This document shows, piece by piece, positions 1 through 64,000 of a stretch of 64,000 nt of DNA. Source of the DNA: Halobaculum gomorrense (GTDB lineage: Archaea; Halobacteriota; Halobacteria; Halobacteriales; Haloferacaceae). Positions within the stretch are counted from its first letter, which is position 1. The number at the start of each line of letters is the position of its first letter. The position numbers and the translations under genes are program-made. Location of the stretch: positions 269,780-333,779 of the forward strand of contig NZ_FQWV01000001.1 in assembly GCF_900129775.1 (NCBI RefSeq). Reading direction: 5' to 3'. The notes under the pieces were generated by a model. It was given only the letters and a program-made list of their open reading frames with translations. It was not told the origin of the DNA and did not search any database.

Positions 1-1
1 C

Positions 2-2155
2 TTTTCGTTCAACTCCCCGCACGGCGCCTGCCCCGAGTGCGAGGGCATCGGCTCGACGAAGGAGGTCGATGAGGACCTCGTCGTCACTGACCCGAGCCAG
101 CCGATCAAGCACGTGTTCGAGCCGTGGAGCTACAACCGCTCGTACTACCGCACCCGCCTCGACAACGTCGCTGACCACTTCGGCGTCAGCGTCGAGACGC
201 CGTTCGAGGAGCTTTCAGAGTCTCAGCAGCGGCAGTTCCTCTACGGCACCGACGAGGAGGTGGAGTTCGAACAGCAGACGAAGAACGGCGTGCGCCGTAA
301 GACCCAGAAGTTCGAGGGCGTCATCCCGAACCTGGAGCGCCGCCACGTCGAGACGGACTCCGACCGGACCCGCGAGCACATCGAGGAGTTCATGGCCGTC
401 ACCACCTGCCCCAAGTGCGAGGGGACGCGCCTGAAGCCCCAGAGCCGGTCGGTGTACGTCGACGGTACGTCGATCACCGACGTGAACGAGCTGTCGATCG
501 GCGACGCGCTCGACCACTTCGAGGGGATGGAAGAGACGATGAGTGAGCGCGAGCGGACTATCGCCGAGGAGATCCTCAAGGAGATCCGCGCGCGCTTGGG
601 CTTCATGGAGGAGGTCGGGCTGGAGTACCTCACGCTCGACCGCGAGGCGTCGACCCTCTCTGGCGGCGAGAGCCAGCGCATCCGCCTCGCCACGCAGGTC
701 GGCTCTGGGCTGGTGGGCGTCCTCTATGTCCTCGACGAGCCGAGTATCGGTCTCCACCAGCGCGACAACGACCGCCTGCTCGACACGCTGGAGGGCCTTC
801 GCGATCTCGGCAACACGCTCCTCGTGGTGGAGCACGACGAGGCGACGATGCGCCGGGCGGACAACATCATCGACATCGGTCCCGGGCCGGGCAAGCGCGG
901 CGGCGAGATCGTCGCGCAGGGCGACTTCGACGACATCGTGAACACCGATGAGTCGGTGACGGGCGACTACCTCGCGGGCCGGAAGGTCGTCGGGGTGCCG
1001 GAGACGCGCCGCGACAGCGACGCCGCGCTCACCGTCGAGGGCGCGCGTCAGCACAACCTCAAGGACGTGGACGTGGACATCCCGGTCGGGCAGTTCACCG
1101 CCATCACGGGCGTCTCCGGCTCCGGGAAGTCGACGCTGATGCACGACGTGCTGTACAAGGGGCTCGCGCGCGAGATGAACGACAACACGGAGGTCGACCC
1201 CGGCGAGCACGACCGCATCGCCGGGATGGACACCATCGAGGGCGTGCGCCTCATCGACCAGTCGCCCATCGGCCGGACGCCGCGGTCGAACCCCGCGACG
1301 TACACCGACGTGTTCGACTACGTCCGCGAGCTGTTCGCCGAGACCAAACTGGCGAATCAGCGCGGCTACGACAAGGGTCGCTTCTCGTTCAACGTGAAGG
1401 GCGGCCGCTGCGAGGAGTGCGGCGGGCAGGGAACCGTCAAGATCGAGATGAACTTCCTGTCTGACGTGCACGTCCCCTGTGAGGAGTGCGGCGGCGCCCG
1501 CTACAACGACGAGACGCTCGACGTGACCTACAAGGGCAAGACCATCGCGGACGTGCTCGACATGAGCGTCGAGGAGGCGTACGACTTCTTCGAGTCCCAC
1601 AGCGGCCTCGAACGCCGGCTCGGTCTGCTGAAGGACGTGGGCCTCGACTACATGCAGTTGGGCCAGCCCTCGACCACCCTCTCGGGCGGGGAAGCCCAGC
1701 GCGTCAAGCTCGCCGAGGAGCTCGGCAAAAAGGACGCCGGCGACACCCTCTACTTGCTCGACGAGCCGACCACGGGGCTGCACAAGGCCGACGAGCGCAA
1801 GCTCATCAACGTGCTCCACCGGCTCACCGACAAGGGCAACACCGTCGTCGTCATCGAGCACGAGCTCGACCTGGTGAAGAACGCCGACCACATCGTCGAT
1901 CTGGGCCCCGAGGGCGGCGACGGCGGCGGCGAGGTCGTCGCCGCGGGCACCCCGGAGGCGGTCGCCCGCATCGAGGAGTCCCACACCGGTCGGTACCTCC
2001 GCGACTACCTCCCGGCGGTGGACGCCGAGGGCCCCCGAAGCGACCGCCGGATGCCCGCGCTGGCGGCCGAAGCGACCGACGCTGACGGGGGAGAGAGCAG
2101 AGACGAGAGCGCAGAGGAGGGCGAGGCGGTCGAAGCACCTGCGACCGACGACTGA
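2..2155 (+). CDS. uvrA: Excinuclease ABC subunit A (5'-truncated)
   Basis: Damage-recognition ATPase of nucleotide excision repair, acting with UvrB and UvrC. The reading frame is open from base 2, so the gene begins before the window; 717 residues are visible of a protein that is usually 950-1000 long. Visible are CxxC pairs of the UvrA zinc modules (CPECEG, CPKCEG and CEECGG twice), both ABC signature motifs (LSGGESQRIRLA and LSGGEAQRVKLA), a Walker A (GVSGSGKST) and two Walker B/D-loop stretches (YVLDEPSIGLH and YLLDEPTTGLH). The C-terminal tail of about 45 residues is acidic and low in complexity, typical of haloarchaeal adaptation. Haloarchaea are known to use a bacterial-type Uvr system. 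Function is secure. Confidence 0.97.
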   Translation, partial: FSFNSPHGACPECEGIGSTKEVDEDLVVTDPSQPIKHVFEPWSYNRSYYRTRLDNVADHFGVSVETPFEELSESQQRQFLYGTDEEVEFEQQTKNGVRRKTQKFEGVIPNLERRHVETDSDRTREHIEEFMAVTTCPKCEGTRLKPQSRSVYVDGTSITDVNELSIGDALDHFEGMEETMSERERTIAEEILKEIRARLGFMEEVGLEYLTLDREASTLSGGESQRIRLATQVGSGLVGVLYVLDEPSIGLHQRDNDRLLDTLEGLRDLGNTLLVVEHDEATMRRADNIIDIGPGPGKRGGEIVAQGDFDDIVNTDESVTGDYLAGRKVVGVPETRRDSDAALTVEGARQHNLKDVDVDIPVGQFTAITGVSGSGKSTLMHDVLYKGLAREMNDNTEVDPGEHDRIAGMDTIEGVRLIDQSPIGRTPRSNPATYTDVFDYVRELFAETKLANQRGYDKGRFSFNVKGGRCEECGGQGTVKIEMNFLSDVHVPCEECGGARYNDETLDVTYKGKTIADVLDMSVEEAYDFFESHSGLERRLGLLKDVGLDYMQLGQPSTTLSGGEAQRVKLAEELGKKDAGDTLYLLDEPTTGLHKADERKLINVLHRLTDKGNTVVVIEHELDLVKNADHIVDLGPEGGDGGGEVVAAGTPEAVARIEESHTGRYLRDYLPAVDAEGPRSDRRMPALAAEATDADGGESRDESAEEGEAVEAPATDD

Positions 2156-2206
2156 CGGGGCGCCCTCCGGCCGACCTTTTTCGCTCTCCGCCGCGAACGG
2201 ACGGCT

Positions 2207-3208
2207 ATGGTAACCGTCTACGCCGCGATGCGTGACTGCTTCCGCGTCGTCGACCCCGACGGGGAGAAGGCGGTCACGGCTCCGGAGTTCGACGGCCGCG
2301 CGCTCGAATGCGTCGCGGTCCATCCCGACGCGCCCGACCGCGCGTTCGTCGGCACGTTCGAGTCGGGCCTGTGGCGCTCGACGGACGCCGGCGCGACGTT
2401 CGAGCGCGTCGGCGCCGAGACCGTCGACCAGGCAGCGGTGATGGCGGCGGCAGCTTCCCCGCACGACCCCGACGTGATCTGGGCCGGGACCGAGCCGTCG
2501 CGGGTCTACCGCTCGACCGACGGCGGCGACGCGTGGGAGCGCCGCGACGGCGTCGTCGACCTCCCCTCCAGCGACGAGTGGGCGTTCCCACCGCGGCCGC
2601 ACACCCATCACGTCCGGTGGATCGAGCCGGACCCGGACGACCCCGGCCACCTGTACGTCGCCGTCGAGGCCGGCGCGCTCGTGACCACGGGCGACGGCGG
2701 CGAGACGTGGCGCGACCGCGCGCCGGGGTCGCGACGCGACACGCATTCGATGGCGACGCACCCCGACGCGCCCGACCGCGCCTGGGCGGCCGCCGGCGAC
2801 GGCTACGCGGAGACGAGCGACGGCGGCGAGACGTGGGATCACCCGCAGACTGGACTCGACCGGACCTACTGCTGGAGCGTCGCCGTCGACGCCGGCGACC
2901 CGGACCGCGCGCTCGTCTCGGCCGCACGCGGCGCCCGCGAGGCGCACACGGCCGAGCGTGCGGAGACGTACGTCTACCGGCGATCCGGCGACTCGGAGTG
3001 GGTACGCCTCGACGGTCGGGGGCTCCCGCTCGGCGAGGGCGTCACTCGGCCGGTGCTCGCCGCCGGCGACCCGGGGGAGTTCTACGCGCTATCGAATCGT
3101 GGGCTGTACCGGACCACGAACGCGGGAGACTCGTGGGAGGAAGTCGCCGTCGACTGGCCCGATCGGACCGCGGACCAGACCGCTCGCGGGCTGGCGGTCC
3201 TCCCGTAG
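2207..3208 (+). CDS. BNR/sortilin-like beta-propeller protein
   Basis: A 333-residue protein made of repeated blades with the pattern Ser-Thr-Asp-x-Gly-x-Thr-Trp: RSTDAGATFERV, RSTDGGDAWER, TTGDGGETWRD, ETSDGGETWDH and RTTNAGDSWEE. These Asp-box (BNR) repeats are typical of sialidase/VPS10-like propellers. There is no signal peptide or membrane segment, so it is probably cytoplasmic. The ATG at 2207 has a T-rich box (CTTTTTC) about 27 bases upstream, which fits a leaderless start. Such proteins are often annotated as glycosyl hydrolase, but no catalytic residues for sugar cleavage can be pointed to; the substrate is unknown. Confidence 0.8.
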   Translation: MVTVYAAMRDCFRVVDPDGEKAVTAPEFDGRALECVAVHPDAPDRAFVGTFESGLWRSTDAGATFERVGAETVDQAAVMAAAASPHDPDVIWAGTEPSRVYRSTDGGDAWERRDGVVDLPSSDEWAFPPRPHTHHVRWIEPDPDDPGHLYVAVEAGALVTTGDGGETWRDRAPGSRRDTHSMATHPDAPDRAWAAAGDGYAETSDGGETWDHPQTGLDRTYCWSVAVDAGDPDRALVSAARGAREAHTAERAETYVYRRSGDSEWVRLDGRGLPLGEGVTRPVLAAGDPGEFYALSNRGLYRTTNAGDSWEEVAVDWPDRTADQTARGLAVLP

Positions 3209-3372
3209 CCCCATCGCGACCGAGGGTTCATACCCGATGGCGAGGCCAGCACCCCCGTGACCTGAACGTCGCCGCGCGGCGGTTCGCGGGTGTGTGGTCA
3301 CCCGTCGCGCGTCGCGGTCGATCGTCGGTCGGCCGCCGTGATCGACCGCCTGTCAGCCTCACGACGACCCAC

Positions 3373-3384
3373 GAGATATATCTC
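3373..3384 (+). promoter_or_regulatory. TATA box of the geranylgeranyl reductase family gene
   Basis: A perfect palindrome GAGATATATCTC is centred 27 bases before the ATG at 3406. That is the spacing expected of an archaeal box A driving a leaderless mRNA, and it supports the chosen start codon. Confidence 0.65.
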
Positions 3385-3405
3385 CGTCCGCACGAAGCGA
3401 CGAAT

Positions 3406-4485
3406 ATGTACGACTTCGTCGTGGTCGGTGTCGGTCCGGCGGGCGCGCGCTTCGCCCGGCGGGCCGCCGAGGCCCACTACGACGTGCTCGCCCTCGAGAA
3501 GGGGACGATCGGCGAGCCGTTGGCCTGTTCGGGGCACGTCTCGACCGACATCTGGGAGTACGTCCCGAGCGACGCGAAGGAGCGGCTGCTCCAGAACCGC
3601 GTGTACGGCGCAAACTTCCACGTCGGCGGCCCCGACTCGCCGAGCGACCGCTTCTACAAGCGCGAGGAGATCTCGAACGTGATCGACCGCGTCGCACTCG
3701 ACCGGACGCTCGCCGACGCGGCGCGCGACGCAGGCGCCGACGTGCGCGAGGGCCACACCGTCACGAAGGTGGAGGAAAAGGCCGGCTACGTCGAGGTAAC
3801 CGCGAGCGTCGGCGGCGAGGAACGGACGTTCGAGGGCCGGATGGTCGCCGGCGCCGACGGTCCGGTCTCCCGAGTTCGCAAGCAGCTCGACCTCCCCGAG
3901 CCGACGGAGAAACTCCACGGTGTCCTCGCGTTCACCGACGAGGTCGACGACGGCGACTACGTCGACGTGCACCTCACGGCGCCGCGCTTCTTTGCGTGGC
4001 GGATCCCCCGCGGTGACGCGGGCGTCGAGTACGGCCTCGCCGCGCCGCCGGGCCACGAGGTGAACGAGCTGTTCGACCGACTCACTGACGCGTACGGCGT
4101 GGAGACCGACCGCTTCTGCTCGGGCGCCATCCCGATCGGCCCGCCCGAGCGGACCACCGCGAAGCGGGGGTTCCTGCTGGGCGATGCGGCCGCCCAGACG
4201 AAGCCGTTCACCGGCGGCGGCATCCTCTACGGGATGCGCGCGGCCGACGTGGCCGCCGACGTGATCGACCCGCAGGACCCGAACACGCTCCCCCGATACG
4301 AGGAGGGATGGCGCGAGGAGTTGAGCCGGGAGATCCGACTCGGTCACTGGATCCGCCGCGCGTACTCGCTTCCCGCTCCCGTGCAGCGGGTCGGGCTGTG
4401 GGCGCTCTCGGGCGAGATCGGCGTTCACATGGACGAACCGAGCTCGTTCTTTTCGCGGGACAACCTGAGGAAGCTGTTCTCGTAG
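3406..4485 (+). CDS. Geranylgeranyl reductase family FAD-dependent oxidoreductase
   Basis: A 359-residue flavoprotein. The N-terminus carries a dinucleotide-binding Rossmann motif (GVGPAGARFARRAA, residues 7-20), followed by the family motif around Ala-Cys-Ser-Gly-His (residues 40-44) and a C-terminal GDAAAQTKPFTGGG segment that contacts FAD. Relatives (digeranylgeranylglycerophospholipid reductase and GGR) hydrogenate the isoprenoid chains of archaeal lipids or quinones. Which isoprenoid is reduced cannot be told from sequence, since haloarchaea have several paralogues. The ATG at 3406 is preferred because of the strong TATA box at 3373-3384; the frame is open upstream but that stretch reads as low-complexity Arg-rich noise. 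Confidence 0.88.
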   Translation: MYDFVVVGVGPAGARFARRAAEAHYDVLALEKGTIGEPLACSGHVSTDIWEYVPSDAKERLLQNRVYGANFHVGGPDSPSDRFYKREEISNVIDRVALDRTLADAARDAGADVREGHTVTKVEEKAGYVEVTASVGGEERTFEGRMVAGADGPVSRVRKQLDLPEPTEKLHGVLAFTDEVDDGDYVDVHLTAPRFFAWRIPRGDAGVEYGLAAPPGHEVNELFDRLTDAYGVETDRFCSGAIPIGPPERTTAKRGFLLGDAAAQTKPFTGGGILYGMRAADVAADVIDPQDPNTLPRYEEGWREELSREIRLGHWIRRAYSLPAPVQRVGLWALSGEIGVHMDEPSSFFSRDNLRKLFS

Positions 4486-4527
4486 GGGCCGCCGGCTCCG
4501 CCGGCTCGCGTGTCGACTCGTCCGGCC

Positions 4528-4559
4528 GCTTGATCGTCGGGTCGCTTGATCGTCGGGTC
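4528..4559. repeat. Two tandem 16-bp repeats
   Basis: The unit GCTTGATCGTCGGGTC occurs twice in direct succession, in the short gap between two convergent genes. It is preceded by a shorter CCGCCGGCT duplication. Probably replication slippage; no function is evident. Confidence 0.9.
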
Positions 4560-4573
4560 GCCCGGCGTCAGGT

Positions 4574-5671
4574 CTACTCGGTCGCCTCAGGGTACGTCGG
4601 GAGCCGCAGCGATCGCGCGCTCCCGTCGACGAACGGGAGGTCGACGCGCTCGGCGGCGACCTCGTCGCCGTCGACGCGGACGGTCAGGTCGGTCACGTCG
4701 CCGTCGAACTCGAGGTACGCGAGCGCGATCGGCGCGCCGAGGCTCGGCGACTCGACGCCGCGGGTCACCTCGCCGACCGAGGCGTCGCCGTCGAACACCG
4801 CCGCGCCGGCCTCGGGACGCTCGTCGGGCCGGAGGCCGACGAGCCGTTGGCTCGGGCGCCCGCGGTTCTCCACCTTCGAGACGACCTCCTGGCCGACGAA
4901 ACAGCCTTTCTCGAAGTCGACGGCGGCGCGAGCGCCGGCGACGTTCGGGAGTCGACCCCGCAGTTCGGTCCCGAACAGCGGCGTTCCCGCCTCCGCGGTG
5001 AGCGTCTCCCACGTCGCGTAGCCGAACGGCGCGGCGTTGAGGCCGCGGGTCAGGAGGGTGTCGAACACGCGCTCGGCCTCCTCGGCCGCGCAGACGACCT
5101 CGTACCCCTCCTCTCCGGTGGGGCCGTCACCGGCGATCACCGTCACGCCCACGTCGTCCATCCGGCCGCGGACGAACGTGAGCTCGGGCTCCGGGGAGCC
5201 GGCGCCGTTGAGCACCGAGGCGATCTTCTCGGTCGAGGTCGGGCCGTGGACGCCGAAGACGCCGAAGTCGGCGCTCGCGTCGCGCAGTTGCACGTCGTCG
5301 ATGAAGATCTTCTCCTCCCAGTCGTCGAGGAGCGGCCCCGCGCGGTCCGGCGGCGTGAACAGCAGGAGCCGCTCGCCGGCGTTGTAGACGAACAGCTCCG
5401 TTTCGATCGCGCCCTGCGGGTCCAGTAGCAGGGCGTAGCAGCCCTCGCCATCCTCCTCGGGCACGCGGTTGGTGACGGCGTTGTCGACGAACGCGACGCG
5501 GTCGTCGCCCTCGACGACGACGACGCCGTAGCCCATCTCGATCACGCCGACACCGTTTCGCACGGCGCGGGCGGCGCTGTCGGGCCGGCCGTAGTCGGCG
5601 ACGACCTCGCGGCCGCCGCGATCGGTGAAGGTCGCGCCGTGGTCGGCGTGTACGTCGGCGACGAGACTCAT
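4574..5671 (-). CDS. GcvT/YgfZ-family aminomethyltransferase-like protein
   Basis: A 365-residue protein of the glycine-cleavage T-protein fold. The C-terminal part contains the YgfZ/GcvT signature KGCFVGQEVVSK and the barrel domain that follows it. Members either transfer the aminomethyl group to tetrahydrofolate (GcvT) or act as folate-dependent helpers of iron-sulfur cluster enzymes (YgfZ/IBA57). The KGC(Y/F)xGQE motif is characteristic of YgfZ/IBA57, so the second role is my preference. No glycine cleavage H or P protein gene is nearby. The start at 5671 (MSLVADVH) is chosen because the upstream in-frame extension is not conserved-looking. Confidence 0.82.
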   Translation of the reverse strand: MSLVADVHADHGATFTDRGGREVVADYGRPDSAARAVRNGVGVIEMGYGVVVVEGDDRVAFVDNAVTNRVPEEDGEGCYALLLDPQGAIETELFVYNAGERLLLFTPPDRAGPLLDDWEEKIFIDDVQLRDASADFGVFGVHGPTSTEKIASVLNGAGSPEPELTFVRGRMDDVGVTVIAGDGPTGEEGYEVVCAAEEAERVFDTLLTRGLNAAPFGYATWETLTAEAGTPLFGTELRGRLPNVAGARAAVDFEKGCFVGQEVVSKVENRGRPSQRLVGLRPDERPEAGAAVFDGDASVGEVTRGVESPSLGAPIALAYLEFDGDVTDLTVRVDGDEVAAERVDLPFVDGSARSLRLPTYPEATE

Positions 5672-5764
5672 ACGCGTACGCAGCCCCGCGGACGGCAAAA
5701 GGGGACCGAAAGCGGCGTCGGGCACGGGGCGGCACTGCCGGGGACTGACCGAGCGCCGCGGCGG

Positions 5765-6064
5765 TCACAGCCCGAGCCGCCGACGGATCGCGTCGATCAG
5801 CCCCGGGCCCTCGTCGACGTTGTCGCCGGCGTCGGGCACGACGCGGTCGTCGGGGTAGATCCGGACCCCTCCGTCGGCCTGCTCGACGCCGATGAGCCCG
5901 GCCGATTTCAGCGCCGACAGCGCCTCCTCCACCTCGTCGATGGTCGCGTCGACGCCGGAGCGAAGCTCCAACACGGTCATCCCGTCGTCAGCGCGCCCGA
6001 CGAGCGCGTCGAGAACCGCCACCTGCGTGTCCTCCCTGTCGCGAAACTCGGGCGGCACCCTCAT
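5765..6064 (-). CDS. Small winged-helix protein (DUF6432-like)
   Basis: A 99-residue protein with a predicted helix-turn-helix between about residues 12 and 65 (TVLELRSGVDATIDEVEEAL followed by LKSAGLIG, a recognition helix and wing). The rest is a short basic tail (IRRRLGL). The fold suggests DNA binding or protein interaction, but no target is known. I believe it belongs to the haloarchaeal family listed as DUF6432; that is from memory. It lies 93 bases upstream, in transcription sense, of the GcvT/YgfZ-like gene on the same strand and could be cotranscribed with it. Confidence 0.75.
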   Translation of the reverse strand: MRVPPEFRDREDTQVAVLDALVGRADDGMTVLELRSGVDATIDEVEEALSALKSAGLIGVEQADGGVRIYPDDRVVPDAGDNVDEGPGLIDAIRRRLGL

Positions 6065-6177
6065 ACTCGTGGGATCGCCCGGGGGCGGCTTACGTCTACC
6101 GGCGAACGCCCTCCGTCCGTCAGTCCCGCCCGCACGTCGCCCGCACGGCGCGCGTGCCACGCGTCCGACGCGAGCGA

Positions 6178-6190
6178 ACCCTTTTATGGA
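6178..6190 (+). promoter_or_regulatory. TATA box of the acidic zinc-ribbon gene
   Basis: ACCCTTTTATGG places TTTTATGG about 27 bases before the ATG at 6212, indicating a leaderless transcript and supporting that start. Confidence 0.6.
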
Positions 6191-6211
6191 TTAGGGCGAT
6201 TCGTAGGCACA

Positions 6212-7579
6212 ATGGGACTCAGATGTCTCCTCGGCCACGACTTCTCGGAGCCGAGGATGGAACGGGACCGCGAGGAGCGGGGAGACGAGGTCGTCATCAC
6301 CATCTCGGAGGTGAAAGAGTGCAGCCGCTGCGGCGAGACGCGAGTCGTCTCCGAGAATAAGGAGGTCACCTCGGTGGATCAACTCCTCGAGGAGTCCGGC
6401 TCCGCGGCCGCCCCACCGGTGTCGGCGACGGCGGATGCGACCGGCACCGGGACGGCGGACACGAGCCACGACTCCAGCGAGGGCGACGCGGCCGGCGCGG
6501 CGGAAACGGCTACTACGGCCGACACGGCCGATGCGGACGCCGGTGACGCAGAGGGCGAAACCGTACGCGACGCCACGGACGCGGCTGCCGCCGCCGCCGA
6601 CGACGGGGGCGACCCCGACGCCGCTGCCGTCGACACCGACTTCGATCATCCCGCGGCCGACCCGGCCGAAGACGGGGGCAACCCCGACGTTCAAGAGGAC
6701 GCCGAGATCCTCGGCGCCGATGACGACACCTCGGCCGGCGGGGGCGTCGCAAGCGGAGCCGGCGATGCGGAGCCGACGGCGAACGCAGCCGACTCGGGCG
6801 GTCGAGCCCACGGGGAGTGGCCCGACGCCGACGCGAACCGCCGCGGCGACGACGCCGACGGCGGACCCGCTGAGTGGCCCGACGCCGACCGCAACCTCTC
6901 TGACCAACCGACCGACGAGGCGGGGGCCGACGACCAGCACAGGCCGGCTGACGGGGAGTCGGAAGACGTGGAGTTCATCGACAGCGAGGACGATGGCGCC
7001 GAGGACGAGGGCAGCGAGGACGCCGCCGCCAACGAGGCTCGAACCGACGTGGTGCCCGACGCGAAGCGCGCCGACGAACCGGGCGCGGCGACGGACCCGA
7101 GCGAGGAGGACGTGGAGTTCGTGGATGGAGCCGGTCCGGACGACTGGCCCGAACAGGCCGGCGACGACGAGGGGTACGACGCCGAACTCGGCGACGACGA
7201 CGGCGGCGACGGCGTCTCCGTGGACGGAAACCTCACGCCCCAGGTCGACCCCGAGGTCGCCAGCCAGGAGGACGTGGAGTTCATCGAGGCGGACGCCGAC
7301 GCGGCTGCGGGCGGGCCCGCTCCGACGGCCGAGGACGACCGCTCCGACGGCGCCAGCGGGGGCGACCCAGCAGACGCCGGCTGCGGGACCCCCGGCCCGG
7401 ACGACGCCGAGCGCTCGCGTCCGAACGTCGAACTTCGGACGACCGTCGACCGCGTCGACACCGTCTACGTCTGCCCGGAGTGCGGGAACGGCGAGCCGGT
7501 CGGCGCCTCCTCGATGCGCGCCGGCGACATCTGCCCCGAATGCAAGCGGGGCTACATCGAAGAGCGCGAGGTTCAATAA
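6212..7579 (+). CDS. Long acidic disordered protein with terminal zinc ribbons
   Basis: 455 residues. The N-terminal 55 residues are folded-looking, with C5/H9 and C37-x2-C40. The C-terminal 40 residues hold a zinc ribbon (C421-x2-C424 and C441-x2-C444). Between them lie about 360 residues of Asp/Ala/Gly/Glu-rich, probably disordered sequence with recurring motifs: EDVEFIDS (251), EDVEFVDG (299), EDVEFIEA (353), and WPDADANR (203) with WPDADRNL (222). I believe this is the haloarchaeal DUF7093 family, from memory. Function unknown; the layout of two metal-binding ends joined by a linker with repeated short motifs suggests a scaffold or adaptor. The start is set by the TATA box at 6178-6190. 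Confidence 0.82.
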   Translation: MGLRCLLGHDFSEPRMERDREERGDEVVITISEVKECSRCGETRVVSENKEVTSVDQLLEESGSAAAPPVSATADATGTGTADTSHDSSEGDAAGAAETATTADTADADAGDAEGETVRDATDAAAAAADDGGDPDAAAVDTDFDHPAADPAEDGGNPDVQEDAEILGADDDTSAGGGVASGAGDAEPTANAADSGGRAHGEWPDADANRRGDDADGGPAEWPDADRNLSDQPTDEAGADDQHRPADGESEDVEFIDSEDDGAEDEGSEDAAANEARTDVVPDAKRADEPGAATDPSEEDVEFVDGAGPDDWPEQAGDDEGYDAELGDDDGGDGVSVDGNLTPQVDPEVASQEDVEFIEADADAAAGGPAPTAEDDRSDGASGGDPADAGCGTPGPDDAERSRPNVELRTTVDRVDTVYVCPECGNGEPVGASSMRAGDICPECKRGYIEEREVQ

Positions 7580-7817
7580 CGTTCTCCGCCCCGAACGGCG
7601 AGAGGTTCTTTCCGCACCTCCGCAACCTCCTCCGGCCTACGCGACGCGACCGATCGCCTCGTTGACGGCAGTTCGCTTCGACGGCGACGGACCCGCATCG
7701 GTTCCCGCCGCCCGTTGCGACCGCGGCGCGTCGATCCGCGCGAGCGGACGGGCCGCCCGTCACGCGATCGGTCGGGTTCGGCGGACAGACACGCCCACGC
7801 GCCGTCTGACGAAACGT

Positions 7818-7824
7818 GTTTACC
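7818..7824 (+). promoter_or_regulatory. TATA-like box of the DUF5611-like gene
   Basis: GTTTACC lies about 26 bases before the ATG at 7847 and is preceded by a purine-rich GACGAAAC that could act as the TFB recognition element. Confidence 0.5.
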
Positions 7825-7846
7825 GCCCCCGGGCAAACGGCCGGGC

Positions 7847-8230
7847 ATGAAGCAGTACAAGATGCGTCGCGGCGAGCATCTCGAAGACCGGATGCCCGAC
7901 CTGAAAGCCGAGATCGAAGAGCGCTTCGGCCCGGTCACGGGCAGCGAGGAGTACAACGGGCACGAGCTGTACGTCGTCGAGGAGCCCGACAACCCGGTGT
8001 TCGATCGGATCGTCGCCGGCGCGGCGTCGTACTCGGGCAAGAAAAACAAGCTCGCGGTCCACTTCGAGGAGCGACCCGCAGAGGAGGTCATCGCCGAGGG
8101 TAACGCCGACGCCGCCGCCGACGCGGTCGACGCGAAGAACTCGTTCCTGCTCGACGCCACCGGCCGCGACGCCAAGTCGCGCCGCGACTCCATGAAGCGC
8201 GACGTTGAAGACGATGCCCCCGACTACTGA
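7847..8230 (+). CDS. DUF5611 family protein
   Basis: A 127-residue, compact, soluble haloarchaeal protein starting MKQYKMRRGEHLEDRMPDL. It has no membrane segment and no catalytic motif. I recognise it as the DUF5611 family, found widely in Halobacteria and without known function. The start is backed by a TATA-like box about 26 bases upstream. The 267 bases before it (7580-7846) hold no gene that I can support. Confidence 0.82.
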   Translation: MKQYKMRRGEHLEDRMPDLKAEIEERFGPVTGSEEYNGHELYVVEEPDNPVFDRIVAGAASYSGKKNKLAVHFEERPAEEVIAEGNADAAADAVDAKNSFLLDATGRDAKSRRDSMKRDVEDDAPDY

Positions 8231-8464
8231 GCGCTCGCGACGCTGGTTCTCGACGCTGCCCGTCGGCGATCGCTGACGGCGCCCGGAGTGTCCCACCCGT
8301 CGATCAGCGGCGGCGCAGTACCGCCCGCGCCGTTCTCGCGCCGGATCCCCGCGCACCTCGCGATCCTGTCCGCGCCACTCCGACCGAACGCTCTCGGCTC
8401 GGATATCGACGGCTCCGAACCCGAATGATTATTTATTCGACTCTGAGTAAAGTTTTGCAACAGG

Positions 8465-8473
8465 TTTTTTACA
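8465..8473 (+). promoter_or_regulatory. TATA-like box of the UspA gene
   Basis: TTTTTTACA is centred about 26 bases before the ATG at 8495. The surrounding 8420-8475 is distinctly AT-rich compared with the flanks, and a second AT-rich block (ATTATTTATTC) lies at about 8425-8436. The remaining gap 8231-8420 shows nothing else. Confidence 0.55.
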
Positions 8474-8494
8474 CTCGGGCTCGTACCGAGCGGT

Positions 8495-8938
8495 ATGAGC
8501 ATCGAAACGATTCTGTTGATGGTAAAGCGGGACGACGGTGAGCGACTGGATCGACTGACCGAGGAGGCGATCGAGGTGGCCTCGGCGACGGGAGCGCGGA
8601 TCGTGGTCGCCCACGCCTTCGAGACCCAGGAGGACGTCGACGAGGCGCTCTCGCAGTTGGAGGGCGTCGACGGCACGCCGTCTGACGTGGCCCGTCGCCT
8701 AGAGGGAATCCGTCGAGCGATGAAGGCACTCGAGGCGGCGGGCGTCGAGTACGCCGTTGAGGGCGTCGTCGGCGATCCCGGCGACGCGATCGCGGAGCTG
8801 GCCGAGCGCGTCGGCGCCGACCGGGTGTTCGTCGGCGGCCGCAAGCGCTCCCCGACGGGCAAGGCCGTGTTCGGGTCGACGGCCCAGCAGATCATGCTGT
8901 CGGCGCCGTGTCCGGTGACGTTCGTCCGGGAGGAGTGA
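8495..8938 (+). CDS. Universal stress protein UspA family
   Basis: A 147-residue single-domain Usp protein. The N-terminal strand ETILLMVKR, the middle VVGDPGDAIAELAERVGADRVFVGGRKRS and the C-terminal GxxxxGSTAQQIMLSAPCPVTFV match the ATP-binding Usp subgroup (GGRKRSPTGKAVFGSTAQ corresponds to the G-x2-G-x9-G-S/T loop). It binds ATP and acts in general stress resistance; its partner is unknown. It stands alone, with an AT-rich promoter upstream. Confidence 0.92.
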   Translation: MSIETILLMVKRDDGERLDRLTEEAIEVASATGARIVVAHAFETQEDVDEALSQLEGVDGTPSDVARRLEGIRRAMKALEAAGVEYAVEGVVGDPGDAIAELAERVGADRVFVGGRKRSPTGKAVFGSTAQQIMLSAPCPVTFVREE

Positions 8939-9018
8939 CGGCGTTCGTCGTCGGCGACTCACTCGCTCGCGTGTGAGAAAGCGGTATCCGTAAGTGCGGC
9001 CGCCCGAACCAACGCGTG

Positions 9019-9984
9019 ATGGCCTACTACGTGGGCGTGGATCTCGGGGCCACGAACCTCCGCGCCGCCGTCGGTGACGACCGCGCGAACATCGTCGCGC
9101 GCGCGGAGACCGCCACCCCCCGCACGTCCGGTATCGCGATCACCGAAGCCGTCCTCGGTGTCGCCCGCGAGGCGTGCGCCCGGGCCGGCATCGACCCCGC
9201 CGATGTCACGGCCGCGGGCGTCGCCTCCATCGGTCCGCTGGATCTCGCCGAGGGCGCCATCGACAGTCCGGCGAACATCACCGACATCGGTCGCGTCCCG
9301 CTCGTGGGGCCCCTCTCGGAGCTGCTCGACACCGATGAGGTGCACCTCCACAACGACACTGTCGCGGGCGTCATCGGCGAGCGGTTTAACAGCGATCGCA
9401 ACCCCGACGACATGGCGTACGTCACCATCTCTTCGGGACTCGGTGCCGGCGTCTGCGTCGACGGCCACGTCCTCTCCGGGTGGGACGGCAACGCCGGCGA
9501 GGTCGGTCACATGGTCGTCGACCCCGACGGCGCGATGTCCTGTGGCTGCGGCCGCGACGGCCACTGGGAGGCGTACTGCTCGGGCAACAACATCCCCGAG
9601 TACGCCAAACACCTCGCCCGGACGGAAGCCGCGGACGTGGCGACCGACCTCTCGCTCGACGACCCCGACTTCTCGGCGGTCGACGTGTTCGAGATGCACG
9701 GCTCGGACCCGCTGGCCGACTACGTGATCGACCGCGTCGCCGACTGGAACGTGATCGGCTTCACGAACCTCGCGAACGCGTACGCCCCGCTGGTGGTGCG
9801 CGTCGGCGGCGCCGTCGCGCTCAATAACCCCGACCTCGTGCTCGACCCCGTCCGCGAGCACCTCGAGGAGACCACCTTCGTCAACGTCCCCGACGTGCGA
9901 CTCACCGAGATGGGCGACGACGTGGTCCTCAGGGGCGCGCTCGCCTCTGCGATCACCGGCGGCACCGGTGACCGCACGGCGTAG
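9019..9984 (+). CDS. ROK family sugar kinase/regulator
   Basis: A 321-residue ROK protein. An ATP phosphate-binding motif DLGATNLRAAV lies at residues 6-16. The ROK signature near residue 167 includes GEVGHMVV and the metal motif CGCGRDGHWEAYCSG, where the usual second cysteine pair is partly replaced (GHWE instead of GCWE). Homologues in haloarchaea are annotated as glucokinases, phosphorylating glucose with ATP. No DNA-binding HTH precedes the kinase domain, so an enzyme is more likely than a repressor. A GTG codon at 9016 directly before the ATG is an alternative start. Confidence 0.86.
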   Translation: MAYYVGVDLGATNLRAAVGDDRANIVARAETATPRTSGIAITEAVLGVAREACARAGIDPADVTAAGVASIGPLDLAEGAIDSPANITDIGRVPLVGPLSELLDTDEVHLHNDTVAGVIGERFNSDRNPDDMAYVTISSGLGAGVCVDGHVLSGWDGNAGEVGHMVVDPDGAMSCGCGRDGHWEAYCSGNNIPEYAKHLARTEAADVATDLSLDDPDFSAVDVFEMHGSDPLADYVIDRVADWNVIGFTNLANAYAPLVVRVGGAVALNNPDLVLDPVREHLEETTFVNVPDVRLTEMGDDVVLRGALASAITGGTGDRTA

Positions 9985-10072
9985 CCTCCGGCGTCGGCAT
10001 CGCGACCCGTCCACCTCTCACCCGGCCCGCCCTCGCCGCTATTCCTATCCGCCTTCGGAGCCACGACCAGGT

Positions 10073-11653
10073 ATGCGACGACGCCGACTGCTCCGCGCCG
10101 CGGGGGCGACCGCCGGGGCCGCCCTCGGCGCGGGCGTCATCGGCGGTCCCGCCGGCCCGCTCTCGGCGGTCGACGCCGCGAACGGGCGGTCCGACGCTAC
10201 CACCTCCGACGAGAGGCCGTACGGGCCGCTCGGCTCCGTCGAACTCCGGGGCACTCGCGAGGCTGTAGTCTCCGGCGACGGGCGAACCGCGTCCCTCGCG
10301 CTCGGCGACGGGTACGCGACCGTCGACGTCTCGGACCCGACCGCCCCGATGGTGCTCGCCGAGCGCCGCGACCTGCTCGCCGAGCGTTCGGACGGGCCGC
10401 TGCGCGGCCTCAACGACGCGGCCGTCTCCGGCGACCGCCTGATCGTGGTCGGCCCCGCGCACGCCCGGGACGACGTTCCCTCGGGCGTGCTCGTGGTCGA
10501 CATCTCCGATCCCACGGCCCCGCAGGAGTCCGGCTACTACGAGACCGACTTCCCGATCCACAACGCCGACTTCGCCGGACGGCACTGCTATCTCACGGGC
10601 AACGACGCGGCCGACAACGCTCTCGTCGTCGTCGATGTCGAGGCCCGTGAGGAGGTGGCGCGCTGGTCGCTGCTCGAGGCAGATCCCGCGTGGCGCGACG
10701 TGCCCTCAGGGATCTGGCCGATCCACGACGTAACCGTGCGCGACGACGTCGCGGCGCTCGCGTACTGGGACGCCGGCACGTACCTGCTCGACGTGTCCAC
10801 GCCGTCGAGTCCGACGCTTCTGGGCGCCGTCGACCCCGGCGACCCGGACGCCCTGCGCGACCCGCCGCCGCGATCGGGGGTCGTCCCCCCGGGAAACCAC
10901 CATGTCGCCGTGCTCGCCCCCGGCGGCGACGTGCTCGCGGTCGGGCGCGAGAGCTGGGCCGTCGAGCACGAGGGCGACCTGCTCGGCGGCCCCAGCGGCG
11001 TCGACCTGTACGACGTGTCCGACCCGGCCGCACCCGCCCGGCTGTCGAGCATCGCCCCGCCGCACTCGCCCGATCCGAGGTTCGGGGGGATGTGGACGAC
11101 CGCCCACAACCTCGACCTGACCGGCGACGCGCTGTACACCTCGTGGTACCAGGGCGGCGTGAAGCGCCACGACATATCCGACCCGGCCGACCCGGTCGAG
11201 GAGACGTGGTGGGCCGACCCCGACGCGACCCGCTTTTGGGGCGCCGTGCTCGCGGTCTCCGACGAGTACTTCCTCGCGCCGTCGATGGGCACGCGCGCCG
11301 GCGCTCCGGCTGGATTGTGGACGTTCCCCGACCGCGCGGGCGTCGGCGGCGACCGCTCACGGCTGGACGACGAGGCGGCGGGGACAGCAGCCCCGCCGAT
11401 GACGACCTCGACGCTGACGGAGACGGAGGCGACGAAGCCGACGGTGACGGGAAGCGACACCGCGGGGGGTACCGAGACCCCCTCGGCCGATTCCAGCGCG
11501 GCCGCCCCCGGATTCGGCGTCGCGAGCGCGGTCGCGGGCGTGGGGGTCGGCGCGAGCGTCGTCGCCGCACTAATCGGCCGACGACGGGAGACTCACGTCG
11601 ACGACGGGGTCGCCGGCGACGACGCGAAGCGACCCGCCGACGACGCGGAGTGA
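10073..11653 (+). CDS. Tat-exported LVIVD-repeat surface protein with PGF-like anchor
   Basis: 526 residues. The N-terminus MRRRRLLRAAGATAGAALGAG is a twin-arginine type signal with a long Ala/Gly core. The body contains repeated blades ending VDVSDPTAP, VDISDPTAP, LDVSTPSSP, YDVSDPAAP and HDISDPADP, the hallmark of LVIVD propeller proteins. A Thr-rich linker of about 60 residues follows, then PGF at residues 479-481, a hydrophobic span to about residue 505 and RRRE. That is the tripartite layout of archaeosortase A substrates, except that about 22 acidic residues extend beyond the basic tail. Extracellular and probably glycosylated on the linker; ligand unknown. Confidence 0.85.
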   Translation: MRRRRLLRAAGATAGAALGAGVIGGPAGPLSAVDAANGRSDATTSDERPYGPLGSVELRGTREAVVSGDGRTASLALGDGYATVDVSDPTAPMVLAERRDLLAERSDGPLRGLNDAAVSGDRLIVVGPAHARDDVPSGVLVVDISDPTAPQESGYYETDFPIHNADFAGRHCYLTGNDAADNALVVVDVEAREEVARWSLLEADPAWRDVPSGIWPIHDVTVRDDVAALAYWDAGTYLLDVSTPSSPTLLGAVDPGDPDALRDPPPRSGVVPPGNHHVAVLAPGGDVLAVGRESWAVEHEGDLLGGPSGVDLYDVSDPAAPARLSSIAPPHSPDPRFGGMWTTAHNLDLTGDALYTSWYQGGVKRHDISDPADPVEETWWADPDATRFWGAVLAVSDEYFLAPSMGTRAGAPAGLWTFPDRAGVGGDRSRLDDEAAGTAAPPMTTSTLTETEATKPTVTGSDTAGGTETPSADSSAAAPGFGVASAVAGVGVGASVVAALIGRRRETHVDDGVAGDDAKRPADDAE

Positions 11654-11782
11654 GTCGCTGACGACGTGGGAGGCGCTGACGGCACGGAATCCGTCCGCAA
11701 CGACCGTGAGGATGTTTCTTCCGCCTCAAGTGGGGGCCGGGCAACCGCAAGGTTTCAACCCTTCGGCGACCAACCTAGGGTA

Positions 11783-12103
11783 ATGAGCGACCTCGCGGAG
11801 CGCGTCGAGACGTGGATGGTCGGACAGATGCCGATCATCCAGATGCACGGCGGGACGAGCGTCGTGCGCGAGGCCGATGCCGAGGAGGGCGTCGTCGTCG
11901 TCGAACTCGGCGGCACGTGTTCGGGCTGTGGCATCTCCGACATCACCGCACAGAACATCAAACGGGACCTGATCATGGACTTCGACGAGGTCGATGAGGT
12001 CCACGTGAAGGTGCCCGACACCGGCGAGATGGGCTCCAGCACCGTCGAGGGCGGCCGCGGCGGCGACCTCCAGTACTCGACGGAGTCGTCGGACCACTTC
12101 TGA
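11783..12103 (+). CDS. NifU C-terminal domain protein (Fe-S scaffold-like)
   Basis: A 106-residue protein that is essentially one NifU C-terminal domain. It has [12 protein letters not shown] near residue 20 and the cluster-ligating pair C-x2-C in GTCSGCGIS (about residues 45-53). Such proteins carry [4Fe-4S] clusters for delivery to apo-proteins. The Gly-rich acidic tail (residues 85-106) is unlike bacterial Nfu. It is a single gene between the LVIVD protein and an acetyltransferase; no other Fe-S assembly genes (SufBCD, IscS) are in the window. Confidence 0.88.
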
Positions 12104-12151
12104 GCGCCCCGGAGACGAGGCTATTTCTCCCTCCGTTCGCCCGATCCGCAC

Positions 12152-12706
12152 GTGCCGAGCGAACGCGAGCGGATGGTGGCCGGCGAGCCGTACGACCCCG
12201 ACGATCCCGAGTTGGTCGCCGCCCGGCGACGCGCGCGGGAGTTGACCGGCGCGTACAACGCGACAGCGCCCGAGGAGGCCGACCGTCGCCGCGACCTCCT
12301 CGCGGAGTTGTTCGGCGCGGTCGGCGACGGCGTCGCCGTCGAGCCGCCGTTTCGCTGCGACTACGGCGACAACATCGCCGTCGGCGACGACTTCTTCGCC
12401 AACTTCGACTGCGTGATCCTCGACGTGGCGCCCGTCGAGTTCGGCGACCACTGCCAACTCGGGCCGGGCGTCCACGTCTACACCGCCACGCACCCGATGG
12501 ACGCCGAGCGGCGGCGGGAGAGGGAGTCCGGCGACCCGGTGACCGTCGGCGACGACGTCTGGATCGGCGGCAGCGCGGTGCTGAATCCGGGCGTGACGGT
12601 CGGCGACCGGGCGGTCGTCGCCTCGGGGGCCGTCGTGACCGACGACGTGCCCGCGGACGTCGTGGTCGGCGGGAACCCGGCGCGGGTGATCCGGAAATTG
12701 GAATGA
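12152..12706 (+). CDS. maa: Maltose O-acetyltransferase family (LbH) enzyme
   Basis: A 184-residue hexapeptide-repeat acetyltransferase. The N-terminal cap ([27 protein letters not shown]) is the Mac/NodL maltose-acetyltransferase domain. It is followed by left-handed beta-helix coils with the active-site His region [11 protein letters not shown] and the C-terminal cap [12 protein letters not shown]. Predicted to move acetyl from acetyl-CoA to a sugar hydroxyl; the natural acceptor is unknown. It starts at a GTG placed close after the preceding gene. A pyrimidine-rich tract ending in six Ts follows the stop and may terminate transcription. Confidence 0.9.
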
Positions 12707-12742
12707 CGATCTCTTGCCTTCTTCCTCCCTGTCTCGTCCCAT

Positions 12743-12752
12743 CCTTTTTTGT
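12743..12752 (+). terminator. T-rich terminator after maa
   Basis: CCTTTTTTG sits at the end of a long pyrimidine tract downstream of the acetyltransferase stop; archaeal termination commonly uses such U-runs. The same run lies 27-37 bases before the next ATG and might also work as its box A. Confidence 0.45.
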
Positions 12753-12779
12753 CTCACCTATTCATCCAGAATTCACAGC

Positions 12780-13172
12780 ATGTCTGATGGTAAGACAGAT
12801 CTTCAACGAGAGATCCTTCTGACGTGGCATGAGAATCCAAATGCAACAAATGCGGAGATCGCTACGGCGTGTGATTGCTCATCGTCCTACGTGAGTCAGG
12901 TGAAGAACCGGTTCGACGGATACAACGAGATGGAAGCGATGTTCGATCGGCAGGATCGTGAACTCGAACGGATGTTCGGTAGCGGCCTTTTCGAGGGTTC
13001 TTCACAGTCTGTGCAAGAGACGGCTTCGACTCGGAACCTCAACAACGAACCTGGAATCGCCGAAATGTACGACGAACTCCCGAACAATGCCGCCGGGAAC
13101 ATCATTAGAGCAATTATGCTTCTCGTTCTCCTATACGTGCTTTATGAGATCGTGATGGTACTGGTTCTCTGA
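12780..13172 (+). CDS. Membrane-anchored helix-turn-helix protein, lower GC
   Basis: A 130-residue protein I do not recognise as a named family. Residues 5-45 (DLQREILLTWHENPN then NAEIATACDCSSSYVSQVKNRF) form a clear helix-turn-helix. Residues 46-105 are a polar linker. Residues about 109-130 (IIRAIMLLVLLYVLYEIVMV) are one hydrophobic membrane span at the extreme C-terminus. The gene's base composition, roughly half GC with many A/T-ending codons, is far below its neighbours, which points to recent transfer. A tail-anchored DNA-binding protein on the inner face of the membrane is the simplest reading. Confidence 0.75.
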   Translation: MSDGKTDLQREILLTWHENPNATNAEIATACDCSSSYVSQVKNRFDGYNEMEAMFDRQDRELERMFGSGLFEGSSQSVQETASTRNLNNEPGIAEMYDELPNNAAGNIIRAIMLLVLLYVLYEIVMVLVL

Positions 13173-13188
13173 AGCGACCTACTACCAC

Positions 13189-14697
13189 CTACAACGCCCG
13201 CTCCAGCGCCGTCGCCACGCTCCGCGCCTTTTCGGCCAGTTCCTCGGTGAGTTCGCCGCGCTCGACCGCCTCGTCGAGTTCGTCGTCGTCGACGCGCTCG
13301 ACGCGACCGTCGCCGTGTTTCACCACGTCGACGTGGAGGTCGACGTAGCGCACGCTCTCGGGGAACGCCTCGACGGGCGTGCAGACGTTCACGTAGGTTC
13401 CCTTCCTGTCGCCGTCCTCGTCGCGGTAGACCGTCGGGTACCACCACCGCCCCTCGCGGAACGTCGTCGTGGCCACGTCGCCCGTCTCTCGCCGGGCGTC
13501 GAGCGCGTCGTAGCTGCCGCCGGCGGTCATCCGGCGCTCGACCGTGAGCGAGCCGTCTGCGGGGTCGAGGTCGGTCACCTCACCGCGCCCGAGGACGATG
13601 AGCCGGCCGTCGGGCTTGCCGTGGCCGATGGCCACGCGGTCGCCCACGTGCGGGCCGAACTGCTCTGTGACGACGCCGAACGGGAAGTCCGTGTCGTCGT
13701 CGGGGTCGCGCGCGAACTCGCCCGAGGCGACGAGCGCCTCCGCGAGGTCGACGCCGGCGGAGGCGGACCGCGAGGCCGCCTTCGTGCGGTGGTGGCCCGG
13801 CATCGTCGTCGTCACCTCGCGGCGGAGGTCGTCGAGCGCGAAGCGGCACTCCCGGCCGAACCACACCCACGCGCCCGCGGTCGGGGCGGCCAGCAGCCCC
13901 GGTTCGCCCTGCGGCTCCTCCAGTACGCCGTCGATGGCTCGGGCGTGGTCGCTCGCGCGGGCCAGCGCGTCGCCGAGTGCGTCCATGTCCGCGTCGCGCG
14001 CGTCCCGGCTCCACTCGACCCCCCAGCCGTCGGGTACGCCGACCGAGAGGAGGTCGGTCATCCCGGCCAACTCGCGGGCGTCGGCGTCGTCGGCACCGTC
14101 GACGCGCACACCCTCGCGGCCGGGGACGAGCGTGGCGAGCCCGGCCATCGCGCGGACGCGGGTGTCGAGGATCGCTCGGTCGTCCTCCCAGGGGGCCGCC
14201 GGGTCGAGCACCTGCACGCGGAGGATGTCGTCTTCCCCGACGTAGCCGTCGGCGTTGTCGAACGAGAGATACCCCTCTGCGCCCGACTCGCCCAAGTCGA
14301 GGACGGCGCCGCCCCCGTGGGTCTCCGCGACGACGCCGTCGAACACCGCGCCCAGCGGCGCGGGGTCGTCCCACGCGAGTGCGTCGAGCCCCATGTCGAG
14401 CAGGTGCTCGCGCAGCGTCGCCACCGCGTTTGGGTCGCCAGCGACGCCGACGCCCTGTCGGTCCTCGGTCGTCTCCACGCTGGCGTCGTGATCTGCGGCG
14501 GGGAGGTCGGCGTCGAAGCGCCTGCGGATCGGCGGGCTCGCTTGCACCACGACGTGACCGGCGTCCAGCAGCGACCGCGTCAGCGCGGTCGAGTAGATAC
14601 CGCGGACGCGGACGCGGTGGCTCGGGCGGCTCCCGCGGTCGTCACCCCGGTCGCCGTCACGGTCGACGCTCCCGCTCTCGCCCCCGTCGCCGCTCAT
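13189..14697 (-). CDS. Probable ribonuclease FAU-1 (RNase E/G-like, DUF402)
   Basis: 502 residues. The N-terminal half carries an S1-like segment (GAVFDGVVAETHGGGAVLDLG then GYVGEDDILRVQV), and the C-terminal 150 residues match the DUF402 domain (ending in YVNVCTPVEAFPESVRYVDLHVDVV). This architecture is that of the FAU-1/AU-1 protein of Archaea, an AU-rich RNA-binding ribonuclease involved in rRNA maturation. The first 25 residues are a charged, low-complexity extension. Its ATG overlaps the stop of the next upstream gene by four bases (ATGA), so the two are translationally coupled. Confidence 0.88.
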   Translation of the reverse strand: MSGDGGESGSVDRDGDRGDDRGSRPSHRVRVRGIYSTALTRSLLDAGHVVVQASPPIRRRFDADLPAADHDASVETTEDRQGVGVAGDPNAVATLREHLLDMGLDALAWDDPAPLGAVFDGVVAETHGGGAVLDLGESGAEGYLSFDNADGYVGEDDILRVQVLDPAAPWEDDRAILDTRVRAMAGLATLVPGREGVRVDGADDADARELAGMTDLLSVGVPDGWGVEWSRDARDADMDALGDALARASDHARAIDGVLEEPQGEPGLLAAPTAGAWVWFGRECRFALDDLRREVTTTMPGHHRTKAASRSASAGVDLAEALVASGEFARDPDDDTDFPFGVVTEQFGPHVGDRVAIGHGKPDGRLIVLGRGEVTDLDPADGSLTVERRMTAGGSYDALDARRETGDVATTTFREGRWWYPTVYRDEDGDRKGTYVNVCTPVEAFPESVRYVDLHVDVVKHGDGRVERVDDDELDEAVERGELTEELAEKARSVATALERAL

Positions 14698-15068
14698 AGC
14701 GCCTCGGAATCGCGCGCGAAGCGAACGCGGTCGTTGACGGTGCCCCCGAGGCGCAATTCGACGATATCGTCGTTCAGCACGCGGCCGTCCTCGACGGGGA
14801 CGCCCCAGCGGTCGAATTTTAGGTAGCCGCGGAGGTCGGCGGCGTGGGTGTACACGTCGAGGTGGTCCACGTCGTGTTCGCGGAACCCGCCGTCGCCGTG
14901 GGCGGTGTCCATGTCCGAGTAGTACGTCCCGCCACCCTCGAAGAAGTCAGCCAGATCGCCGGCCGCCTCGTCGACCGCGTCGGCGACGAGGTCGGCGGCG
15001 GTTTCGAGGTCGGCGGCGTCGAGCCCGACCTCGCGGAGCGCTGCCTGTTCGCGCGGGTCGAAGTGCAT
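14694..15068 (-). CDS. Conserved haloarchaeal protein upstream of FAU-1
   Basis: A 124-residue acidic soluble protein (MHFDPREQAALREVGLDAAD...) ending in the conserved-looking GYLKFDRWGVPVED and VELRLGGTVNDRVRF. No catalytic motif or membrane span can be seen. I believe it is one of the haloarchaeal DUF families (DUF7532 by memory), but am not certain. It overlaps FAU-1 by four bases, so a role tied to RNA processing is a reasonable but untested inference. Confidence 0.78.
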   Translation of the reverse strand: MHFDPREQAALREVGLDAADLETAADLVADAVDEAAGDLADFFEGGGTYYSDMDTAHGDGGFREHDVDHLDVYTHAADLRGYLKFDRWGVPVEDGRVLNDDIVELRLGGTVNDRVRFARDSEAL

Positions 15069-15243
15069 ACCGCGGCTTCGACGCGGCACGTGTCAAACGT
15101 ACCGGTCCCAGGCGGGTCGGACGCGAGCCCACGGCGCAAGCTCGCGGCGTCGGCGCGATCGGCCCCGCGGTCGGACGGGCCCGCGTCGCCCGAGCGGATC
15201 TGCAATAAGACACAAGGCGTCGGCGCGTCTCGCCACTCACACG

Positions 15244-16260
15244 ATGGCCAAGAAGGAGCGAACTGACCCGATCGAAGACGCGGCCGACTCCTCGGCGGAC
15301 CTGTACGACGTGGCGACCTGGGAGGAACGGTCCTCGCTCGACGGGCTCGCGGTTGCGGTCTACCGGCTGCTCTCCGGGTCCGCCCGGTGGGCGACGATCC
15401 TCGTCGCGGCGCTGCTGTTGATCGGGATCGGCGGCTTCTCCGCGGTGACGAACCCCGGTATCGGCGCGCTCACGCTCCTGTCGGCGCTCCCGGCGCTCGC
15501 GCTCGCCGCCTACGTCTACCGCTCAGACATCACGACGACCGAGCCGCTGGGGCTGCTCGTCGCGACCTTCCTGCTCGGCGTACTCACCGCGAACTTCGCA
15601 GCGATCCTCAACTCTGTCGCCCAGCCGTACTTCCGGCCGATCGGCTTCCTCGGGACGGTGGCGTTCTTTTTCCTGATCGTCGGCCCCGTCGAGGAGACGG
15701 TGAAACTGCTGGCCGTCAGGCTGTACGCCTACGGTCACGACAGCTTTGATTCGGTCCTCGACGGCGCGGTGTACGGCGCGATGGCCGGCCTCGGCTTCGC
15801 GTTCATCGAGAACGCCTTGTACATCTCCCGCGGCATCGAGCAGACCGGCCTCGACCTCGGCTTGGGACTGATCGGCGTCGGCGGCGGGATCACGTTCACC
15901 CGCGCGCTCGCGGGGCCGGGGCACGTCATCTACTCGGCGTTCGCGGGCTACTACCTCGGGCTGGCGAAGTTCAACCCCGAGAACCGCGGCCCCATCGTCG
16001 TCAAGGGGCTGATCATCGCGGCGCTCATCCACGCGACGTACAACTCCACCGTCGGCATCGGAACGGGTCTGTTACACTCGGTCGTCGGCCTCCCGTCGCT
16101 GGCCTCCTCGTTCGTCTACATCGCGCTGTTCGACGGGCTGTTCGCGCTGATCCTCCTCCGGAAGATCAACCGCTACCGCGCCGCCTACCGGGCGGCACAC
16201 GAACCGGACGAGTCCGCAGAAGCGGCGAAGCGATCGGATCTGACCGAGTTCGACGCCTGA
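15244..16260 (+). CDS. PrsW-family intramembrane metalloprotease
   Basis: A 338-residue polytopic membrane protein with about eight hydrophobic spans. It shows the PrsW motifs: EE at residues 150-151 (PVEETVKLL), GFAFIEN at 184-190, GPGHVIYSAF around 224 with H227, and ALIHATYN with H263. These carboxylates and histidines would bind the metal. Bacterial PrsW cleaves an anti-sigma factor within the membrane; Archaea lack sigma factors, so the substrate here is unknown. The 40-residue N-terminal acidic stretch is cytoplasmic. Confidence 0.92.
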   Translation: MAKKERTDPIEDAADSSADLYDVATWEERSSLDGLAVAVYRLLSGSARWATILVAALLLIGIGGFSAVTNPGIGALTLLSALPALALAAYVYRSDITTTEPLGLLVATFLLGVLTANFAAILNSVAQPYFRPIGFLGTVAFFFLIVGPVEETVKLLAVRLYAYGHDSFDSVLDGAVYGAMAGLGFAFIENALYISRGIEQTGLDLGLGLIGVGGGITFTRALAGPGHVIYSAFAGYYLGLAKFNPENRGPIVVKGLIIAALIHATYNSTVGIGTGLLHSVVGLPSLASSFVYIALFDGLFALILLRKINRYRAAYRAAHEPDESAEAAKRSDLTEFDA

Positions 16261-16352
16261 ACCGCCCCGTTGAAGCCGATCGGGACTGAGTCGGACCGTC
16301 AGCTTGAATCGAGATCGTCCGTGAGAATCACCGGCCGACCGCGGCCCCGACG

Positions 16353-16709
16353 TTACTCGCCGAGCTTCTCGCGGCTCACCGTCACGCCGGTTGGCGTGAT
16401 GACGAGTTGATCGTCGCCCTTCTGGACGATGTCGCCGTCGACCTCGCTGACGACCTGCCGGAGTTCGTCGATGATCCGCTCCACCGTCTGGTCCGTCGTC
16501 GAGTGACGCGTGATGTCCGCGATGACGAAGTCACCGTCGTAGACGGCGTCTTTGATGTCGATCACGTCCCGCTGGTCTGCGATCTCGGCGATATGGACCT
16601 GCATCCCGGCGCCGCCCCGGGCGTTCTCGAAGTCGTCGAGGTCCAGTTCGACGTAGTCCTCGGCGCTGTGGGTCCCCCCGCCCCCGAGGATCTTACTCAT
16701 GATGCCCAT
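16353..16709 (-). CDS. sepF: Cell division protein SepF
   Basis: A 118-residue archaeal SepF, the membrane anchor of FtsZ in Archaea that use FtsZ. The N-terminus MGIMSKILGGGG is the short amphipathic membrane-binding helix, and the rest is the SepF core (VHIAEIADQRDVIDIKDAVYDG ... ERIIDELRQVV). In-frame ATGs at 16721, 16709 and 16700 compete; 16709 is chosen because a TATA box (CTTATGG) sits about 26 bases upstream of it. FtsZ genes are not in this window. Confidence 0.92.
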   Translation of the reverse strand: MGIMSKILGGGGTHSAEDYVELDLDDFENARGGAGMQVHIAEIADQRDVIDIKDAVYDGDFVIADITRHSTTDQTVERIIDELRQVVSEVDGDIVQKGDDQLVITPTGVTVSREKLGE

Positions 16710-16732
16710 GTACGGCATCAAACTCCCTCAAC

Positions 16733-16740
16733 CCATAAGT
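16733..16740 (-). promoter_or_regulatory. TATA box of sepF
   Basis: On the minus strand ACTTATGG lies about 26 bases before the ATG at 16709, fixing that codon as the most likely start and implying a leaderless mRNA. Confidence 0.6.
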
Positions 16741-16841
16741 CTGTACGTCGGACGCCACGCACACGCGCGTCGCACGCCGGGTGTTCGACCGGCCGCGCTG
16801 CTCGCCGATCCCGTCGCCGCGGTGCTCCGGTCGCCCTGCCG

Positions 16842-16885
16842 GTCGCGTCATCGCGTGGCGTCGTCGTCGCGTCATCGCGTGGCGT
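16842..16885. repeat. Pair of 20-bp direct repeats between sepF and the DUF1028 gene
   Basis: GTCGCGTCATCGCGTGGCGT occurs at 16842-16861 and again at 16866-16885, separated by CGTC. The copies sit upstream of the DUF1028 gene, about 50 bases before its ATG. They could be paired operator sites or simple slippage. Confidence 0.85.
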
Positions 16886-16933
16886 TCCGGGAACCCCGCC
16901 TTTTTGCGTCGACCGCACCCAGCGACGGACGAC

Positions 16934-17692
16934 ATGACCTTCAGCATCTGCGTCCGCGAGGAGTACACCGACGACGAGAGCGAGCGCCAGACCCGCTTCG
17001 GCGTCGCCGTCACCACCCGCCTGCCCGGCGTCGGCACGCTGTGCCCGTTCGCCTCCGAGAACGGCGCGGTCGCCACGCAGTCGCTCGTGAACGTGGAGCT
17101 GGGGCGCAAGGGGATCGAGTACCTCGACGACGGTCTCGCCGTCGAGGACGCGCTCCAGTCGCTTCTCAACGCCGACGACGGCGCGCCACAGCGCCAACTC
17201 CACGGCGTCGACGCCGACGGGACGTTCGTCTTCTCCGGCGAGGAGTGTAACGACTGGTACGGCCACACCAGCGGCGAGAACTACACCGTCGCCGGCAACC
17301 TCCTGACGGGCGAGGCGGTGATCGAGTCGGTCGCGAGCGCCTACGAGTCGGACGCCTTCGGCGACGCACCCCTCGCGGAGCGGCTGGTCGACGCGCTGGA
17401 GGCCGGCCACGCCGAGGGCGGCGACAAGCGCGAGCACCTGCCCGTCCAGTCGGCCGCGCTGAAGGTGAAGACGACCGAGGAGCGGGAGGTCGGCACCTAC
17501 TACGACGACCTCCGCGTTGACGCCACGGAGACGCCGATCGCCGACCTGCGGGAGACGTTCGAGGAGGCCCGCCACGGCCAGGAGATCCTGATGGAGGAGT
17601 ACGGCGACGAACTGGAGGACGACGAGAACGAGGACGAACCCGACGCGGACGACCCCGTCGGGGAGTCGACCGGCGCCGCGAGCGACCAGTAG
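16934..17692 (+). CDS. DUF1028 family protein (Ntn-hydrolase-like)
   Basis: 252 residues. The N-terminal 200 residues match DUF1028: MTFSICVREE then FGVAVTTRLPGVGTLCPFASENGAVATQS, NVELGRKGIEYLDDG and NYTVAGNLLTGE. The family is thought to adopt an Ntn-hydrolase-type fold and is sometimes linked to peptidase or flavin genes, but its reaction is not established. The C-terminal 50 residues are a highly acidic tail. The 20-bp repeat pair at 16842-16885 lies upstream. Confidence 0.85.
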   Translation: MTFSICVREEYTDDESERQTRFGVAVTTRLPGVGTLCPFASENGAVATQSLVNVELGRKGIEYLDDGLAVEDALQSLLNADDGAPQRQLHGVDADGTFVFSGEECNDWYGHTSGENYTVAGNLLTGEAVIESVASAYESDAFGDAPLAERLVDALEAGHAEGGDKREHLPVQSAALKVKTTEEREVGTYYDDLRVDATETPIADLRETFEEARHGQEILMEEYGDELEDDENEDEPDADDPVGESTGAASDQ

Positions 17693-17742
17693 GCGCTCCG
17701 GTTCACCCGAAGCTACTTGTCAATTCGCGGTCGTCCTCGCGT

Positions 17743-18081
17743 GTGAATTGGCCTCTCCTCCGTCGTGGCCTGTTCTGGTACAGCCTCCTCGGCGGCGGCG
17801 CGTCCGTCGCGCTGCTGGTAGCGCTCGCGGGCCCGAGCGGCGCGGTCGGCACCTTCGTCGTCGGCCTCGCAACGCTCGTGTGGGTCGCCGGCGGCGGCGG
17901 GGAGGTCCGGCTGTCGACGGCCGCCTCGAATGCCGACTCGATGGGGACCGCAGGAAGCGTCCGCGACCACGACGAGGCGGCCGCGGTGTCGCTCCCGTCG
18001 GACGTTCGCGTGTTCTTCTACGGGGTCGGGCTGCTCGTGTGCAGCCCCGTTGCGGTCGCCGTCGACGTGGCCGTGCTGTGA
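17743..18081 (+). CDS. Small membrane protein, two to four spans
   Basis: A 112-residue protein with hydrophobic spans at about residues 10-30, 33-50 and 88-112, and an intervening polar segment (residues 55-85). It starts at a GTG. No family is recognised; the length and layout are typical of uncharacterised haloarchaeal membrane proteins. It stands 50 bases after the DUF1028 gene on the same strand and may be cotranscribed with it. Confidence 0.68.
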   Translation: MNWPLLRRGLFWYSLLGGGASVALLVALAGPSGAVGTFVVGLATLVWVAGGGGEVRLSTAASNADSMGTAGSVRDHDEAAAVSLPSDVRVFFYGVGLLVCSPVAVAVDVAVL

Positions 18082-18147
18082 GCGGCGCGGGCGACCGCAC
18101 CCTTCGGCGGCGCGAGGCGCGCCGCGACTCGCTCGACGGCGCGAGGC

Positions 18148-18642
18148 TCAGATCGAAAACTCGTAGAGGTCGTCGCCGACGTGGTGGAGCGACTTCACGA
18201 CCTTGCCGGAATCGCCGGCCATCTCCGCGCCGTCGACGAGCGCGCGGCCGACGCCGAGCACCTTCCTGTGGGTCTCCTCGGCGACGGCGACGAGGTCGCC
18301 CTCGGCGATCGAGTCGTCGGCCTCGGTGATCCCCGGGCGCATCACGTCGGCGCCGTCGGAGACGAACGACACCGCGCCGGCGTCGACGGTGACGACGCCG
18401 CGCTCGGGCGGATGGTCGTTGGCGCCGCGGACCGTGAGGAACGGCTCGCGGTCACCGCCGTCGCCGTCGTAGTACAGCACGTCCGGGTTCCCGTCGACGA
18501 GCACCAGATCGAACGGCGAATCGGTGAGTTCGACCAGCTCGAAGGAATCACCCTCCAGGTCGACGCCGAGGCGCTCGGCGAGCGCCTCACGGATCTCGGA
18601 GACGGCGTCGCTCCGGAGGTGGTGGCGTGACTTGACGTTCAT
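18148..18642 (-). CDS. PUA-domain RNA-binding protein (MCT-1-like)
   Basis: A 164-residue protein whose C-terminal 80 residues form a PUA domain (VTVDAGAVSFVSDGADVMRPGI ... GDLVAVAEETHRKVLGVGRAL). The N-terminal half (MNVKSRHHLRSDAVSEIREAL) resembles the pre-PUA domain of archaeal MCT-1/Tma20-like proteins. Those bind tRNA or the small ribosomal subunit; here RNA binding is inferred from the fold only. It has a good leaderless promoter about 27 bases upstream. Confidence 0.88.
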   Translation of the reverse strand: MNVKSRHHLRSDAVSEIREALAERLGVDLEGDSFELVELTDSPFDLVLVDGNPDVLYYDGDGGDREPFLTVRGANDHPPERGVVTVDAGAVSFVSDGADVMRPGITEADDSIAEGDLVAVAEETHRKVLGVGRALVDGAEMAGDSGKVVKSLHHVGDDLYEFSI

Positions 18643-18664
18643 ACGCGTGTGTCCGCGCGTCGCC

Positions 18665-18674
18665 GGATAAATCG
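18665..18674 (-). promoter_or_regulatory. TATA box of the PUA protein gene
   Basis: CGATTTATCC on the minus strand is centred about 27 bases before the ATG at 18642. Confidence 0.6.
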
Positions 18675-18782
18675 ACCGCTCGGCGTCGGATTCCGCACAG
18701 GTCGCAACGCGGAGTGTGATCGCGTGTCGTGGGTTCCGGTCGCACGATAAACGCTAAGTCGGCCGACGCCGCAGTGCTGCCT

Positions 18783-19112
18783 ATGTGGGGATCCCGGCGG
18801 GACCGGGACCGGTCCGCCGTCGTCTGTATCGCCTGCGGCGAGTCGCTCCCCCGCGAGGACGCTCGCGAGTACGACAAGCAGGGCGACCGCTGGAATCGAC
18901 GCGACAAGGAGTTCGAGTACCTCTGTAAAGGGTGCTTCCGCGACCTGTCACACCAGCCACGCGACGAGTTAGAGGCGCTGTTGGTCGACGTGGAGGCGAC
19001 CGCCGGCGGCGACTCGCAGGAGGCGTACGTCGAAGCGTATCAACGCGAGGTCGCCCGGCGCTACGGCGAAGCCGAGGCCGACGCCGAGGACACCGAGGGC
19101 CGCAGGGACTAG
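18783..19112 (+). CDS. Small zinc-finger haloarchaeal protein
   Basis: A 109-residue protein with a four-cysteine zinc site: C15-x2-C18 (VVCIACGE) and C48-x2-C51 (YLCKGCFR). Residues 60-109 are an acidic helical region. It resembles a haloarchaeal family of unknown function (listed, I think, as DUF7562). The fold suggests nucleic-acid or protein binding. It starts at the ATG at 18783, with an AT-richer segment (GATAAACGCTAAGTC) about 27-37 bases upstream. Confidence 0.78.
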   Translation: MWGSRRDRDRSAVVCIACGESLPREDAREYDKQGDRWNRRDKEFEYLCKGCFRDLSHQPRDELEALLVDVEATAGGDSQEAYVEAYQREVARRYGEAEADAEDTEGRRD

Positions 19113-19172
19113 TCGGCCCAATCGATCGCTTCCATCGCTCACTCCGTTCGCTTCGTCGACCACGCACTTCTG

Positions 19173-19269
19173 GTGGGCGGCGCGCCACAGGAGTACGCTG
19201 TCCGTCCGTCGGCTCTCTCGTTCGCGTTGCCCACTCTCTCGCCGACGCATTTCCCGTGGGCGGCGCGCC
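19173..19269. repeat. Direct repeat in the gap before the RNB nuclease gene
   Basis: GTGGGCGGCGCGCC occurs at 19173-19186 and 19256-19269 (offset 83 bases). Each is preceded by a related CGCAYTTCYSG stretch, so the repeat unit is longer and imperfect. The whole 263-base gap 19113-19375 contains no gene that I can support. Confidence 0.75.
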
Positions 19270-19375
19270 CGCAAGCGTGCCGCCGTCTCAGGCGGTTCTC
19301 GTCGCTCACGTTGTTCGCTCCTCGTACCGCCCACTCCCCGAAACCCTCACGTACCGCACCCTCGTACGCCGCGGC

Positions 19376-20707
19376 ATGAGTGACGCAACGCCCGAAGAGG
19401 AGCCGGCCCAGGGCACCGCCGAGGACCAGGGACCGGTCACCATCACGCAGGGCCTCGCGGACGCGCTCGCCGACAAACGCGAGTCGCTGTTCGCGGAGTT
19501 CGAGATCCGCGACGAGTTCCCGCCGGAGGTGGTACGCGAGGCGAAGGACCGCACCGAGGGCGTCCAACAGGAGATACAAGACGAGATCGACGAGCGACGC
19601 GACCTCCGGGAGCTGACCACGTGGACGACCGACCCGGCCGACGCGCAGGACTTCGACGACGCCATCTCCATCGAGGAAGCGGCCGACGAGTACCACCTGT
19701 GGGTCCACATCGCCGACGTGAGCCACTACGTCCACCCGGACTCGACGATGTGGGCGGAGGCCGTCGAGCGCGGCAACACCGTCTACCTGCCCGGGTACAC
19801 CATCCACATGCTCCCGCCGATCCTCGCGGAGACGGTGTGCTCGCTGGTCCCCAACGAGGACCGCCTCGCCCACACCGTCGAGATGCGCCTCGACAAGGAG
19901 ACGCTCTCCTTCGAGGAGCTGGACATCTACAAGTCGGTCATCAACTCCGACGAGCGTCTCACGTACAAGCAGTGCGAGCGTCGACTGGAGGACGCCGACG
20001 CCCCGCTGCACGAGGAGTGCACCCTGGCGTACGACGTGGCCGACCAGCTCCACGAGCAGCGGAAGGCCGACGGCTCGCTCGTCCTCAACCCGAGCCGCGA
20101 CCGCGCGCACACCATCATCGAGGAGTGCATGCTGAAGGCGAACAAGGCGGTCACCCACGAGCTGATGTGGAACCGCGGGGTCGAGGCGATGTACCGTGTT
20201 CACCCGCAGCCCACCCCGGAGCAGTGGAACGAGGCGCTCAAGGAGATCCAGGAACTCGACGGCGTCTCCATCCCCGGCGACGCGTGGGGTGACGACCCGC
20301 GCAAGGCCGTCAACGCCGCGCTAGAGGAGGCGCCGGACCGCCAGCTCAACAAGATTCAGCGCGCGGTGCTGAAGGTGATGCCCCGCGCGAAGTACATGAA
20401 CGACCCCTTCGGCGGCCACCACGCACTCAACTTCGACATCTACGGGCACTTCACGAGCCCCATCCGTCGGCTCTCGGACCTGATCAACCACTGGATCGTC
20501 CACGAGAACGACGTGCCAGAGACCCTCGTCGAACTGTGTGACAGCGCCTCCGACAAGCAAAAGGACGCAGAGACCGCCGAGCGGCTCTACAAGCAGTTCA
20601 TGCAGGAGGTCGGGCTCGACCCGTACGCGGTGAACAACCGCGGGGTCGAGGTGACGGACGACCCCGAAGACGCGCAGTACGACCGCCCGGAGACAGTCCC
20701 CGAGTAA
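19376..20707 (+). CDS. rnr: RNase R/RNB-family 3'-5' exoribonuclease
   Basis: 443 residues, almost entirely an RNB catalytic domain. The motif DPADAQDFDDAIS near residue 84 supplies the metal-binding aspartates, followed by HLWVHIADVSHYV, LPPILAETVCSL and the C-terminal GHHALNFDIYGHFTSPIRRLSDL. Bacterial RNase R (about 800 residues) adds cold-shock and S1 domains, which are absent here. Haloarchaea lack the archaeal exosome and depend on an RNase R-like enzyme for 3'-5' RNA decay. The start at 19376 removes a long Arg-rich in-frame extension that has no coding character. Confidence 0.92.
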   Translation: MSDATPEEEPAQGTAEDQGPVTITQGLADALADKRESLFAEFEIRDEFPPEVVREAKDRTEGVQQEIQDEIDERRDLRELTTWTTDPADAQDFDDAISIEEAADEYHLWVHIADVSHYVHPDSTMWAEAVERGNTVYLPGYTIHMLPPILAETVCSLVPNEDRLAHTVEMRLDKETLSFEELDIYKSVINSDERLTYKQCERRLEDADAPLHEECTLAYDVADQLHEQRKADGSLVLNPSRDRAHTIIEECMLKANKAVTHELMWNRGVEAMYRVHPQPTPEQWNEALKEIQELDGVSIPGDAWGDDPRKAVNAALEEAPDRQLNKIQRAVLKVMPRAKYMNDPFGGHHALNFDIYGHFTSPIRRLSDLINHWIVHENDVPETLVELCDSASDKQKDAETAERLYKQFMQEVGLDPYAVNNRGVEVTDDPEDAQYDRPETVPE

Positions 20708-20780
20708 GCGCGTTTCACGGCCGCCGAAGGTGGCGTCGGCGTCGAGGCCATCGCGGCCGGTACCTGTCGACGAGTCTGCC

Positions 20781-20966
20781 TCACCGATCGGCGACGACGA
20801 CCAAGTCGGTCGTTCCGCCGCGACGCTCGAAGTGCACGCGACAGTCGTTGCGTCGCAGGAACGATTCGACTTCGTGGACGCTCGTCTCGGTTACGTCGAT
20901 GCGCGCACGCGTGCTTGTCTCCACCTCGACGCGCTCCGGCGGGTCGACGGCCGGGGTCGTGCTCAT
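20781..20966 (-). CDS. Small hypothetical protein (61 aa)
   Basis: A 61-residue ORF with ATG at 20966. The C-terminal half (HEVESFLRRNDCRVHFERRGGTT) suggests a small alpha/beta fold; there is no membrane span. It sits downstream of, and convergent with, the RNB nuclease gene. A GTACAAG box lies about 28-31 bases upstream, next to a TTTCACTTTCACTCC element on the minus strand. No family is recognised. Confidence 0.6.
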   Translation of the reverse strand: MSTTPAVDPPERVEVETSTRARIDVTETSVHEVESFLRRNDCRVHFERRGGTTDLVVVADR

Positions 20967-21269
20967 ACAACTTCGTGTGGGCGGAACCCTCTTGTACGCG
21001 AGCCATGCGGAGTGAAAGTGAAATCGAGGGATGCCGTCCCGATGGCTGATCGATACTGCCGCGGGCGGTACGGGCCAATCCCGGACTCCGTCCCCCCGTC
21101 GCACTTCGGCCCGCCGAGTGATCACTTCCGCCGGCGGCGGGGCGACGGTCGTCGCCACGGCAGCGATCTCCGTGCTCGAGATCCGTAGCGCTCCCGAGGT
21201 CAGCGGCGTCGCGCTTCGACGCTGGACGCGAGCCGTCACGCTGATGCGGCCCGACCCGCTGGTGGCGCT
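20967..21269. other. Intergenic region without recognised gene
   Basis: This 303-base gap separates a minus-strand small gene from the plus-strand HAD gene and must hold divergent promoters. Apart from the GTACAAG box and TTTCACTTTCACTCC element near 20990-21020 (minus strand), I see no gene, repeat or hairpin. Confidence 0.5.
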
Positions 21270-21938
21270 ATGGACTACGACGCCGTCGTGTTCGACATGG
21301 ACGGGGTGCTCGTCGAGCGATCGCCACCGTGGGTGTTCACCGACGCTGCCGAACGGACGCTGGAGGAGGCGGGGATCGAGGACCCGACCGGTCGCGAGTT
21401 CCGGACCGTACGCGTCCTCGAAGCGGGTATCGACTGGGCAGTCGACCAGTTTGAGTCGACCTACGGGGTCGAATTCGACCGGCTGTGGCGTCGCCGGAAC
21501 GAACTCGTCGCCGAGAATCAACTGACCGCCATCGCCGACGGCGAGAAGGGGCTGTACGACGACGTGGAGGCCATCCTCGACGTGCCCGCCGCCCGCGGAA
21601 TCGTGAGCAACAACCAGCACACCGCCGTCGAGACCGTGCTCGATCAGTTCGACCTCCGCGAACACTTCGACACGTGGTACGGCCTCGCGCCCGGCGTCGA
21701 CGATATCGGCGCCGAGAAGCCCGCGACGGGCTACATGCAGCGGGCGCTGTCGGATCTGGCGACCGACGACGCGGTGTACGTGGGCGACCGCGCCTCCGAT
21801 GTGGCCGCCGCACGCAACGTCGGCATCGACGCCGCATTCGTCCGCCGGGAGTTCAACGCCGAAGACGAACTGGACTCCGACCCCCGCTACGATGTCGACT
21901 CGCTGCACGACCTCGCGGCGGCCCTCAACGCGGCGTAA
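21270..21938 (+). CDS. HAD-superfamily phosphatase (phosphoglycolate phosphatase-like)
   Basis: 222 residues. Motif I is DMDGVLVE (residues 9-16, nucleophile D9 and acid D11). Motif II is the Ser in GIVSNN near residue 112, motif III the Lys of EKPATGY near 151, and motif IV GDRASDVAAARNVG near 172. A four-helix cap lies between motifs I and II, as in the phosphoglycolate phosphatase/Gph group. It hydrolyses a small phosphate ester; the substrate cannot be assigned from sequence. It is monocistronic, ending 66 bases before the tRNA-Ala gene on the opposite strand. Confidence 0.88.
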   Translation: MDYDAVVFDMDGVLVERSPPWVFTDAAERTLEEAGIEDPTGREFRTVRVLEAGIDWAVDQFESTYGVEFDRLWRRRNELVAENQLTAIADGEKGLYDDVEAILDVPAARGIVSNNQHTAVETVLDQFDLREHFDTWYGLAPGVDDIGAEKPATGYMQRALSDLATDDAVYVGDRASDVAAARNVGIDAAFVRREFNAEDELDSDPRYDVDSLHDLAAALNAA

Positions 21939-21990
21939 GCGATCGGGGCACTACGGCGCGACAACGGTGTCACTCCCCGTGATCGATTTG

Positions 21991-22000
21991 ACAAAAAACA
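21991..22000 (-). terminator. T-run terminator after tRNA-Ala
   Basis: On the minus strand TGTTTTTTGT begins five bases after the tRNA 3' end, a typical archaeal U-tract terminator. Confidence 0.65.
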
Positions 22001-22004
22001 GGAG

Positions 22005-22076
22005 TGGACTCGCTGGGATTTGAACCCAGGGCCTCTTCCTTGCGAAGGAAGCGATCTACCACTGATCTACGAGCCC
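22005..22076 (-). tRNA. tRNA-Ala (anticodon CGC)
   Basis: A complete 72-nt cloverleaf without encoded CCA. The acceptor 5' GGGCTCG pairs with 3' CGAGTCC and has discriminator A. The anticodon stem CTTCC/GGAAG encloses loop TTCGCAA, giving anticodon CGC (bases 22042-22044 on the plus strand read in complement). The T-arm contains GGGTTCAAATCCC. Position 3:70 is a G-U pair, the universal identity element of alanine tRNA, which independently confirms the call. No intron is present. It lies downstream of rpsJ on the same strand. Confidence 0.97.
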
Positions 22077-22371
22077 GCACTCCCTGAGAGTCCGGGATCG
22101 CACTTGAGGGTTCCGTTTCGCCATGCCTCCGTGCGTTCTTCACACACGAAGCAGGCATACGTGTCCGGGTCCCACAGCGAGGAACCCGACCAGACAGTAC
22201 GCGACCGGCGCGACCGTCATCGGTGCGAGCATCCCGGCGAGGGGACGGAGCATGTCGCCGCGGCGGGACGGAAGTGCGAGCGGACGGACACGACCGACCA
22301 TCGTACGCCGCGGACGCCAAGCGATGCCGTTGCTAGCCGAGGCGAAAAACGTGAGAACGGTTCGGTGAGGT
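22077..22371. other. Gap between tRNA-Ala and rpsJ
   Basis: About 295 bases with no supported gene. No clear TATA box was found in front of the tRNA, so it may be made either from its own weak promoter or by readthrough from tuf-rpsJ. Confidence 0.4.
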
Positions 22372-22387
22372 CGGACCGTGTGGTCCG
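22372..22387 (-). terminator. Hairpin after rpsJ
   Basis: A perfect 6-bp stem CGGACC/GGTCCG with a four-base loop begins 13 bases downstream of the rpsJ stop. A run of five Ts follows about 20-25 bases further on (minus strand). This may end or attenuate the tuf-rpsJ transcript before the tRNA. Confidence 0.45.
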
Positions 22388-22399
22388 GTGCGCCTCAGT

Positions 22400-22714
22400 T
22401 CAGTCCTCGAGGACGATCTCGATGGAGACGTCGTTCGGGACCTGAATCCGCATGAGCTGACGGAGCGCGCGTTCGTCGGCGTCGATGTCGATCAGCCGCT
22501 TGTGGACGCGCATCTCCCAGTGCTCCCACGTCGCTGTCCCCTCGCCGTCCGGGGACTTGCGCGAGGGGACCTCCAGCGTCTTCGTGGGGAGCGGGATGGG
22601 ACCCGACAGCGCCACGCCGGTCTTGTCCGCGATCTCGCGGACGTCGTCGCAGATGTCGTCCAGGTCGTCGGGGCTCGTGCCCGCGAGTCGGACGCGCGCT
22701 TGTTGCCCGGGCAT
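22400..22714 (-). CDS. rpsJ: Small ribosomal subunit protein uS10
   Basis: A 104-residue uS10 with the conserved core ([20 protein letters not shown] ... [23 protein letters not shown] ... [11 protein letters not shown]). It is part of the 30S head and follows tuf with zero intergenic bases: the tuf stop (TAA) ends at 22715 and the ATG of rpsJ starts at 22714. This tuf-rpsJ pairing is the classic archaeal str-operon tail. Confidence 0.98.
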
Positions 22715-23980
22715 TTACCGCTCGTCGACGGAGAGCACCTTGCCGGCCGCGATGGTCTGACCCATGTCGCGAATGGCGAAGGAGCCCAGTTCCGGGATCT
22801 CGCTCGACGGCTCGATGCTGAGCGGCTTCTGCGGACGCACCGTCACGATGGCCGCGTCGCCGGACTTGATGAAGTCCGGGTTCTCCTCAGCGACCTCGCC
22901 CGAGGACGGGTCGAGCTTCTGATCGAGCGACTCGATCGTACACGCGACCTGCGCCGTGTGGGCGTGGAAGACAGGGGTGTAGCCGGCCGTGATGACCGAC
23001 GGGTGCTGCATGACGACGACCTGCGCCTGGAAGGTCTCGGCGACCGTCGGCGGGTCGTCTGCGGGACCGCAGACATCGCCGCGGCGGATGTCGTCCTTGC
23101 CGACGCCGCGGACGTTGAAGCCGACGTTGTCGCCGGGGCCCGCGTAGTCGACTTCCTCGTGGTGCATCTCGATCGTCTTCACCTCGCCGCCCACGTCGGA
23201 CGGCTGGAAGGAGACGTTGTCACCCGAGCGCATCTCGCCGGTCTCGAGGCGTCCGACGGGGACGGTCCCGATGCCCGAGATGGTGTAGACGTCCTGAATG
23301 GGCAGACGCAGCGGCGCGTCCGTCGGCGGCTCCGACTCCGGAAGGTCGTTGAGGGCCTCCAGGAGGATCTTGCCGTCGTACCACGACGTGTTGTCCGAGC
23401 GGTCGGCGATGTTGTCGCCCTCGAACGCGGAGATCGGGATGAAGCTCGCGTCCTCGGTGCCGAAGCGAACCTGCTTGAGCAGGTCCTCGACCTCGGAGAC
23501 GACCTCCTTGTAGGAGTCCTCCGAGTAGTCGACGAGGTCCATCTTGTTGATCCCGACGATCAGCTCGTTGATGCCGAGCGTGCGGGCGAGGAAGACGTGC
23601 TCGCGGGTCTGGGGCGCGACACCGTCGTCGGCCGCGACGACGAGGACCGCGTTGTCGGCCTGCGAGGCGCCCGTGATCATGTTCTTCACGAAGTCACGGT
23701 GGCCCGGGCAGTCGACGATAGTGAAGTAGTACTGGTCGGTGTCGAACTCCTGGTGGGCGATGTCGATCGTGACACCGCGCTCACGCTCCTCGGCCAGGTT
23801 GTCCATGACGTAGGCGAACTCGAAGCCGCCCTTGCCCTTCTCCTCGGCCTCCTCTCGGTGCTGCTCGATTACGTGCTCGGGGACGCTCCCTGTCTCGAAG
23901 AGGAGCCGCCCGACGAGCGTAGACTTCCCGTGGTCGACGTGGCCGATGATGGCCAGGTTCTGGTGGGGTTTGTCGCTCAT
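22715..23980 (-). CDS. tuf: Translation elongation factor EF-1alpha
   Basis: The 421-residue aEF-1A delivers aminoacyl-tRNA to the ribosome with GTP. G1 is GHVDHGKST (residues 13-21), the switch II region contains DCPGH, G4 is NKMD, and the remaining sequence forms the two beta-barrel domains. Length is normal for Archaea. The start at 23980 ([10 protein letters not shown]) is fixed by homology and by a TATA/BRE promoter ending about 53 bases upstream. It is cotranscribed with rpsJ. Confidence 0.98.
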
Positions 23981-24030
23981 AGTGGAATCGCGCGCTGAGG
24001 CGCTCTGTAAGGACGTGTAACGTTCGAACG

Positions 24031-24048
24031 CCCTAAAACCATTTCGAT
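24031..24048 (-). promoter_or_regulatory. tuf promoter (BRE + TATA)
   Basis: On the minus strand the sequence reads CGAAATGGTTTTAGGGCG: a BRE-like CGAAA followed by the TATA-like TTTTAG. The predicted transcript start near 24008 would leave a leader of about 28 bases before the tuf ATG. Confidence 0.65.
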
Positions 24049-24314
24049 ACGCTGAGCAGCTCATCCCTTTGCCTTCTTGCGATTTTGCGTGTGTCGGCGT
24101 GCCGTGTGTCGGATTTGCACGGCGGTTCGGCGGGGGTCGCGGAGCGAAGACAGATCAGTCGGAACCGAGGGCAGTTCGATCGCACCGGCAGATCGATGAT
24201 CGGTCCCAGCGATGCGCGCCCGGATCGAAACCGTGTCATGAACCGCGGACGGCTACCGGCGCTCGTGGATCGGCCTGCCCGGACCAACGCGGACGAAGAA
24301 GGCTGCCCGTCGGT

Positions 24315-25289
24315 CTACTCCAGCCTGGCAACGTCGGCCAGCACCGCGCTGGCCGTCTCCTCGCCGCCGGCGCCGCGGCCGGAGATCGCGAGCTCACCGG
24401 CGTACTCGTGGTCGATCTCGACGATGTTGCGGGTTCCTGTCACCGACAGCGTCCCGTTCTCCGGGACCAGCCGCGGGCCGACGTTGACACCGTCGCGGGT
24501 CGCCTCGCCGACGAGCCGCACGGTTCGGCCGTCCTCGGCGGCCAACTCCAGCGCGCTGCCCGGGATGTCGCGGATCCCCTCGACCTCGGCGTCCGCGAGC
24601 GTCACTTCAACCTCCCGAAGCTCGTCGAGGGAGTCGCAGTCGGCCTCCCGCAGCACGTTCGCGAGGATGACGCACTTCAGCGCGGCGTCGGTCCCCTCCA
24701 CGTCGAAGGAGGGATCCGCCTCGGCGACGCCCAGGTCCTGGGCCTCCGCCAGCACGTGGTCGTAGTCAAGGCCTTCGGCGGCCATCCGCGAGAGCACGAA
24801 GTTCGCCGTTCCGTTGAGCACGCCACGCACCGCCGAGACGTGCTTGGCGCCCAGGTCGTCGACGGTCGCGCACACGGGGATCGCGCCGCCGACCGTCGCC
24901 TCGAAGTACACCTCGCCGGCGGAGTCGGCCTCCAGTTCGCGCACCTCGGCGTAGCGCTCGGCGACCGGTCCCTTGTTCGCGAGCACTACGTGCCTGTCGC
25001 GCTCCAAGGCGGCGCGCACGTGCGAGAAGCCGGGCTCGGCGTCGCCCAGCGTCGTCGGGGTCGCCTCCACGAGCGCGTCGTACTCGCCCGCGAGCGCGTC
25101 GCCCGGCTCGGCGTCGCCCAGCGGGTCGCCAGCGTCCTTCCGAGCGAGCGCGGCGTCCACGTCGACGCCGCCCGCGTCGACGACCGCCGCCGAGGAGTCC
25201 GCTAGCGCCGTCACCTCGTGGCCGTACTCGGGGGCCAACGTCGCGACCGAGCGGCCGACCGCGCCGGCGCCGAGGACGCCGAGCTTCAT
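24315..25289 (-). CDS. hom: Homoserine dehydrogenase
   Basis: A 324-residue enzyme that reduces aspartate semialdehyde to homoserine, the branch point to threonine and methionine. It has an N-terminal NAD(P)-binding motif MKLGVLGAGAVGRSVATLA, the substrate-domain signature GVLNGTANFVLSRM, and the family motif beginning GLDYDHVLAEAQDLGVAEADPSF. It lacks the C-terminal ACT domain of many bacterial enzymes. Instead a separate ACT protein is encoded immediately upstream, with ATG and stop overlapping by four bases, so feedback control is probably delivered in trans. Confidence 0.93.
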   Translation of the reverse strand: MKLGVLGAGAVGRSVATLAPEYGHEVTALADSSAAVVDAGGVDVDAALARKDAGDPLGDAEPGDALAGEYDALVEATPTTLGDAEPGFSHVRAALERDRHVVLANKGPVAERYAEVRELEADSAGEVYFEATVGGAIPVCATVDDLGAKHVSAVRGVLNGTANFVLSRMAAEGLDYDHVLAEAQDLGVAEADPSFDVEGTDAALKCVILANVLREADCDSLDELREVEVTLADAEVEGIRDIPGSALELAAEDGRTVRLVGEATRDGVNVGPRLVPENGTLSVTGTRNIVEIDHEYAGELAISGRGAGGEETASAVLADVARLE

Positions 25290-25906
25290 CGGCGGCCCTC
25301 CAGCGGCGCGATCACGTCGATGTCCTTCTCGGCGGCGACCGCCCGGATCGTCTCGACCACGCTTGCGGTCTCGCCGGCGCGCGCCCGCAGGCGAAGCCGG
25401 GCGCTCGAATGCGCCTCCGATCCCGCGCCCGCGGGCGCCGACAGGTCGATGTCGGCGACGGATGCGCCGGAGCAGTCCTGGATATTCTTGAGCGTGTCCG
25501 AGAGATCCGTGTCGACGAGGTGGCCCACGAGGACGACCGTCACCTCGTCGCCGTACTCCTCCGCGTCCGCTTGGATCACGTTGACGCCGCGCGACCGGAG
25601 GTCGTCGAGGATCCCCTCGAACCGGTCCGGCGGGCACTCGATGTCGACCTCGACGGGGATTCGCCCCCGCGGGGTGAGGCTCCCGCGCTCGTGGAAGATC
25701 GACAGCAGATTCGCACCGTTGTCGGCGATCGGCTTCAGCGCCGCGAGCAGTTGGCCCGGCTCGTCGACCAGTTCGAGCCTGATCGTGTGCGCCTGCAGTT
25801 CCGTCTCGTGACCCCCGTCCGTCTCCGCCGCGGCGTCGTCGCCGTCATCGGCCTCGACGGTGTCCACCGGCCGCTCGTCGGGGGCTGTCGTCGGCTCCGA
25901 GGGCAT
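25286..25906 (-). CDS. ACT-domain regulator paired with homoserine dehydrogenase
   Basis: A 206-residue protein with two consecutive ACT-like regions. The first is about residues 40-115 (HTIRLELVDEPGQLLAALKPIADNGANLLSI ...) and the second about 120-205. The first 38 residues are a low-complexity acidic extension. It overlaps the homoserine dehydrogenase gene by four bases. ACT domains bind amino acids, so it probably senses threonine, methionine or homoserine and regulates the partner enzyme. The sequence upstream suggests a leader of 95-200 bases, which is unusually long here. Confidence 0.88.
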   Translation of the reverse strand: MPSEPTTAPDERPVDTVEADDGDDAAAETDGGHETELQAHTIRLELVDEPGQLLAALKPIADNGANLLSIFHERGSLTPRGRIPVEVDIECPPDRFEGILDDLRSRGVNVIQADAEEYGDEVTVVLVGHLVDTDLSDTLKNIQDCSGASVADIDLSAPAGAGSEAHSSARLRLRARAGETASVVETIRAVAAEKDIDVIAPLEGRR

Positions 25907-26023
25907 CTATCGCGCCCTCCGTTCGTCCGCGCTCGTCCCCGTCAGGTCCGCTCGCTCGTCGGCGCCGCCAACCGGATGCTGGTGCGCCGCCGACCGTGTT
26001 CCGTCGGGGGGTGTGGTCGTGGA

Positions 26024-26034
26024 CCCAATAATTG
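26024..26034 (-). promoter_or_regulatory. Alternative proximal promoter of ACT-hom
   Basis: CAATTATTGG on the minus strand is an AT-rich box about 120 bases before the ACT gene ATG; it would give a leader of about 95 bases. Confidence 0.35.
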
Positions 26035-26126
26035 TGATCGGCGTGCGGGGCTGGGTCGCTCGTTCGCAGCCGTCGCGCCGACCGTGGGTCGTGCCACTTG
26101 GCATAGTTGCTCTGTGTAGACGGGGA

Positions 26127-26135
26127 GGTGATAAG
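26127..26135 (-). promoter_or_regulatory. Distal promoter of ACT-hom
   Basis: CTTATCACC preceded by GGTGGAAGG on the minus strand is a good BRE/TATA pair. It implies a 5' leader of about 200 bases before the ACT gene. The rest of the 426-base gap (25907-26332) holds no gene that I can support. Confidence 0.45.
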
Positions 26136-26332
26136 CCTTCCACCGTGGCGATGCTTGCCAGTGTGTGAACGATCCTGTGAGATCGCCGACGGTCCGTCGG
26201 CGTATCGGTCGTCTGGCCGACAGTCCGTCGACACCGGTGCCGATCGGAGCGCGGCCGCTGACGGGCCGAACAAGAAAGAGAAAGAGAAAGCGGACGGAAC
26301 CTGAGCCCAACCGCGTCGGTCGGTGCGATACT

Positions 26333-28525
26333 TCAGATGTAGTCGATCGACTGGGGCAGCTCCAGTTTCATGCCCTTGCGCTCGCGGATCTCCATGATCT
26401 TCTCGCGCTGGAGGTTGTCGACGAGCACGCGGAAGCCCGCGTTCTCCGTGTTCCAGGAGGCGCGACCCTCGGTGGCCGAGCGGATGTCGCTGGAGAAGCC
26501 GATCATCTCTTCGACGGGCGCGATGCCCTCGATGACCATGAGGTCGCCCTCCTGGTACATGTCGTCGACGCGGCCGCGGCGGCCCTGGATCTCGCCAGAG
26601 GCGTTCCCCATGTGCTCGCTGGGCACGTCGATGCGGACGTCCTGAATCGGTTCGAGGAGGCGCACCTCGCCGTCGATGAGCGCGCGGTGGACGGCGTCGC
26701 GGACGGCGGGGATGACCTGCGCCGGACCGCGGTGGATGGTGTCTTCGTGTAGCCGCGCGTCGTGCAGGCGAAGCAGCGCGCCCTGCACGGGCTCGGCGGC
26801 GAGGGGACCGTCGTCGAGCGCCTCTTCGAGGCCCTCGATGACGAGCTCCATCGTCTCGTTGAGGTGCTGGATCCCCTTCGTGTCGTCGATGAGGATGTTC
26901 GTCCCGTGGATGTGCTCCACGTTCTGAGACGTGTCCTTGTCCATGCCGGCGTCCTGCAGCGCCTCGCGGCGCTCCAGTTCGGGCATGCTCATCGACGCCT
27001 CGCCACGCTGGATCGTCTCGACGATGTCGTCCGCCATCGGCTCGACGGTGATGTAGAACTTGTTGTGGCGGTTCGGCGAGACGCCCTCGACCTCCCGGGA
27101 GGCCTCCTGCGGCTGCTCGCGGTAGACGACGATGGGCTCACCCGTCTGGACGGGGATGCCCTGGTTCTTCTGGATCCGCTGGGTGATGACCTCGAGGTGG
27201 AGCTCGCCCTGCCCGGAGATGAGGTGCTCGCCCGTGTCCTCGTTAATCTCCACGCGGATGGTCGGGTCCTCCTTGGCGACCTGCTGGAGCGTCTTGATGA
27301 GCTTCGGCAGGTCGTCCATCGACTTCGCCTCCACGCTCTTGGTGATGACCGGCTCGGAGATGTGCTCGATCGACTCGAACGGCGTCATCTCCTTGTCGGA
27401 GACGGTGGAGCCGGCGATGGCGTCCTTCAGGCCGGTGACGGCCGCGACGTTGCCCGCGGGGACGCCCCGGTCGAGCTCCTCGCGCTCGCCGCCCATGTAG
27501 ATCCCGACCGACTGGACGCGGTTCTTGCCCGCGGTGCCGGAGACGTACAGCTCCTGTCCCTTCTCGAGCGTGCCCGAGAAGACGCGGCCCGTCACGATCT
27601 CGCCGGCGTGCGGGTCCATTCCGATGTCGGTCGCCATGAAGACGATGTCGCCGTCGCGGTTGACAGTCCGCATGTCCTCGGCGATGTCGGACTCATCGTC
27701 GCCGCGCCAGATGCGGGGGACGCGAAACGGCTGCGCCTTCAGCGGATTCGGGAAGTGCTCGGCGACCATGTCGAGCACGACATCCGACAGCGGCGTGCGC
27801 TCGTGGAGCTCCTGCCGCTTGTGATCTTGTTCCAGTTCGATGATGTCGCCGAACGACATGCCGGTGCGCTGCATCGACGGGAGCGAGACGCCCCACTTGT
27901 ACAGCGCGGAGCCGAACCCGACGGTCCCCTCCTCGACGGAGACCGTCCAGTCCTCCTCGATGTCGTCCATCTCCTCGGTCATCCCGCGGATGAGCTCGTT
28001 GACGTCGGCGATGACATCCTGGAGGCGCTGTTGCATCTCCTCGGGCCCCTCCTGGAGCTCGGAGATGAGGCGGTCGACCTTGTTGATGAACAGCGCCGGC
28101 TTGACGCCCTCGCGGAGCGCCTGCCGAACGACCGTCTCCGTCTGGGGCATCGCGCCCTCGACGGCGTCCACCACGACGAGCGCGCCGTCGACGGCGCGCA
28201 TCGCGCGGGTCACGTCCCCGCCGAAGTCGACGTGGCCGGGCGTGTCGATGAGGTTGATGAGGTGGTTCTCGTCCTCGTACTCGTGGGTCATCGAGACGTT
28301 CGCCGCGTCGATGGTGATTCCGCGCTCCTGCTCGTCCTCCTCGGTGTCCATCACGAGCTGGGTCGCCTCGTCCGCGTCGGCGATCATGCCCGCGCCGGCG
28401 AGCAGGTTGTCCGTCAGTGTCGTCTTCCCGTGGTCGACGTGAGCAGCGATGGCGATGTTCCGGATCTGCTCCGGCTCGTCCATCAGTTCCTCACATTCCT
28501 GTACGATTTTCTTTCGTCGGCCCAT
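26333..28525 (-). CDS. fusA: Translation elongation factor EF-2
   Basis: The 730-residue aEF-2 catalyses GTP-driven translocation. G1 is [10 protein letters not shown], the switch II segment is [21 protein letters not shown], and NKVD is G4. The diphthamide acceptor histidine is H598 in [10 protein letters not shown]. Length is normal. A CTTTTGA box about 27 bases upstream suggests leaderless expression. The gene is separated from rpsL-rpsG by about 4.3 kb of mainly plus-strand genes, unlike the contiguous str operon of many Archaea. Confidence 0.98.
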
Positions 28526-28689
28526 TACCGGCCGCTATTCTCCGACCGGTCAAAAGGGTAGTGCTTTGCCGGCGCCGAAACCCCTGAATCCGCGGAGCAC
28601 ACCCCGTGGTACGCCGTCGCGTGGATCGCTTCGATCGCCGTCCAGTCGGCACAAGAGTCAAATCGATCCCGGCCGTGTCAACTACACAC

Positions 28690-29457
28690 ATGGACATTCG
28701 AGTCCGGGGCGCCGTCCCGCCCGACCCCTTCCTCGGGGCGGCGGCCCTGTTGGAAACGGAACACGACCTCTCGCTGCCGGTGGACGTTCGGGTCCGCGAC
28801 AACCCCGAGGAGCGGACGTGGGCGGGCCACTACGACGACCGCCACGTACTCAACATCTCCCGGAAGGCCGCCACCTCGGCGATGGCGCGCGAGCTCGCGC
28901 TCCATGAACTGTCCCACATGGCCCGCTACGAGGAGCCGCATCCCTCGCACCACCAGTCGACCGACGAGGCGCTGTTTCTCGCGCTCTCGGGCGCGTCGGT
29001 CGAGCGCCGGAAGGTGCACCACTGCTACCAGATCGCAAACCACATGAAGGACGTGTACGCCGACGACATCACGCTCTCGGTCGGCCCGGGCGGGAAGCTG
29101 GCGACCTTCTTCGAGTCGCAGTTGGCCGCCGCCGTCGCCGACCGCCCGCGCGATCACCCGCACCCCGACTCGCGACGCATGACGCCCGGCTCGGACCCGG
29201 ACATCACCGCCGTCAACGCCGCCTTCGCGCTGGCGATGTGCGAGCGCCACGGGCTCGTCGACGACGGCCACCGACTGTACGACCTCGCGCACGCGGCCGC
29301 CGACGACGCGCCGGATATCGACCTTCGGGCGTTCACGCGGCTGTTCCGGTCGCTCGCGGCCGATCCCTCGGAGTCGCAGTACCGCAAGGCGCTCGTCGAC
29401 GCCGCGCGGCTGTACGCCGTCGACGCGAGCGGCGGTGATCCGGCCGCCGCCGACTGA
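28690..29457 (+). CDS. DUF5781 family protein with zincin-like HExxH motif
   Basis: A 255-residue soluble protein. Residues 72-76 are HELSH, the HExxH metal-binding signature of zincin proteases, embedded in a helix (ARELALHELSHMARYEEPHPSH). A downstream acidic residue around position 93 (TDEALFLALSG) could be the third ligand. I recognise the whole as the haloarchaeal DUF5781 family, whose activity is not established. No signal peptide is present, so any peptidase action would be cytoplasmic. It is divergent from fusA, with which it shares a short promoter region. Confidence 0.82.
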   Translation: MDIRVRGAVPPDPFLGAAALLETEHDLSLPVDVRVRDNPEERTWAGHYDDRHVLNISRKAATSAMARELALHELSHMARYEEPHPSHHQSTDEALFLALSGASVERRKVHHCYQIANHMKDVYADDITLSVGPGGKLATFFESQLAAAVADRPRDHPHPDSRRMTPGSDPDITAVNAAFALAMCERHGLVDDGHRLYDLAHAAADDAPDIDLRAFTRLFRSLAADPSESQYRKALVDAARLYAVDASGGDPAAAD

Positions 29458-29861
29458 CTGCCAACGACGGGTTTCGACGGAATCGGTGACCGCGGCGATA
29501 GGGCCGAGCAGCACCGCCAGTAACGACTTCGCGGGCGACCGTGAGCGTTCCACTCATGAAATCCGATCTCTCCGCGAAGATCGTAAACAGCGACCGTCGA
29601 GACGATGTCCCGCCTCGCCCGCCAACGCACGCGGCGACTCCGTCCCGTTTCTGCTGGTCACGGGGACGAGCCTCGCGCTCCGCTGGGGCGGTCGTTCGCT
29701 CTCGTTCGGGCAACTCGGCCGCCGCCGCGCCTGAGGTCGGGTCGGTGTCCGCAGGGACCGGGTGGCTCGCGAGCCGGACGGGCGCGACCCTTCGCCCGTG
29801 GTCACCAGTGGCCCCGCCTTCGTATTTGAACGCTCGCCTGTCGGGACCGCGTCCCGTCGCC
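29458..29861. other. 404-base gap without recognised gene
   Basis: Several frames are open but read as Arg/Ser-rich low-complexity sequence. A GCGAGCGTTCAAATACG element on the minus strand near 29820-29837 closely resembles the promoter region at about 47150, yet no convincing gene follows it. I therefore see only a possible orphan promoter. Confidence 0.45.
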
Positions 29862-30281
29862 TCACCCGACCAGCAGCCAGCCGCCCGCCGCGGTCGCGGT
29901 GAGCGTCGCGAGAAACGCCGCGAACGTCAGCGTGGCGTCCGTTCGCGCCTCGCCGGCCGGCCGCCACTCGACGCCGACGGACGGGAGCCACGCGGTCGCC
30001 GCGGCGACGCCGAAGCCGAACGGCAACAGCAGCGTCAGGGTGAGCCCGACTGCACCGGCGTCGCCTGCGCTCTCGCCGGCGAGCACGACGATCGCGGCGT
30101 ACGCGACCGACAGCCCGGCGTACACCGCCGCGGCGGCGAAGGGGTCGTCGCCGTCGGGACCGCTGCTGAACGGCCGCAACACCCGCCGAGCCGCGGTGGT
30201 CCGCATGAACGGGACGCCGACGGTCGCGCTCGCCAGCACCGCCGCGACGAGCCCGACGAACTGACCGGGAATCGCGTCCAT
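29862..30281 (-). CDS. Four-span haloarchaeal membrane protein
   Basis: 139 residues with hydrophobic spans at about residues 6-26, 49-67, 77-97 and 115-138. The loop at residues 27-46 carries positive charges. No family is recognised. It stands alone on the minus strand. Confidence 0.66.
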   Translation of the reverse strand: MDAIPGQFVGLVAAVLASATVGVPFMRTTAARRVLRPFSSGPDGDDPFAAAAVYAGLSVAYAAIVVLAGESAGDAGAVGLTLTLLLPFGFGVAAATAWLPSVGVEWRPAGEARTDATLTFAAFLATLTATAAGGWLLVG

Positions 30282-30410
30282 GGGCTGGCAACCGCGTCGT
30301 CAAGTAAATGTCTCCGCCTCCGACTATCACCGACGAGAGTTCCGGAGGTCGGTCCCTCGCCGCTGTGGTCGCGAGCGAGGTCGAGTCAACGCGCTGAAGC
30401 GGCTTCGAAG

Positions 30411-31055
30411 TCACCAGTCCGAAGCGGAGTCGGTATGGTCTTCGGGGAATCGGACGGTCGTCTCCGCCCCGTCGGCCGCGCGCCACTCCTCGCGGCTCAC
30501 CGAGAACCGATGGTGGTCCGCGGGTTCGTCGTATCGCCCCGCGTGGTTTCGCAACCGTCCCTCGTACCGGCCGCCGTGCCGCTCCACGTACTGCTCGACG
30601 GCGCTGTACGACCGGTCGTTCTCGCCGTGGATCGGCACCGCGGCGACGCCAACGTCCAGCCGGTCGAACGCCACCGAGAGCAGCGCGTCGGCGCGCTCGC
30701 CGGAGTAGCCTCGCCCCCAGAACGGCTTCCGCAGCCAGATTGCCGGCAGCGCGAGGTCGCGGTCCCACCGACAGATCAGTCCCGCCGTGCCGGCGAACTC
30801 GCCGGCGCCCGGTTCCCCGTTCCGGGGACGAACGACCCACTCCGCCCGCTCGCGGTCGTCCCACTGTCGCTCGAACTCGGCGAGGCGCTCTTCTGCGTCG
30901 GCGAGCGTGTCGAGGGGAGACCACGGCAGGTACTCCGTCTCGGCGTCGATCGTCGGGCTCGTGCCGGCGGCGGCGTACAGCGCACGTGGGGAGACGCGCT
31001 CGCGGCAGCACCGTTCGAGGCGGAGCCGCTTGGTTTCGATGACTTCGGGGAACAC
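30411..31055 (-). CDS. GNAT family N-acetyltransferase (RimJ/RimL-like)
   Basis: 214 residues. The segment VIETKRLRLERC opens the acetyltransferase fold as in the RimJ/RimL group. [39 protein letters not shown] follows, where RGYSGERA is the acetyl-CoA pyrophosphate loop. A GTG at 31055 is taken as start because upstream codons would overlap the divergent HAD gene. Substrate unknown; family members acetylate ribosomal proteins or small amines. Confidence 0.84.
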   Translation of the reverse strand: MFPEVIETKRLRLERCCRERVSPRALYAAAGTSPTIDAETEYLPWSPLDTLADAEERLAEFERQWDDRERAEWVVRPRNGEPGAGEFAGTAGLICRWDRDLALPAIWLRKPFWGRGYSGERADALLSVAFDRLDVGVAAVPIHGENDRSYSAVEQYVERHGGRYEGRLRNHAGRYDEPADHHRFSVSREEWRAADGAETTVRFPEDHTDSASDW

Positions 31056-31170
31056 GTGAGCGCCGTGATTGACCGCGTGTTTAGCTGTTTCCCCGCTTGT
31101 CTCGCCGACGCGGGCCAAGCGCGCGGGCGCCGACCGAACACCTATGCGGCGGGGGAACCGAGCGCGGGGC

Positions 31171-31893
31171 ATGGCTGTCGACGCCGTGTTGTTCGATCTC
31201 GACGACACCCTCTACCCGTACGATCCGTGCAACGAGGCGGGCACGCGCGCCGCCTTCGAGACGTACCGTGACTGGGGGGGCGACCTCGACGCCGAGGCGT
31301 TTGAGGCGCGTCGCGCCCGCGCCCGCGCAGCGACGAAGCGGGAGGTCGGCGCCACCGCCAGCAGTCACAGCCGCCACATCTACTACAAGCGGCTGGTCGC
31401 CGACCTGCCGGGACCGTTCGACGCTGATCTCGCCCGCGCCCTGGGCGACGCCTACTGGGACGCCTACCTCGCGGAGATGGCGGCGTTCGACGACGCGCTG
31501 GACACGCTCGCCGCGCTCCGGGAGGCCGGCTGCGACGTGGCGGTCGTGACGAACCTCACGACGCGCGTCCAACTGCGCAAGCTCGCCGAACTCGGCGTCG
31601 ACGCGCACCTCGACGCGGTCGTCACCAGTGAGGAGGTCGGCCGCGAGAAGCCCGCCGCGCCCGTGTTTACGACCGCGCTGGCGCGGCTCGACCGGTCGCC
31701 GTCGACGGCGCTCGTCGTCGGCAACTCCCCGCATCGGGACATCGAGGGCGGCAACGCCCTCGGGATGGAGACGGCGCTGTTCAACGGCCCGGCGGAGGCA
31801 CGCGCCGACCCGGGCGACGACGGACTACCTGCCGTGCGGCGCCCCGATCACTACCTCGACTCGCTGAGCGCGGTGACGGAGGTGGCGCTGTGA
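31171..31893 (+). CDS. HAD-superfamily hydrolase (pyrimidine 5'-nucleotidase-like)
   Basis: 240 residues. Motif I is [11 protein letters not shown] (nucleophile D9), with the YP typical of the YjjG/SDT1 pyrimidine-nucleotidase branch. Motif II is VVTNLTT, motif [11 protein letters not shown] and motif [14 protein letters not shown]. It overlaps the downstream aldolase gene by four bases (GTGA), so the two are translationally coupled. A phosphatase plus class II aldolase pair suggests a small sugar-phosphate salvage or disposal step. The exact substrate is not visible. Confidence 0.87.
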
Positions 31894-32552
31894 GCGACGA
31901 CGCGAACCCGGCCGTCCTCCGCGACGCGCGCGAGGCCGTGGTCGAGCACGCCCCAGACCTCGCGCAGCTCACGCCGGGCCGCACCGGAAACCTCAGCGTC
32001 CGCGAGGGCGACCGCTTCGCCGTCACGCCGACCGGCGTCGCCTACGACGCCTTCGACGCCGCTGACGTGCCGGTGGTCGACCTCGACGGCGAGCGCGTCG
32101 CCGGGCGGATGGCGCCCTCAAGCGAGGTGCCGATGCACCGCCACATCTACCGCGGCTACGGCTCCGAGGCGATCGTTCACACCCACTCGCCGTGGGCGAC
32201 GACGATGGCGGTGCTCCACCGGGAGCTCCCCCCGATCCACTACATGATCGTCGCCGTCGGCAAGCGCGTTCCCGTCGCCGAGTACGCGCCGTACGGCACC
32301 GAGGAGCTCGCGGCGAACGTCGTCGCAGCGATGGAGGAGGCGAACGCCACGGCGTCGTTCATCGAGAACCACGGGCTCGTCGTCACCGCCGCAGACATCG
32401 AGACCGCGCTGGAACACACGACCCACGTCGAGGACCTCTCGCGGCTGTACCTGCAGTCGTCGGCCGTCGGCGAGCCGACGGAACTGCCCGAGGCGGAACT
32501 CGACACCGCGATCGAGCAGTTCGAAGGATACGGACAGGACGACGATCAGTAG
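31890..32552 (+). CDS. Class II aldolase/adducin family protein
   Basis: 220 residues with GTG start. Zinc-ligand histidines occur in [10 protein letters not shown] (H96 and H98 region) and [11 protein letters not shown], and ENHGLVV supplies the third ligand. Glu in SSEVPMH is the catalytic acid. The pattern is that of L-fuculose-1-phosphate aldolase, which makes DHAP plus lactaldehyde. Other family members handle ribulose-5-phosphate or methylthioribulose-1-phosphate. It is coupled to the HAD gene by a four-base overlap. Confidence 0.88.
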
Positions 32553-32609
32553 GATCTCTCGGCTGACACGTCGGCAAGGACTATGCGCTCGGACGCCGTA
32601 TTGTCGGCC

Positions 32610-32759
32610 ATGCCGCCGGCGAGCGTACTCACCTGCGACGGCTGCGGCTTCGAGAAACCGATCGGGAGCGACGCGTGGGAGCGGCTGCGAGACCCGACGC
32701 TGGGGACGCTCACACGGTGTCCAGAGTGCGGAAGCACGAACGTCCACAACCGGAAGTGA
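32610..32759 (+). CDS. Small zinc-ribbon protein (49 aa)
   Basis: A 49-residue ORF from ATG at 32610 (an in-frame ATG at 32583 would add nine residues). It has one zinc ribbon: C9-x2-C12 (TCDGCGFEKP) and C38-x2-C41 (RCPECGSTN). Such mini-ribbons are common in haloarchaea and may bind nucleic acid or other proteins. It follows the aldolase gene by 57 bases on the same strand. Codon use is strongly GC3-biased, supporting real coding. Confidence 0.66.
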   Translation: MPPASVLTCDGCGFEKPIGSDAWERLRDPTLGTLTRCPECGSTNVHNRK

Positions 32760-32882
32760 ACGCACACTCAGCAGCGGCGCGCGCCGGGACGCGTCGCTCG
32801 CGGAGTCGACGCGGACGGAGAGAAGAACCGAGACCACAGATCGGACCGGGCTGCAGACGGCTGGTGTTCGGCGCCGTCGCGG

Positions 32883-33521
32883 TCAGCGCGCGGCGGCGGC
32901 GACGCGTTCGGTCTCCTCTTTCTGGGAGATGGCGTACGTCTGCACGTCGTAGCGGGCGGCACCGATGAGCTGGTCTGCGAGCGCGTCGGCGGCGCTGGTC
33001 GTCGTCTTGTAGCTGGCGCCCTGGACGCCCGCGGCGATGAATTTCAAGGACTGGTCGACGCGGCGCTGGGGCGCGACGTCGACGGCCTTCGGGACGGAGA
33101 TGCCGCCGTACTTCAGGCGGACGGTCTCCTCGCGCGGGGCGGCGTTCTCGACGGCCTCGACGAGCACCTGCACCGGGTTGTCCTCGGTGCGCGAGTGAAT
33201 CGTGTCGAAGGCGTCGCTGACGATACGCTGGGCCTGCTGTTTCTTACCCGTGTTCTCCTCTGTCTGCATCAGCCGGTTGATGAGCCGCTCGACCAGCGAG
33301 ATCTCGGACTTGCGGAACTGCTTGGAGGCGTGACGACCCTGCGTGTGGGCGATGGGAGTCACGTTCATGTACTTCCGCGTGGACGGGTCGGAGTACTCCA
33401 TCTCCGAGACATCCCACTCGCCGAACAGTAGCGCGTTCTCGACGGCCTGCTCGGAGTCGGCGGGGGCGTCCGGGTCCGGTGCGTCGACGTCGGCCTCGGT
33501 GTCTTGCTCTGACTCGCTCAT
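32883..33521 (-). CDS. rpsG: Small ribosomal subunit protein uS7
   Basis: 212 residues. A 45-residue acidic N-terminal extension precedes the uS7 body, including VTPIAHTQGRHASKQFRKSE, LINRLMQTEENTGKKQQAQ and PQRRVDQSLKFIAAG. It nucleates 30S head assembly. Its ATG overlaps the TAA of rpsL by one base (TAATG), so translation is coupled. Confidence 0.98.
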   Translation of the reverse strand: MSESEQDTEADVDAPDPDAPADSEQAVENALLFGEWDVSEMEYSDPSTRKYMNVTPIAHTQGRHASKQFRKSEISLVERLINRLMQTEENTGKKQQAQRIVSDAFDTIHSRTEDNPVQVLVEAVENAAPREETVRLKYGGISVPKAVDVAPQRRVDQSLKFIAAGVQGASYKTTTSAADALADQLIGAARYDVQTYAISQKEETERVAAAAR

Positions 33522-33949
33522 TATCGGACGGGCTTCTCCGCGTTGCCGCGGACGAGTTCGATCATCGACACGCCGTTCACCTTCTCGACCTTGTAGTTGA
33601 CGCCGGAGAGGTCGCCCATGGCGCGACCCTTCGCGCCGCCGATCCCCGCGATGGTGACCTCGTCGTGCTCGTCGATGAACGAGATGGCGCCGTCGCCGGG
33701 ACAGAACGCCGTGACCTGCTTCCCGTTCTTGATGAGCTGGACCCGGACGCACTTCCGGATCGCCGAGTTGGGCTGCTTCGCCTCGATGCCCACTTTCTCC
33801 AGGACGATCCCGCGGCCCTGGGGGGCGCCTTCGAGGGGGTCGGACTTCTCGGAGAGACCGCGCTCGCGTCGCGCGTACTCGGAGTCGGACCACCGCCGCT
33901 TCTGGCGGTCCTTCTTGAGCTTCCGCGCGGCGTATTTGCCGTTAGCCAT
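33521..33949 (-). CDS. rpsL: Small ribosomal subunit protein uS12
   Basis: A 142-residue archaeal/eukaryotic-type uS12 ([20 protein letters not shown] ... [15 protein letters not shown] ... FCPGDGAI). It sits at the decoding centre of the 30S subunit. Strong promoter elements precede it on the minus strand: GGAAAGGGAACC as possible BRE and CTTACGTA as box A about 29 bases from the ATG, so rpsL-rpsG are probably expressed separately from the rpo operon. Confidence 0.98.
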
Positions 33950-33973
33950 CGTACACTCTCGTTTTCAGCCGAG

Positions 33974-33994
33974 CTACGTAAGGGTTCCCTTTCC
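33974..33994 (-). promoter_or_regulatory. rpsL promoter
   Basis: Minus-strand GGAAAGGGAACC followed by CTTACGTA is centred about 29 bases upstream of the rpsL ATG, indicating an own leaderless or near-leaderless start for rpsL-rpsG. Confidence 0.5.
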
Positions 33995-34137
33995 ACGACG
34001 CCGAGACGACGCGAGAGGCGGTTAGCGGTGCCTCTCGCGGTGTCTGAGGTCGTCTCGCGGATCGGATCGCGCCCGCAGCGCCCGTTTCGGCGCGGATCCG
34101 TCGCTCTGCGGGCGTCGCTGTTCACTCGGGTCGGCCG

Positions 34138-34330
34138 CTACAGCTCCAGGGAGACGAACTGGGAGACGAAGTCGATGTCGTGCTCGTGTATTCCCTCGGC
34201 GAATTCGGAGACGATGGGGGCAACGACCCGAAGACCCCACGCTCGAAGGCCGCGACGAGACCCTCGTCTCCGACGACCCGGTCATCCCGGCGGGGTAGTC
34301 GGCGTCGGTCGGACGGAGGTGATCCAACAC
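34138..34330 (-). pseudogene. Decayed small gene between nusA and rpsL
   Basis: On the minus strand three short, strongly GC3-biased segments line up in different frames. They are VLDHLRPTDADYPAGMTG from a GTG at 34330, then VVGDEGLVAAFERGV, then APIVSEFAEGIHEHDIDFVS and its few remaining residues up to a TAG at 34138-34140. The span is 193 bases, not a multiple of three. Joined, they would make a protein of about 60-65 residues. The simplest reading is a small gene broken by two frameshifts. I do not recognise the family. It lies in the 442-base gap (33950-34391), which is otherwise empty apart from the rpsL promoter. Confidence 0.4.
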
Positions 34331-34391
34331 GCCCGGCGACCCTGCCGGGAGGAGATCGGTCAGACCGGCGGGCCACCCCCGGTCCGCCGGC

Positions 34392-34817
34392 CTACGCCAG
34401 CTGCACGTCGTCGATGTCGAAGTGGCGCTTCGCGAGCGTCCGCGCCACCTCGATGTTGCGCCCGCCGGCGCCGATGGCGACGCCGCGGTCCGCCTCGACG
34501 ACCTCGGCGTACGCGACCACGTCGTTCTGGTGACTCACCGTCACGCCACGTACCGCCGCCGGTGCGAGCGCGTTCGCGACGAACGCCTCGGGCGTGTCCG
34601 CGTTCTCGACCAGTTCGACGCTCGCGCCGAGCTGCTCTTCGACGCGCTCGACGGTCTTTCCGCCAGGACCGACCGCCTCCGCCATCTCACCCGCGGGGAT
34701 GAGGAAGATGAGGCGGTCGCCGTCGGCTTCCACGAGGCAGTCCAGCGGCGCGACGCCGACGAGGTCGTCGAACGTCCCGATGTACCGGCGCGCCTCGTCC
34801 GATATCTCGACGCGCAC
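34392..34817 (-). CDS. nusA: Archaeal NusA-like KH-domain transcription factor
   Basis: 141 residues with two KH-type motifs, GEMAEAVGPGGKTVERVEEQ and RGVAIGAGGRNIEVARTLAK. It matches archaeal NusA, which keeps only the RNA-binding KH domains of the bacterial elongation factor. It follows rpoA2 by two bases in the rpo operon, its usual archaeal place. No ribosomal protein L30e gene lies between them, in contrast to some other archaeal lineages. Confidence 0.94.
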   Translation of the reverse strand: MRVEISDEARRYIGTFDDLVGVAPLDCLVEADGDRLIFLIPAGEMAEAVGPGGKTVERVEEQLGASVELVENADTPEAFVANALAPAAVRGVTVSHQNDVVAYAEVVEADRGVAIGAGGRNIEVARTLAKRHFDIDDVQLA

Positions 34818-34819
34818 CG

Positions 34820-37549
34820 TCAGTCGTCTGCAGACTTCGGTTCGGGCTTCGAGCCCATCCGGAGGTCCACGTCGCCGGTGCCGATCGATACCGGCTTCCC
34901 GACGATGACGTTCTCGATGACGCCGTTGAGGTCGTCGGCCTCGCCGTGGATCGCCGCGTCGAGCAGGTGGTTCACCGTGACCTCGAACGCCGCGCGTGCG
35001 AGGACGGACTCCTTCGACCCGGAGATCCCGTGGCGACCGATCGACTCGACGGTGCCGCGGTTGGTCATGATGTCGGAGACGAGCATCAGGTGGCGGATAT
35101 TCACGTCGTCGAGCCCCTGCTCTTCGAGCGTCTCCATCGTCTCGTTGATGATCGTCTCGCGGGCGGCCTCGATGCCGAGCGTGCGATAGATCTCGTGGAT
35201 GTTGTTACACGTCGTGCGCGAGGCGTCGACGCCCTCGATCTCCAAGGCGTCGGCGAACGCAGACCCCTCGGTGTAGAGGACGTACTCCTCCTCGCCGTCT
35301 GCGACTTCCTCCTTGCGGATGACGACGCGGGTGACCTCCTCGATGCCCTTGAACACGATGTCGCGGAGCTGCTCGACCAGCTGGAGCAGCTGGCGGTAGC
35401 TCGGCTCGTCGGGACCGAACTCGATCGCCGTCCCCGAGTGGCGCGTGGAGACGCCCAGGGAGTCCTCGATGATGTCGGCGACGATGCCGGCGACCTCGGT
35501 CGGTTCCTCGTAGGTGGGCCACCGCTCCAGCAGCGTCTCCTCGTTGAGGTCGACGCGAACGAGCATGTCCGCGACGTTCGTGGACACGTCGCCCAGCGCG
35601 AGGATCTTCGTCGCCTCCAGTTGCCAGACGACCTCGTGGGCCTTCTCGCGGTCGGTCGCGTGCTCGTCGTCGAGGTGGACGACCATGATCGGCGTGTCCG
35701 GCGTCTTTCGGGCGTCCACCAGCTCGATGAGCCGGGGGAGCCCCTGGGTCACGTCCATCTCCGCGACGCCCGCGTAGTGGAACGTGTTCATCGTGTTGTG
35801 AGTGACGACCCCCTCGGCGGTCGTGAACGTCTCCAGTCCCTCGACGGAGAAGTCGTACACGTGCTCGTGATCGCTCCCGACCGTCTCGATCGAGGCGATG
35901 CGGTCCCATACCACGTCCCCGTCGACGGCGCGTTCGAGTTCGGCGAGCGCCTCGCCGTCGACACCGGCCTCGTTCGCCTCTTCGAGGAGCCGAGCGAGAC
36001 GGGTTCGACCGATCCGCTGGCGGTTCGACGCGGCGTTCACCTGTCGGCTCGGGATCCCGGCGTCCGCGGCGACTTCGCTCAGCGAGTCGCCGAAGTTCGG
36101 GATCTGATCGGTCGCGTCCGGTCCGTCGGCGTCGACCGTATCCGCGAGGTCGTCGAGCGCGGTGGCGCGCTCGCCCACCATCCCGACGCGATCGCGGAAC
36201 CGTCCGACGTGTTTCGCGGGGATGCGGAGCGTCCGGGAGTCGTCGGTCCGCCCGAGCGTGGCGTACACCCCGACGCGTGACAGAAGCAGCGCGATACCGG
36301 CTGTGAGCCTGTCGCTCGTGGAACTCGACCGGATCGAGTTCGACCCGACGTTCCCGTCGCCGCTGAAGTAGCCGCGAAGGAGCGCACGAACGAACCCGTC
36401 GGGGGAACCGACGGCGAATCCGGGGACGACCTTCTCGCCGTCGACCACGCACGTCGCTCGGAGCAGGTCGGCCAGCACCGTCCCGTTGACGCGGATATCG
36501 TATCCGTCAGCGAAGCCGCTCGTGTTCTCGTACTCGTTTACCGAGAGGTCGTACCGTTCGGCGAACGCGCGGACGCCCTCCTGGAACGTCTCGTCGACGT
36601 TGGACACGGAGGCGTAGTGGTCCGTAACGTTCCCTTCGGCGAGCCACGCGCCGAAGAAGAACCCGGTCGTTTCATCGAGCGGAAGCTCCTCGGGTAGGCC
36701 AACGCTCCCGCCGACCGGGTACGCGTAGCCCTCCTCGATGTCGCCGGCGTCGAGCGCCGACCGCTTGTTCGCGACCTGCGCGTCCCCGGCGGGGAACGTC
36801 GCGTCCACGGTCGCGCCTCCGTCGGTGAGCGTCGACGTGAACCAGTACTCCTCGCCCGAGAGGTGCTCCCGGAGGTCGACGCTGTCCGGAGCGTCGACTG
36901 ACCCGTCGAGATCCGCGACGACCGGGATCCAATCCCCCTCGTCGAGGTTCTCTCCCGCCACCGGGACGACCTCGTTGTCGCGGCGGGTGACGAACGAGTG
37001 GGCCTTCGTCGCCCGGATCGTCCGTCCGGATTCCAGCTCGAACCGGAGCAGTTCCTCGGGCGTCTCGTGTCGGCTGACCTCCTCGACGGGCTTCCACTCG
37101 ACTCGCTCGTCCTCGCGGAGGCTCGGCACTTCGAGCCCCTCGGGTGCGAGCGCGACCTCGTGGCCGTCGATCTCGCGGACCTCCCCCGACTCCAGCAGTC
37201 GGTCCACGAGCGGTCCGATCTCGGTCACGTCGGTCTCGCCGTTCCGGCGGACCAGTACCCGCTCGTCGGCGGGGACGCTCATCTGCGTTCCGGGCTCACC
37301 GATGCTCTGCGCCGACACCGTCCCTACGGGGTCGAGTGGGTCGACGCGCGTGTCGAGGTAGCGCGACTCGGCGGCCTGGGCGATCTCGTTGGCCTGCTCG
37401 GCGGTCACGCCGCCACGGGCGTCGACCGTCTCGTAGATCTCGTCTTTCAGCCGCCGCGGCAGCTCAGTGTCCTCGACGACCAGCGCGATGTCCTCGGTCA
37501 CCTGCTCGTGGGCGTCGACGAAGCGATCGACCGACCCGCCGTCAGTCAT
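34820..37549 (-). CDS. rpoA2: RNA polymerase subunit A'' with intein
   Basis: A 909-residue precursor. The exteins (residues 1-90 and 586-909; 414 residues joined) are RpoA'', the C-terminal part of the largest RNAP subunit. The first ends in SIGEPGTQM and the second resumes with [20 protein letters not shown], containing the trigger-loop region. Between them lies a 495-residue intein. The start at 37549 gives an eight-base overlap with the end of rpoA1, so translation is coupled. Without the intein the length fits other haloarchaeal RpoA'' proteins. Confidence 0.97.
35795..37279 (-). mobile_element. LAGLIDADG intein in RpoA''
   Basis: A 495-residue intein (RpoA'' residues 91-585). Splicing block A is [10 protein letters not shown] with Ser1. 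Block B includes TKAHSFV with its His. The DOD homing endonuclease has two LAGLIDADG-like helices, [10 protein letters not shown] (acid E305) and [10 protein letters not shown] (acid D398). Block F is [17 protein letters not shown], and block G ends VVTHN with Asn585, followed by Thr as +1 nucleophile. All catalytic positions are present, so both splicing and endonuclease could be active. A helix-turn-helix-like segment (residues about 479-525) precedes block F. Confidence 0.95.
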
Positions 37550-40508
37550 CGCCCACCCCCACGCCGCCGGCCTTGTCAAGTCCGGGGCCGGCGTACTCCG
37601 AGAGGTTCGTCGGCGCCTCGCGGCGGCCGAGGAACCGCTCTTTTTCCTCCTCGGAGCCGAACTCGGCGTCGACGATGCGGTCGGTGATCTGCTCGATGTC
37701 GATGGGGCTGTCCTCGTTAGAGGACACCTTCACCGGCGAGGTGCCGTCCTCGCCGAACTCGAACTGGACGATGGTGCCGGAGGTGTCTCGCACCGTTCCG
37801 TCGTACTGCGTCTCAAGCTCGGAGAGGGCGTTAATGAGCCGGCGCTGGAGGTACCCGGACTTGGAGGTCCGGACCGCCGTGTCGACCAGCCCCTCGCGGC
37901 CGCCCATCGCGTGGAAGAAGAACTCCTCGGGCGTCAGCCCCGAGCGGTAGGAGTTCTCCACGAACCCGTGGGCCTCCGCCGAGAGGTCGTCGGCCTCGTA
38001 GTGGGCGAGCGTGCGGTCCTCGTAGCCGCGGTTGATGCGCTCGCCGCGAACCGCCTGCTGGCCGACGCAGCCGGTCATCTGGGTCAGGTTCAGCATCGAC
38101 CCGCGGGCCCCGGAGCGGGCCATGATGACGGCGGGGTTGTCGTCGGCGAAGTGGTCCTCGGCGATCTCGCCCGCGGAGTCGCGGGCCTTGCCGAGCGTCT
38201 GCATGATCTTCATCTCCAGCGTCTCGTCGATGGTCCGGCCGGGCAGGCTCTCTAAGTCGCCCGCCTCGTACGTCGAGATGAGTTCTTGCACGCGCTCGTA
38301 GGCGGAGTCGATCGCCTCGTCGACCTGCTCGGTCGCCTCGGGCGGGATCGACTCGTCGTCGATGCCGAGCGAGAAGCCGAAGTGCATGATCGCGCGCATC
38401 GCCAGCGACGCGACCTCGTTGATGAACACGCGGGCGCGGGTCTCAGAGTACACCTTCGTAAGGGTGTCGACGACTTCGCCGCCGAACGCGCCGACGGCGT
38501 CCTCGTCGATCGTGCCCTGAACGAGCTGGCCGTCCTCGATGACGACGTCGTCGCCGGTGGAGGACGTGAACTCGAGGTTCAGGTCGTCGGGCAGCAGCTC
38601 CGAGAAGACGGTCTGGCCGGTCCAGACCTCCTGGCCGGCGTCGTTCGTGCCGTCGGGTTCGGGTAGCTCGTCGACCGAGGTCGCACGCAGCAGGTCAAGC
38701 GCCTGCGTCTCAGTGAACTCGGGATTGTCGTGGGTGAGCAGGTACGTACCAGAGATGTGGTCTTGGATGGCGCCGATAATGTTCTCACCGAAGCGCGGCG
38801 AGAGGATCTGCTCTTGGACGCGCATGAGGACGCGCGCCTCCGCGCGGGCCTCCTCGTTCTGGAGCGCGTGCATGTTCATCTCGTCGCCGTCGAAGTCGGC
38901 GTTGTACGGCGGGCAGACGACGGTGTTCAGGCGGAACGTCTTGTACGGCATGACCACGACCTCGTGGGCCATGATCGACATCCGGTGCAGCGAGGGCTGC
39001 CGGTTGAAGATCACGATGTCGCCGTCGACGAGGTGGCGGTTCACCTCCCAACCGGGCTCGACTTTCTCGGCCAGCTCCTCGCAGTTCTTCTCGGTCACCT
39101 TCAGCCGGCGGCCGTCTGGCCGCTTGACGTAGTTCGCGCCGGGGTGGGCCTCGGGGCCGTTGCGGACGTACTGCCGGGCGCGGTCGATGTTGCGCTCGGC
39201 GACGTTCATCACCTGCGTCATCTCCTCGGCGACCCGCTCGGGGACGCCGACCTCGTTCAGCGAGAGGGTGGGGTCGGGGCTGATGACCGTCCGCGCGGAG
39301 AAGTTCACGCGCTTGCCCGACAGGGACCCGCGGAAGCGACCCTCCTTGCCCTTGAGGCGCTGGGAGAGCGTCTTCAGCGGGCGCCCGGAGCGGTGCCGTG
39401 CCGGCGGTGTACCCGAGATCTCGTTGTCCACGAACGTCGTGACGTGGTACTGGAGCAGCTCCCAGAGGTCCTCGATGATGAGCTGGGGGGCGCCGGCCTC
39501 GCGGTTCTCCATGAACCGCTGGTTGATGCGGATGATGTCGACCAGCTTGTGGGTCAGGTCGTCCTCGGAGCGCTGGCCGTTGTCCAGCGTGATCGAGGGG
39601 CGCGTGGTGACCGGCGGCACCGGCAGCACCGTCAGGATCATCCACTCGGGCCGGGACTTCTGCGGGTGGATACCGAGCGGTTCGAGGTCCTCGTCCGGGA
39701 TGTCCTCGAACCAGTCGCGGATGTCGCTCGGCATCAGCTTGTTCATGTCCTCGACCGTCAGGTCGATGTCCAGCGCCTTCTCCAGCGCCTTGCGGTCCTC
39801 CTTGCGCGGGCGGAACTCGCCCGAGAGGATCTCGTTGATCCGATCGAGCGCGATGCCCGTCTCGTCGGCGAGGTCCATCGGGGACATGGCCTCGGCCTCG
39901 TCGACCTCGGCGGCCTCCTCATCGTCCGCTTCATCGTCGGGCTGGTCCGGCTGCATCGCGCGGGTGATGAGCTCGGAGTAGTCGCCCGAGAGCACGTCCT
40001 GGACCTCGTAGTACGTGGTCGGCTTCTCGTGTTTGATGTCCGCCTGCGGCTCGCCGCAGTGGGGACAGTTGTTGGCCTTGCGGGCCTGGCGGACCGCCGA
40101 CTTCAGCACGTCGGTCGGGTCGCCGCCCAGATCCTTCGTGCGGACCAGCTTCTCTTTGAATTCTTCTTTCTCCTCTTCGGTGAGCGCGAGCCGGCCGCAG
40201 TTGCGGCACGTCGCGCGCAGGAGCCGACGGATGAGCTTCGTGAACCCGACGTGGATGACGGGCGCCGCCAGCTCGATGTGGCCGAAGTGCCCGTTACACG
40301 ACCCGGAGTGCTTGCCGCAGGTGCGGCACTCCAGCCCGGGGTCGATGACGCCCAGGCGAGGGTCCATTAGCCCCATGTCGATGGGGTAGCCGTCGTCGTC
40401 GTAGGTGTCCGCGGTGATGACCTTCGTCGCGGACATGTCCCGATACGTCTCCGGGTCCATCAGCCCGAAGTTGATGCCGCCGATCTCTTTGGGTGTCTGG
40501 CCTGCCAT
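37542..40508 (-). CDS. rpoA1: RNA polymerase subunit A'
   Basis: 988 residues, the N-terminal portion of the largest RNAP subunit. The zinc-binding clamp sites are C61-x2-C64-x6-C71 with H74, and C101/C104/C148/C151. The catalytic Mg2+ motif NADFDGDEM spans residues 536-544 (D538, D540, D542). Between about residues 171 and 255 there is an inserted acidic linker and an XRE-like HTH segment ([20 protein letters not shown] and onward). rpoA1 follows rpoB1 by two bases and overlaps rpoA2 by eight. Confidence 0.98.
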
Positions 40509-40510
40509 AG

Positions 40511-42340
40511 TTAGACTGCGTCCTCAAGTTCGAGGGTCGGTCGAATGCCGAGCGCCTTCATCTCGTCGAGCAGCAGCTTGAACGCGTAGCTGATCTCAAT
40601 CTCGTGGATGTCGTCCTCGTCGCCGGTGATCGGGTCGTAGATACGCCGCTGCTCCACGTCCTCCACGGCGACCATCCCCGTCTCCTCGGAGATGTACACC
40701 GACTCCTTGTCCGAGGAGTCGAGCAGCCGCTCCTTCAGCGCCATCGCGGCGCCGTGCCCGATGAGCACCTCGCGCTCCATCTCGCCGACGCGGAGGCCGC
40801 CCTCGCGGGCCCGCCCCTCGGTCGGCTGCCGAGTGAGCACCTGCACCGGCCCGCGCGAGCGGGCGTGCAGCTTGTTGCTCACCATGTGGTACAGCTTGTG
40901 GTAGAAAATGGTCCCGACGAAAATCTCCGCTTCGATCTTCTCGCCGGTGACCCCGGAGTACATGACTTCCTTCCCGGAGGACTTGTACCCGTGTTCCTCC
41001 AGCGATGAGCGTAGCTCCTCCTCGTTCTCGCCCTGGAACGCCGTCCCGTCGACGCGGCGGCCCTCCAGCGAGCCGACCTTGCCGCCGAGCATCTCCAGCA
41101 CGTGGCCCACCGTCATCCGGGACGGGAGCGCGTGCGGGTTGAGCACCAGGTCGGGAACGAGCCCGTCCTCGGTGAACGGCATGTCTTCTTGCGGGGCGAG
41201 GTGACCCACGACGCCCTTCTGGCCGTGCCGGGACGCGAACTTGTCTCCGAGCTCGGGGATCCGCTCGTCGCGGACGGAGACCTTCGAGAGCTTCGAGCCG
41301 TCCTCGCCCTCCATCAGGGTGACTGTGTCGACGACGCCCGACTCGCCCGAGCGCATGGTGACGCTCGTCTCGCGGCGCTTCTGCGGCGACAGCCCCCCCA
41401 TGTCGTCCGGCTCCTCGAGGAACCGGGGCGGGCTGGTCTTCCCGAGCAGGACGGAGTTCTCGTCGACCTTCGTCTCGGGGTTGACGAGGCCGTCCTCGTC
41501 GAGGTGGGTGTACGCGTCCTCGCCGCGGGCGCCGCGAACGTCCTGGGAGGGTACCTCGAAGCGGTCCTCCTGGCCACCGGGGTAGCGGCGCTCTTCGCCC
41601 TCGTAGGTGCGGAAGAAGTGCGACCGCTGCATCGCGCGGTCGACGCTCCCCTTGTTCATGACGAGCGCGTCCTCGATGTTGAACCCCTCGTAGCTCATGA
41701 CCGCGACGACGAAGTTCTGCGCGGCCGGGCGCTCGTCGAACCCGATCTGTTCGGTGGTCTGCGTCTTGACCATCGACAGCTGCGGGTAGTGCAGGAGGTG
41801 CTGGCGGGTGTCCGGCCGGATGCGGTAGTTCGCCGACGGCAGTCCGAGCGACTGCTTCATCATCCCTGCCCCCATCGTAATCCGGGGCGAGGCGTTGTGC
41901 TCGGGGTACGGGATCATGCCCGCGCCGATGCCGAAGATCAGCTGCGGGTCGATCTCCAGGTGGGTCGTCCGCGAGTTCACGTCCTCCTCGTCGGTGGCGA
42001 CGTAGATGTCCTCCTCCTCCTCGGCGTCGATGAACTCGACGATACCGTGGTCGACGAGGTCCTCGAACTCGATCTCGCCGGCTTCTAGCGCCTCGATCGT
42101 CTCGTCGTCCAGCAGCGGCTCCCCGTTCTCGACGACGATGAGCGGCCGCCGCGCGCGGCCGGCGTCGGCGTTGACAATGACCTCGTCGGTCCGGTCCTTC
42201 ACCGAGACGTTGACCATGTCGGAGACGTCGCCGCGGCGGCGCGCCTCACGGATCTGTGCGGCGAGCTGGTTCGGGTCCGGGTGGGTCCCGACCAGGCTCC
42301 CGTTGACGTAGACTTTCGCTTCTCGTTGTTGGCTTGCCAT
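40511..42340 (-). CDS. rpoB1: RNA polymerase subunit B'
   Basis: 609 residues, the C-terminal half of the second-largest RNAP subunit, split as in haloarchaea and methanogens. It carries [20 protein letters not shown], the [14 protein letters not shown] motif of the active-site region and the C-terminal anchor region. The start at 42340 ([14 protein letters not shown]) is chosen because the upstream extension runs into rpoB2. It follows rpoB2 by seven bases. Confidence 0.98.
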
Positions 42341-42347
42341 AGTAGTG

Positions 42348-43913
42348 TCAGTCGTCCGCGGACGCGCGGTCGACGCCCTCGATGCCGGGGATACCCTCGA
42401 CACCCATGGACGCGAGTTCTCGCTTCAGTCCCTGTTCGTCCTCGACGTTCTGTGAGAGCTCCATCGCCTGCGCGAAGTTCTTCACCAGCCCGCAGTTCGG
42501 TCCCTCCGGCGTCTCGGAGGGGCAGATGCGGCCCCACTGGGTCGCGTGCAGGTCGCGCGCCTCGAAGTGCGGCTGCGACCGCGACAGCGGCGAGCGGAGG
42601 CGACGCAGGTGCGACAGCACGCCCATGTAATCGGTCCGGTCGACTAGCTGGGAGACGCCCGAGCGGCCGCCCACCCAGTTGCCAGTCGCGATCGGGTGTT
42701 CGAGCCGCTCGGTCAGCACGTCCGAGCGGACCACCGTGTTGACGGTGAGCTGCCGGTTGCGCATGTTGGCGCGCTCCAGCTGGTACTTCACGTCGCGCGC
42801 CAGCTTGTTGAGCGCCGTCCGGAACAGGTCCGTCATCAGGTCGCCCGAGACCTTGAGGCGCTTGTTGGCGTAGTGGTCCTTGTCGTCGGACTCGCGACGG
42901 TCGAGCGCGAGCTCGAAGCACGCCTCGGCCATCCGGCAGAGATAGTACGCCTTGTTGATGCGAACGTCCTCCTCCTCGACGCCCTCCTCGTGGAGGTGCG
43001 GCAGGAGGTAGCGGTCGATGACGTAGTTCGCCCGCTTCAGCTGGTAGTTCTTCCCCTGGCCCGAGGCGACGCGCTCGCCGAGGGTCTCGATGGCCTCCTC
43101 TTCGGTCTGGACGCTGGCCTCCTCCAGGTTCTCCAGCATGAACTTCACGATCTCCGGGTCGTCAGAGACGCGGTGGACGATCTCCTCGTCGGACTCCAGC
43201 CCGAGCGCGCGCACGAGCGTCACGAAGTCGACGGAGCCGGACACGGAGGGGAAGCTCACCTCGAGCAGTCCCTCGCGGTTGCGCTCACAGAGCACGAGCG
43301 CGCGGTAGCCGCGCCGTTGGGAGAACGTCTTGGCGACCTGGATCTCGTCGCCGTACTTCGAGTCGTACTCGGCGAGGATCTTGTTCGGCGCGAGGTCCTC
43401 GCTGGTCATGAGCACGCGCTCGGAGCCGTTGACGATGAAGTAGCCGCCGGGATCGACGGGGTCCTCGCCGATCTCGACGAGCTCCTCGTCGGAGAACCCG
43501 GAGATGTTGCACTTGTTGGAGCCGACCATGATTGGCATCCGGCCGACCTTCGTCTCCGTCTGGTCGACGACCGTCTCGGGCTCCTCCTCGCCGCCGCGGA
43601 TGATCTTCATTTCCATGAAGACCGGCGCGGCGTAGGTGATGTTGCGGAGGCGCGCCTCCTGCGGATACAGCAGTTCCTCGGAGCCGTCGGCCTCGCGGAC
43701 GCGCGGAGTCGTCATCCGCACGTCGCCGAGTTCGACGTAGACGGGCTCTTGCCCCTCCTTGTCGCCGATGTCCGTCTCGATCGTCTCCTTCTCGTCGACG
43801 ACCCGCTGCATGCCGCGGTCGAGGAAGTTGTTGAACGAGCGGAAGTGGTGCTCCGCGAGTCGCTCTTGGGAGAAGTACTCCCGCGAGACGGCGCGTCGTG
43901 CCTCTCGGTTCAT
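42348..43913 (-). CDS. rpoB2: RNA polymerase subunit B''
   Basis: 521 residues, the N-terminal half of the second-largest RNAP subunit, covering the protrusion and lobe ([33 protein letters not shown], and the C-terminal [20 protein letters not shown] with the [13 protein letters not shown] segment). The ATG overlaps the rpoH stop by four bases. Confidence 0.98.
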
Positions 43914-44140
43914 TCTACCACCAGGCGGTAGACGACCGCCGTGTCGGTGGTTCGCGAGTCCCGTTCGATCCGGATGACATCGCCCGCCTCCGCCTCGTCA
44001 GGCACCGCGGGGTCGGTCCGCTTGATCTTGGGGAGATCGGTCCGTTTGACGTTGTACTCGTCGAGCACTTCCTCGATCTCGTCGGCGTCTTCGAGGAGCG
44101 TGTGATCGGGTACGAGTTCGTGTTCGCTTACGTTTACCAT
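43910..44140 (-). CDS. rpoH: RNA polymerase subunit H (Rpb5 C-terminal homologue)
   Basis: A 76-residue RpoH beginning [20 protein letters not shown] and ending [22 protein letters not shown]. It is the jaw subunit that contacts downstream DNA and is the first gene of the rpo operon. Candidate TATA boxes (GTATAG, GTTATGTGG) lie in the 290-base region before it. Confidence 0.97.
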
Positions 44141-44189
44141 GGATTGGTGAGATTCGTGGTCGCGCGCGGCCGTGTTTGCTGGGGAGAAG

Positions 44190-44240
44190 TCTTCACGAGA
44201 TACTACGGCGGTCTATACGACCCGTCCACATAACGCTTGT
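44190..44240 (-). promoter_or_regulatory. rpo operon promoter region
   Basis: The minus strand has GGTCGTATAGACC at about 44208-44220 and CGTTATGTGG near 44229-44238. Either may be box A for rpoH, giving a leader of roughly 50-70 bases. No further gene is seen in 44141-44430. Confidence 0.4.
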
Positions 44241-44430
44241 CAAACGAGTTGGGGACCGTTAGCTGGTCACCTCAACGCTTGCACAACACGACCATGTGGT
44301 TCCCACCGTATGAACGTTGCGGCGCACGGTATCGCGGGACACGGCGGGGTCGGATGAGAAGTCTTAATTGTGTACCCGGAAAACGAAAGGATGCGTAGAG
44401 GCGTGGTGGAAACACGCCGACGCGATGCAC

Positions 44431-44503
44431 GCCCGGATGGTGTAGTGGCCCATCATACAACCCTGTCACGGTTGTGACGCGGGTTCAAATCCCGCTCCGG
44501 GCG
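44431..44503 (+). tRNA. tRNA-Asp (anticodon GTC)
   Basis: A complete 73-nt cloverleaf. Acceptor 5' GCCCGGA pairs with TCCGGGC and the discriminator is G, the aspartate identity base. The anticodon stem ACAACC/GGTTGT surrounds CTGTCAC, giving anticodon GTC. The T-arm contains GCGGGTTCAAATCCCGC. No intron is present and CCA is not encoded. A TTAATTG box about 65 bases upstream is the likely promoter, so the primary transcript would carry a short leader. Confidence 0.97.
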
Positions 44504-44755
44504 CTTTCTGGTGCCGCCAACTGGCGAGCGATGAGCGAGCCCGGCGGCACCGAACCGGCGACACGAGCAGATTTGAACACCAACAGTCGCACGCTCGGGA
44601 GCGCAGCGAACACGAGACGAGCGGGACGGCTGTGCCGGATCCACCGTTCGTTTCGGGGGTGTTCCGGCACTATCGACGGCCCGGACCCTGTGCCGTTCGA
44701 CTCTGTCCCCCGCCGGCCAACAGCCTCTTGACCCGCGGCCTCCGCCGTGGGACAG

Positions 44756-45700
44756 ATGAACGCGTACCGACTGCTCCACGTCGACGCTGACCGCGACCGC
44801 CGGCGGAAGATCGGCGGGCGCGTCGACGCGGACGGTCGGTTCGTCGCGGAACCGGAACCGTGTGGGGAGGCGGCGCTCGACACCCTCGGTCACGAGGCGT
44901 ACGACGCGGTCGCCGTCGGCCACCCGCTCCCGGACGGCGCCGCCGAGTTCGTCCGCCGCGTTCGCGGCGGCTACCCCGAGATCCCGCTCGTCTCCTACAG
45001 CGACGGAGAATCGATAGACGTGGAGCTGATCCGAACGCTCTTTTGCGCCGGCGTCACCGACCACCTAACAGTCCGCGATACGGTCGCCGACGTGGACGGC
45101 GACGCCGGCAACGGGGGACCCGCCGCGCTGATCGACCGACTTGACGACGCCGTCGAGGTGTTCCATGAGCGCCAGCGCAGCCGCCGCGGCGCGACCGCGC
45201 TCCGTCGCCTCGGCGACGCGATCGCCGGCTCGCCGACGGAATTGAATGCCGTCATCGACGGCGTGCTCGAAACCGTACGCGCGACGTACGGCGTCGACTA
45301 CGCCGGACTGGCCCAGATCGTCGGCGACGAGTTCCGGTTCGTCGCCGGCGAGGGAACGGAGGAGCTGTGCGTCGCGTTCGACCGGACGCTGCCGCTCGGC
45401 GATACGTACTGCGAGACCACGGTCGACGCGGGGCGCACCGTCGCCACCGGTCCCGACGGGGGGGTCGGCGACCGCGGTCGACCGCCGATCGGGCGACAAC
45501 TGGGGCTAGAATGTTACCTCGGAACGCCGGTGTACGTCGCCGACGACCTGTTCGGCACGCTGTGCGTCGTCGACCGTTCGCGCCGGGACGGGTTCGCGCG
45601 ATGGGAGCGCACGGGGATCGAACTCGCGGCGCGCTGGGTGGGCCGCGAGCTGGCGCACGACCGCGAGAAGGCGCGGATCCGCGCTCTGGGGGAGCGGTAG
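44756..45700 (+). CDS. Receiver-like/GAF signalling protein
   Basis: 314 residues. Residues 1-115 have a response-regulator fold (YRLLHVDADRDRRRKI), but the site normally holding the phosphorylated Asp reads VAVGHPLPDG, with Gly-His in its place, so it is a pseudo-receiver. Residues about 145-310 form a GAF domain (YGVDYAGLAQIVGDEFRFVAGEG ... LGTPVYVADDLFGTLCVVD). There is no kinase or output domain. The Cys in GDTYCETTVD resembles a bound-ligand position in some GAF domains, but ligand binding is not shown. ATG at 44756 is preferred over GTG at 44747. Confidence 0.84.
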   Translation: MNAYRLLHVDADRDRRRKIGGRVDADGRFVAEPEPCGEAALDTLGHEAYDAVAVGHPLPDGAAEFVRRVRGGYPEIPLVSYSDGESIDVELIRTLFCAGVTDHLTVRDTVADVDGDAGNGGPAALIDRLDDAVEVFHERQRSRRGATALRRLGDAIAGSPTELNAVIDGVLETVRATYGVDYAGLAQIVGDEFRFVAGEGTEELCVAFDRTLPLGDTYCETTVDAGRTVATGPDGGVGDRGRPPIGRQLGLECYLGTPVYVADDLFGTLCVVDRSRRDGFARWERTGIELAARWVGRELAHDREKARIRALGER

Positions 45701-45715
45701 GTCGTCGAAGTCGTC

Positions 45716-45763
45716 GCGCGCTCGAGCCGACGCGCGCTCGAGCCGACGCGCGCCCGAGCCGAC
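45716..45763. repeat. Three tandem 16-bp repeats
   Basis: GCGCGCTCGAGCCGAC occurs three times head to tail; the third copy differs at one base (CCGAG instead of CTCGAG). It lies in the convergent gap after the receiver/GAF gene. Confidence 0.92.
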
Positions 45764-45785
45764 GCGGTCGTTCGAGGCGCTGCGA

Positions 45786-45923
45786 TCAGACGACGAACAG
45801 CAGGAACGCGATCAGGAAGCCGGCCGCCATCAGCAGCATCACCGCGACGAACGCGCCGAGCACCGGCTTCTCGACGGCGCCGGCGACGAGCTTCTCTCGG
45901 GTCGACCCGCCGTCGGCGCTCAC
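45786..45923 (-). CDS. Single-span mini membrane protein (45 aa)
   Basis: A 45-residue ORF with GTG at 45923. A charged N-terminus of about 20 residues is followed by one hydrophobic span (VLGAFVAVMLLMAAGFLIAF) and a very short end. It starts 49 bases after the stop of the HerA-like ATPase gene on the same strand, so the two may be cotranscribed. Such one-span proteins often assist larger membrane or ATPase complexes, but no family is recognised. Coding bias is strong. Confidence 0.6.
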   Translation of the reverse strand: MSADGGSTREKLVAGAVEKPVLGAFVAVMLLMAAGFLIAFLLFVV

Positions 45924-45972
45924 GAGCGTCTCACGTCCATGCCGCCGTTTGGGGGGCGCCGGGGATAATGCT

Positions 45973-47109
45973 TCACTCCTCGCGCCCGCCGCCCTCGCGG
46001 TCCACGGTATCCGCCTCGTCCGTTCGGACGCCGCTCGCCCGGGGACCGGCGCCGCGGTCGGGAGTCCGTCGCGCTCGGACGCGCACCGTCGGCGCGGTTT
46101 CGCTCACGTCGTCGACGACGAGCGCCTCGCCGACCCCGGCCGGTAACCGGTCCGCGAGCCCGTCTGCGACCGCCAGGGGCCGTGCTGCGGCGAGCGCGTC
46201 GATGTCCGCGCGGCTGTGCAGACGATGAGCCACCAGTAAGTCCGCCTGCGACACCGCGACCGCCGGCAGCGCCGCGGGGCGCTGCGTGGCGCACGCGAGC
46301 GAGACGCCGGGCGCGCGACCGCGGGTGAGCAGCGTCGCAAGCGCGTCGCCAGCGACGCCATCGAAAAACGCGTGCGCCTCGTCGACGAACAGCCACGGGA
46401 GTCGGTCGATCGCCTCGCGAACGCGCGCATCGTACAGCCCGCGGGCGACCGCGGCGCACACCGCCCCCGCGGCGGCCGGGGGAAGCCGAGAGCAGTCGAG
46501 CACCGTCGGCGTTCCCGATGCCAGCGCTCGCGGGCCGATTCCGTCGGGATCGAACGCGTCCCACTCGGCCGCGAGTGCGAGGTGCGCGTCGGCCGCTCGG
46601 CGGGTCGCGCGAGCGGCGTCGGCGTCGCCGACGTGCTCGCGTGCGGCGGCGACTGACGATCCGGCGGACTCGGCGACCGCGCGCCACACGAGCGAGCCGA
46701 CCGCGCCCGCCGGGTCCAGATCCAGCAACGCCGGCCACGCCGACGGCGGAACCGCGTCCGGTCGGACCCGCGGTCGACGGTGGACCGTCCCGCCGTCGAC
46801 CGCGAGGCCGTCGAGCACCCCCATCGGATCGATCACCACGGGCGCGAGGGCGTCGGCCGCGGCGACGCCCTCGGCGAGCACCGCGAGCGTGTGGGTCTTG
46901 CCCGCGCCGCGCTTGCCGACGACGAGCGCGGCGTGTGGTCGATCGAGATCGACTCCGACCCGCGCACCGACGCCGTCGTCCGGCGCGCGAAACCGCCCTA
47001 ACGGCGCGATCGGTCCGCCCGTCGGCCCGCCGGTCGGTTCGGTCTCTTCGTCGTCGACCGAACCACCCGAGGACTCGCCCATCTCCGCCTCGCTGCCGAG
47101 CACGTGCAC
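45973..47109 (-). CDS. HerA/FtsK-like P-loop ATPase
   Basis: 378 residues. Walker A is GKRGAGKT (residues 65-72), Walker B is LFVDEAHAF (240-248), and a sensor-like ATQRP sits at 274-278, followed by the HRLHSRADIDAL arginine-containing motif. This order fits the HerA/FtsK/VirB4 clade of pumping ATPases (DUF87-like), shorter than canonical HerA, which has an N-terminal HAS barrel. Residues 11-45 are a low-complexity acidic region and the C-terminus is polar. No NurA nuclease gene is beside it. GTG at 47109 is used; ATG at 47082 is an alternative. Confidence 0.82.
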   Translation of the reverse strand: MHVLGSEAEMGESSGGSVDDEETEPTGGPTGGPIAPLGRFRAPDDGVGARVGVDLDRPHAALVVGKRGAGKTHTLAVLAEGVAAADALAPVVIDPMGVLDGLAVDGGTVHRRPRVRPDAVPPSAWPALLDLDPAGAVGSLVWRAVAESAGSSVAAAREHVGDADAARATRRAADAHLALAAEWDAFDPDGIGPRALASGTPTVLDCSRLPPAAAGAVCAAVARGLYDARVREAIDRLPWLFVDEAHAFFDGVAGDALATLLTRGRAPGVSLACATQRPAALPAVAVSQADLLVAHRLHSRADIDALAAARPLAVADGLADRLPAGVGEALVVDDVSETAPTVRVRARRTPDRGAGPRASGVRTDEADTVDREGGGREE

Positions 47110-47152
47110 GGCGGGTCTGGCTCCGGAATCGGTGATGAACCCTCGCGCGAGC

Positions 47153-47165
47153 GTTCAAATACGAT
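47153..47165 (+). promoter_or_regulatory. TATA-like box of the membrane Ig-like protein gene
   Basis: The AT-rich TTCAAATACGA lies about 25-30 bases before the GTG at 47184, consistent with a leaderless transcript. Confidence 0.45.
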
Positions 47166-47183
47166 GACGAGCCCATCCGGCGT

Positions 47184-47705
47184 GTGTCCCCCGATACCCC
47201 CCGATCGCTCCGAGTCGCCGTTCGCGGACGGATCCGTTCGCTCGCGGCGGACGAGCGCCGCCGATTCGCCGAACTCCGCCGCGACGACCGCGCCATCGAG
47301 GGGCTTCCCGTCCGGCTCGTCATCGCGCTCGTCGTCGGCGTCGCCAGCCTGAGCGTGATGCTCAACATGATCAGCGGCGTGCAGGGGCTCGCCGTCACCG
47401 AACTCGACGCGCGGCCGACGCCGGAGGTCACGACGCCTGGGGAGCAGGAGCTCTCGGTGACCGTTGTCGACCCGGACGGTCGGCCGGTCGCGGGCGCCAC
47501 GGTCGTCGTCGCCGGCGACACGGCGCGTCTCGACGGCGTCGCGACCGCGCGAACCGGCGCGAACGGCACCGCGACGGTCGTCGTCGCCCCGGCGCTCGGG
47601 CCGAACCGTGAACAGGGGATGCTCAGCATCTCGATCAAGCCGCCGGCCGGCGGACAGTACGCCGACAGGCGCGGAAACACGCGCGTGCTCGTCGTGGCCG
47701 AGTGA
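47184..47705 (+). CDS. Membrane protein with extracellular Ig-like domain
   Basis: 173 residues with GTG start. An Arg-rich cytoplasmic N-terminus (1-40) is followed by one hydrophobic span (about 43-65). The C-terminal 95 residues resemble an Ig-like/carboxypeptidase-regulatory-like domain (LSVTVVDPDGRPVAGATVVV ... GANGTATVVVAP). The orientation would place the beta domain outside. Function unknown; it is divergent from the HerA-like ATPase gene. Confidence 0.74.
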   Translation: MSPDTPRSLRVAVRGRIRSLAADERRRFAELRRDDRAIEGLPVRLVIALVVGVASLSVMLNMISGVQGLAVTELDARPTPEVTTPGEQELSVTVVDPDGRPVAGATVVVAGDTARLDGVATARTGANGTATVVVAPALGPNREQGMLSISIKPPAGGQYADRRGNTRVLVVAE

Positions 47706-47804
47706 CGGCGGGACGGTCACGGGCGCCGAGCGGGACCGACACGCGACGACGAGGGCGACGGTGCCCCCACAAGGACTATCGCGTCTCCCGGACCACGGCC
47801 GTCC

Positions 47805-48646
47805 GTGCCCTCCATCACAACGCGCCTCTCCGACAGTCTCGACGACGCGTTCGCGCACCCCGCCCTCGCGCTCGTTCCCCTCGGCCTCGCGGTGCTGGAC
47901 GCTGGCAAGATCCGGTCCGTCGCGGCGTTCGACGGCGTCCACGTCGGCGTCCGAGTCACGCTCCCGGCGTCGGTGCTCTCTGTTTGGAGCTTCGTTTCGG
48001 TTCCGACACCGGCGTCGCCGTCTCCGCCGGTGTCCCGCCGAGCGCCCTCCGGAACCCCGTGGTTCTCGCGCTCGCCGCGGGCTACTTCGGCTCGCTCGCG
48101 AACGCCCTCGCCGGCGAGCCGTACCGGTTCGCCGAGCACGTCTGCCGATACCTCCCCGCGTTTCTCGTGTTCACCGTCGCGCCGGTGGTGGCGCGCTCGC
48201 CGCTCGTCCTCCTCGTGAGCGCGCCGTCCGGAGTCGGCGTCGTCGTCGTGCTCCTCGCGCTGCTCGCGGTCGTGGTCGCGTCGTATCTCCTGTACGCCAC
48301 GCCGTCTCTCCTCGTCCTCCGGGACACGGACCTGGTTTCGGCTGCGCGCGCGTCCGCCGGGTTCGCGGCCGACGGCGGCGCGTACCGCTCGTACGCCGTC
48401 GGCTTCGCGGCGACGGTCGCCGTCGTCTCGGCGGTGCTGTCGGCGATCACGGTCTCGGTTCCGATCGTCGGCCTGGCCCTCGGTCTCCCGGTCGGGGCCG
48501 TCCTTGGCCTCGCGGGGAACCTCGCGACGATGCGGTTCGTCGCCGACATCGACCCGCGAACTGGCGCGTTCAGCGACGACGCGGAAACGGGACCGGCGAG
48601 TGACGGAAGCGACTCCAACAGGGACGAGCGGCGAGACGACGCGTAG
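47805..48646 (+). pseudogene. Frameshifted multispan membrane protein gene
   Basis: The frame beginning at GTG 47805 encodes MPSITTRLSDSLDDAFAHP then LALVPLGLAVLDAGKIRSVA to about VWSFVSVPT. Near 48000-48012 coding character moves to another frame, which continues GVAVSAGVPPSALRNPVVLA and GYFGSLANALAGEPYRFAEH, with at least four hydrophobic spans and an acidic tail to 48646. Joining them needs one base added. Together they would make a membrane protein of about 280 residues of a haloarchaeal family. This is either a single-base deletion in the organism or a sequencing error. Confidence 0.75.
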
Positions 48647-48679
48647 CGACGGAGGCGGTGACCGGGGCTTCGAGCGCGA

Positions 48680-48985
48680 CTACGCCGAGTCCTTCGGGGC
48701 CACGGTGATGTGACCGCCGCTGCGGACCCGGATCCGGTGATTGAGGTAGGAGAACTCGACGACGGCGTCGTCGTTCCTGCTGGGTCCGCAGATGCGGTCC
48801 AGCGCGTCCGGATCGATCACTTCGAACAGCGGGACGTGGCGCTCGGGCTCTTCGCGTCGGATCGCCGTCGTCGCCTCCACGACGGCGATGGTCGCGTCGA
48901 GCGCGTCTGGATCGAACGTGGCGGTGTACTCGCCGGTCTCCGAGTCGTACGTCACCGAAACCGACTCCGTGGGATCAGGATCCAC
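48680..48985 (-). CDS. HalOD1-domain protein
   Basis: A 101-residue protein with GTG start, matching the halobacterial output domain HalOD1: SVTYDSETGEYTATFDPDAL, then IAVVEATTAI, PLFEVIDPDALDRI and a short C-terminal beta hairpin (VVEFSYLNHRIRV). HalOD1 is found fused to or beside response regulators in haloarchaea, probably as an output module. No receiver is fused to it here, and its partner is not obvious. Confidence 0.84.
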   Translation of the reverse strand: MDPDPTESVSVTYDSETGEYTATFDPDALDATIAVVEATTAIRREEPERHVPLFEVIDPDALDRICGPSRNDDAVVEFSYLNHRIRVRSGGHITVAPKDSA

Positions 48986-49288
48986 CGGCCACCCCTTCGG
49001 CTGATCGGCCGAGTGTCATCACGGGATCGGGCGAGGGCGATAGCACTTCCACAAGGATGAGCGCGTCACCGTCGGTCGTCCGATCGGCGGCGGACGGGCA
49101 CTCACACCGCCGCGGACGGGAATCGACGCGGTCATCGATGTCGTGCATGCCTCAACGAACGGTGGACTGGTGATTGATTCTTTCGACCGCGGTCGGCGGG
49201 TCCCCGGCGACCGTCCGGTCCGGGCCGCACGCGGTGCCGCCGCTGTCGCGAGGGCTAACACCCTGTGGTTCCAACGGTCGGTGTTCGA
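48986..49288. other. 303-base divergent gap
   Basis: It separates the minus-strand HalOD1 gene from the plus-strand dioxygenase gene. No gene, hairpin or repeat could be supported. Confidence 0.4.
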
Positions 49289-50290
49289 ATGCTCTCCGAC
49301 ACCCCGGGTATCCATCACGTCACGTCGATGGTGGGCGACCCACAGGCGAACCTCGACTTCTACGTCGGAACGCTCGGCCTGCGACTCGTGAAGCGGACAG
49401 TCAACCACGAGGACGTGCTCCGCTACCACCTGTACTACGGCAACGGCGCGGGCGACCTCGGCACCGTCTACACCTGCTTTCCGTACCCGAACGAGCCGCC
49501 CGGGCGCCGCGGGCGCCCGCAGATCACCGGGGCGTCGTTCGCGGTCCCCGAGGGGTCGCTCGACTTCTGGGCGGACCGACTGGCCGACCGCGGGGTCGAC
49601 ACGGAGCGGATATCGCGATTCGACGAGTCCGCCCTCCGGTTCGCGGACCCCTCGGGGACTCGGCTCGAACTCGTCGCGGCCGACCAGCCGGTCGCGCCGT
49701 GGAACGACGGCCCCATCCCGGAATGCACCGCGATCCGGGGCATCCACGGCGTCACGGCGCTGCCGACGAACCCGTTTGCGACCGCGAGCGTGCTCGAAAC
49801 CCTCGGGTTCGACCTCGTCGACGAGGAGAGCGACCGCGTGCGCTACCGTGCCGGCGGCGACCGCGCGACCGTCGTCGACCTGCTGGACCGCGAGGCTGAG
49901 TTCGGCCGGGAGGGAACGGGGAGCTTCCACCACGTGGCGGTTCGCGTCGCCGACGAGGAGCAGTTGCACGAGTGGCACGACCTGTTGCGCGAGCGCGACA
50001 TCGATGTCTCCCGCGTCCGCGACAGACACTACTACAAGGCGCTGTACGTCCGCGAACCGGGTGGGATCCTGATCGAGCTGTCGACGGAGGCGCCCGAGTT
50101 CGGGGTCGACGAGTCGCGGGAGCGGTTCGGCGAGTCGCTGGTCCTCCCGCCGTGGGCGGAGGAGGATCGCGAGATGATCGAGGGACAGCTTCCCCCGGTC
50201 GAGGTTCCGACCGCCGCGACCGGCTGGGGGCGCCGCGGGGGCGGCGATCGGAGCGCCGACGGCACCGCGGACGACAGAGCGGGCGACTGA
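49289..50290 (+). CDS. Ring-cleaving dioxygenase, VOC family (MhqO-like)
   Basis: 333 residues with two VOC/glyoxalase modules, beginning GIHHVTSMVGDPQANLDFYV (residues 7-26) and again GIHGVTALPTNPFATASVLE (about 152). Metal ligands are the His of GIHHVTS, then SFHHVAVRVAD, and the Glu of GGILIELSTEAPEF. The pattern is that of MhqO/YdfO-type hydroquinone dioxygenases. A 40-residue Gly/Asp-rich tail ends the protein. It overlaps the next gene by one base (TGATG). Confidence 0.87.
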   Translation: MLSDTPGIHHVTSMVGDPQANLDFYVGTLGLRLVKRTVNHEDVLRYHLYYGNGAGDLGTVYTCFPYPNEPPGRRGRPQITGASFAVPEGSLDFWADRLADRGVDTERISRFDESALRFADPSGTRLELVAADQPVAPWNDGPIPECTAIRGIHGVTALPTNPFATASVLETLGFDLVDEESDRVRYRAGGDRATVVDLLDREAEFGREGTGSFHHVAVRVADEEQLHEWHDLLRERDIDVSRVRDRHYYKALYVREPGGILIELSTEAPEFGVDESRERFGESLVLPPWAEEDREMIEGQLPPVEVPTAATGWGRRGGGDRSADGTADDRAGD

Positions 50291-50961
50291 TGGTTTGGGA
50301 CGAAACGCTGCCCGGCGACCTCCCCAGCCCCCATGCGGGGCAGCCGGTCGTCACCGCCGGCGCGCCGCGGGGCGCGGCCGGGGCGGCGGTCGTCTGCCTC
50401 CACGGGCGCGGTGCGACCGCGCAGGGCGCGATCAACCTCTACGAGCCGGTGGCGCGCCACGGCGTCGCGTTTGTCGCGCCGCAGGCGGCCAGGAGTCGGT
50501 GGTTACCGCACGCCGTCGACGCGCCTCGCGAGCGCAACGAACCCCACCGATCCTCCGCGGTGGCGGTCGTCGACGCCGTCCTCGATCGGACGCGCGAGGC
50601 GCTGAACCTCTCCGTCGAGGAAGTCGTCTTGACCGGCTTCTCACAGGGTGCGTCCGTCGCCGCCGAGTACGCCGCCGAGTCCGGCGGTCGACACCCGCTG
50701 GCGCTGCTCAGCGGGGGGCTGCTCGGCCCGACGATCGACCAGGGGTCGTCCGAAGGCTGCCTCGACCGCGCGCCAGTGTTGATCGCCGGCGGCGCCGCCG
50801 ACGAACGCGTGCCGATCGAGCGCCTCGCGGCGACGGCAAGGGTGCTGAAGGCGCTCGGGGCCGACGTGACCCGACGCGCGTACGAGGGCGTCGGCCACGA
50901 GGTCACCGACGACGAGTTTGCGTGGCTGGGCGACCTGCTCGCGGAGCGACTGGACGACTGA
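50290..50961 (+). CDS. Phospholipase/carboxylesterase (MhqD-like hydrolase)
   Basis: A 223-residue alpha/beta hydrolase. The oxyanion region is VVCLHGRGATA, the nucleophile elbow GFSQGAS, and the Asp and His acids lie in GGAADERVP and GVGHEVTDDEF. The order matches the carboxylesterase/phospholipase group that includes Bacillus MhqD. In Bacillus, mhqD is cotranscribed with the dioxygenase gene mhqO and both respond to quinones; the same pairing here suggests the same role in quinone detoxification. Confidence 0.88.
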   Translation: MVWDETLPGDLPSPHAGQPVVTAGAPRGAAGAAVVCLHGRGATAQGAINLYEPVARHGVAFVAPQAARSRWLPHAVDAPRERNEPHRSSAVAVVDAVLDRTREALNLSVEEVVLTGFSQGASVAAEYAAESGGRHPLALLSGGLLGPTIDQGSSEGCLDRAPVLIAGGAADERVPIERLAATARVLKALGADVTRRAYEGVGHEVTDDEFAWLGDLLAERLDD

Positions 50962-50997
50962 AGACCGGAGCGTGAGCGAGCGGACGGAGTCGGCGAC

Positions 50998-51174
50998 TCA
51001 CCGCATCGCGTCGAGCGAACGCACCGTGTCGGACATCAAGTACGCCTCGGGGCGCTGCTCGTCACAGATCTCGAGGGCATCGAACGTCTCTCGCCCGTCG
51101 TCGAGGGTGATCCGGTACGCGCGACTGGAGAGGGAGACAGGGCGGTCGGTCGTGTCGACATCGGTTCGCGTCAC
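50998..51174 (-). CDS. Small hypothetical protein (58 aa)
   Basis: A 58-residue ORF with GTG at 51174. The central part (RAYRITLDDGRETFDALEIC) looks like a small beta-rich fold, followed by a helix. A clean TATA box (GTTATACC) lies about 26 bases upstream, so a leaderless gene is likely even though the ORF is short. No family is recognised. Confidence 0.66.
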   Translation of the reverse strand: MTRTDVDTTDRPVSLSSRAYRITLDDGRETFDALEICDEQRPEAYLMSDTVRSLDAMR

Positions 51175-51195
51175 ACTAGCGGTTCCCGACGAACG

Positions 51196-51203
51196 GGTAT
51201 AAC
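51196..51203 (-). promoter_or_regulatory. TATA box of the 58-aa gene
   Basis: GTTATACC on the minus strand is centred about 26 bases before the GTG at 51174. Confidence 0.65.
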
Positions 51204-51319
51204 TGGCGCGATTCGAGCGAATCAGCGCCGAACGCGGCGCTTTACAGCGATTCGAGAATCGGCAGGATTCACTGCGTCGCCGCGGGCGTGCGATCTGCGT
51301 CGGGGCCGATCGGCCCCGG

Positions 51320-51961
51320 TCACCGGTCGGCGAACAGCTCCCGATACAGCGTCGCCTCAGCGCGCCGGAGCCGTTCGAGAAACGCGCTCTTCGACAGCCC
51401 CAACTCGGCGGCCACGTCCGCGGAACTGGCCGCCCGCGGCACGGCGAAGTACCCCGCCTCGACGGCCGCCCGCAGCGCCTCGGTCTGCGGGGGCGTCAGC
51501 CCGAACCGCCCGGAGACGGGGTCGGTCTCCTCACGCAGCGGATACGTCCGGGTCAACTGCACGCCGACGGTCCCGCCGGCGGTCTCCATCACCCCGCGCA
51601 ACACCTCGTGGCCGACGACGGCGCCGGTCACCGTCGCGTCGCCGTCGCGGTAGGTCACGTCCTCGACGAGCAGTCCCGCCGAAACGAGTTCGTGGACGAC
51701 GCACGGGTGTTTTGAGAGGCACCGGTAGGTGTCGCGCTCGCCCGCTCGCGAGCGGTGGAGGTAGCGAATCCGGTCGTCGGCGTCGAGGCAGGCCGCAAAC
51801 CCGTCGTCGCGGGGCGCGCCGAAGCGAAGGAGGACATTGCCGTCGGCGCGCAGCTGCGGCGGCTCAGCGCGCGCCGGCGTCCGCGTCGCCGCCGTCGCCT
51901 CGGCCAGCGGGCAGTCGTCGCCACTCACGCGAACCTCGACGGCGAGACACTCCTCGATCAC
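51320..51961 (-). CDS. Bat-type HTH regulator next to paa genes
   Basis: 213 residues. The C-terminal 50 residues (FGLTPPQTEALRAAVEAGYF then SSADVAAELGLSKSAFLERL) are the HTH-10/Bat helix-turn-helix domain. Residues 1-150 form the sensory domain seen in haloarchaeal Bat-like regulators of aromatic metabolism. It starts at GTG 51961. It is divergent from paaA with a shared 105-base promoter region, so it probably controls the epoxidase operon; its effector might be phenylacetyl-CoA, by analogy only. Confidence 0.88.
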   Translation of the reverse strand: MIEECLAVEVRVSGDDCPLAEATAATRTPARAEPPQLRADGNVLLRFGAPRDDGFAACLDADDRIRYLHRSRAGERDTYRCLSKHPCVVHELVSAGLLVEDVTYRDGDATVTGAVVGHEVLRGVMETAGGTVGVQLTRTYPLREETDPVSGRFGLTPPQTEALRAAVEAGYFAVPRAASSADVAAELGLSKSAFLERLRRAEATLYRELFADR

Positions 51962-52001
51962 GGATCGTTCACCCCTCGATCACGTGGAGTGGTAGCGCGT
52001 T

Positions 52002-52012
52002 CAAATATAAAA
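52002..52012 (-). promoter_or_regulatory. TATA box of the Bat-type regulator
   Basis: TTTTATATTTG on the minus strand is the strongest TATA box in the paa intergenic region, about 40-50 bases before the regulator start. On the plus strand, ACATAAACGG at about 52018-52027 may serve paaA, with GAAGGA at 52052-52057 as a weak ribosome-binding site. Confidence 0.6.
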
Positions 52013-52066
52013 CACGCACATAAACGGGTGAATCGGTAAGCGTCACAACGAGAAGGAACGATCGGT

Positions 52067-53005
52067 ATGGATATCGAGGCGGTCAAAGATCAGGCCGGAC
52101 CGCGGCAGTTCGGCCCGAACGACGACATGCCCGAGGAGTACCGTCGGGCTGCGACCCGGATGATCCAGTTCCACGCCAACAGCGAGGTGATGGGCGGCTA
52201 CCTCGACAAGGAGTTCACTCGACACGCGCCGTCACTCGACCGGAAGCTCGCCAACACCGCGAAGGTGCAAGACGAGATCGGCCACGCGCAGTTGCTGTAC
52301 CGCGCGGCCGAGACGCTCGGCGTGAAGACGCGCGAGGAGATGCTCGATGAACTGAAGAACGGCGAGGGGAAGTTCCTCAACTGCTTCCACTACCCGGTCG
52401 ACTCGTGGTACGAGGCGCCGATGATCGACTTCTTCGTCGACGGCGGCGCGATGCGCCGACAGGCCACCCTGAAGTCGACCAGTTGGACGCCGTACGCGCA
52501 CGCGATGGACAAAGTGTGCTTCGAGGAGGGATTCCACGTCAAGCACGGCGAGTCGATCCTGCGCGAACTGATGCGCGGGTCGAAGGCCACACAGGAGCGC
52601 ACCCAGGAGACGTTCGAGGAGTGGTGGCCGCGCATCCTCCAGTTCTTCGGGCCCACGAACGACGAGTCGACTCACAACGACTTCGCCCAGGAGGTCGGCC
52701 TGAAGACCACCTCCAACGACGAGCTTCGCAACTCGTTTCTCAACTTGTACATCCCGAAGGCCGAGAAGTACGGGCTGGAGATCCCCGAGTCCCCGCGGGT
52801 CTTCGAGCGCGACGACGGGACGATGGCCGTCCGCGAGGACGACCTCGACTGGGAGGAGTTCTGGACCATCGCCAAGAACGACTACGAGGGGAGCCACGAA
52901 CAGATCGGCTCGCGTCGCCGCCGGCAGGAGGCGGTCGCGTGGGTCCGCGAGAGCCTCGACGGCTGGGAGGGAAGCGCCGCGGGAACGTCGCAGGCGGCCG
53001 ATTGA
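52067..53005 (+). CDS. paaA: Phenylacetyl-CoA epoxidase subunit PaaA
   Basis: 312 residues; the catalytic diiron subunit that inserts one oxygen atom into the ring of phenylacetyl-CoA. Diiron ligand motifs are visible: E40 in NSEVMGGYLDKEF, E70/H73 in QDEIGHAQ, and E153-H157 in CFEEGFHVKHGES. Length agrees with bacterial PaaA. It is first in the operon paaA-paaB-paaC-paaD-zinc ribbon. Confidence 0.96.
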   Translation: MDIEAVKDQAGPRQFGPNDDMPEEYRRAATRMIQFHANSEVMGGYLDKEFTRHAPSLDRKLANTAKVQDEIGHAQLLYRAAETLGVKTREEMLDELKNGEGKFLNCFHYPVDSWYEAPMIDFFVDGGAMRRQATLKSTSWTPYAHAMDKVCFEEGFHVKHGESILRELMRGSKATQERTQETFEEWWPRILQFFGPTNDESTHNDFAQEVGLKTTSNDELRNSFLNLYIPKAEKYGLEIPESPRVFERDDGTMAVREDDLDWEEFWTIAKNDYEGSHEQIGSRRRRQEAVAWVRESLDGWEGSAAGTSQAAD

Positions 53006-53007
53006 CC

Positions 53008-53349
53008 ATGATCTGGGAAGTGTTCCGCCAGGAGAAGCCGGGCGACTACCACCGCCACGTCGGCAACGTCCATGCGCCGGACCGGGAGATGGCGAAACTG
53101 TTCGCGCAGATCCAGCACGCCCGCCGGATGCAGACAAACTCGCTGTGGGTCGTCCCGCAGTCGGAGATCGGCGAGGTCGACCCCGAGGACGCCGCCTTCG
53201 GCGGTCGAACCGACAAGTCCTACCGCTGGGCGATGACGTACAACGACATCGACGCGTCGTTCGCGAAAGAGGTGGAGGACAGCGAGGCCGAACAGCGCGA
53301 GGCGGCCCGGACGCGCCGCGAACAGCTTGAATCGGAGGGGGACGCATGA
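53008..53349 (+). CDS. paaB: Phenylacetyl-CoA epoxidase subunit PaaB
   Basis: 113 residues. The N-terminal region (IWEVFRQEKPGDYHRHVGNV then HAPDREMAKLFAQIQHARRM) is the PaaB fold, and the tail of about 30 residues is charged and helical. PaaB bridges PaaAC dimers. It starts two bases after the paaA stop and overlaps paaC by four (ATGA). Confidence 0.94.
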   Translation: MIWEVFRQEKPGDYHRHVGNVHAPDREMAKLFAQIQHARRMQTNSLWVVPQSEIGEVDPEDAAFGGRTDKSYRWAMTYNDIDASFAKEVEDSEAEQREAARTRREQLESEGDA

Positions 53350-54188
53350 CTGCCCCGGAGGAGCCGCCCGCTGCCTCGCTCGACCGCGACGACCTCACCC
53401 CCGAACGGCAGGTCGCGCTGGAGGAGCTCCTGTTCCGGCTCGCGGACGACGAGTTCGTCCACGCCGAGCGCCTCACCGAGTGGCAGATCTTCGCGCCGAC
53501 CATCGAGTCGGACCTCGCGCTCGCCAACGTCGCGCAAGACGAGTTCGGCCACGCCCGCCTGTGGTACGATCTCCTGCAGGAACTCGGCTACACCGAGGAG
53601 GAGTGCATCTGGCGGCGCCCGGCCGACGACTGGACGCACGCGACGCTCGTCGAGCGCCCGTTCGCCGACGACGGCTGGGGCGACGCCGTCGCCCGCACGT
53701 ACCTGTACGACGTGGCCGAGCGCCTCCGCCTCGAAGCGCTCGTCGACACAAGCTACGCCCCGCTGGCCGACCGCGTGGGCAAGGCGCTCGCCGAGGAGGA
53801 GTACCACCGCGAGCACGCCGTCAGTTGGGTCGAACGCCTCGCGAGCGACGGCGACGCCCGCGAGCGCCTGCAGGCCGCCGTCGAGGACCTGTTCCCGCAC
53901 GCGCTGTCGCTGTGGTATCCCGGCGAGCACGAGGCTGAGATCCGGGCCGCCGGCCTCCGCCGCGAGTCGCTCGCGTCGATGCGCGAGGAGTGGATCGACA
54001 CCGTCATCCCGACGCTGGAGGGGTACGGCCTCGTCGTCCCCGAACCCGACGAGGTCGACCGTCCGGAGGTCCGCGGCCGCGACGGGAGCCACACCGACAA
54101 GTGGTTCGACCTGTACGAGGCGTTCACCGCGACGCACCGCGAAGTCGACTTCGACCGGCCCGCCCGCCTGCGGGGGGAGGAGGCGTAG
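53346..54188 (+). CDS. paaC: Phenylacetyl-CoA epoxidase subunit PaaC
   Basis: A 280-residue ferritin-like partner of PaaA. The four-helix bundle includes VAQDEFGHARLWYDLLQELG (residues 62-81) and EEEYHREHAVSWVERL. In bacteria PaaC is structural and has lost the iron site; here the DEFGH and EEYHREH motifs remain visible, so metal binding should not be excluded. Its stop directly precedes the paaD ATG. Confidence 0.95.
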   Translation: MTAPEEPPAASLDRDDLTPERQVALEELLFRLADDEFVHAERLTEWQIFAPTIESDLALANVAQDEFGHARLWYDLLQELGYTEEECIWRRPADDWTHATLVERPFADDGWGDAVARTYLYDVAERLRLEALVDTSYAPLADRVGKALAEEEYHREHAVSWVERLASDGDARERLQAAVEDLFPHALSLWYPGEHEAEIRAAGLRRESLASMREEWIDTVIPTLEGYGLVVPEPDEVDRPEVRGRDGSHTDKWFDLYEAFTATHREVDFDRPARLRGEEA

Positions 54189-54665
54189 ATGCCGACGAAC
54201 GTGCCGACGGACGCGCCGGACGGGGCCGCGGACGGCGCACCAGGCAGCACCGCCGCGGACGACGCACCCGCCGTCGCCGAGGCGTGCGCCTACACCGCCT
54301 ACGAGGACGGCGAGGCGCCCGAGGAGTACCCGAAGACGGGTGCGGGCGCCACCGGAACCGAGGCCGACGTGTGGGACGCGCTCTCCGAGGTCGAGGACCC
54401 CGAGATGCCCGTAAGCGTCGTCGACCTGGGGCTCATTTATAACGTGACCGTCGACGAGGACGGGCGCTGCGAGATCGAGATGACGCTCACCTACACGGGC
54501 TGCCCCGCCCGAGACATGCTCACGAACGACGTGCGCTGCGCCGCCGAGACGGCGCCCGGCGTCGACGAGGCGGAGGTGCGCCTGCGCTACTCGCCGGAGT
54601 GGACCGTCGCGATGGTGACCGACGCGGGGCGGGAGGCCCTCCGCGAGTTCGGCCTGAGCGTGTGA
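54189..54665 (+). CDS. paaD: PaaD-like Fe-S/MIP18 (DUF59) subunit without zinc domain
   Basis: 158 residues. Residues 60-158 are the MIP18/DUF59 fold (DALSEVEDPEMPVSVVDLGL ... TYTGCPARDMLTNDV with Cys105). Residues 1-58 form an Ala/Asp-rich leader with the conserved-looking CAYTAYEDGEAPEEYPKTGA. Bacterial PaaD carries a C-terminal Cys-rich domain, which is absent here; that piece is encoded by the next gene. PaaD is thought to mature or assemble the epoxidase. It overlaps the next gene by four bases (GTGA). Confidence 0.88.
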   Translation: MPTNVPTDAPDGAADGAPGSTAADDAPAVAEACAYTAYEDGEAPEEYPKTGAGATGTEADVWDALSEVEDPEMPVSVVDLGLIYNVTVDEDGRCEIEMTLTYTGCPARDMLTNDVRCAAETAPGVDEAEVRLRYSPEWTVAMVTDAGREALREFGLSV

Positions 54666-54856
54666 CCGTGCGCTGGAACGCACCCGACCCGAGCGTCGCC
54701 GCCGGCGGCGACGGGGACGACGCGGACGACGACCCCGCGGAATGCCCCTACTGCGGGTCGACCGACACCGAGCGCGAGCACCCGAAGGGGCCGGGGCTGT
54801 GCCGCTCGATGCACTTCTGCACGGAGTGCGGGGAGCCGTTCGAGCGGTTCGGGTAG
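54662..54856 (+). CDS. Free-standing PaaD zinc-ribbon domain
   Basis: A 64-residue protein with GTG start. After an acidic N-terminus it has CPYCGSTDTEREHPKGPG and LCRSMHFCTECGEPFERFG, i.e. C-x2-C, C, C-x2-C. This matches the C-terminal Cys-rich domain of bacterial PaaD (CPYCGS ... CRS ... C..C.EPFE.F). It overlaps paaD by four bases, so it is a split-off PaaD domain made in equal measure with the MIP18 part. It is sometimes named PaaE in haloarchaeal annotation, which is misleading because it is not the reductase. Confidence 0.85.
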   Translation: MTVRWNAPDPSVAAGGDGDDADDDPAECPYCGSTDTEREHPKGPGLCRSMHFCTECGEPFERFG

Positions 54857-54893
54857 CCGACGGCTCCGTCGGTCGCGGTCGACGACCGACCAC

Positions 54894-55376
54894 TCACGCG
54901 TGCGGGTCGTCCGCCGCTGCGCGCATCTTGATGAGGAACTTCATATCGCCCTGTAGCACGACGGTGTTGTCCTGGTTGGTCACCTCGCAGTCGATGACGA
55001 CGAAGCCGGCGTCGTCGCGGCTGGACACGTCTTTCGTCTCCGTCACTTCCATCTCCATCGAGATGGTGTCGCCGATGAACACGGGGTTCGGGAGATCCAT
55101 ATAGTTCATTCCGAGGAACGCCAGCGCGGTCCGCTCGACGACACCCGTCCGGTAGACGAACCCCGTCGCCTGCACGAACGTCATCGGGCCGTGAGCGATG
55201 CGCTCGCCGAAGGCGTTGTCCTCGGCGTACTCGGCGTTCGTGTGCAGTTCGGTCCAGTCGCCCGTCAGCGCCGAGTGCATCACGAAGTCCGACTCGGTGA
55301 CGGTGCGCCCGACGCTCACGAACTCCTGCCCGACCTCGAAGTCCTCGAAGTAGTGCGGCTCGTAGCTGTATGCCAT
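54894..55376 (-). CDS. MaoC-family dehydratase
   Basis: A 160-residue hotdog-fold protein. The hydratase-2 motif is visible in SALTGDWTELHTNAEYAEDN (catalytic Asp and His) and in the SAVRIAHGPMTFVQA-like stretch FGERIAHGPMTFVQATG. These enzymes hydrate or dehydrate enoyl-CoA thioesters. Position, convergent with the paa operon, suggests aromatic or acyl-CoA catabolism, but it has its own strand and promoter. Confidence 0.9.
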   Translation of the reverse strand: MAYSYEPHYFEDFEVGQEFVSVGRTVTESDFVMHSALTGDWTELHTNAEYAEDNAFGERIAHGPMTFVQATGFVYRTGVVERTALAFLGMNYMDLPNPVFIGDTISMEMEVTETKDVSSRDDAGFVVIDCEVTNQDNTVVLQGDMKFLIKMRAAADDPHA

Positions 55377-55472
55377 GTTGATGTGTCACAGGATCACGTG
55401 AAAGTCGTTTCGCGTGACACGGGATCGATCGGACGGGATCCGTCGAACGGACCGCCGACCCCGACGACCCGC

Positions 55473-55940
55473 CTACTCGGAGTCCATGTCCTTCTCCGCG
55501 AGTTCGGCGAGCGCCTCCGCCGTCTTCGCCCGCGCCTCCCCGTCGATCCCCATCCCGTCGAGGACGTACGGAGCCTTCGTGAACTGGACCGCCCGATACT
55601 CGACCAACTGGATCCGGTTGCCCCACGGATCGCGAACGTCGAACCCGCCGGTATCGAGGCGCTCGCCGTCGACCTCGTCCAACCGGTCCTCGACGGCGTC
55701 TAGGTCGTCGACGACGAGTCCAAAGTGACGGTGGTGGTCGGGGGCCCCGTCACCCTCGGCTGTCTCGCTCAGCGCCACGAACTGGTCGCCCATGTCGAGG
55801 AACGCCATCCCGGGGGCGGTCCCGCGCAGCTCGACGGCGAACAGCGACCGCCACCACTCGACGGCCGCGTCGATGTCGCCCACCTCCAGGGCGACGTGAT
55901 TGATGCCCAGCGCCCGCGCCCGGTCGTCCGGTTCCGTCAT
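55473..55940 (-). CDS. VOC family (glyoxalase/bleomycin resistance-like) protein
   Basis: 155 residues with one VOC module: GINHVALEVGDIDAAVEWWR (first metal ligand His), FLDMGDQFVALSE, HHRHFGLVVDDLD and DPWGNRIQLVEY (last ligand Glu/Gln region). Fold is clear, activity is not; members include lyases, dioxygenases and resistance proteins. The start at 55940 (MTEPDDRARALG) fits the family; upstream frame extension is not coding-like. Confidence 0.85.
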   Translation of the reverse strand: MTEPDDRARALGINHVALEVGDIDAAVEWWRSLFAVELRGTAPGMAFLDMGDQFVALSETAEGDGAPDHHRHFGLVVDDLDAVEDRLDEVDGERLDTGGFDVRDPWGNRIQLVEYRAVQFTKAPYVLDGMGIDGEARAKTAEALAELAEKDMDSE

Positions 55941-56048
55941 ACCGGCCCCACGGGCGGCGACGATGTAGCCGTGGCGGCATCGGCGACCCATCCATCGTCT
56001 GCAGACCGCGATACGAACGCACAAACCCCTCCAGTCGAACGACGGACT

Positions 56049-57113
56049 ATGTACGACGTGGGGATCGTCGGTTGCGGCGTCATCGGCACCAGACTCGCGG
56101 AGTCGTTCGGCGAGCACCCGGACACGACCGTCGCGGCCGCCTGCGACGTGGACGCCGAGCGCGTCGAGTCGTTCGCCGCCGAGCGCGACGCCGCCGCCTA
56201 CACCGACCACGAACGGATGCTCGCCGAGGAGGACCTCGACGTCCTCTACGTCGGCGTGCCGCCCGTCCACCACCGCGCGATCGCCGGCGACGGCCTCGCG
56301 GCCGGCGTCAACGTCATCTGCGAGAAGCCGATCGCCGAGGACGCGGAGACGGGCGCCGAACTGGCCGCACTGGAGGCCGACACCGACCTCGCCACGGCGG
56401 TGAACCTCCCGTTCCGCTACACCCCGGGATTCGTCGAGCTGCGCGAGCGCGTCGCCGCCGGGGAGATCGGCGCTCCGCGGCGCGTCTCGCTCGACTTCCG
56501 GTTCCCGCAGTGGCCCCGCGAGTGGCAGGATGTCGACTGGCTCCGCTCGCGCGAGCAGGGCGGTCCGGTCCGCGAGGTCGGCACGCACTTCCTGTTCGGC
56601 GTGCGGGAGCTCTTCGGGAGCATCGAGCGCGTGAGCGCCGAGGTGCAGTACAGCGGCCCCGATACCTACGAGGAGTCGGTCGTCGGGTGGTTCGAGGCCG
56701 GCGGCGGAGGCGCCGGCGGTGGAGACGCCGGTTCCGGACGCGGGGGCGCCGGTGCTGGACGCGGGGACATCGACGGGGGCGCGGTCGGCCTCGGGGACGA
56801 CACCGTCCACGGCACCATCGACCTGCTCACGGACCACGAGCAACCGGAGAAGAACGCGATCACCGTGACCGGCACCGAGGGAGAACTGACGCTCACCGAG
56901 TGGTTCCGCCTCACCGCGGACCCCGGTACGGACGCCGAGGAGGAGCTGTGCGCCGAGCGGGAGTCGACGACGGTAACGCTCGTCGACGAGTTCGTGACTG
57001 CGCTGGAGGACGGCGACGCCGACCTCGTCTCGTTCGCGGAGGCGACTGCGGTCCAGCGCGTCGTCGACGCCGTGTTCGACTCCGCGGGCGATCACGTTGA
57101 CCCGACACCGTAG
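56049..57113 (+). CDS. Gfo/Idh/MocA family oxidoreductase with Gly-rich insertion
   Basis: 354 residues. The NAD(P)-binding motif is GIVGCGVIGTRLAES (5-19), and CEKPIAED (91-98) is the family signature holding the catalytic Lys. EVGTHFLFGVREL near 176-188 supplies the second-domain His. Residues 218-249 are an extraordinary Gly/Ala/Asp-rich stretch (AGGGGAGGGDAGSGRGGAGA ...) in the middle of the beta domain. Substrate unknown; relatives act on sugars or cyclitols. Confidence 0.88.
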   Translation: MYDVGIVGCGVIGTRLAESFGEHPDTTVAAACDVDAERVESFAAERDAAAYTDHERMLAEEDLDVLYVGVPPVHHRAIAGDGLAAGVNVICEKPIAEDAETGAELAALEADTDLATAVNLPFRYTPGFVELRERVAAGEIGAPRRVSLDFRFPQWPREWQDVDWLRSREQGGPVREVGTHFLFGVRELFGSIERVSAEVQYSGPDTYEESVVGWFEAGGGGAGGGDAGSGRGGAGAGRGDIDGGAVGLGDDTVHGTIDLLTDHEQPEKNAITVTGTEGELTLTEWFRLTADPGTDAEEELCAERESTTVTLVDEFVTALEDGDADLVSFAEATAVQRVVDAVFDSAGDHVDPTP

Positions 57114-57202
57114 TCGGCGACCGGGGCCGGCCGCCCGGGGCGGGGGGAGCTACGCGCGGTCGACGCGGCAGTCACTTCTCCGTTCTGACTGGTTACCCCA
57201 CG

Positions 57203-57211
57203 ATTAAGTAC
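57203..57211 (+). promoter_or_regulatory. TATA box of the kaiC-like operon
   Basis: ATTAAGTAC is centred 26-27 bases before the ATG at 57233, indicating leaderless transcription of the KaiC-like gene and, by overlap, the kinase gene. Confidence 0.6.
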
Positions 57212-57232
57212 GCAACTGCCCGTGTTGCTTCC

Positions 57233-58669
57233 ATGACTGATCTTCGGCGGCTCGATCCGGGGGTCCCGGGCCTTTCTTCGGTTCTCGACGGGGGATTCGT
57301 CCCCGAACGGGCGTACATGCTCCGGGGCGGCGCCGGAACCGGGAAGACGGTGCTGGGGCTGCAGTTCCTCGCGGCCGGCGAGGGGTCGTCGCTGTTCGTC
57401 GGGTTCGAGGAGCCGACCGAGAACATCCGCGAGAACGCGGCAACGCTCGGGGTGGACACCGATGATCTCTCCTTCCTGGATCTGAGTCCCGACGGCGACG
57501 CGTTCGCGGCGGACGCGAGCTACGACGTGTTCGGCGCCGACGAGGTCGAGGGCGACGATATCACCGCTCGGATCCGCGAGGCGGTCGAGGCGAACGACCC
57601 CGACCGGGTGTTCGTCGACCCGATGACCCAGCTCCGTCACTACGTCCGCGACGACTATCAGTTCCGCCGGCAGGTGTCGTCGTTCATGCGCTACCTCACC
57701 GGCCGCGGGGCGACGGTCCTCTTCTCGACGCAGCCGACCGGCTCGGTCTCCGACGAAGACTTGGAGTTCATCTGCGACGGCACGATCACCCTCGCGCACG
57801 CCGAGAAAGGCCGGACGCTGGAGGTGACCAAGTTCCGGGGGTCGTCGTTCGCCTCGGGCGTCCACACCGCTCGGGTCCGCGATGGCGGCGTGCACGTGTA
57901 CCCGCGGCTGGTCCCCGGGGATCACGACGCCGAATTCACCGCCGAGGCCGTCTCCTCGGGGGTCGACGCGCTCGACGATCTCCTCCACGGCGGCATCGAC
58001 CGCGGCACCGTCTCGGTTCTCTCGGGCCCCAGCGGCGTCGGGAAGACCACGACGGCGACGCACTTCCTCGTCGAGGCAGCCGCCCGCGGAGAGCGCTCGG
58101 TCGCGTACCTGTTCGAGGAGCGCGCGGCGACGCACGCCCACCGCTCGGAGGTAATCGGCCTCCCAGTGCGGGAGCTACGCGAGCGCGGCACGCTCGACGT
58201 GCGCGAGGTCGAACCGCTCGGCGTCTCGCCCGACGAGTTCGCCGCCGACGTGCGCGAGGCCGTCGAGGAGGACGGCGCGCGGACGGTCCTCATCGACGGC
58301 GTGTCGGGCTACCGGCTCTCGCTGCGCGGCGACGACGACGACTTGGTCCGCGAGCTGCACGCGCTGTGCCGGTACCTCCGGAACATGGGCGTCGCGGTGA
58401 TCCTCGTCGACGACGTGGGGTCGGTGACCGGTGACTTCGAGGCGACGAGCGACCGGATCAGCTACCTCGCGGACACCATCGTGTTCCTGCGATACCTCGA
58501 GCTCACCGGCGAGCTCCGGAAGGCGGTCGGCGTGCTGAAAAAGCGGACCTCGGATTTCGAGCGCACGCTTCGAGAGTTTCGGATCACCGACGACGGCCTC
58601 GTCCTCGGCGAGCCGATGACCCGGCTTCGGGGCGTCCTTTCGGGCTCCCCGGAGTTAGTCGATGACTGA
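57233..58669 (+). CDS. KaiC-like double-domain RecA-fold ATPase
   Basis: 478 residues with two KaiC/RadA-like domains. The first has Walker A GGAGTGKT (32-39) and the RVFVDPMTQL Walker B strand. The second has GPSGVGKT (265-272) and TVLIDGVSGY. FEEPTE after strand 2 in domain 1 and FEERAA in domain 2 correspond to the catalytic Glu pair of KaiC. No KaiA/KaiB are present and the autophosphorylation Ser/Thr pair is not evident. The last eight bases overlap the histidine-kinase gene, so both are translated together; the ATPase probably feeds the kinase. Confidence 0.9.
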   Translation: MTDLRRLDPGVPGLSSVLDGGFVPERAYMLRGGAGTGKTVLGLQFLAAGEGSSLFVGFEEPTENIRENAATLGVDTDDLSFLDLSPDGDAFAADASYDVFGADEVEGDDITARIREAVEANDPDRVFVDPMTQLRHYVRDDYQFRRQVSSFMRYLTGRGATVLFSTQPTGSVSDEDLEFICDGTITLAHAEKGRTLEVTKFRGSSFASGVHTARVRDGGVHVYPRLVPGDHDAEFTAEAVSSGVDALDDLLHGGIDRGTVSVLSGPSGVGKTTTATHFLVEAAARGERSVAYLFEERAATHAHRSEVIGLPVRELRERGTLDVREVEPLGVSPDEFAADVREAVEEDGARTVLIDGVSGYRLSLRGDDDDLVRELHALCRYLRNMGVAVILVDDVGSVTGDFEATSDRISYLADTIVFLRYLELTGELRKAVGVLKKRTSDFERTLREFRITDDGLVLGEPMTRLRGVLSGSPELVDD

Positions 58670-60704
58670 CAGTCCGAGGACGGACCCGACGGCGGAATCC
58701 GACTCGCCACAGATCCCGGTCTTGGTCGTCGTCGAGGACAGCGCCGACTGCCGTCTGCTTCGCGAGTGGCTCGCGGAGAGCGACGAGTTCACGCCGCGCG
58801 TCGTCGGCGCCGACGACCCCGCGCCGTTCGACGCCGCCTTCGACGTGTGCCTGTTCGACGTGGACGGGCTCCGCGGGGTCGCCGGCGCGCTCGCGGCCCA
58901 CCGGAAGTCAACGAGCACCTACACGCCGACGCTGCTGTTCGTCCCCGAGCGGTACGGCGACGCAGAGACCGTTCTCGGGCGCCTCGGTGACGCGGGCGAT
59001 CACGTCGACGACGTGATCGACGCGCCGATCCGACGCGCGAACCTCGCCCGCCGGCTTCGAACGCTCGCCCGGGCGCGGCGCTTTTCGACGAGGCTCGAGC
59101 AGAGTCGCGATCGCCACCAACGGCTCGTCCGCCGACTGCCGGACGCCGTCTTCGTCTGTGCCGACGGGCGCGTGACGTACGCGAACCCGGCGGCCGCGTC
59201 GCTGCTGGGCGTCGATCCCGCGGCGGTTCGAACGGCGGAGTTCGTCGACCTGGTCCCCGAAGTTGACCGCGACAGCGTCGCCCGCGCGCTGGAGACGGCC
59301 GCCGCAGGCGGGCGCAGCGAACCCATCGAGACGGCGCTGCACCGGACTGTGATCCGCAACGCCGACGGTGGCACCGAGCGGGCCGGTCCGGCGTCTTCGA
59401 GCCCGGAACCCGCGGACGCCGGCACGCCGGAGGGGACCGATGTCGCGACCGATGCCGCCGCCGGTCGCCCGGCGTCGACGGAGGCGGACGCGGTCAACGA
59501 CTCGGTCCCGGAGCCGTTGATTGACTCGCCGTCTGAGCCGGCCAGCAGGATCCCGGTTGAGCTGACCGCGATCGACGGCGGAAGCGGCGACGTGCAGGTG
59601 GTCGTTCACGACCTCCGCCAACGCCGCGAGCGAGAGGAGCGGCTGGCGCTGTACCGCCGCGCGATGGACGAGGCGACCGTCGGCATCACTATCGCCGACC
59701 ACTCCACTGAGGAGGAGGGACTCATCTACGCGAACGAGGAGTTTAAGCGTCTCACCGGACTCGGCGACGACGACCTCCTGGGGCACAACCCTCGGATCCT
59801 CCAGACCGACGCGACCAACCCGGGGACGGTCGCGCAGCTCCGGCGAGCCATCGACCGCGGCGAGGAGGCGTCGGTCGTGCTGTTGAACAGGCGCAGCGAC
59901 GGACGGCGGTGGTACAGCGCACTCGACATTTCGCCCATCCGCGGAGCCGACGGTGACGTAACGCACTATCTCGGCTTTCAACGCGACGTGACCGAGCGGG
60001 TGTCCCACGAGCAGCGCCTCTCCGTGTTGGATCGGGTCCTCAGGCACAACATCCGTAACCGCCTGAACGTCGTCCTCGGCTACGCCGACCGGGCGCAGCG
60101 GGTAGCCGAATCGGCTGATTCGACGGACGACTCGCTCGTCGTCGACCTCGACGACCTTCGGGGTGCCCTCGACCGCATCAGGGAGGCGGCGACAGACATC
60201 CTCGACCTGTCCGACAGCGCGCGGCGCTTCCGCGAGGACGTTGGCGCCGACGGCGACGACGACCCCGTCGACGCCGGGACCGTGGTCGTCGACGTGGCCA
60301 GCGCGCTCGCGGCGGCGGCACCGGACGCGACGGTGTTGGTGTCGACCCCGGACGGGCCCGCGACCGTCGCCGGCGCGGGCGCGCTGTCGCTGGTGGTCGA
60401 CGAACTGGTCTCGAACGCGCTCGAACACGTCGAGGACCCCACGGTCCACGTTTCGCTGTCGGTCGCGGCCGACGAGGCCGTCCTCCGCGTCGCCGACGAC
60501 GGCTCCGGGATCACACCCGACAGCCGCGCGCCCCTCGACTCCGGCGCCGAAACGCCGACCGAACACGGGCAGGGCGTCGGGCTGTGGCTCGTCCGGTGGA
60601 CGGTCGACGCCGTCGGCGGGACGGTGGGCTACGAGGAGGGGTCGGACGGCGGCGCGGTCGTCATCGCTCGGATTCCGATCGTCAACGGCGACGCGGCGGC
60701 GTGA
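58662..60704 (+). CDS. Receiver-PAS-PAS histidine kinase
   Basis: 680 residues, no membrane span. Residues 15-125 form a receiver-like domain (VLVVVEDSADCRLLREWLAE, VCLFDVDG, IDAPIRRANLARRL). PAS domains lie at about 145-225 and 330-450; the second contains EEGLIYANEEFKRLTG and the hallmark GHNPRILQTDATNPGTVAQL. The HisKA box is RVLRHNIRNRLNVVLGYA with phospho-acceptor His462. The HATPase region has ELVSNALEHV, DDGSGI and GQGVGLWLVRW. It is cytoplasmic and coupled to the KaiC-like gene by overlap. Confidence 0.93.
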   Translation: MTDSPRTDPTAESDSPQIPVLVVVEDSADCRLLREWLAESDEFTPRVVGADDPAPFDAAFDVCLFDVDGLRGVAGALAAHRKSTSTYTPTLLFVPERYGDAETVLGRLGDAGDHVDDVIDAPIRRANLARRLRTLARARRFSTRLEQSRDRHQRLVRRLPDAVFVCADGRVTYANPAAASLLGVDPAAVRTAEFVDLVPEVDRDSVARALETAAAGGRSEPIETALHRTVIRNADGGTERAGPASSSPEPADAGTPEGTDVATDAAAGRPASTEADAVNDSVPEPLIDSPSEPASRIPVELTAIDGGSGDVQVVVHDLRQRREREERLALYRRAMDEATVGITIADHSTEEEGLIYANEEFKRLTGLGDDDLLGHNPRILQTDATNPGTVAQLRRAIDRGEEASVVLLNRRSDGRRWYSALDISPIRGADGDVTHYLGFQRDVTERVSHEQRLSVLDRVLRHNIRNRLNVVLGYADRAQRVAESADSTDDSLVVDLDDLRGALDRIREAATDILDLSDSARRFREDVGADGDDDPVDAGTVVVDVASALAAAAPDATVLVSTPDGPATVAGAGALSLVVDELVSNALEHVEDPTVHVSLSVAADEAVLRVADDGSGITPDSRAPLDSGAETPTEHGQGVGLWLVRWTVDAVGGTVGYEEGSDGGAVVIARIPIVNGDAAA

Positions 60705-62438
60705 TCAGCGGCCGCCGTCGCCTCGCCGCTCGCCGCGGAGCCAGAGGTACGCACAGCCGTCGAGTGTCACGGTGACGCCGCCGTCCGCGACGCGGTAGTC
60801 GGCGTCGCCGAGGACGCGCTCGGCGTCCGCGGGGTCGACATCGAAGCCGGCGACGACCTCGCGAGGACCGCTCGCGAGGTTGTGAACCGCCAGGAGAACG
60901 CGGCCGTCGTGGTCGAACCGGTGGGCCCACATGTCCCCGGAATCGACGTGAACGATCGAGCAGTCGCCGCGGGCAATCTCCGGACACCGTTTCCGGGCGT
61001 CGATCGCGCTCGCGACGCGCTCGAACAGCGAGCCCGGGTCGCCCCGCTGGCTCGCTGCGTCCGCCTGGAACACGCCCGGCCAGCCCGTGCCGTCGACCGG
61101 GATCACGAGCTCCTCCGGGTCGGCCGTCGAGAAGCCGGCGTTCGGCTCGGCGCCGTCCCACCGCATCGGCGTGCGGACGGCCTGCCGTTCGGGTCGATCC
61201 AGGTCTGCGTGCATCCCGATCTCGTCGCCGGAGTTGACGATCGGGGTGCCCGGCAGCGACAACAGGAGGCTGTGGGCCATCGCGATCCGGTCGTGGTCGC
61301 CGTCGTAGAGGTCCGCCAGCCGGAGGCGGTGGCCGCGGCCGAAGACCCACGAGTCGCGGCCGTCGCCGCCCTTCCTGAACTCCTCGCGGGCGTGTTCGAG
61401 CGCGTCGTGTGGGAGCTTCAGGAGGTTCCACTCGTCGTGGTTGCGAAGGAAGTTGGCCCACCAGACGTGGCCGTCGGGCTGTGCGTCGGGGATCTGCTCG
61501 AACATCCGGTACAGCGGCCAGCTGTCGCCCACGCCGACCCCGTAGGTGACGTGAGAGTTGCCGACGAAGTTGAACAGCGCGTCGAACCCCTCCCCGTCGC
61601 CGAAGTAGAAGTCCAGCCGGTCGGGCTCGTCGTCCGCCTCGGCCAGGAGCACCGCCTCGTCGTTCACCTCGCGGGCACGGCGCTTCAGTTCGCGAAAGAG
61701 CCACTGTGGGTCCTCCAGCCGGTGGGCGTTGTGGCCCTTCGGGAGGATCATCGGGTGGGCCGCGTCGATGCGGAAGCCGTCGACGCCGCGCTCCAGCCAG
61801 AACTCCGCGATGGAGAACAGCTCTTCTTGGACGTCGGAGTTGGCGACGTTGAGATCCGGCTGGTGGCCGTAGAACTGGTGGAAGTAGTGCTTGCCGGCGA
61901 CCTCGTCGTACGACCAGACGCCGTCTTCGAACTCGGGGAAGATGTTCTCGGTGTGGTACGCCTCGTCGACGTGGCTCGTCCACAGATAGTAGTCGTGGTA
62001 CTTGGAATCGGGGTCCTCGCGGGCGCGCTGGAACCACTCATGCTCCGTCGAGGTGTGATTGAGCACGAGGTCGGTGATCAGTCGCATCCCGCGTGCGTCG
62101 AGTTCGGCCACCAGATCGTCGAACGCGTTGAGCGAGCCCAGGCGCTCGTCCACGTCGCGGTAGTCGGCCACGTCGTAGCCGTTGTCCCGGAGCGGGCTGG
62201 GGTAGAACGGCCGGATCCACAGGCAGTCGACGCCCAGGTTCTCGAGGTAGTCGAGTCGGTCGATCAGTCCCCGGAAGTCGCCCCAGCCGTCGCCGTCGCT
62301 GTCCTGGAACGTCTTCACGTCGAGGCTGTACACGACCGCATCACGGTACCACCCCGGCTGTCCCCCATCGGCGAGCGGCGCGAACGCGTCGGCCGCGGCG
62401 CTCACTCGCTCTCCGTCCCCGGCGGCGTCGGCATCCAT
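60705..62438 (-). CDS. GH13 trehalose synthase/alpha-amylase family enzyme
   Basis: 577 residues. The N-terminal barrel begins YRDAVVYSLDVKTFQDSDGD and has the GH13 conserved regions DLVLNHTS (123-130), GFRIDAAH with nucleophile D225, LLAEADD with acid/base E267, and RNHDE with D335. IFPEFEDGVWSYDEVAGKHY resembles trehalose synthase (TreS), which interconverts maltose and trehalose, an osmolyte in halophiles. Oligo-1,6-glucosidase or another GH13 activity cannot be ruled out. The C-terminal 90 residues form the usual beta domain. Confidence 0.88.
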   Translation of the reverse strand: MDADAAGDGERVSAAADAFAPLADGGQPGWYRDAVVYSLDVKTFQDSDGDGWGDFRGLIDRLDYLENLGVDCLWIRPFYPSPLRDNGYDVADYRDVDERLGSLNAFDDLVAELDARGMRLITDLVLNHTSTEHEWFQRAREDPDSKYHDYYLWTSHVDEAYHTENIFPEFEDGVWSYDEVAGKHYFHQFYGHQPDLNVANSDVQEELFSIAEFWLERGVDGFRIDAAHPMILPKGHNAHRLEDPQWLFRELKRRAREVNDEAVLLAEADDEPDRLDFYFGDGEGFDALFNFVGNSHVTYGVGVGDSWPLYRMFEQIPDAQPDGHVWWANFLRNHDEWNLLKLPHDALEHAREEFRKGGDGRDSWVFGRGHRLRLADLYDGDHDRIAMAHSLLLSLPGTPIVNSGDEIGMHADLDRPERQAVRTPMRWDGAEPNAGFSTADPEELVIPVDGTGWPGVFQADAASQRGDPGSLFERVASAIDARKRCPEIARGDCSIVHVDSGDMWAHRFDHDGRVLLAVHNLASGPREVVAGFDVDPADAERVLGDADYRVADGGVTVTLDGCAYLWLRGERRGDGGR

Positions 62439-62587
62439 ATCGCTCGCTCGTCGTCACGGCAGGCGGTAAAACCCCTCGGAGCGACGTGGCGTCGACGCGG
62501 CTCCAACGCGCCGGCGGTTCGGGGTGGACGCGACCCTGACAGCCGACGGTTCGGCGGCGCGAACGACGCGAGCGCGGGCCGTCCGAC

Positions 62588-63388
62588 TCAGCGGTCGGTG
62601 CCTGTCAGCCGGTCGTCCCAGTCGATCCACTCGTGCTCCCAGCCGGTCTTCGCGAAGTAGCCCTGCTCGGAGAACTCGGCTTCCTCACGCCGGGTGCGGT
62701 TTCGGACGCCGGCGCCGGCCTGCTCGCCTTCGACGAGCAGCGGCGACAGCGACACCGGGCCGGCGGTGTCGACTTCGGCCACCGTTCCGTCGCCGGCGCC
62801 GTCGTTGCCAGCGTTCCCGCCACCGGGTTCGTACGCGACGACGGTCTGGTCAGCGCCGCGGCCGCGCGGGAGCACCAGCCGGCCGCCGGGCGCGAGCTGG
62901 TCGACGAGGTCACGCGGCGGCTCAACGGCGGCCGCCTCGACGAGGATCCGGTCGAACGGCGCGTACGCCGGCAGGCCGCGCGCGCCGTCGGCGCGGTCGA
63001 CGAGGACGGCGCCGTACCCCGCCGCCGAGAGGTTCTGTCTCGCGTCGTACACCATCCGTCGGGAGATGTCGACAGCGTGGACGCGACGCGCGCCGGCGAT
63101 CTCCGCGAGCACCGCGGCGGTGTAGCCGACGCCGCCGCCCACGACGAGCGTCTCGTCGCCCGCGTCGGGGGCAAGCGCCGACAGTAGCCGCGCGACCGTC
63201 GCCGGCGAGAGCACGCGCGTGCCGCCCTGTTCGCCCGCCCGGTTCGCGTACGGCGCCTCCGCGACGAACTCCTCGCGAGGGACCGTCGCCATCGCCTCGC
63301 GAACCGTCGGCGGGACCGCACGGCCGAGGCTGTGCTCGACGGAATCGAGCATGTCCTCGCGCAGCAGTGCCGGGTCGGGTCCGTCCAT
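62588..63388 (-). CDS. pcm: Protein-L-isoaspartate O-methyltransferase
   Basis: A 266-residue repair methyltransferase. The N-terminal region contains VPREEFVAEAPYANRAGEQG, followed by SAM motif I LVVGGGVGYTAAVLAEI and post-I VHAVDISRRMV, and ILVEAAAVEPP as motif II. The usual PRVIFVP-type start of Pcm is at its expected place, and there is a Gly/Asp-rich C-terminal insertion (residues about 185-205) absent in bacteria. The start at 63388 is preferred over the in-frame codon at 63424. Confidence 0.9.
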   Translation of the reverse strand: MDGPDPALLREDMLDSVEHSLGRAVPPTVREAMATVPREEFVAEAPYANRAGEQGGTRVLSPATVARLLSALAPDAGDETLVVGGGVGYTAAVLAEIAGARRVHAVDISRRMVYDARQNLSAAGYGAVLVDRADGARGLPAYAPFDRILVEAAAVEPPRDLVDQLAPGGRLVLPRGRGADQTVVAYEPGGGNAGNDGAGDGTVAEVDTAGPVSLSPLLVEGEQAGAGVRNRTRREEAEFSEQGYFAKTGWEHEWIDWDDRLTGTDR

Positions 63389-63544
63389 TATCAGGCGATG
63401 GCGCTCGCCGAATATGAACCGCACGCTCGGCGTCGCCGACGGCGTCGTCGGTGTCGCCGTCGCCCCGTCACTCCACCCGTCCCCGCGATCGGAGGTCAGC
63501 CGGCCGATCGGTCGTGCGCGCGGAACGCACAGTACGGCGAGCGT

Positions 63545-63551
63545 CTTTATG
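63545..63551 (+). promoter_or_regulatory. TATA box of the small HTH gene
   Basis: CTTTATG is centred about 26 bases before the ATG at 63574, fixing that codon as the likely leaderless start rather than the in-frame GTG at 63559. Confidence 0.6.
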
Positions 63552-63573
63552 ATGCCGAGTGTGGACCGAACCG

Positions 63574-63867
63574 ATGGTTACGGATCCCCGCGAGGCGGTC
63601 GCCGATCTCCCGCCCAGCGCGAAGCTCGTCTTCGTCGTCTTAGAGAACCACGAGCGGCTGACTCAGGCGGCGATCGCCGAGGAGACGCTGCTCCCACAGC
63701 GGACGGTTCGCTACGCGCTCGAAGAGCTCCGCGAGGCCGACGTGTTGCACGAGGAGTTGAACATCATGGACGCTCGCCAGCGCTTCTACTCGCTGTCCGC
63801 GGACGAGCCCGACGACGACGACCCGCCCGTCGGGCTGGCGTCGGAGTCGCCGGCGTCGGCGCGGTAG
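63574..63867 (+). CDS. Small MarR/winged-helix transcription regulator
   Basis: 97 residues. A winged helix-turn-helix spans residues 12-70 (LPPSAKLVFVVLENHERLTQ then AAIAEETLLPQRTVRYALEE and the wing ELNIMDARQRFYSL). The C-terminus is an acidic tail. The fold matches haloarchaeal MarR/TrmB-like regulators; the target is unknown. It is separated from pcm by divergent transcription. Confidence 0.86.
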   Translation: MVTDPREAVADLPPSAKLVFVVLENHERLTQAAIAEETLLPQRTVRYALEELREADVLHEELNIMDARQRFYSLSADEPDDDDPPVGLASESPASAR

Positions 63868-63871
63868 CGCA

Positions 63872-64000
63872 TCACCGGTCGCCGGGTCGCTCCTCGAAGA
63901 CGCGCTCACCGCGGCGCTTGGTCACCCTGTTGCCTCGGCGTGAGCGGCCGCACTCCGCTGCGTTCTGGTGCGTTGTGGTACCGCGCTCGCGCGGGCCGTC
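63872..64000 (-). CDS. Possible C-terminal end of a minus-strand gene
   Basis: A minus-strand frame stays open from the window edge to a TGA at 63872-63874, 42 residues ending KRRGERVFEERPGDR. Third codon positions are strongly G/C, as in real genes here. There is no start in the window and no domain can be named. It may equally be chance, given the high GC content. Confidence 0.35.
   Translation of the reverse strand, partial: DGPRERGTTTHQNAAECGRSRRGNRVTKRRGERVFEERPGDR

Follow-up and report, generated by a model that had tools for sequence, protein, structure and literature searches.

Introduction

The described systems closest to the element reported here are short linear motifs and bipartite docking peptides. 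For the SUMO-interaction motif (SIM) the consensus is a core of four residues, at least three of them hydrophobic, with acidic residues adjoining. We know of no annotated motif with the pattern of the module described below. Archaeal linear motifs seem to have been little explored, judging from a full-text literature search that yielded one article (PMC5922023).

The gene studied here lies in a stretch of 64,000 nucleotides from Halobaculum gomorrense (the window), and its product matches Pfam family PF23373 (DUF7093). The family entry assigns no function, and several of the sequence islands treated below, together with the C-terminal end of the window protein, fall outside the match. A literature search returned no mention of DUF7093, DUF5611, PF23373, PF18446 or GEWPD. 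Haloferax volcanii possesses a family member as well (control match). A protein kept by nearly every haloarchaeon checked and lacking an assigned function could point to a core process still to be studied.

Results

The DUF7093 gene and its distribution

The open reading frame starts with an ATG at position 6212, ends with a stop codon at 7577 to 7579 on the forward strand and encodes 455 amino acids. Residues 1 to 226 score above the curated cut-off of PF23373 (Table 1), and by this profile match the protein is a haloarchaeal member of DUF7093. None of the NCBIfam profiles scored above cut-off for the 455-residue protein, and a sequence search of solved structures gave no match up to E = 1 for either this protein or its DUF5611 neighbour.

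Table 1. Features of the locus, with positions in the window and residues of the DUF7093 protein.
Feature	Residues	Position	Strand	Remark
DUF7093 gene, 455 aa	1-455	6212..7579	+	PF23373, 145.5 bits (curated cut-off 27); sole match in its own genome
N-terminal zinc-type domain (C5, H9, C37, C40)	1-56	6212..6379	+	Cys/His invariant in alignment; predicted beta domain
EDAEIL, left module half	162-167	6695..6712	+	fits the DD[GA]xIL logo
RAHGEWPD, right module half	198-205	6803..6826	+	fits RxxGEWP[DE]; A3 match E = 4.2e-4, model positions 15-31
WPDADAN, first WPDADxN	203-209	6818..6838	+	sequence
WPDADRN, second WPDADxN	222-228	6875..6895	+	sequence; local extra copy
EDVEFID	251-257	6962..6982	+	sequence
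EDVEFVD	299-305	7106..7126	+	sequence
Island WPEQAGDDEGYDA	312-324	7145..7183	+	W312, P313 and D319 invariant in 58 aligned sequences
Island VSVDGNLTPQVD, VxFGGxLTPE type	335-346	7214..7249	+	type in 10/16 same-family genera, 5/40 others
EDVEFIE	353-359	7268..7288	+	aligns with EFI/EYV island
C-terminal zinc-ribbon-like end (C421, C424, C441, C444)	415-453	7454..7570	+	Cys invariant; CxxC...GDxCPxC
DUF5611 gene, 127 aa (candidate partner)		7847..8230	+	PF18446, 85.4 bits

DUF7093 was found in all 145 genomes of the class that were at least 90% complete, representing 58 genera, and in 147 of the 148 genomes of the family, the sole miss being a genome 56% complete. Among further genomes of the order, many of them incomplete, it was present in 19 of 23, including all 8 of high quality, and the 4 misses were 64 to 78% complete. 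When 147 genomes were drawn from the phylum, 26 contained the family, all of them haloarchaeal, and it was detected in none of the 121 non-haloarchaeal genomes. Most genomes have one DUF7093 gene among the matches listed; five genomes of one genus (g34) have second places.

Two sets of homologues were collected. The first comprised 76 loci, from which 72 proteins were extracted, making 73 with the window protein (L034, L054, L075 and L076 were unused). These loci were fetched with patterns that included HGEWPDAD and QEDVEFIE, by which motif counts in this set are biased upward, and for this reason one DUF7093 place per genus was fetched instead. The per-genus set covered 58 genera and two second copies, giving 60 stretches of which 59 were parsed. 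Per-genus counts refer to 56 homologues (n = 56), leaving out the unparsed L138, the second copies L186 and L187, and L128, which belongs to the same genus as the window. The module DDGVILDADDEDDEEPVDREPGEWPE is visible by eye in L138.

Two zinc-type ends and a predicted disordered middle

The N-terminal C-x3/4-H ... CxxC pattern of DUF7093 and the four C-terminal cysteines (Table 1) are invariant across 58 aligned sequences, the window included. The N-terminal pattern was present in 56/56 genera, a count of no independent weight, since a similar pattern had served to select the proteins, and CxxC...GDxCPxC was found at the C-terminal end in 55/56. The C-terminal end scored below the curated cut-offs of Zn_ribbon_19 (20.5 against 30.8 bits) and Zn_ribbon_8 (16.5 against 34.4 bits). 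Judged from the conserved residues, both ends of the protein look metal-binding.

In the AlphaFold2 model, made as a single chain from 58 sequences, the N-terminal beta domain is confident (pLDDT 92-93, residues 11-50) and the C-terminal end fair (pLDDT 81-91, residues 421-455), the latter with short predicted strands at residues 417-420, 427-429 and 450-453. The pLDDT was below 50 in 287 of the 455 residues, and all such segments of at least three residues lay between residues 74 and 412. In this mostly low-scoring linker the best block, residues 311-320, reached 63; it lies partly inside and partly next to the WPEQAGDDEGYDA island. The middle of the protein is predicted to be disordered and the ends to be folded. 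A fold comparison of this model with solved structures gave no match at E ≤ 0.001 and none with Z ≥ 5, and so no clue to what the N-terminal domain does. The length and prevailing disorder of the model weaken this negative result, which barely covers the C-terminal end.

Two loci of the first set harbour large open reading frames (L075, 2082-5105; L076, 3933-6179) that appear Ser/Thr-kinase-like by eye and contain a CPECG...RAGDICPECKRGY-type ribbon with 69% and 59% identity, respectively, over about 33 residues. These are otherwise very different proteins, and by eye they have no DUF7093-like N-terminal start. The similarity is suggestive of a shared haloarchaeal ribbon module.

The EDVEF and WPDADxN repeats are local variants

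The sequence-only reading had singled out three copies of EDVEF(I/V)(D/E) and two of WPDADxN between two metal-binding ends and taken them for short linear interaction motifs. All these copies are present (Table 1), and neither exact motif occurred in 20,000 composition-preserving shuffles of residues 59-405. A motif-blind test was weaker, since the linker is rich in Ala and Asp: at least one 5-mer occurred three or more times in 148 of 5,000 shuffles (3%).

Lack of conservation in orthologues, the outcome named beforehand as refuting that interpretation, was observed for the literal motifs, and the literal claim thus fails. The exact EDVEF motif and the exact WPDADxN were each present in 1/56 of the one-per-genus homologues (L148 and L142). 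In the larger, motif-selected set, window included, the counts were 4/73 and 3/73, EDVEF[IV][DE] being found here and there (in the window, L002, L025 and L051) and WPDADxN likewise (in the window, L001 and L002). Three exact EDVEF copies were seen in the window protein only (73-protein set). When the genome of the window was searched with DNA patterns, WPDADxN had no further match, and [DE]DVEF[IVM][DE] had one, which is probably non-coding because its open frame runs antisense to a 245-residue reading frame. Of five matches in the same genome to DNA that would encode GxxWP[DE]x[DE]-like sequence, the four further ones had no acidic-hydrophobic island nearby by eye.

Looser island types were commoner in the family of the window than outside it. 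EDVEF-type islands ([DE]xE[FY][IVL]) were present in 8/16 same-family genera and 7/40 others, and the [DE][DE][DEG]G[FYW] type, to which the WPEQAGDDEGYDA island belongs, in 13/16 and 6/40. On this comparison the triplet of EDVEF islands was elaborated at the level of the lineage, and the two strings originally picked out are local variants.

A bipartite module in the linker

The broader part of the original reading, that conserved islands lie in a drifting disordered linker, was borne out, and in kind the linear-motif idea is right. More widely conserved than the exact strings is a module that the sequence-only reading had not recognised as one unit. Consisting of DD[GA]xIL, an acidic run and RxxGEWP[DE], it was found in strict form in 40/56 and in loose form in 44/56 of the one-per-genus homologues. 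The logo of 41 instances, which were picked with a pattern in which WP directly follows G, T or R, reads DD[GA][EVI]IL[DE][DE]D, an acidic stretch and [DE]R[ED][PHR]G[EQA]WP[DE], with a total length of 20 to 31.

The two halves were assessed separately. WP was present in the linker of 55/56 genera, against a mean of 10.6 and a maximum of 20 of 56 in shuffles, and an acidic-hydrophobic island of the form [DE][DE]xx(FILVY)(FILV) in 52/56 (shuffles: mean 2.3, maximum 7). The island preceded the first WP in 48 of the 52 homologues having both (random placement: mean 25.6, maximum 38). The distance from island to WP had a median of 21.5 residues with quartiles of 20 and 25.75, compared with medians of 34.7 on average and 19.5 at the lowest over 500 random placements. 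Where the first WP followed the island within 60 residues, with no other selection applied (n = 46), R occupied position −5 of WP in 42 cases and G position −2 in 38, relative to linker backgrounds of 2.6% and 9.7%, respectively.

The codons were compared between islands chosen after viewing the alignment and the spacers, so that this comparison, like that of island and spacer identities, is partly circular: third, first and second positions differed in 28-29%, 6-8% and 11-17% of island codons and in 45-54%, 33-34% and 36-38% of spacer codons. With that circularity, the islands are under selection at the protein level. Two properties of linear motifs were found, namely predicted disorder and conservation above the surroundings; the latter is evident in the counts, the shuffles, R at −5 and G at −2, and not in exact EDVEF or WPDADxN. 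The functional unit is probably the widespread bipartite module rather than these strings as such.

In the window protein the module halves are spaced longer than usual, 41 residues from the start of the island to W against about 21 typically. A MAFFT alignment placed EDVEFID beneath the DDGVIL column; we preferred EDAEIL and RAHGEWPD as the module counterpart, because the same-genus L128 has EDAEIIDGEG...GRAHGEWPDADAN, in which the module is more compact than in the window.

The loose module was missing by pattern in 12/56 genera, and L153 (178 residues) had no WP. The second copies L186 and L187 (genomes G214 and G211) have zinc-type ends and two islands of the DDAVIL/AVII type and no WP; the halves of the module can accordingly occur apart, with the left half alone.

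All strict instances except L137 (39 of 40) went into a profile of the module (A3). The pattern used to pick them prescribes D, I, R, W and P, so that the invariance of these residues follows from the selection and carries no weight. When A3 was run against 59 genomes of the order, 32 of them yielded a match with E ≤ 1e-3, in every case inside the DUF7093 gene of the genome concerned; for 28 the gene had been placed in the class and phylum searches and for 4 in that of the further genomes of the order. The best matches outside DUF7093 had E = 0.0055 (G382) and E = 0.0018 (G367, a genome in which no DUF7093 gene was found). Several other genomes gave only weak matches, and in the four genomes of family f31 and in G363 (family f32) DUF7093 was present without any A3 match even at E ≤ 10. 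By its significant matches in these genomes, the module is private to DUF7093 and not universal, with several deep-branching families showing none. The f31 genomes (G362, G369, G374 and G379) are about 1 Mb in size, and their DUF7093 frames of 234 to 243 residues have no recognisable module.

The linker could instead be an entropic, salt-adapted acidic spacer, its islands being short-lived low-complexity duplications that bind nothing. Such a spacer would suit a linker composition of 62% A, D, G and E across homologues, the sporadic exact repeats, the 3% chance level of motif-blind repeats and the deep families devoid of the module. It does not fit I, L, R, G, W and P standing far above background and shuffles across genera, nor the preferred order and spacing of the islands, and for the core module it is already disfavoured; overall we find it unlikely. 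A docking element is favoured over a mere spacer on the basis of order, spacing, anchors above background, protein-level selection and matches confined to one family. The module being missing in some deep families lowers our confidence in docking slightly.

The acidic-hydrophobic islands might also be SIM-like motifs for the ubiquitin-like SAMP proteins of haloarchaea, which would make DUF7093 a SAMP reader. The module shares with the SIM a short hydrophobic core flanked by acidic residues, and by eye EDVEFI of the window follows the core pattern (hydrophobic-x-hydrophobic-hydrophobic) and EDAEIL does not. V, I or L, however, precedes I-L in just 20/40 strict modules, leaving half without three consecutive hydrophobic residues, and the half with R and WP (RxxGEWPD) is extra and foreign to the SIM, which makes SAMP binding a very improbable role.

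A further reading is that the islands make up a region resembling an acidic activation domain, by which a zinc protein involved in transcription would contact the transcription machinery. A disordered acidic stretch with few aromatic and aliphatic residues, flanked by two zinc-type ends, would suit this. No DNA-binding family was above cut-off in the Pfam and NCBIfam profile searches of the 455-residue protein, however, and the preferred order and spacing relative to R and WP point to a specific dock more than to a composition-driven region, so that a role of this kind seems improbable. The SAMP-binding and activation-domain readings are both less supported than a docking element.

The co-occurrence of ends and islands in nearly all 56 homologues could also reflect intramolecular regulation, with the islands binding back on the zinc ends of the same protein. 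The model does not pack the islands confidently on the ends (AlphaFold2, whole-model pTM 0.26), which is weak evidence given a single chain and 58 sequences; we judge this arrangement improbable too.

The DUF5611 neighbour

DUF5611 was found in 78/78 fetched DUF7093 loci, and in 72/72 measured it was located downstream on the same strand with a median gap of 91 nt (37 to 462, except for one of 1594), a tandem arrangement that is no proof of a single operon. In the per-genus set it was present in 55/60 fetched stretches and downstream on the same strand in 54/54 measured. The five stretches without it were from three genera with DUF5611 elsewhere in the genome and from the two second copies. 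Other neighbours were less constant among the 78 stretches, with ROK in 54, Usp in 51 and DUF6432 in 37.

DUF5611 is spread more widely than DUF7093, occurring in 91/121 non-haloarchaeal genomes of the phylum, and from this distribution it probably predates DUF7093. It has a conserved basic GRDAKSRRDSMKR segment. The best fold match of its model was Thermoplasma TA0095 (2joi; Z 6.8, rmsd 3.7 over 96 residues, 20% identity), with the next row at Z 6.0. TA0095 is itself described as hypothetical, and a literature search on TA0095/COG4004 gave nothing relevant to function. Around non-haloarchaeal DUF5611 (30 best-scoring loci, 3.3 kb each), genes clustering with a chorismate-lyase-like protein were found in 18, with a PAC2-family protein in 11 and with a radical-SAM protein in 11, too inconsistent a neighbourhood to derive a function from. 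PAC2-family proteins are proteasome assembly chaperones, and one gene of the PAC2 cluster near DUF5611 is located at 731-1453 of L116.

The tandem position and the conserved basic segment make DUF5611 the first candidate for the docking partner of the module. The exceptions in neighbourhood and the wider distribution keep this pairing tentative, and we regard it as rather unlikely.

Discussion

We consider it reasonably probable that DUF7093 consists of two zinc-type ends and an acidic disordered linker carrying a private bipartite docking element that has been elaborated in this lineage. Such a protein may be depicted as follows: Two small folded zinc-type ends would be joined by the long acidic linker, in which DD[GA]xIL, the acidic run and RxxGEWP[DE] form the putative docking element widespread in the class. 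The Ile-Leu and Trp-Pro anchors would dock on a partner, and the acidic run would add charge contacts and salt-tolerant spacing. By holding on to other components with its zinc ends, the protein would serve as a tether. The extra islands of the lineage, acidic-hydrophobic (EDVEF-type) and WPD-type, might raise affinity or add contacts.

A wider reading is more doubtful. In most haloarchaea, the private two-part docking code on the near-universal zinc-ended scaffold may be read by a receptor of similarly wide occurrence. DUF5611, found in the non-haloarchaeal relatives too, could be this receptor, and the system would then be a core protein-assembly hub, so far undescribed, that arose with the class. 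For a functional test, the module provides a 30-residue peptide in which I, L, R and W are the four key anchors.

The putative docking element resembles short linear motifs and bipartite docking peptides in its conserved islands within fast-changing disorder, in their preferred order, in the hydrophobic anchors and in the charged flanks. It differs from known linear motifs in that, over the 59 genomes searched, all significant matches of the module fall in one protein family.
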